Below, piece by piece: positions 1 to 21,545 of a DNA stretch of 21,545 nt. The notes beneath the pieces are model-generated. The model was not told the DNA's origin. It saw only the letters and a program-made list of their open reading frames with translations, and made no database searches. The stretch lies in the IMG/VR virus record IMGVR_UViG_3300023184_000583, positions 1-21,545 of that record; one strand, given 5' to 3'. Each line of letters starts with the position of its first letter. The first letter of the stretch is position 1. The stretch comes from a virus. The translations under genes and the position numbers were made by a program.

Positions 1-2924
1 CCCAATGCTGTATTAAATCCGCCTTGATAATTCCAAGTACGAGAATTTGATTCTTCAAATGAACTATTTAGAGTATAATCTATTCCGTAAAAACCTGCCC
101 ATTTTAAAAAGTCAATACTTAATATTTTGTTAATCTCATCATTAGAATATTCACTATTTCTAAATGCTCCAGCAAATATTGAATTAACATCAAATAGTTC
201 TGAACGATATTCTGCTTTAATATTGTTGTAGATACGTTTTTCAAATTCAAGAATAATAGCATCTCTAAAATCATTGTAAGCAACGGTGATACTACCGTCA
301 TGGCCTTGAATTACATTTACAGGAGTTGAATATGTATAGTCTTGATAAATTCTAGGTTGATATTTTGGATATAATCCTAACTTACTAGGAGTAGGAGGAA
401 CAAAACAACCCAACGTGGAATGATAATCATTAATGATTAATGTATCCCCAACTGATAATGATTTTAAAATTTTTACTGTAGAATCAGCTACTTCAAATTC
501 ATAGTCAATACCGGATAATAATTGATTACCATTAAGATAAATTAAAATTGAATGTGTACTTAATACTTTTGGATCAAATTCACTAGCCAATGGATAGATA
601 ATATTACGTGAGTTAGTGACTGTCCAAGTTCTTGATTTGTTATCAGTTCCATATGCAATCATATCTGATAGATAATATGGAGATTGTATATCTTTATCAA
701 GATTTATTTCTGTCAATACTCTATCAAGATCTGTTATAGGATTTGATAGATCACTTATTTCAGAAATCTTTTTTAATAACAATATTTTAAATTGATTGTA
801 TTGATCACCTGCTTTAGTTATTGCATCAATAACACTATGTTCTTTTTTACCTATAAAAAAATTAGCAAATGACATTGGATTAATATTTGATATTAATCGA
901 TTTCCATATTTTGTTTCATCTGAAAGATCTCTTAAATTACTGGACCCTGGAAATTCTCCTACAAACCCATTAGTTTTATTGATCATGGTGTGAAGATGAT
1001 CGCTTAATTCAGATAATGTTAATGATGTGATAGGACCATTGAACGGATTATTAGTCAATCCTAATGGTGGTTCATAATATCCATTAGAATTAGGTACTGC
1101 CTTAGTTCGTATTTTTAATAATACATTAGTTGATGCAGGTAATGATTTATTAAAATTAATTAGATACTTACCTAAAATTTTATCAATTGTATAATTAGAA
1201 ACTACATATCCATCAACAAATACTTCCAATAATAAATCAACAGTTGTTGGATTGTCAATTGCTGTTAATTCTATTCTAGAAGTTTCTTCAGTGGTGGATA
1301 TTACTTGTAAAATAGGTATTTGATAATCGGCGGCAGTTTTCCACACATTGGCAAAAGTACCATCAGCAAATTTACAATATGTAATTGCTGTGGATATTTT
1401 TATTTCCTGATTATTAACAGATAATGAAATAACATCAGACGTAAAATAGTTTTTAAATAGATAACTTCCAAGTCCAATACTATTTTTATACTTTAAAGGA
1501 AATCCTAAAACTGTGTCATTAGTACCAGTTCCTACTTCATATCCAAATATTTTATTACCAGTAAAATTGCTAAGGTGTTGTTTTTTATCACTATAACTAT
1601 TTCCTTTATCATCAAATAAATCAAATAAAGGTGCTTGATTCAATGATGTGCGTTGTTGTGAATATTGCCAAAAATCTCCATTGAACCACCAATTTGTACC
1701 AGCAAAAGTTTTTCCTAGATTTACTCCAACACTAGACATTGTGGATATATCACCGGTATCGACTAATTCTAATTTAAGGTTTCCATTAATAGTAATATAG
1801 TTAACTTGATAAATTTTACCACGTACTCTATTATTTGTATCTGCATTAAAAACAACTCGATTTCCTTGTTCTAATAATACGCCATCAACATAATATCCTG
1901 CAGATCCTTCTATGATACTAAATGCATCTTTTGTTATTGTATCAATGAGATCAATATTTTTTAATCCTAAAGATCCAAAATTAAATAATTTTAAATCTGC
2001 TTTAAATTCTACGATGGGACGTTTAGCACGTTTGTCATCTGGATATGTTGGTTGTAATCCATTGGCCAATGCAGATGCTTTAATAACATCAGCGTGTACC
2101 CAACGATTATTTTGAGACCAGGGATTTAAATCTTGACTAGCCCTATTGATAGTAATGTAATCCGGAGTGGTAGGTAATGTTTTAGAATTATCAAATGGAA
2201 ACTCATCAAAAGGATGTTCGTCAAAATGTTCTGTGTATAAAGTTGCTATTTTGGTTGCGCCTGATAGCAAAGAATATTTTACCAGTTTAATTGCAGTTCC
2301 AACGCCTTCAACAAAATATTCATTATCTAAATAAGATTCAGGAAATGTTGATCCACCAAATCTTACTTTCATTCCATCAGATAATTTTATACCAGAGACA
2401 GAAGTGTACGTTGTTTTTCCTAAAATATCATTTTCAATATTGAGTACAGTATATCTATTTGTTACAGCATCCAATGGGCCTGTGATTAAAATAGCTTCAG
2501 GGCCATTAACTAGCCAATAGTAGGCCTGATAATTTATTAACTTATCCCAATCAATATGTGGATTATAGGAATAAAATTCTGTTCTATACAATCTATCAAG
2601 ATTATTAACAATGCCGCCACGAGTAGAAATTTCATTGGTTAAATCATCAAGACCAATGACATCATTAACAACACCTAAACTATCTTTGACTGTTAATGCA
2701 GGTTCTAATTGATATGATTTTCGTAATGGGAGTGTTTCTGAAATATAAAAATCAGTAGACGCAACATAGTTTGGAGTTAATTTAGAACCAATAAAACCAT
2801 CAATACGTTCTAGTTGAGGAGGTTGTATTAGTTGATCAATTGTACTAGATAAGAATTTTTTATTCTTATCTGTTTTTAAAAACTCGGGTAATAAATTGAC
2901 CGACTTAATAACTTTATTTGCCAT
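1..2924 (-). CDS. large baseplate wedge-like virion structural protein (partial, C-terminus off the left edge)
   Basis: An uninterrupted minus-strand frame runs from ATG at 2924 to the left edge, at least 974 codons; I checked the frame at both ends and at two internal points. It begins MANKVIKSVNLLPEFL and continues through STIDQLIQPPQLERIDG, a start I associate with a large virion structural protein that sits next to the gp6-type protein in T4-like cyanophages. The start lies 2 nt after the gp6 stop, so it is the next cistron of the baseplate operon. T4 itself has the order 6-7-8, so the position and size suggest a gp7-like wedge role; that is positional inference only. The sequence is Asn/Ile/Lys-rich and very AT-rich, with no signal peptide or membrane segment seen. 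Confidence is high for the gene and a structural role, low for the exact T4 equivalent. Confidence 0.85.
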   Translation of the reverse strand, partial: MANKVIKSVNLLPEFLKTDKNKKFLSSTIDQLIQPPQLERIDGFIGSKLTPNYVASTDFYISETLPLRKSYQLEPALTVKDSLGVVNDVIGLDDLTNEISTRGGIVNNLDRLYRTEFYSYNPHIDWDKLINYQAYYWLVNGPEAILITGPLDAVTNRYTVLNIENDILGKTTYTSVSGIKLSDGMKVRFGGSTFPESYLDNEYFVEGVGTAIKLVKYSLLSGATKIATLYTEHFDEHPFDEFPFDNSKTLPTTPDYITINRASQDLNPWSQNNRWVHADVIKASALANGLQPTYPDDKRAKRPIVEFKADLKLFNFGSLGLKNIDLIDTITKDAFSIIEGSAGYYVDGVLLEQGNRVVFNADTNNRVRGKIYQVNYITINGNLKLELVDTGDISTMSSVGVNLGKTFAGTNWWFNGDFWQYSQQRTSLNQAPLFDLFDDKGNSYSDKKQHLSNFTGNKIFGYEVGTGTNDTVLGFPLKYKNSIGLGSYLFKNYFTSDVISLSVNNQEIKISTAITYCKFADGTFANVWKTAADYQIPILQVISTTEETSRIELTAIDNPTTVDLLLEVFVDGYVVSNYTIDKILGKYLINFNKSLPASTNVLLKIRTKAVPNSNGYYEPPLGLTNNPFNGPITSLTLSELSDHLHTMINKTNGFVGEFPGSSNLRDLSDETKYGNRLISNINPMSFANFFIGKKEHSVIDAITKAGDQYNQFKILLLKKISEISDLSNPITDLDRVLTEINLDKDIQSPYYLSDMIAYGTDNKSRTWTVTNSRNIIYPLASEFDPKVLSTHSILIYLNGNQLLSGIDYEFEVADSTVKILKSLSVGDTLIINDYHSTLGCFVPPTPSKLGLYPKYQPRIYQDYTYSTPVNVIQGHDGSITVAYNDFRDAIILEFEKRIYNNIKAEYRSELFDVNSIFAGAFRNSEYSNDEINKILSIDFLKWAGFYGIDYTLNSSFEESNSRTWNYQGGFNTAL

Positions 2925-2926
2925 AT

Positions 2927-5900
2927 TTAATTTCCGCTATTTGTTACTATTGTATAAGTTGTTTTTAATTGAGAAGCAGTAATAGCATCAATTATTTCTA
3001 TGTCCGCTGAAGTTGCACCGTTAATAAAAATCTCATTGCTCAAACAAGCAATTTCATATAAACTTCCAAAATTGTTATTTGCCTTAGGTACAATTATAAA
3101 GTTTGTTATATCAGGTGTCATAATATTCATTACATATGTTGATAATTCACTAAAATAAAAAGATTGACCAAAAGACCAATTTTCTAATAAAAAGAAATCT
3201 TGAATAGCATTTAATATTCTTGTTTTAATTTCGTTATCACTAATAGGTATCGATGCATTTTTAACTGCTTTAAATGTTGCCTGTAAATTTATATTTGCTT
3301 TACTTCCAAATAATGTTTTATATTTAACAGGTTGAAAAATCATCTCGTCGCTAATAGTTTTAATAGGCTCTAATGTGTTTGAAAAATTTTGTTCTAAACT
3401 TTGACTAGTGGGCGGCAATGGTTCATTACCTACTCCAGAAGTTAACCATGTTCTATATTCAGTATCATAGGAGGACGTCAACAAGTAGATATCAATAATA
3501 TTACTCTTACTAGGATCAATTCTTCTATCCTCTCCGCTATTATGCATATAATGGAATTTTAATCCTATGCGGCCTGGATAGGCAAAATAGTTTGGTTCAT
3601 ATATCCAAGGATCAGATGAATTAATAGCAGCAGTTGTATAACTCTTTACCACATTATAAGATTGGTCATAAAAATAATATAAATCTCCATTTTTAGGAAT
3701 ACCTATTACTTCGTCAGGAGTAGGTGCTGTATAAAACTGAGATTGATCAGATAATTTATATCGTAGACCGTCTGCTAATTTTTCAAAATATATAAATTTA
3801 TCTTTATAGTTTGTTGCCGGATTTGTACTTAATGGTTTTACTATATTATCAAATGCATCCGGATCATCAATTTGTCCAGAATTATTATAATCATAGAAAC
3901 TTACTTTAACTTTTTTAGGTTCAGAATAACCATCAGATTCTACAACAGGAGCATCAATTTGCCAGCGATAATCTTTACCTATACTTACAGATGTTGATGT
4001 GTTTGAAGTGTTTATAGATAAAACTGATATCTGATCTTTAATTACTGTATTAGAAACAAAATCATAATTTATAGAATTATCATCTATAAAAAACGCAGTT
4101 TCTTTATCACTTTCAAATATATAATCAGATATTCTATATCTCACTCTATAATTTTTACCCGTCCAAGTAAATGCTATTAACCAACTGGCATCCTTACTAG
4201 AATTTGATGAACTATTTTGATTTAATAAACTAAAAGGACTATTTAGATCAATGTTGGTATCTGATATAATATTCCAAGTTCTAGTTCTATCATTTATAGT
4301 TAAACCAAAATTTCTCTTGCTTAAACAAAGAGTTACTATTTCATTTTCAAATGCATAGGTAAGAGTATTAACAAATTTAGGAATAATTTCTACAGGAATA
4401 GCCAAACTATCTATAACATTGCTTAAAATTATCGGACCTGTACCATTATCTAATGCGCCTGCACCGGAATTTGCACCATCACCTATAATTTGTATAACTT
4501 TTGTCCAAATATAATCTACTGTAGAATTACCTTTATTAGCAACAATTTTACCCGCTGAAGTAAAATATTTTCCTGCCGGTGGAACAAATTTAATCATTGA
4601 CCCGGGTAAAACATATTTAAAATTATTTACTGTGGCGCTACCTACTACAATAGGAACAGCAGGATTGGTAGGTATTTTAAAATATCCCCTGCTTTGATTA
4701 GAAATTTTATTAACTTGTTCCCAAACTATTTTTGGTTCAGATATAGTATATACATTGGGTCTAGAATATTGATCAAAGTAAAAAGACCTTAATGCAGGTA
4801 AAGAAATAATTGGTTCTAATTGTTCCTTGACTACTGAGAAAATTTCATTACGATTAGTAAATTCAAAATCAAAATTTTGTTCATGTACACTTTTATACAA
4901 GAATCCGTCAGCAGCAAATATATTAGTCTTACTGTATTTTCCACTAACATCACTGAGGTCAAAATATTTACTAATACCACTAGATACTCTGTTTACACTT
5001 TTAACTTTAAGAATATCATTACTCAAAGTTAATGGTGCAATATTGTAATCCTCACCTGTGACCATTCTGTTTTGTACATAGAATGCTTGAGGAGCCTTGC
5101 TTTGTATACTAGCATTAGATTCTGGACCAGAACTATTATTAACCGTATACTGTAAAGACATAGTCATTGTTAATGTATGACTTTGACCTAGTTTATTTGT
5201 ATACGGAATATCAACAACAATACCGCTCATCTGTTGTGGCTTAATGGTATACGTTAAACCATTACTTTGTCTGTAAAATACTTTAAATTGGCCTTTAGGT
5301 AAATTTCCAAAGCTACCATCTGCAAAATTTAAATCAATTTGATCACTATTTCTAGACGATATACTATATATATTTCTGTTACTATTAGAAATACTATTAT
5401 AGATAATATTATTACCTATAAGGTCAGACACTTTAGTCCATTGAGTTGTATAAGTACCATTGGCATCAATCTGCCATAACCATACATCACTGTTATTAAT
5501 GTTACTAGAATTAACTCCAACAATTTCATTAGGCACAGGAGAGTCTATAAAAAAATCAGAACCACTTAATGATCCTTGACGAAAATGTGTGAAAAATCCT
5601 GTGTTTGCACTGCCGGAACCTTGATTATCATTTTTATATATCAAACTAAAAGTAGTACCGGGCTTAGGAGCTTCTTCATATATAGAAGTTGAACTAGAGA
5701 ATGATGAGGGGACTATTTCAAAATTCATTGTAGTTCCATTTATACTTTTAGCAAAAGTATATACAGGAACATCTGTATTAGAACTATTGATTCGATATTG
5801 TTCCGTGAGTATTCCGTCAATATTTTTTCTATCATGTGGTTTACCAAATGAGAAACTTCCCGACATGGAAGAATTCATTATGCTGATAAATTGTTGATAC

Positions 5901-6352
5901 CAATTTGAATTTGTAGGATCATTCCATAAAACAGGAATATTGGACAAATTTGTACCATTACTATCTATTACAGCATCTGAAGTAGAAATAGCCATTACTT
6001 TTAAAAAACCATTGGCTGGAGAATTTCTTTTAGGAGTGTAGCTAATTAATTGGGCTAATCTTAAAATACTATCACGGCGTTGGGCTGTTTCTAAAAAGTT
6101 TTCACGAGCATTTAAATCAATACGGAAACTTAGGTTTTGCCCTAGGTAAGCAATTAGATCAATTAATGCAATATACTCGCTGCTTTCAATAAAATCATTG
6201 AAATCTTCAGGATAATTTTCCTGAAGATTTTGAATCATTGTTCGACGTAAGGTATCAAAATCGTAGCTTTGAAAGTCCGCATTTTTAAAAGATTGGTATA
6301 TTTTTTTCCAATCTTCGGATACAAGTAGTTTGCTGTTAGTTGATGGAATCAT
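2927..6352 (-). CDS. 6: gp6-type baseplate wedge protein
   Basis: A 1141-residue protein placed directly after gp25. The N-terminal 110 residues carry the family pattern: SYDFDTLRR, then ENYPEDFNDFIESSEYIAL, DLIAYLGQNLSFRIDLNAREN, and ETAQRRDSILRLAQLISY. This resembles the N-terminal part of baseplate J/gp6 wedge proteins, where a paired helix region precedes the beta-rich body. In T4, gp6 dimers form the inner wedge ring around the hub and contact gp25 and gp53. At 1141 residues it is much longer than T4 gp6 (about 660), with a long Asn/Ser-rich middle. Large forms occur in T4-like cyanophages, where the same protein may be labelled only 'virion structural protein'. The ATG at 6352 has no strong Shine-Dalgarno, and a late-promoter-like AATAAATA lies 21 nt upstream. 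The alternative is a second wedge protein, with the true gp6 outside this window. Confidence 0.8.
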   Translation of the reverse strand: MIPSTNSKLLVSEDWKKIYQSFKNADFQSYDFDTLRRTMIQNLQENYPEDFNDFIESSEYIALIDLIAYLGQNLSFRIDLNARENFLETAQRRDSILRLAQLISYTPKRNSPANGFLKVMAISTSDAVIDSNGTNLSNIPVLWNDPTNSNWYQQFISIMNSSMSGSFSFGKPHDRKNIDGILTEQYRINSSNTDVPVYTFAKSINGTTMNFEIVPSSFSSSTSIYEEAPKPGTTFSLIYKNDNQGSGSANTGFFTHFRQGSLSGSDFFIDSPVPNEIVGVNSSNINNSDVWLWQIDANGTYTTQWTKVSDLIGNNIIYNSISNSNRNIYSISSRNSDQIDLNFADGSFGNLPKGQFKVFYRQSNGLTYTIKPQQMSGIVVDIPYTNKLGQSHTLTMTMSLQYTVNNSSGPESNASIQSKAPQAFYVQNRMVTGEDYNIAPLTLSNDILKVKSVNRVSSGISKYFDLSDVSGKYSKTNIFAADGFLYKSVHEQNFDFEFTNRNEIFSVVKEQLEPIISLPALRSFYFDQYSRPNVYTISEPKIVWEQVNKISNQSRGYFKIPTNPAVPIVVGSATVNNFKYVLPGSMIKFVPPAGKYFTSAGKIVANKGNSTVDYIWTKVIQIIGDGANSGAGALDNGTGPIILSNVIDSLAIPVEIIPKFVNTLTYAFENEIVTLCLSKRNFGLTINDRTRTWNIISDTNIDLNSPFSLLNQNSSSNSSKDASWLIAFTWTGKNYRVRYRISDYIFESDKETAFFIDDNSINYDFVSNTVIKDQISVLSINTSNTSTSVSIGKDYRWQIDAPVVESDGYSEPKKVKVSFYDYNNSGQIDDPDAFDNIVKPLSTNPATNYKDKFIYFEKLADGLRYKLSDQSQFYTAPTPDEVIGIPKNGDLYYFYDQSYNVVKSYTTAAINSSDPWIYEPNYFAYPGRIGLKFHYMHNSGEDRRIDPSKSNIIDIYLLTSSYDTEYRTWLTSGVGNEPLPPTSQSLEQNFSNTLEPIKTISDEMIFQPVKYKTLFGSKANINLQATFKAVKNASIPISDNEIKTRILNAIQDFFLLENWSFGQSFYFSELSTYVMNIMTPDITNFIIVPKANNNFGSLYEIACLSNEIFINGATSADIEIIDAITASQLKTTYTIVTNSGN

Positions 6353-6372
6353 AATTTTATTATTCTATACCG

Positions 6373-6380
6373 TATTTATT
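6373..6380 (-). promoter_or_regulatory. candidate T4-type late promoter (AATAAATA) for the gp6-type gene
   Basis: On the minus strand the 48-nt gap between gp25 and gp6 holds AATAAATA, 7 of 8 matches to the T4 late consensus TATAAATA. Transcription would start a few bases further on, giving a leader of about 15 nt before ATG 6352. Such motifs are not rare by chance in DNA this AT-rich; the location in a short gap is the main support. Confidence 0.4.
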
Positions 6381-6400
6381 GTAGTAATAATGTACGTATA

Positions 6401-6838
6401 TTATTGTACACTTAGTCCTAATTTCTGATCAAAGATCATTTTCATAGAAGATGATTGATCAGTGTCTCGAATTTGTATTGTTAGTTCTACAACATATCCG
6501 CTGGGATAATCATTTAAGGTTATTTCAGTAGGAACTGCCCTAGGATCAAAATTACAAATTTTAGTAATATCATCTACCAACAGTTCTTTAACCTGGTCAG
6601 TCATCGGTTCCATTAATAAATCCCATATAATGCAACCAAAATCTGGATTCATTAATCGTTGACCTTTTTTAGTATTAAAATGATTTAATATATCTTGTTT
6701 AATTAAATCTATATCGTAGAGCTGATTACCATAGGTTGAAGCACCAACTGTGCTAAATCCTTTATAAAATTGACTTTGCTGAGGTGCCTGATTATATACA
6801 GTGTTGGCAGTATTAATTTCAATATTCTTATAAGGCAT
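6401..6838 (-). CDS. 25: baseplate wedge protein gp25
   Basis: A 145-residue protein of the gp25 family, close to T4 gp25 (132). The diagnostic stretch is at about residues 44-75: DLIKQDILNHFNTKKGQRLM, then NPDFGCIIWDLL. In T4-type and other contractile systems gp25 joins the wedge to the sheath and helps prime sheath assembly; it acts in the baseplate of the assembling virion. It lies 13 nt downstream of gp5 and 48 nt upstream of gp6, so the order 5-25-6 is compact and probably co-transcribed. The N-terminal 35 residues, rich in Gln, Asn and Tyr, are a loosely conserved extension. The family assignment is very secure. Confidence 0.95.
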   Translation of the reverse strand: MPYKNIEINTANTVYNQAPQQSQFYKGFSTVGASTYGNQLYDIDLIKQDILNHFNTKKGQRLMNPDFGCIIWDLLMEPMTDQVKELLVDDITKICNFDPRAVPTEITLNDYPSGYVVELTIQIRDTDQSSSMKMIFDQKLGLSVQ

Positions 6839-6851
6839 AAATGTTCTCAGT

Positions 6852-8243
6852 TTAATTTGTTAAATCTTCGTGGCCTGGCCACGGTTCATGTGTAGGAGCA
6901 CGGGACACAATGGTATTTATAGGATCAGTTTTATATCTATTTTTGCCATTCCACGGTTTGTCTATATCAGTATTAGGTAATGAATTAGTTGGCAGAAGAT
7001 CAACTGATGCTAAGGTTGCGGATGATGCTTTTGGACCATTCATATGAATCTCACCAGCAGTTTCAAAGTGTGAACCTTTACTCAATATATTAGTATTCTT
7101 TGCAGCAGTAAAATTATTATTACCATCAGAATTTATATTAAAATTAGATGATGTAGCAAACTTAATATCGCCTGCAACTTTGTGATCATAAGAACCTGTA
7201 AATAAAATTTTACCATCTACAGCTTCTACATTCATTGCTTTTTTAGATTTCATGTTTATATTGCCGCCGGCCTCTAAATTAATATTCTTGTCAGCTAATA
7301 CATTAAAGTCGCCCTGAGTATGTATGCTTACAGAATCTGCTGCATATATATCTATTTTGCCATTACTAGTCAATTCAATCCAAGCAGTGCCCTTGCTGTT
7401 AGCAATGTAGATTAAATCATTACTATTGTGCAGTAAAATTTGATGACCTGTTCTAGTACGAATTCTAACTAATTCGTTATCTCCGTTAGAATCACCGTCA
7501 TCCATAACAAATGTACTACCACCCAATCTACTCACAGGAACACTTTTTTGTTTTGGTGAAGTTGGACCAACATACCCAATTAATCTTTTTGGACCATTAA
7601 TATCTAGAGGTCCTGGAGTACTAATACCAAATACACTACTAGGTGCTTCTCGTCTAGCTGAACTAGATGTTATACCTCTTACATTGTCAGTTAATAATCC
7701 TTGTGCTAATAATTTGTCAGCAAACGGATGTACTGGTTTTTTAATGGTAGATACATTAGGATTATTTCCAGTTAACGCTTTTTTATTCAACTCTGCAACA
7801 GGTAATGTATCAGTGTCATATTTGTCTTTCTGTCCAGTATCCCAAGCAATATTGGTATCGGCGGCAATTCCCGGAAGCATACTATTTTGATATGTATCTT
7901 GTACACAGCCCATCCAATATCCTTGATTAGGATCCCCATCTACAAATATCACCATAACTGTGGTACCAATGTCAGGTGGAATCATCCACATCCCATAACT
8001 TTTTTGTACATCTCCAAATTTTTCAGAACTGTTACCTTCAAAATCTTTAGATGTAACTCCATAGAACGGGTTAAGATATCTTACAATATAAGCGTCAGGT
8101 TTGGATAATTTATTGTTCGGTACTCCTCGCATTAATACTACTTCTAATCCCCCCATATAGGTAGGATCCGAATGATTAGTTATTTTTGCAAGATATGGGC
8201 CCGGAGTCGGTAACCTACCTTTTGTTCTTTTTTCAATGGACAT
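6852..8243 (-). CDS. 5: baseplate hub spike gp5, without lysozyme domain
   Basis: A 463-residue central spike protein. Residues 10-125 form the N-terminal OB-fold domain, with the family block SYGMWMIPPDIGTTVMVIF followed by GDPNQGYWMGCVQDTYQNSM. From about residue 260 the sequence turns into short beta repeats (RTRTGHQILLHNSNDLIYI, then IDIYAADSVSIHTQGDFNVL), expected for the trimeric beta-helix needle. It ends in a loop-rich tail containing SRAPTHEPWPGHE. T4 gp5 (575 residues) carries a lysozyme domain between these parts. Here residues 125-260 are low-complexity linker with no lysozyme-like catalytic pattern, so peptidoglycan digestion must come from elsewhere. The preceding gene is the probable hub partner. 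A late-promoter match lies inside its 3' end. Confidence 0.93.
   Translation of the reverse strand: MSIEKRTKGRLPTPGPYLAKITNHSDPTYMGGLEVVLMRGVPNNKLSKPDAYIVRYLNPFYGVTSKDFEGNSSEKFGDVQKSYGMWMIPPDIGTTVMVIFVDGDPNQGYWMGCVQDTYQNSMLPGIAADTNIAWDTGQKDKYDTDTLPVAELNKKALTGNNPNVSTIKKPVHPFADKLLAQGLLTDNVRGITSSSARREAPSSVFGISTPGPLDINGPKRLIGYVGPTSPKQKSVPVSRLGGSTFVMDDGDSNGDNELVRIRTRTGHQILLHNSNDLIYIANSKGTAWIELTSNGKIDIYAADSVSIHTQGDFNVLADKNINLEAGGNINMKSKKAMNVEAVDGKILFTGSYDHKVAGDIKFATSSNFNINSDGNNNFTAAKNTNILSKGSHFETAGEIHMNGPKASSATLASVDLLPTNSLPNTDIDKPWNGKNRYKTDPINTIVSRAPTHEPWPGHEDLTN
6914..6921 (-). promoter_or_regulatory. possible internal late promoter (exact TATAAATA) inside gp5
   Basis: An exact T4 late-promoter octamer on the minus strand lies within the last 25 codons of gp5, about 76 nt before the gp25 start. 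It could give gp25 and gp6 extra late transcripts. It also encodes part of the gp5 tail, and several such octamers are expected by chance in 21 kb of AT-rich DNA, so the call is weak. Confidence 0.25.
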
Positions 8244-8261
8244 ATTAATCTTAGAAAGTTA

Positions 8262-10688
8262 TTATGGTAACGGTGTTAATGTAATAACTGTATTATTACT
8301 AACAGGGATAGGAGTGGATACTGCGACAGGTGCAACAGCTTGTTGATTTAAAGTTTCTGGATCAACAAGAGTTCGGTTAGTTCTAGGTAGATTTATTTCT
8401 GCGTTAGATTGATTGTTCGAGTCCGGTTTAGTAATCATTACCTGTTTAGCATCATCGCTAGGTCCGGTACGTGTTTGTCCAGGAAGTCTTGTTATTTCTA
8501 ATCGTTGAGTAAACAATCCATTTCTAAAATTACTGGTTACTCTATTCACTTTATATACTCCACTATATTCAGTATTTTCTTCGCTAAAATATACTAGACC
8601 ATTTTCTTCAAATTTAGAAATATCTATAGGGTTTCTAAACTTTATACTCACGTAAACTTCACCACGATTATAGGCAGATTCACCATTAACAGTTTTACCA
8701 AGTTTTTCTATATCGGGATTGTAGTTACCTATTCCGCCTGTGACTAAAAAGAAAGGATCACCTAATATTTCTATTTCGCCTGTTACCATACCAACTGGAG
8801 AATTAATGATAGCTTCGTGCATATTTTTAGACATTACTGAGAAAGGATCAGGTTCAAACCCTCCACTTTTGCCGCCATCCCCAGTTGCATCACTAGACTC
8901 AGCTGTTACGGTTCTTGTAGAAGTTGGAAATATACCTTTTGCATAAGCACGTTGTTGAGGGTCTTGTAGATTGTTTAATTTTGGCGATGGTAAATTATCC
9001 GGGTTAAGATTGTTAGTTCCTCGATTATTATTGCTATTACCCATTGCGTATGTTGCTGCTTCAAAGAATAAATTGTTAAATTGAATTTTAAAATTTAAAA
9101 CATCTACATTTTTTCCAGTATAGATATAATTATAATTTCTTAAAACAACGTTTTTTATCAATAGATCTACATTAACAATCTGATTTGCATAGTTAGGAAC
9201 ATTAGTATAATGCACTTTGTATGAAGAAATTACATAGGTATATTTTTGACGAGGTTTTCTAGTTACCTTATTAATACCTCCTAGATTGGTCATCTCTATG
9301 TTTATTAAAAAATAATTTATAAAACCATAGTCATCAATCTCCCCAGGAGTACCATCTATACCTATATTTTTTACAATAGCTTTACCAAATTCACTGTCTC
9401 GAATAACAGCCGCTATGCATTCATGTATAGCTTGAGCTTCTCTAAAATTTACGGTAGGCTTTGAAGAATTAGGAAGAGTTGGTTTGAAGTTAATGATAGG
9501 GTTCTTGATGCCGTGCTTTGCTGCATCTTTTTTAATTATTTCTAGTTCTTTCTCTGTAAACTGAGTCTTACCTGCTGGTTGCTTTTCAGGACTTTTTTTA
9601 ACTTTCTGACCATCATATCCCGTTGTATCTTGAGCCTCGGGAAAATCATAATTTTCATTACCTTTTTGAAATTCGCTAATCTCAGAATTAGCTATAATAT
9701 CTATAACATTACTAGTTTCCGATCTTAAAAATACTATATCATACTCGTCTGGTTCAACATCTGTAGTACCTTCTACTGTAGATGATTTTTTTTCGTCTTT
9801 TAGTTGTTCATTTAGTGAGTCTTTAAAATTAGTTAATATTTCTCTTACAGTTTTTCCTACAATCTTTATGGGTTTTTTTAATTTGTTAGGTTCTCCAAAT
9901 CCTGCTTGATTCCAGGGCGTTGCTGCGCATTTATATCTTGTACCTTGCTCAGTAATATCTACAGATACACTATTAAATCTAAATACAAAATATCTAACAC
10001 TGTCGGGTATTGTAATAGGCTTTGATTCTTCTATTGAAACATTGTCTGGATATCCTATAAATTCCATCTTCAATACAAAACTAGCACCTATATAGGAAGG
10101 ATATCCAGCAGATACCGCAGCAACCTGTATAGCTTCGATAAATCCACTAATACTGTATGGTTCAAAAATATCAAATCTTAACGATGATGTTAAACTGACA
10201 CTACTATTTTTTGTAAATGTCATTAGACTTTCAATTTCAACATTATCAATAAACATATCAAATCTACCGGGACTGTTTTCGTTGAAGCCTTTGATAAGAT
10301 CTTTATTTGAATCATTAGTAATGTTAATTGCGTTTGGTCCCTTTCCTCCAGATTTTAATATGACTCGAGTTAGATTTCCGCTTCTATAACTATTTGGATC
10401 ATTTACTTCGTCCATTGACAATGCTGCCATAGTAAAATTGTGAGTTAAAGATCGATAGTTATTTAAAACATTTTTTTCTATTTCTTCTTCATTGTTTTTT
10501 AGTCGTTTTCCAGAGACAGTTACTAAGTTTAACTCAGTAACGTCAGGACTTAATACTGCTAATTGTTGTGCTGCGGCAGTTTGAGGAATATTTACACCTA
10601 ACTTTTTATTATTAGCGTTTTTATTAGCGGCTGCTAGAGCCATATCATTAGTAAATTTGCCAAAGGCAATATTTGAGCTTGTTCCCAT
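8262..10688 (-). CDS. large baseplate hub protein, probable gp27/gpD-type
   Basis: An 808-residue structural protein between gp53 and gp5. Residues 135-260 form a beta-rich block (RFDMFIDNVEIESL, SLRFDIFEPYSISGFIEAIQ). Residues 290-420 are charged and low in complexity, probably a flexible insert. Residues 480-545 contain YTYVISSYKVHY and YNYIYTGKNVDVLNF. Residues 635-735 contain GEIEILGDPFFLVTGG and YSGVYKVNRVTSNFRNGLFT followed by QRLEITR, a pattern I associate with gp27/late-control-D hub proteins. The tail is rich in Pro, Val and Thr. The spike gp5 sits on a gp27 trimer in T4, and this gene is directly upstream of gp5, so a hub role is likely. An AGGA sequence 7 nt before ATG 10688 supports the start. 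T4 gp27 is about half this size. I cannot exclude a different cyanophage-type structural protein. Confidence 0.65.
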   Translation of the reverse strand: MGTSSNIAFGKFTNDMALAAANKNANNKKLGVNIPQTAAAQQLAVLSPDVTELNLVTVSGKRLKNNEEEIEKNVLNNYRSLTHNFTMAALSMDEVNDPNSYRSGNLTRVILKSGGKGPNAINITNDSNKDLIKGFNENSPGRFDMFIDNVEIESLMTFTKNSSVSLTSSLRFDIFEPYSISGFIEAIQVAAVSAGYPSYIGASFVLKMEFIGYPDNVSIEESKPITIPDSVRYFVFRFNSVSVDITEQGTRYKCAATPWNQAGFGEPNKLKKPIKIVGKTVREILTNFKDSLNEQLKDEKKSSTVEGTTDVEPDEYDIVFLRSETSNVIDIIANSEISEFQKGNENYDFPEAQDTTGYDGQKVKKSPEKQPAGKTQFTEKELEIIKKDAAKHGIKNPIINFKPTLPNSSKPTVNFREAQAIHECIAAVIRDSEFGKAIVKNIGIDGTPGEIDDYGFINYFLINIEMTNLGGINKVTRKPRQKYTYVISSYKVHYTNVPNYANQIVNVDLLIKNVVLRNYNYIYTGKNVDVLNFKIQFNNLFFEAATYAMGNSNNNRGTNNLNPDNLPSPKLNNLQDPQQRAYAKGIFPTSTRTVTAESSDATGDGGKSGGFEPDPFSVMSKNMHEAIINSPVGMVTGEIEILGDPFFLVTGGIGNYNPDIEKLGKTVNGESAYNRGEVYVSIKFRNPIDISKFEENGLVYFSEENTEYSGVYKVNRVTSNFRNGLFTQRLEITRLPGQTRTGPSDDAKQVMITKPDSNNQSNAEINLPRTNRTLVDPETLNQQAVAPVAVSTPIPVSNNTVITLTPLP

Positions 10689-10689
10689 A

Positions 10690-10989
10690 TTACATTCCTA
10701 ATGCAGATTTAATTGTAGTCAGTTGAGGTATGTAGATTTTAATACCAGCAACTAAATCATATACAGGATCTTTAATAATGCTAGGATTTCTAACTGCAAA
10801 TACCCACCATAGTCCTACATCTTTGTATAGATCATAGGCTAATAAATCTGGACGATTTTCATAGGTGTTTGGTACTTCAAATAATAAGTCATCGATTTTA
10901 TCAGGTATATATCTTGTTGACATTATATTTAAATAACCCCCCGTAAGATCGGTGGTATAGTAGGGGCTTGTATTTTTATACATTGACAT
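10690..10989 (-). CDS. 53: baseplate wedge protein gp53
   Basis: A 99-residue protein with the gp53 pattern: Tyr-rich N-terminus, RYIPDKIDDLLFEVPNTYE, then NRPDLLAYDLYKDVGLWWVF, AVRNPSIIKDPVYDL and a final GIKIYIPQL. The last part is the LysM-like segment that ends many gp53 proteins. T4 gp53 is longer (196 residues); short forms occur in other T4-type phages. gp53 joins wedges to the inner baseplate ring. Its ATG shares one base with the upstream gp48/54-type stop (TAATG), so translation is coupled, and its own end lies 1 nt before the hub start. Confidence 0.92.
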   Translation of the reverse strand: MSMYKNTSPYYTTDLTGGYLNIMSTRYIPDKIDDLLFEVPNTYENRPDLLAYDLYKDVGLWWVFAVRNPSIIKDPVYDLVAGIKIYIPQLTTIKSALGM

Positions 10990-11741
10990 TATAGATATCC
11001 TTGTTTTCTACTTGAGGTGCCATCTAACCAACCAGTTACAGATGCATTTAACATTTCTTGTCTGCTATACATTGGTATACAAACCACAGTAATGGTAGAA
11101 GAAATAGGAACCCTGGCAGCACCATACATAGTACCAGATACTGAAAAATAATCAATGTTTTCTGGAAGGTCTGATTTAAAACTAGTAATTGCTACAGGAA
11201 CATTATCTAACATATAATCACCGTAGGCCATTAATCGGCATACTGGTGGTGGTGCGCCTGGATTTCCATCTTTTCCAAAATTCATCTTTGTCAATGCTCG
11301 CAATAAATGTACAGTAGAAAGATAATTGTAAGCATCAGTTTCATTCTGCACCGTAAACTTTCCCGAGATGCTAATAGAAGTCACTGAACTATTTTTATAA
11401 AAATTTATGTTGTAATTACTGTGCATAGGATTAGCAGGGGCATAATCAGCTTTATGTTCTAATGATATCTGTGGAGTATAAGGAAAAATTATTCCAGAAT
11501 GTTTCCAATTTTTGGAAGTAAGGGCCTGAAGATAATTTTCTGGAACTTTAATTCTCACTCTAAGATCTTGCTCCATGGTCATATTACCGGTTACTGATGC
11601 ACTTGGTAATTCAGGTTTTTTGCCTCCAAAAAATCTTTGAGCTGCTCGCACAGAGTCGCCCCACGCCTGCGCCTGATTTTTGATACCAGATAATGTGGAC
11701 GATTTGTCAATTAACGAACCTGCTGCTTCTAGAATACCCAT
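10989..11741 (-). CDS. 48: baseplate-tail tube initiator, gp48/gp54 family
   Basis: A 250-residue protein. The core, residues 80-225, carries the family blocks GIIFPYTPQISLEHKADY, FYKNSSVTSISISGKFTVQ, TVHLLRALTKMNFG, GAPPPVCRLMAYGDYML and DLPENIDYFSV. T4 gp48 and gp54 are related proteins that cap the baseplate and start tail-tube polymerisation, so one gene here could fill either role; I use 48 as the commoner label. It is the first gene of the minus-strand baseplate operon. AGGAG at 11747-11751 is 5 nt before the ATG, a strong ribosome binding site. A weak late-promoter-like GTTAAATA (6 of 8) lies at 11760-11767 on the same strand. Confidence 0.88.
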   Translation of the reverse strand: MGILEAAGSLIDKSSTLSGIKNQAQAWGDSVRAAQRFFGGKKPELPSASVTGNMTMEQDLRVRIKVPENYLQALTSKNWKHSGIIFPYTPQISLEHKADYAPANPMHSNYNINFYKNSSVTSISISGKFTVQNETDAYNYLSTVHLLRALTKMNFGKDGNPGAPPPVCRLMAYGDYMLDNVPVAITSFKSDLPENIDYFSVSGTMYGAARVPISSTITVVCIPMYSRQEMLNASVTGWLDGTSSRKQGYL

Positions 11742-11799
11742 GATAGCTCCTTTATACTATATTTAACCAATAAATAAAGTGCTAATATAATATCAATGG

Positions 11800-11827
11800 T
11801 TGACAACCAAAAAATTGATGTTATACT
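11800..11827 (+). promoter_or_regulatory. strong sigma70-type promoter for gp55
   Basis: TTGACA (11800-11805), a 16-nt spacer, then TATACT (11822-11827): a perfect -35 and 5 of 6 for the -10. Transcription would begin near 11834, which lies downstream of the most upstream in-frame ATG (11796) and so argues for translation from 11853. An early or middle promoter suits a gene needed before late transcription. AATAAATA at 11769-11776 on the same strand could add a late start further upstream. Confidence 0.7.
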
Positions 11828-11852
11828 TAACATAAGGAATAACAATAAAAAC

Positions 11853-12767
11853 ATGAGCCTTATACCAACCATAAGAAAAGTAAAATATCTAAACAATAGA
11901 GATTTACTAGCAGAGATACATCAAAGCAAATGCAGCTTTTCAAGTTTTATCAGCCCGGACTACAAACAACATGACATAATTCTATCAAATATTGATAAGA
12001 TCAATATACGTACTATAGCAGATGCTAAACGTGCTAGAGCAAAAAGATTAGGATTGATTGCATTTGCTATTGCTAGAAACGGTGGAGACAAGAAAACCAA
12101 ACTAGCAGAAGTAACCCCAGACTATAAAACTATTGCAAAAACAGATGTGGTCATACGTATTATGACGTTTGAACATATACCATTAGCACCGGGTCGTAAG
12201 AAAACTACAAAGACTACAGCAGATAGTCATGACAAAGTAAATTTCCCCCCATTCCAACATTGGAAATTCAATGACAAAGATGAGTTAATTTGTGTGGGCA
12301 AAAGCCATTGGAAAGGTCCATTAGATACCGGACACTTCAGCAAAGATCACGGACGTATTACAGAAAATCTAGGTAAGATGTATATCAAACTTAGTGAAAG
12401 ATATGCACAAAGATCAAATTGGCGTGGATATACCTATGTTGATGAAATGAAGGGGCAAGCAATCTTACAATTAAGTCAGATTGGATTGCAATTTGATGAG
12501 AGTAAAAGTGAAAATCCGTTTGCCTATTATACCGCTGCGGTGACTAATAGCTTCACTAGGATCCTAAACATTGAAAAGAAAAGTCAAAATATCCGAGATG
12601 ACTTATTAGAAGAAGCTGGACTAACACCAAGTTCAACTCGACAGAATTCACAAGGGTATGCAGAGGAAACTGCTAGACAGGCAGAACTATATAAAAATAT
12701 GCGTATGCCCAAGAGCGAGGAATATCCCGAAGAAGAAGATGGCGATATTGAAGAGAAAGAACCTTGA
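11853..12767 (+). CDS. 55: late transcription sigma factor gp55
   Basis: A 304-residue protein from the start I favour. In T4, gp55 is the small sigma-like factor that directs host RNA polymerase to TATAAATA late promoters. Residues 12-20 (YLNNRDLLA) align with the T4 N-terminal YVNNKELLQ. Residues 170-245 hold the sigma region 2-like part, with MYIKLSERYAQRSNWRGYT, YVDEMKGQAILQLSQIGLQ, then ENPFAYYTAAVTNSFTRIL. Between them is an extra segment of about 130 residues (about 35-168) that T4 (185 residues total) lacks; cyanophage-type gp55 proteins carry something similar. The tail is acidic and lacks the hydrophobic LDFLYE-like clamp-binding motif of T4 gp55. An in-frame ATG at 11796 would add 19 residues, but no ribosome site precedes it and a promoter overlaps it. 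AAGGA at 11834-11838 is a distant (14 nt) ribosome site for 11853. Confidence 0.9.
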   Translation: MSLIPTIRKVKYLNNRDLLAEIHQSKCSFSSFISPDYKQHDIILSNIDKINIRTIADAKRARAKRLGLIAFAIARNGGDKKTKLAEVTPDYKTIAKTDVVIRIMTFEHIPLAPGRKKTTKTTADSHDKVNFPPFQHWKFNDKDELICVGKSHWKGPLDTGHFSKDHGRITENLGKMYIKLSERYAQRSNWRGYTYVDEMKGQAILQLSQIGLQFDESKSENPFAYYTAAVTNSFTRILNIEKKSQNIRDDLLEEAGLTPSSTRQNSQGYAEETARQAELYKNMRMPKSEEYPEEEDGDIEEKEP

Positions 12768-12792
12768 CATTTAAAATAGGTCCTGCTAAACT
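12764..12792 (+). promoter_or_regulatory. sigma70-type promoter for gp47-gp46
   Basis: TTGACA (12764-12769) overlaps the gp55 stop codon. After a 17-nt spacer comes TAAACT (12787-12792), 4 of 6 for the -10. A start about 7 nt further on would make the mRNA begin almost at the AGGAG ribosome site (12800-12804), a leader of roughly 14 nt before the gp47 ATG. Confidence 0.6.
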
Positions 12793-12812
12793 CGTAGCTA
12801 GGAGAATAATTA

Positions 12813-13826
12813 ATGCCCTTGTTTAAAAAGGTAGCGTGTTTCACAGATATTCACTATGGTCTAAAGTCCAATAGTACAACACACTTACGTGATTGCGAAG
12901 AATTTATAGATTGGTTTATTGCAGAAGCTCAGAATGCAGGTTGCGAAACTTGTATTTTTCTCGGCGACTGGAGTCATAACCGCAACAGCCTAAACTTATT
13001 CACATTAGATAGCAGTCTACGCTGTCTAGAAAAACTAGGTGCAGCATTTGAACAGTTCTTTTGGTTCCCAGGTAACCACGATTTGTTCTATAAAGACAAG
13101 CGTGACATTCACTCGAGTGCTTTTGGTAGGCACGTTCCAGGCGTCACTGTCGTAGACAGTATTATGACCCGGGGTGATGTTACCCTTGTACCTTGGCTAG
13201 TAGGTGACGAGTGGAAAACCATGAAGTCTATTAAAAGCAAATATGTATTTGGTCACTTTGAATTACCATTGTTTTATATGAACGCTATGGTACAAATGCC
13301 CGATCACGGTGAACTTGGTGCAGATTCACTCAAAGGTCCAGACTATGTATTCAGTGGTCATTTCCATAAAAGACAAAATAGTGGAAATATTTGGTACATT
13401 GGTAATGCGTTTCCACATAACTTTGCAGATACAGGTGACGATGATCGAGGAATGATGACTTTAGAATGGGGTGGGGAACCACAATTTATCAATTGGGCCA
13501 ACTGCCCTAAGTATAGAACCGTTAAACTTAGTAACTTAATTGACAATGCGGATGCTATAATGAAATCTAAGATGCACATTAAAGTGAATCTTGATATCGA
13601 TATTAGTTACGAAGAGGCAAACTTTATTAAAGAAACATTCATTCGCGATTACGACATTCGTGAAATTAGTCTTATTCAAGATAAAACTAATATGGATGGT
13701 ACTATTGATGATAATCCGGATGCAACATTTGAAAGTGTTGATCAGATTGTCACTGAACAATTGATTAATATTGATAGCGAACAGTTTGATAGAACAGTTT
13801 TATTAGAAATTTATAATAACCTCTAA
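12813..13826 (+). CDS. 47: recombination endonuclease subunit gp47 (Mre11/SbcD family)
   Basis: A 337-residue protein, the same length as T4 gp47 (339). It is a calcineurin-type metallophosphoesterase, with motifs in order: TDIH (D12, H14), GDWSHN (D52, H55), GNHD (N88, H89, D90), GHFE (H148) and SGHFH (H183, H185). These residues bind the two metal ions of the nuclease site. With gp46 it forms the Mre11-Rad50-type complex that resects DNA ends in recombination-dependent replication and in breakdown of host DNA. ATG 12813 is preceded by AGGAG with 8-nt spacing. The stop overlaps the gp46 start by one base (TAATG), giving coupled synthesis of the two subunits. Confidence 0.97.
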   Translation: MPLFKKVACFTDIHYGLKSNSTTHLRDCEEFIDWFIAEAQNAGCETCIFLGDWSHNRNSLNLFTLDSSLRCLEKLGAAFEQFFWFPGNHDLFYKDKRDIHSSAFGRHVPGVTVVDSIMTRGDVTLVPWLVGDEWKTMKSIKSKYVFGHFELPLFYMNAMVQMPDHGELGADSLKGPDYVFSGHFHKRQNSGNIWYIGNAFPHNFADTGDDDRGMMTLEWGGEPQFINWANCPKYRTVKLSNLIDNADAIMKSKMHIKVNLDIDISYEEANFIKETFIRDYDIREISLIQDKTNMDGTIDDNPDATFESVDQIVTEQLINIDSEQFDRTVLLEIYNNL

Positions 13827-15604
13827 TGTTTAAATTAAATAATCTTACAGTAAAAAACTTTATGAGTGTGGGCAACCAGACCCAAGCCGTGGACTTTGAC
13901 AAACAAGCATTAACATTAGTGCTAGGATCTAACCTTGATCTAGGCGGTGACGACACTGGATCACGCAACGGCACGGGTAAAACTACCATTGTTAATGCAT
14001 TATCTTATGCATTGTATGGGCAGGCTTTAACTAATATTAAGAAAGAAAACTTAATCAATAAGACCAACGGTAAAGCTATGTTAGTTACTGTTGAATTTGA
14101 AAAAAACGGCGTAAAATATCGGATCGAACGGGGACGGAAGCCTAACATACTCAAGCTATTTGTCAATGATAACCAGCTAAAAACCGAAGAATCCGAAGAC
14201 GATAGTCAGGGTGATAGTAGAGAAACGCAGAAGGCCATTGAGCAGATGTTGGAGATGAGCCATACAATGTTCAAGCATTTAGTTGCGTTAAACACCTATA
14301 CAGAGCCGTTTTTGTCAATGAAGGCTGCAGAACAGAGAGAAGTTATTGAACAATTGCTAGGAATTACCCTGCTCAGTGAAAAAGCCGAATCTCTTAAATT
14401 ATTAGTCAAAGAAACTAAAGATAGCATTCAACAAGAAACATTTAAGATAGAAGGCATTAAAGCTGCTAATGAAAATGTACAAAAAAGCATAGATAGTTTA
14501 GGTATTAAGAGTAGTGCTTGGGAAACTAAGAAGACCGCTGACATAGAAAACATCGGTAGGGCTATGATGCGGCTTGAAACTGTTGACATTGAAGCAGAGT
14601 TAGCGGCACATGCTCAACTTAAATTATGGAATGAACACAATACAAAAATACAAGGGCTGAATAAACAGCAAGCAACTTTGAATTCTGCCCTTGGTCAGGC
14701 TGAAAAATCAGTTAAGAAGTATGAAACAGAATTAAAAAGTTTAGCAAATAAAACTTGCCATGCTTGTGAACAGGAACTTCACGATCATAAACATGAAGAA
14801 ATGACTTCTGTTGCTACACAGCACTTGACAGAAGCAAAGAAATATTTTGATAAAGTATCTCAAGACTTAGAAAAGATTGTAGATGAAATAGTTGATGGTG
14901 ATATGCCGTTGAGACCTAATACATTTTATGATACAGAAGCAGAAGCACTTGGACATAAAAATAATTTAGATAGTCTTGAAAAGAGTTTAACCACTCGAGC
15001 AGATGAATTAAATCCCTACGAAGAACAAATAGAAGAATTAAAAAAGACCGCAATTCAAGAAATTAATTGGGATGCCATTAATGCAATGACTAAACTTAAA
15101 GATCATCAAGAATTCTTACACAAACTATTAACCAACAAAGATAGTTTCATCCGTAAGAAGATCATTGATCAAAATTTGAGTTATCTAAACAAACGTCTAG
15201 GATATTATATCGATAAACTTGGATTGCCGCATCGAGTTATTTTTCAAAATGACCTTAATGTTGAGATTACCCAATTAGGACAAGATTTAGATTTTGATAA
15301 TCTTAGCAGAGGTGAACGTAATCGATTAATCTTAAGTATGAGTTTTGCTTTCCGAGATGTTTGGGAAGGTCTATATCAAAGTATTAATTTATTGTTTATT
15401 GACGAACTTGTAGATGCTGGAATGGATAGTGCTGGTGTAGAAAGTGCCCTAGCAGTCCTAAAAAAGATGGCCAGAGAACGCAATAAGAATATATACTTAA
15501 TATCACACAAGGATGAATTGATTGGCAGGGTAAACAATGTTCTTAGAGTTATCAAAGAAAATGGTTTTACCAGTTATTCAAATGATGTAGACTATGTTGA
15601 ATGA
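13826..15604 (+). CDS. 46: recombination endonuclease ATPase subunit gp46 (Rad50/SbcC family)
   Basis: A 592-residue SMC-like ATPase, close to T4 gp46 (560). The N-terminal ATP-binding loop is SRNGTGKTT (residues 46-54). Two charged helical segments flank a zinc hook, C311-H-A-C314, which joins two molecules tip to tip. The C-terminal half has the ABC signature LSRGERNR (493-500), Walker B NLLFIDELVD (521-530, with D526 and E527) and the switch histidine in ISHKDEL (about 561). It powers and positions the gp47 nuclease on DNA ends. All key residues are present, so the protein should be active. It is translationally coupled to gp47 upstream and overlaps the next small gene by 11 nt. Confidence 0.97.
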   Translation: MFKLNNLTVKNFMSVGNQTQAVDFDKQALTLVLGSNLDLGGDDTGSRNGTGKTTIVNALSYALYGQALTNIKKENLINKTNGKAMLVTVEFEKNGVKYRIERGRKPNILKLFVNDNQLKTEESEDDSQGDSRETQKAIEQMLEMSHTMFKHLVALNTYTEPFLSMKAAEQREVIEQLLGITLLSEKAESLKLLVKETKDSIQQETFKIEGIKAANENVQKSIDSLGIKSSAWETKKTADIENIGRAMMRLETVDIEAELAAHAQLKLWNEHNTKIQGLNKQQATLNSALGQAEKSVKKYETELKSLANKTCHACEQELHDHKHEEMTSVATQHLTEAKKYFDKVSQDLEKIVDEIVDGDMPLRPNTFYDTEAEALGHKNNLDSLEKSLTTRADELNPYEEQIEELKKTAIQEINWDAINAMTKLKDHQEFLHKLLTNKDSFIRKKIIDQNLSYLNKRLGYYIDKLGLPHRVIFQNDLNVEITQLGQDLDFDNLSRGERNRLILSMSFAFRDVWEGLYQSINLLFIDELVDAGMDSAGVESALAVLKKMARERNKNIYLISHKDELIGRVNNVLRVIKENGFTSYSNDVDYVE

Positions 15605-15914
15605 AGCAATGGCCAAGCATAATGCTTTGTATTCAGAATTACTAAGCCTCATTGTAGATCTGCATAACTATCACTATGCTTGCATGAAGAAAAAAGATCC
15701 CGAAGTAGGGAGAAGGTTCAGAGGCTGCATAAAAAAAATCATTAGTGTAGAAAAACAATTACATAGATCTAGCATAGAATTGTATGATGCCCGCAGGCAA
15801 GATACTAAAGATACGTTAGTACAGAAAAGAGAAGAAAGAGCTTACAGAAAAGCAAATCCTTTAAAAGCAGGAAGACCAAGGAAAATAAGAAATGACATCA
15901 ACACAACAAATTAA
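15594..15914 (+). CDS. small basic protein with AT-hook-like tail
   Basis: A 106-residue protein that I do not recognise as a named family. Residues 8-65 are predicted mostly helical (HNALYSELLSLIVDLHNYHY). The C-terminal third is very basic and includes KAGRPRKIR (91-99), which resembles the GRP core of an AT-hook, a minor-groove DNA-binding motif; that reading is inference. The gene overlaps the end of gp46 by 11 nt and the next gene by 23 nt, so it belongs to the recombination operon. ATG at 15609 is an alternative start just after the gp46 stop and would shorten it by five residues. Confidence 0.75.
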   Translation: MLNEAMAKHNALYSELLSLIVDLHNYHYACMKKKDPEVGRRFRGCIKKIISVEKQLHRSSIELYDARRQDTKDTLVQKREERAYRKANPLKAGRPRKIRNDINTTN

Positions 15915-16092
15915 AGATCAAATGGAAGCATTCTTAGCAGAGGATGCAAAATTTACAGCAGGTAATGCTGCTGCTGGAACCCGTGCTCGTAAAGCATTAG
16001 GTGAACTAGCCAAAGCTGTTAAAGCCCGCCGCAATGAAATCACTGCTGAGAAGAATGCCCGCAAGGAAGCTAAGGCATCAATGGGTCAATGA
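15892..16092 (+). CDS. Hc1-like small histone-type DNA-binding protein
   Basis: A 66-residue, Ala/Lys/Arg-rich protein. The central stretch GNAAAGTRARKALGELAKA followed by VKARRNEI resembles the core of the chlamydial Hc1 histone H1-like family, also seen in T4-like cyanophages. Such proteins bind DNA nonspecifically; a role in compacting phage or host DNA, or in tuning access for the recombination proteins, is inference. AGGA lies 9 nt before ATG 15892. The start is inside the preceding gene, and the stop overlaps the following start (ATGA), so all three are coupled. No Cys, no membrane segment. Confidence 0.75.
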   Translation: MTSTQQIKDQMEAFLAEDAKFTAGNAAAGTRARKALGELAKAVKARRNEITAEKNARKEAKASMGQ

Positions 16093-16517
16093 CTTGGTAC
16101 CATAAAGGTTCTATAGTTACAGAACTGCCCGAAGATTGCGTGGGATTTGTTTATCTTATCTCATGTAATACCTCTGGCAGGCTCTATATTGGCAAAAAAT
16201 TAGCAAAATTTAGTAAAACGACCTACAAGACTATCAAGTTGAAGAACGGCACCAAGAAGAAAAAGAAGATCAGAAGCAAAATAGACAGCGACTGGCAAGA
16301 TTATTATGGCTCAAACTTAGAACTCAACAAAGACGTTGAGTTATATGGCAAAGAAAACTTCACAAGAGAAATATTACATTATTGTAAAAGCAAAGCAGAA
16401 ACATCTTACGTTGAGGCCCGTGAACAATTCGACCGCAAAGTATTAGAATCACAAGAATATTATAACGGACAAATATCAGTCCGTGTCCATGGCTCCCACA
16501 TTATAAACAAAATTTAG
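16089..16517 (+). CDS. free-standing GIY-YIG endonuclease, SegE-like
   Basis: A 142-residue protein with a GIY-YIG nuclease core: GFVYLI (19-24) and GRLYIGKK (30-37). A Lys-rich loop follows (NGTKKKKKIR), then DSDWQDYYGSN, GKENFTREIL, a glutamate in SYVEAREQF (about 109), and a final YYNG (124-127). This arrangement fits the SegE-type phage endonucleases, which are often mobile or act as accessory nucleases. No intron or interrupted gene surrounds it, so it is free-standing. It overlaps the Hc1-like gene by 4 nt (ATGA), showing integration into the gp46/47 operon rather than a recent loose insertion. Whether it acts as a homing, repair or host-DNA nuclease cannot be told from sequence. Confidence 0.85.
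   Translation: MTWYHKGSIVTELPEDCVGFVYLISCNTSGRLYIGKKLAKFSKTTYKTIKLKNGTKKKKKIRSKIDSDWQDYYGSNLELNKDVELYGKENFTREILHYCKSKAETSYVEAREQFDRKVLESQEYYNGQISVRVHGSHIINKI
16502..16509 (+). promoter_or_regulatory. weak late-promoter-like motif (TATAAACA)
   Basis: TATAAACA differs from the T4 late consensus TATAAATA at one base. It lies in the last codons of the GIY-YIG gene, and a start about 6 nt beyond it would fall at 16515-16520, just before the first strand of the long-range stem of the candidate RNA. There is no convincing -35 box. The evidence is suggestive only. Confidence 0.25.
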
Positions 16518-16910
16518 GCTCAGTTAATCGGTTAAAAGCTCGCACCTGCTAATTTCTGGTGCCCGGAAACCTGGATTTTGAATCACAGGGAGGGAAATCT
16601 CTTGCCGATAAGAGTGCTCAATCAGTATCCTTAACAGGACCACGATCGCAAAATGCCTGCGGTTTGATTGTTTGAATAGAGTTAAAAGTAAGGCCCAAGG
16701 ATGGAGTAACAAACATAAACTCCACGCTTTACAAATATGATAGCGTATATTTGTAAGCCGCCGTTGAAATAAGACAGAATGAGCAGGTATCGGTCAACCG
16801 CCTGTGCTAGCAGAAATGCTTGTAGTTCTAACGCTGTGTGACTGTGCTACTCAGATAATGCCCAGTTTTTTCTTAGCCCTAGTCTGGGCTAAGTGTGACC
16901 GATTAATCTA
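16518..16910 (+). ncRNA. candidate structured non-coding RNA (about 390 nt)
   Basis: No credible gene lies here. The block is GC-richer than its surroundings (131 of 300 bases, 44%, at 16561-16860) and dense in hairpins. Its ends pair: TTAATCGGT (16524-16532) with ACCGATTAA (16898-16906), 9 bp. Inside are GCACC/GGTGC (16542/16558), CCTGGAT with ATC-A-CAGG (16570-16589), CTCTT/AAGAG (16599/16610), TGGAGT/ACTCCA (16702/16719), TTACAAATAT/ATATTTGTAA (16729-16756), CAGG-CGG with a UCAA loop (16784-16804), AGCA-GAAA-TGCT with a GNRA loop (16809-16820), and CTTAGCCC/GGGCTAAG (16872-16893). I found no RNase P, tmRNA, tRNA or group I/II intron signature. Strand is assumed plus, as in flanking genes; pairings are by eye, and a decayed gene remains possible. 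Confidence 0.45.
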
Positions 16911-16947
16911 GATAATATTAACATCGTTAACGATGAACACATTATTA

Positions 16948-16955
16948 TATAAATA
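16948..16955 (+). promoter_or_regulatory. T4-type late promoter, exact TATAAATA (distal)
   Basis: An exact late octamer within the context ATATAAATAAA, shared with the second copy 60 bp downstream. It is in non-coding DNA, on the right strand and 91 bp from the start of the repeat protein gene. gp55 in this window is the factor expected to recognise it. Confidence 0.6.
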
Positions 16956-17007
16956 AATTTGCTTCGAACGCAAGTGAAGAAGCAAGTGAACGTAGTTCAC
17001 TTTAATA

Positions 17008-17015
17008 TATAAATA
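17008..17015 (+). promoter_or_regulatory. T4-type late promoter, exact TATAAATA (proximal)
   Basis: The second exact octamer, again ATATAAATAAA, 31 bp before ATG 17039. Transcription from about 17021 would leave a short leader containing the AAGGA ribosome site. Two identical late promoters in tandem suggest high late expression of the downstream gene. Confidence 0.65.
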
Positions 17016-17038
17016 AAATATCCTTTAAGGAATAGAAT

Positions 17039-17644
17039 ATGAAGATCGCACAGTTGTTAACAGAATTAGGTCCAAGAACTGATGCCCAACAAGCATCAAT
17101 GCAAGCGGCTGCTAGTGGAGCAAGACCTAATGCAGCACCATTACCTCAAGCAACTCCAGCACAGGGTGCTTATAGTGTAAGGAGTGCGTATGCACAACCA
17201 AATACTTTAGGTGCTACTACCTCTACTACTGCTACAACTACTGCTACTACCCCTACTACTGCTACTACCCCTACTACTGCTACTACCCCTACTACTGCTA
17301 CTACCCCTACTACTGCTACTACCCCTACTACTGCTACTACCCCTACTACTGCTACAACAGCAACTCCCAATGCAAATACATCTGGACCATCTTTAAGTCA
17401 GAGAATTGCACAAGGCATTGGCAAGGCAGGACAAGCCTATGGCGCAGTTACTGGCATAGGTACTGGTATTAAAAGGGCTATAGCTCAAGGTAAAGAAGCA
17501 GGAGCCACTGCAATAGGTGGTGCTGCTCCTGCTACTCCAGGTGCTAATGGCGCTAATGGCGCTGCTAATAATGATGATGAAGTTGCACAGTTGAAATCTC
17601 AGTTACAGATAATGCAACAGAAGCTAACAAGAGCCGGCATATAA
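17039..17644 (+). CDS. low-complexity Thr/Ala/Pro repeat protein, possible virion internal protein
   Basis: A 201-residue protein with no recognised domain. It begins MKIAQLLTELG, followed by an Ala/Gln/Pro-rich segment (10-60), a TTATTP repeat block (about 67-102), a Gly/Ala-rich segment with SLSQRIAQGIGKAGQAYG and GIKRAIAQGKEAG, and a short final coiled-coil-like helix (DDEVAQLKSQLQIMQQKL). No Cys. The first nine residues resemble the T4 capsid-targeting sequence MKTYQEFIAE: MK start, Gln at position 5, and a (L/I)-X-E end, the recognition pattern of the gp21 prohead protease. That would make it an internal head protein; this is inference. A good ribosome site and two late promoters support a late, abundant protein. 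Its end is 3 nt from the end of the opposing gene. Confidence 0.75.
   Translation: MKIAQLLTELGPRTDAQQASMQAAASGARPNAAPLPQATPAQGAYSVRSAYAQPNTLGATTSTTATTTATTPTTATTPTTATTPTTATTPTTATTPTTATTPTTATTATPNANTSGPSLSQRIAQGIGKAGQAYGAVTGIGTGIKRAIAQGKEAGATAIGGAAPATPGANGANGAANNDDEVAQLKSQLQIMQQKLTRAGI
17237..17344 (+). repeat. six perfect 18-bp tandem repeats encoding TTATTP
   Basis: The unit ACTACTGCTACTACCCCT occurs six times in a row without a change, 108 bp in all, in frame with the surrounding protein. Degenerate copies flank it on both sides. Identity at the third codon positions points to recent expansion or active copy-number change by slippage or recombination. Confidence 0.95.
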
Positions 17645-17647
17645 AAA

Positions 17648-17875
17648 TCAAAAGAACGGTAATCCAGATTCTTTAGTAGTTTCTAAATTCTCGTTGATTA
17701 TATCAGATATAATCATTCTGTCATCAATACACATCATATATGCTTGCTCTATGCTTAGAGCACCTCGCATAAACCAAGCCATCTTGTAAAGTTCTTTGAT
17801 TAAGGCTTTTGACTCGTTCTCTAATGATTTAACTTCATCCTGGATTTCATCCATGGACATAGTCAAAAGCCTCAT
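17648..17875 (-). CDS. small gp26-partner protein, possible tape-measure chaperone extension
   Basis: A 75-residue mostly helical protein (MDEIQDEVKSLENESKALIK, then ELYKMAWFMRGALS). Similar small genes follow gp26 in T4-like marine phages as far as I recall, but I cannot name a function. ATG 17875 overlaps the gp26 stop by 4 nt (ATGA). A second in-frame ATG at 17860 (MSMDEI) has GAGG 9 nt upstream and may be the real independent start. The frame is also reached from gp26 by a -1 slip at a T TTT TTC heptamer, which would fuse it to gp26 in a protein of about 364 residues. Its position beside gp26 and the tape-measure gene recalls the lambda G/T pair. Confidence 0.75.
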   Translation of the reverse strand: MRLLTMSMDEIQDEVKSLENESKALIKELYKMAWFMRGALSIEQAYMMCIDDRMIISDIINENLETTKESGLPFF

Positions 17876-18741
17876 GCGAAAAAATCAGAATCGTTAAAAT
17901 TAATAGGTACTGTGTAGGTTGCAGGAGCACCTAATTCTTGCTGCTCTTCTGTGGTATTGAACACCAAAGGTTTAAGATCGTTGTTCTTTTTAATCTCAGA
18001 CAAATGTGTTTGAACTTTATCAAATATTTCTTTGTCGGCATTATTAACAAACTCTGAAATAAATCGAGCATCAGTAACTTCAGTTTCACTTGTGATAATT
18101 TTATAAACACTTTCAGCCATTAATTCTACAGTAACTTTGGTAAGATTATTGAAACTAGCATTAAACATTTCTAATTTCTTTTCGTCATTAATACTTTCAT
18201 CGTTGACCATACTAAGTATTCTAGTTGTTTCAAAACTTTTGATACTAGTCTGTGTCATATGTTTGTAGGTTAGTGGTTTAACACAAATAATAAACTCTGG
18301 ATTAATAACAACTTGATCAATCCAATAATTACCCTGTTGTTGATCTAACAGCATTCTTAAATCGATCTCATAGTTAACTTCTTCATCAATTACAGGAATT
18401 TTATGTTTGAAAGGCATCTTCTCACCATATGTGGCTAATCTAATAGCGATCAATATAGTATCAAGATCAATGGTAGGTGTTGCCCAAGCATTCTTGATAT
18501 TTGGTATACAACTTTGGATAACATCAATTACTGCTTGTCCATTCATTAATGCATCGGGTGTTTTAAACAATAGTTCATCTCGTGCAGTCATTGAAAAAAC
18601 TGGAAGCTCTCCAGTTTCTGGAATATCAATGCTACCTTTTGGCCAAAAATCTCCTCTACTAGGTAAAGATATATATACCTTAGGTTGACGCATAAAGCTA
18701 GCTAAAGGGTTGTTTTTAGATTTGACTGGTTGTACTTGCAT
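17872..18741 (-). CDS. 26: gp26-family baseplate hub / tail assembly protein
   Basis: A 289-residue protein with the T4 gp26 pattern: QPKVYISLPSRGDFWPKG (20-37), ELPVFSMTARDELLFKTPDA (45-64), then GQAVIDVIQSCIP and LDTILIAIRLATYGEKM. T4 gp26 (208 residues) is a baseplate hub assembly protein acting around the tape measure gp29. Many relatives have a Cys pair after the YG motif; here that region reads HKIPVIDEEVNYEIDL with no Cys. GGAG 8 nt before ATG 18741 supports the start, and a GATAAATA late promoter lies 39 nt upstream. The end overlaps the next gene (ATGA) and carries the T TTT TTC heptamer at 17878-17884. It is divergent from the tape-measure gene. Confidence 0.85.
   Translation of the reverse strand: MQVQPVKSKNNPLASFMRQPKVYISLPSRGDFWPKGSIDIPETGELPVFSMTARDELLFKTPDALMNGQAVIDVIQSCIPNIKNAWATPTIDLDTILIAIRLATYGEKMPFKHKIPVIDEEVNYEIDLRMLLDQQQGNYWIDQVVINPEFIICVKPLTYKHMTQTSIKSFETTRILSMVNDESINDEKKLEMFNASFNNLTKVTVELMAESVYKIITSETEVTDARFISEFVNNADKEIFDKVQTHLSEIKKNNDLKPLVFNTTEEQQELGAPATYTVPINFNDSDFFA
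17878..17884 (-). promoter_or_regulatory. candidate -1 ribosomal frameshift site T TTT TTC
   Basis: On the minus strand gp26 ends GAT TTT TTC GCA TGA. The seven bases T TTT TTC are in the register required for a -1 slip (X XXY YYZ). After slipping, the ribosome reads CGC ATG AGG, the exact frame of the downstream small gene, with no stop between. A TGGAT-GAA-ATCCA hairpin exists but begins about 25 nt later, further than usual for a stimulator. Confidence 0.4.
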
Positions 18742-18753
18742 GGTTTTATCTCC

Positions 18754-18761
18754 GATAAATA
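18754..18761 (+). promoter_or_regulatory. candidate late promoter (GATAAATA) for the tape-measure gene
   Basis: GATAAATA, 7 of 8 to the late consensus, lies on the plus strand 54 bp before ATG 18815, inside the leader of the divergent gp26 gene. Transcription would start near 18767 and run through the gp26 promoter. Confidence 0.5.
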
Positions 18762-18779
18762 AACTATATATGAATATTC

Positions 18780-18787
18780 TATTTATC
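18780..18787 (-). promoter_or_regulatory. candidate late promoter (GATAAATA) for gp26
   Basis: The same octamer GATAAATA on the minus strand, 39 bp before the gp26 ATG. Transcription would start near 18774 and run leftwards through the tape-measure promoter. It is the only late-type motif I see in the 73-bp gap for this direction. Confidence 0.5.
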
Positions 18788-18814
18788 TATGTACTTAATG
18801 GTGATTTTTAAACT

Positions 18815-21127
18815 ATGACTGGCGCAACAGAAGCAACACTAGCAGACTTATTGGCAACAGCACAGGCCATGAATGTCAATCTGATTAAACTTCAGAATAT
18901 AATCAGTAGAGCAGGAACTGGTGGTGGTGGGGGAAGTAGTAGCAGTACAAGTAGCGGTGGAAGCCCTGCTAGTAGTGCCGCTAGTTTGTTGTCATCTTTT
19001 AATCCACTGTCAATGGCGTTCGGGGTACTTAAAGGAGTTGTTAGCGGAATTAGTAGTGTTTTTGGATTTTTGAGTGATGTAGTATCTACTGTTATCGGAG
19101 GTTTAAAAGGTGTTGCTGTAAATCTTTATGAATTTGCAAAAAGTACTGCAATGGGCACATCGAAGCTCAGTGAATTTTATGCAGCGTTTTCTGGTTTTCC
19201 AGTACTTGGAACATTCTTTGGAATATTAAGTGCTTTTACAGCTTATCAAGAAAACTTATTAGCGGTATATCAAAAACTCACAGATTCTGGTGCTAGTTTT
19301 GGAGGGTCATTGTCTGCTATGAGATCATCTGCTGCTAGAGCATATATGAGTATGGATGACTTTACTAAAATTGTACAAACAAATTCAGATTTATTTGCTA
19401 CAATGGGCGGTAATGTGCAAAGTGGTATTGATAAATTTGTAAACATTGCAGGTGGATTATATGGCCCTAAAAGCAAATATGGAAATATGTTAGCAGGATT
19501 GGGATATACTGCTGAATCTGCTGCTGAAACCCTTGCTCTCTATATGAGAATGCAAGGTACAATGAACAAACAAGATCTTAATAATTCAGAAAAAGTTACA
19601 AAAGGTGCTGCTGAATATGCTGAACAACTTTCCACTCTAAGTCAACTAACTGGTGAAAGTAATGCAGAGTTAAGGAAAAAACAACAAAAAGTATTAATGG
19701 AAGAAGCATTCCAAGTTTATCTTTCTACTCTTAAGGGTGACAACGCTAAAAAAATTGGTGTGGTATTACAAGAGATTATTCAAGGTGGCGGAGACGAAGC
19801 TGCTGAATTTTTTAAAAATGCAGCAAGGGGTGCAAATGTAGCACAAACTAAAGCTCAAGCTGACATGGATTCATTGACTGGTGGTGCTATGTCTAAGCTA
19901 AACAAACGATTGCTTGACGCAATAAATGCTGGTGTAGATACAAAAGAACTTGTTAAAATGGCTAGAGTTGGTTTGTTAAATGCAGGTAATGAAGGCGCTA
20001 AACTACTAACTCAAATTGGTGCTGCCCAAGGATCAGTTGCAGTTCAACAACAGATGCTAGCTCTAGCAACACTTCTTAAAACACGAAGAACCTATCAAGA
20101 TGAAGCAACATTAAAAGAAGCTGAGAACAAATCAGCAAAAGATCGAGCCAAACAGGCATCTGGATCCGCAGCAGCATTAGAGCAGAGTTCAAAAGCTATC
20201 AGGTCCTTTGGCGACGAACTATTAAACATGATATATGGTGCTATAGTACCAATGGTACCATTTTTAAAAGACTTTGCACAATGGGTATTAAAAGCAGGAA
20301 TCGCTTTGTTAAAATTAGTGCAAGAATATTTGCCACTAATAATTAAAGGAGTAAATGGAGTCTGGGAATGGTTTAAAAATACTTTAGCTGAAATGAAAAA
20401 AGCATATACAGAGAAAGGATGGTCTGGTGTATTTGATGTAATGGGTGAAAAAGTATCTCAGCTTTGGGATGTTGTTAGAGGTCCTTTAATAAAGATGTTT
20501 GATAACTTTCTTGAGTTCTTCAAACCGTATGCAATTAATATGGTTAATGTTGTAGAAGATTATGTTAATGCCATACTTTACAAAAAGTTTGGCTCCGCTG
20601 GAGGAGAAGATCCAGAATTAAGAAAGCAACAACGACACATAGAAAAATTAGGAGCCGAAGTAAATAGATTAGTTCGTGCAGCAGAAGATATACAACAAGA
20701 AGGTAATCAATCAGCAATTGATGCAGCAAGAGATGCAGCTCGTGCAAAAATAAACGAAACAAATCAGGCTATTGAAGCATATAAAAATGCTAACAATGGC
20801 AGGGCTTTTCTTTGGGGAGATAACAAACCTCGAAATATTGATCCATTGATGTTTCCAAATGCTAACCGTCATAGTGGCACTATAGGAATGACAGGTAGTT
20901 GGTGGGAAAAACAAGATGCTACTCTAAATGTACAAGCTGGGGAGTCTGTGGTAACACCTAGTCAAATGGCTCAGCTTACAGGTCAGAACGGCGTTGCAGA
21001 AGGCATACAACGGTTAAATAGTCTTACTGCACAGTTATTAGCGGTTATGAAACAGAACACGGATTATACCCAACGTAATTATAATGCTACTAAAGAATTG
21101 GGCGGTAACTTATTTGCAACGGTATAA
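18815..21127 (+). CDS. tail tape-measure protein
   Basis: A 770-residue protein that sets tail length and is probably injected with DNA. A Gly/Ser-rich linker spans residues 35-60. Hydrophobic helical segments lie at about 62-105 and 124-145 (PVLGTFFGILSAFTAY) and at 468-512 (GAIVPMVPFLKDFAQWVLKA), possible membrane-inserting regions. Long Ala-rich helices fill 225-460, a charged coiled-coil-like stretch lies at 598-660, and the C-terminus has HSGTIGMTGSWWE and NVQAGESVVTPSQMAQL, typical tape-measure endings. T4 gp29 has 590 residues; at about 0.15 nm per residue, 770 residues suggests a tail near 115 nm (inference). The ribosome site is weak (GGTGA, 10 nt). It is divergent from gp26, which would assist it, and 24 bp before the portal gene. 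Confidence 0.85.
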   Translation: MTGATEATLADLLATAQAMNVNLIKLQNIISRAGTGGGGGSSSSTSSGGSPASSAASLLSSFNPLSMAFGVLKGVVSGISSVFGFLSDVVSTVIGGLKGVAVNLYEFAKSTAMGTSKLSEFYAAFSGFPVLGTFFGILSAFTAYQENLLAVYQKLTDSGASFGGSLSAMRSSAARAYMSMDDFTKIVQTNSDLFATMGGNVQSGIDKFVNIAGGLYGPKSKYGNMLAGLGYTAESAAETLALYMRMQGTMNKQDLNNSEKVTKGAAEYAEQLSTLSQLTGESNAELRKKQQKVLMEEAFQVYLSTLKGDNAKKIGVVLQEIIQGGGDEAAEFFKNAARGANVAQTKAQADMDSLTGGAMSKLNKRLLDAINAGVDTKELVKMARVGLLNAGNEGAKLLTQIGAAQGSVAVQQQMLALATLLKTRRTYQDEATLKEAENKSAKDRAKQASGSAAALEQSSKAIRSFGDELLNMIYGAIVPMVPFLKDFAQWVLKAGIALLKLVQEYLPLIIKGVNGVWEWFKNTLAEMKKAYTEKGWSGVFDVMGEKVSQLWDVVRGPLIKMFDNFLEFFKPYAINMVNVVEDYVNAILYKKFGSAGGEDPELRKQQRHIEKLGAEVNRLVRAAEDIQQEGNQSAIDAARDAARAKINETNQAIEAYKNANNGRAFLWGDNKPRNIDPLMFPNANRHSGTIGMTGSWWEKQDATLNVQAGESVVTPSQMAQLTGQNGVAEGIQRLNSLTAQLLAVMKQNTDYTQRNYNATKELGGNLFATV

Positions 21128-21151
21128 ACATACCCAAACTAGGAATTTAAG

Positions 21152-21545
21152 ATGAGTGGATGGAAAAAGTATTTTTCTCCTGTAAACACAACAGGCAAAC
21201 TAAGCACAATTAGCGGCAGTATGAGTACTGGGAACAATCCTAGTCGAACTAACTATTCTAGCTATTTGCCCGATGTCTATGCTGGCCATCCCAATCGTTT
21301 AGAGCGTTACGGGCAATATGATACCATGGACAGCGACAGTGAAGTTAACGCTGCACTAGACATTCTAGCAGAGTTTTGTAGCCAAACTAACGAAGAAAAT
21401 AAAACACCATTTGAGATCTTCTTCAACGAAAAAGCCACTAGCACTGAAGTTAAAATTATTAAAAAGTATCTACAACAGTGGACCAAACTCAATAAATTTG
21501 ATACTCGAATTTTTAAAATTGTACGTAACAGTTTCAAATACGGTG
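21152..21545 (+). CDS. 20: portal vertex protein gp20 (partial, C-terminus off the right edge)
   Basis: An open frame from ATG 21152 to the window edge, 131 codons. AGGA at 21141-21144 is 7 nt upstream. It starts MSGWKKYFSPVNTTGKLS and contains HPNRLERYGQYDTMDSDSE followed by VNAALDILAEFCSQ, a strongly conserved block of T4-type gp20. gp20 forms the dodecameric portal ring at the head vertex, through which DNA is packaged and ejected. T4 gp20 has 524 residues, so about a quarter is visible. This is the marker gene commonly used for T4-like cyanophage diversity. It follows the tape-measure gene by 24 bp and is probably co-transcribed with it. Confidence 0.95.
   Translation, partial: MSGWKKYFSPVNTTGKLSTISGSMSTGNNPSRTNYSSYLPDVYAGHPNRLERYGQYDTMDSDSEVNAALDILAEFCSQTNEENKTPFEIFFNEKATSTEVKIIKKYLQQWTKLNKFDTRIFKIVRNSFKYG

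Follow-up and report, generated by a model that had tools for sequence, protein, structure and literature searches.

The window, as the whole 21,545-nt stretch of viral DNA analysed here is called, carries a homologue of the T4-type gene gp26 on the minus strand. Its 289-aa product matches PF12322 (T4_baseplate) with E=3.7e-10 and 40.3 bits (curated cut-off 24.5), and phrog_150 with E=2.3e-13. The predicted fold resembles those of gp26/baseplate hub assembly proteins of viruses (E-values down to 1.6e-22); a fold search of solved structures returned generic helix matches only, with no clear match to a known chaperone. The end of the gene overlaps a small ORF on the same strand, and a long gene lies divergently on its other side. 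The features are as follows.

17872..18741, minus strand: gp26 homologue, 289 aa, PF12322 (T4_baseplate) and phrog_150; zero-frame short product, proposed TAC-N (gpG-like)
17884-17878, minus strand: slippery heptamer T TTT TTC in the -1 register, codons 287-288 of the gp26 homologue
17651..17884, minus strand: -1 extension that begins at the slip and spans 78 codons (FFRMRLL...GLPFF), proposed to form the C-terminal part of a 364-aa fusion (TAC-NC, gpGT-like)
17648..17875, minus strand: 75-aa ORF whose ATG overlaps the gp26 stop (ATGA); start position not conserved
17861..17873, minus strand: 5' arm of a stem, GAGGCUUUUGACU, with core GGCUUUUGAC (17871-17862), from folding z-score and covariation
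17802..17814, minus strand: 3' arm of the stem, AGUCAAAAGCCUU, which pairs with the 5' arm
18815..21127, plus strand: divergent tape-measure-type neighbour, 770 aa, phrog_14121 (E=2.8e-9), putative function; proposed chaperone client

The gp26 homologue ends in GAT TCT GAT TTT TTC GCA TGA on the minus strand, which sets T TTT TTC in the exact register for a -1 slip, as the first-pass annotation had noticed. The first -1 frame stop after the heptamer is a TGA at 17650-17648 (minus strand). The predicted fusion comprises 286 + 78 = 364 residues with the junction DSDFFRMR, in agreement with the uninterrupted -1 frame and the length of about 364 residues given earlier. The small ORF also has a second ATG at 17860. 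T TTT TTC occurs in register only once in the 5,823 codons of the main genes of the window. Slippery heptamers in register, whatever their sequence, number 37 in the same codons of this AT-rich DNA, and the heptamer alone is therefore not convincing.

The neighbouring gene at 18815-21127 belongs to the family of RaK2_00088, which is annotated as similar to tape measure protein. A homologue of this phrog_14121 family lies divergently beside gp26 in 69 of the 90 loci with enough upstream sequence; in Atu_ph07 the family gene is not adjacent to gp26. The gene pair had been described as lying directly beside the tape-measure gene. The adjacency is borne out; the neighbour is divergent and is itself a putative tape measure gene.

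Beyond the -1 ORF, a 201-aa ORF at 17039-17644 (plus strand) contains an 18-bp tandem repeat in 8.3 copies (17212-17355) that encodes a linker rich in Ala, Thr and Pro. A distance of 3 nt separates the stop of this ORF from the end of the frameshift ORF on the opposite strand, and Pfam and PHROG profile comparison gave no family match for it. Positions 16089-16517 (plus strand), next to gp46/gp47-type genes, encode a SegE-like GIY-YIG homing endonuclease (PF19835, E=1e-31).

Conservation of the heptamer, the -1 frame and a downstream stem

Relatives were gathered as 80 loci from a scan of viral contigs and, via tblastn, from annotated jumbo phages, among them PA5oct, RaK2, CBB, GAP32, 121Q, Munch, Atu_ph07 and Phosso; a scan of cellular genomes found none. 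Counts for the lineage refer to 58 representatives with less than 80% identity to each other. A copy of the window (L001) was left out of these counts, as was a close relative (L045) in which an early stop breaks the gp26 frame, probably through a sequencing error or in a decayed copy.

The heptamer T TTT TTC is present in 56/58 representatives, and the remaining two (XacN1 and CM1) have T TTT TTT. It is kept across gp26 proteins with identities as low as about 26-30%. The codon preceding its full Phe codons encodes T, D, N, S, H, R, A or Y in the 58 representatives and always ends in T. The base following the heptamer is G in 55 of them, and the base preceding the T run is never T in the lineage. 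Elsewhere in the genes of the window lineage, 1 of 10 other Phe-Phe pairs is spelled TTT TTC, and the codon use of these genes gives a chance of ~0.07 per lineage for the exact spelling once two Phe codons are given. The alignment of relatives proposed in the first-pass annotation thus shows heptamer and register kept while the surrounding codons vary.

The -1 ORF is open in all lineage representatives over 69-80 codons. Its frame is -1 throughout, including cases in which the stop of the zero frame has shifted from 10 to 40 nt past the heptamer, and the ORF is contiguous with gp26 in every relative of the lineage. Relatives without any slippery heptamer, with the second ORF in another frame or with the two genes spaced apart had been named as potential counter-evidence; within the lineage of the window each of these classes is empty. 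Substitutions in the tail ORF at codon positions 1/2/3 number 2616/1403/4433, and the median dN/dS of 0.22 indicates purifying selection. Within 18 codons downstream of the slip, 28/43 close representatives contain no ATG. The codon-position pattern, the dN/dS value and the missing ATGs together indicate that the second ORF is protein-coding, mostly without an ATG of its own near its start. The objection that the small ORF has its own ATG consequently holds for the window, where such codons are present, and fails for most of the close relatives, among which the starts are not conserved.

A stem of 13 bp follows the heptamer after a spacer of 4-6 nt and encloses a loop of about 46 nt. The earlier statement that no hairpin sits at the optimum distance is wrong; the stem is easily overlooked by eye, its arms being distant in sequence. 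The minimum free energy in the window is -26.8 kcal/mol compared with -13.6 +/- 2.5 in 200 shuffles (z = -5.2). Across 34 relatives, 89.6% of cells are paired and seven pairs show two-sided changes. In the same 34 sequences the stem has a covariation score of 0.233, compared with 0.102 for shuffles; sliding the partner gives 0.068 at most. The score exceeds all 500 shuffles and all slid controls. The pair adjoining the stem core has changed on both sides in 15-16/34 sequences.

The stem beats codon-order shuffles at p<=0.05 in 44/58 representatives. Its position is retained where its sequence is not: L051 has a stem at the same spacing formed by GAGGAUCUUAACUU with AAGUUAAGAUCCUU, in which the 3' arm has moved, XacN1 builds one at this spacing from another sequence (CCAUCAAGUCC with GGACUUGAUGG), and so does Atu_ph07. 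In RaK2/GAP32-type phages, the stem search mostly gave results no better than codon-order shuffles, and some jumbo phages (BF, GAP32-like relatives) have no strong stem at the usual place.

Cyanophages, T4 and the origin of the long form

The same heptamer marks the cyanophage gp26/gp51 genes (Kyanoviridae type, for example Synechococcus phage Sf-FS3). T TTT TTC lies exactly 10 nt before the gp26 stop in 81/81 cyanophage-type loci, with gp51 as the tail ORF in the -1 frame. The final Phe-Phe pair is TTT TTC in 64/64 distinct cyanophage gp26 genes, a spelling found in 0/64 other Phe-Phe pairs of the same genes. The stimulator differs from that of the window: instead of a conserved downstream stem, the cyanophages have GGAGGG, apparently a Shine-Dalgarno element, at a distance of 9 nt upstream of the heptamer. 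The element uses GAG in 58/64 genes, compared with a share of 25% among the Glu codons there. An internal Shine-Dalgarno stimulator is known from dnaX, and the cyanophage element resembles it. The cyanophages also differ in keeping an ATG for gp51, 5 nt after the gp26 stop; because this ATG is conserved, cyanophage gp51 may also be made alone.

More distant members of the family extend this pattern. In two rhizobiophages a -1 ORF accompanies T TTT TTG or T TTT TTC. The T TTT TTC of an uncultured 595-kb phage lies 70 nt before the stop, inside an open -1 frame. Three further loci are arranged otherwise. In Bacillus phage SP-15 (L185, 1177-2118) and the 484-kb phage LR756508 (L186, 1201-2200), it is the +1 frame that encodes the gp26 tail domain. 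Towards its end, SP-15 gp26 contains a T6 run that is out of register (AATTTTTTCAC); given this run and the frame of its tail, SP-15 may use a +1 or -2 shift. Pseudomonas phage Cygsa01 (L187, 1072-1982) has its tail ORF in the -1 frame, with no heptamer and a start at TAATG; its lineage has possibly lost the frameshift and uses coupling.

Coupling could be proposed for the window as well. A separate 75-residue protein would then start at the ATG of the ATGA overlap, and the T run would reflect chance or the conservation of Phe-Phe. The two ATGs in the window, the conserved ATG at +5 in cyanophages and the Cygsa01 arrangement are in line with such a scheme, yet the absence of an early ATG from 28 of the 43 close representatives, the heptamer codon choice and register that stay fixed while neighbouring amino acids vary, and a covarying stem placed to suit the heptamer make it very improbable. 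Transcriptional slippage at the T6 run would add a base to some messages and give the same fusion without a ribosomal slip, and the run does comprise six T, or seven in XacN1 and CM1. A polymerase is indifferent to codon register, yet every lineage keeps the register of a tandem tRNA slip. The run is moreover capped by C in 56/58 representatives and, since the base preceding it is never T, is not lengthened; the spacing of the stem and the Shine-Dalgarno-like element of cyanophages suit a ribosome. We regard this explanation as the least probable of those considered.

The comparative evidence instead supports the fusion of gp26 to the small ORF by programmed -1 frameshifting, which the first-pass annotation had likened to lambda G/GT. 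On these sequence grounds, the end of the gp26 homologue is very probably a programmed -1 ribosomal frameshift site.

T4 itself is organized differently. Its gene 26 junction was considered as a frameshift site and rejected, as no -1 extension follows and gene 25 comes next in overlap. The Pfam family of the window protein also includes T4 gp26 and the N-terminal 201 residues of T4 gp51, but T4 has two genes where the window has one gene and a frameshift. T4 gp51 consists of a PF12322 domain (residues 1-201, E=4e-52) and a C-terminal tail for which the cyanophage -1 ORF is a match (E=1e-8). The tail profile of the window matches the cyanophage/T4 tails moderately, with a probability of 81% and E=1.2e-5 in a single comparison for which the best of 40 shuffled decoys reached 0.008. 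In a tree, gp26 and gp51 of T4 and Aeromonas phage 31 cluster (91/92) apart from the frameshifting lineages, a grouping that is not firm because the branches are long.

Since gp51 joins a paralogue of gp26 to a related tail in one reading frame, T4 seems to have exchanged the frameshift for gene duplication and fusion, which is the simplest reading. We lean slightly towards a history in which the frameshift is ancestral for the long form of the T4-type chaperone and was kept in jumbo phages, cyanophages and rhizobiophages, while T4 gp51 arose from a duplicated gp26 and the former frameshift tail; the jumbo-phage branch would have evolved its own covarying long-range stem-loop, and the cyanophages the upstream Shine-Dalgarno element. 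With the full frameshift signal spanning the T4-type gp26 family in these three groups, T4 looks like the exception. T4 gp51 is an essential protein whose role was long obscure and catalytic-looking; it gains a concrete and testable role as a GT-like form.

In many gp26 homologues, a zinc-ribbon-like motif of the CxxC... type (for example CGHEW or CPHCQHQW) stands a short distance ahead of the slippery site. It occurs in the C-termini of L081, L088, L089, L096, L097, L103, L104 and T4 gp26/gp51; the window protein is without it.

Proposed role of the short and long products

Most ribosomes would terminate normally at the gp26 stop and give the 289-residue protein. A minority, held by the RNA stem-loop 4-6 nt ahead, would slip back by one base with tRNA-Phe on UUU in the P site and on UUC in the A site of U UUU UUC. 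The slipped tRNAs would re-pair with UUU UUU, and continued reading would yield the 364-residue protein with its extra helical tail. AlphaFold2 predicts this tail domain as all-helical, with four helices and a pLDDT of 87; a comparison of its fold with viral models produced no match with an E-value under 1. The short form (TAC-N, as lambda gpG), expected to be abundant, would coat the tape measure protein; tail tube subunits would be recruited by the long form (TAC-NC, as lambda gpGT), expected to be scarce, and neither would stay in the virion. Slippage and its rate are inferred here, as are the tape measure and tube proteins as binding partners, the latter from lambda.

The short and long products are likely to be tail assembly chaperones, and their client is probably the divergent tape-measure-type protein next to them. 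The tape-measure-type neighbour, the CBB virion data and the short/long pair fit this assignment. In phage CBB, the gene at the place of this neighbour (CBB_251) yielded 29 virion peptides, and CBB_250 (gp26) and CBB_249 (tail ORF) are missing from the virion mass spectrometry table (PMC5259590), an absence that is weak evidence. The lambda gpG/gpGT system (Xu, Hendrix and Duda 2004, as cited in the excerpted text of PMC5009743) likewise has an overlapping ORF pair near the tape measure gene, a -1 slip near the end of the first ORF, short and long forms, a helical tail domain and products absent from the virion, the last being judged on the window side from the CBB table. The window differs from lambda in that PF12322 is not a lambda-type chaperone family, the heptamer is T TTT TTC, a long-range covarying stem-loop is present, and the pair is divergent from the tape-measure-type gene rather than directly upstream of it.

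The frameshift could be real and gp26 nevertheless a structural protein of the baseplate hub, so that the fusion would have a baseplate role and not one as tape-measure chaperone. Family and record names (T4_baseplate, baseplate hub) point this way, as does older T4 genetics that put gp26 in the hub (PMC3004832). Against a structural role stand the same review, which counts gp26 and gp51 among the hub assembly chaperones, the absence of gp26 from the CBB virion table, the layout of a short/long pair beside a tape-measure-type gene, which is that of a chaperone, and the title of a 2022 paper, which names such genes tail assembly chaperones. A baseplate role consequently appears unlikely. If the pair are tail assembly chaperones, many jumbo-phage genes are wrongly labelled 'baseplate hub'. 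A frameshift would also account for the frequent omission or wrong start of the tail ORF in jumbo-phage records.

A 2016 review describes the G-T tail frameshift as conserved in long-tailed phages 'except T4' (excerpted text of PMC5009743), and the 2022 title names, for T4-like tail assembly chaperone genes, a mechanism distinct from frameshifting. A short copy together with a fused long copy is described for some T4-like phages (PMC10885494), and TAC-N genes of T4-like phages are said to have poly-T signals (PMC12846349). The first-pass annotation knew of no frameshift reported for T4-type gp26. This is partly true of the wider family, but excerpts of papers that cite the 2022 study credit it with T4-like chaperone genes and poly-T signals (PMC10885494, PMC12846349). 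Phage Adele (Vandenendeviridae/Andersonviridae) resembles the window in its invariant poly-T and unbroken -1 frame, read as TAC-N/TAC-NC; it differs in its GTTTTT motif and separate phage families, and no covarying stem is reported for it in the excerpted text (PMC12846349). Among the papers searched, with the 2022 T4-like chaperone study represented by its title and citing papers, none describes the jumbo-phage frameshift signal or its stem.

The BFVD matches of the gp26 model include uncharacterised 500-aa proteins of Erwinia phage Special G and Ralstonia phages RP12/RSF1 (E about 1e-6, TM about 0.5). These model-based matches suggest that the 500-aa phage proteins are distant chaperone candidates.
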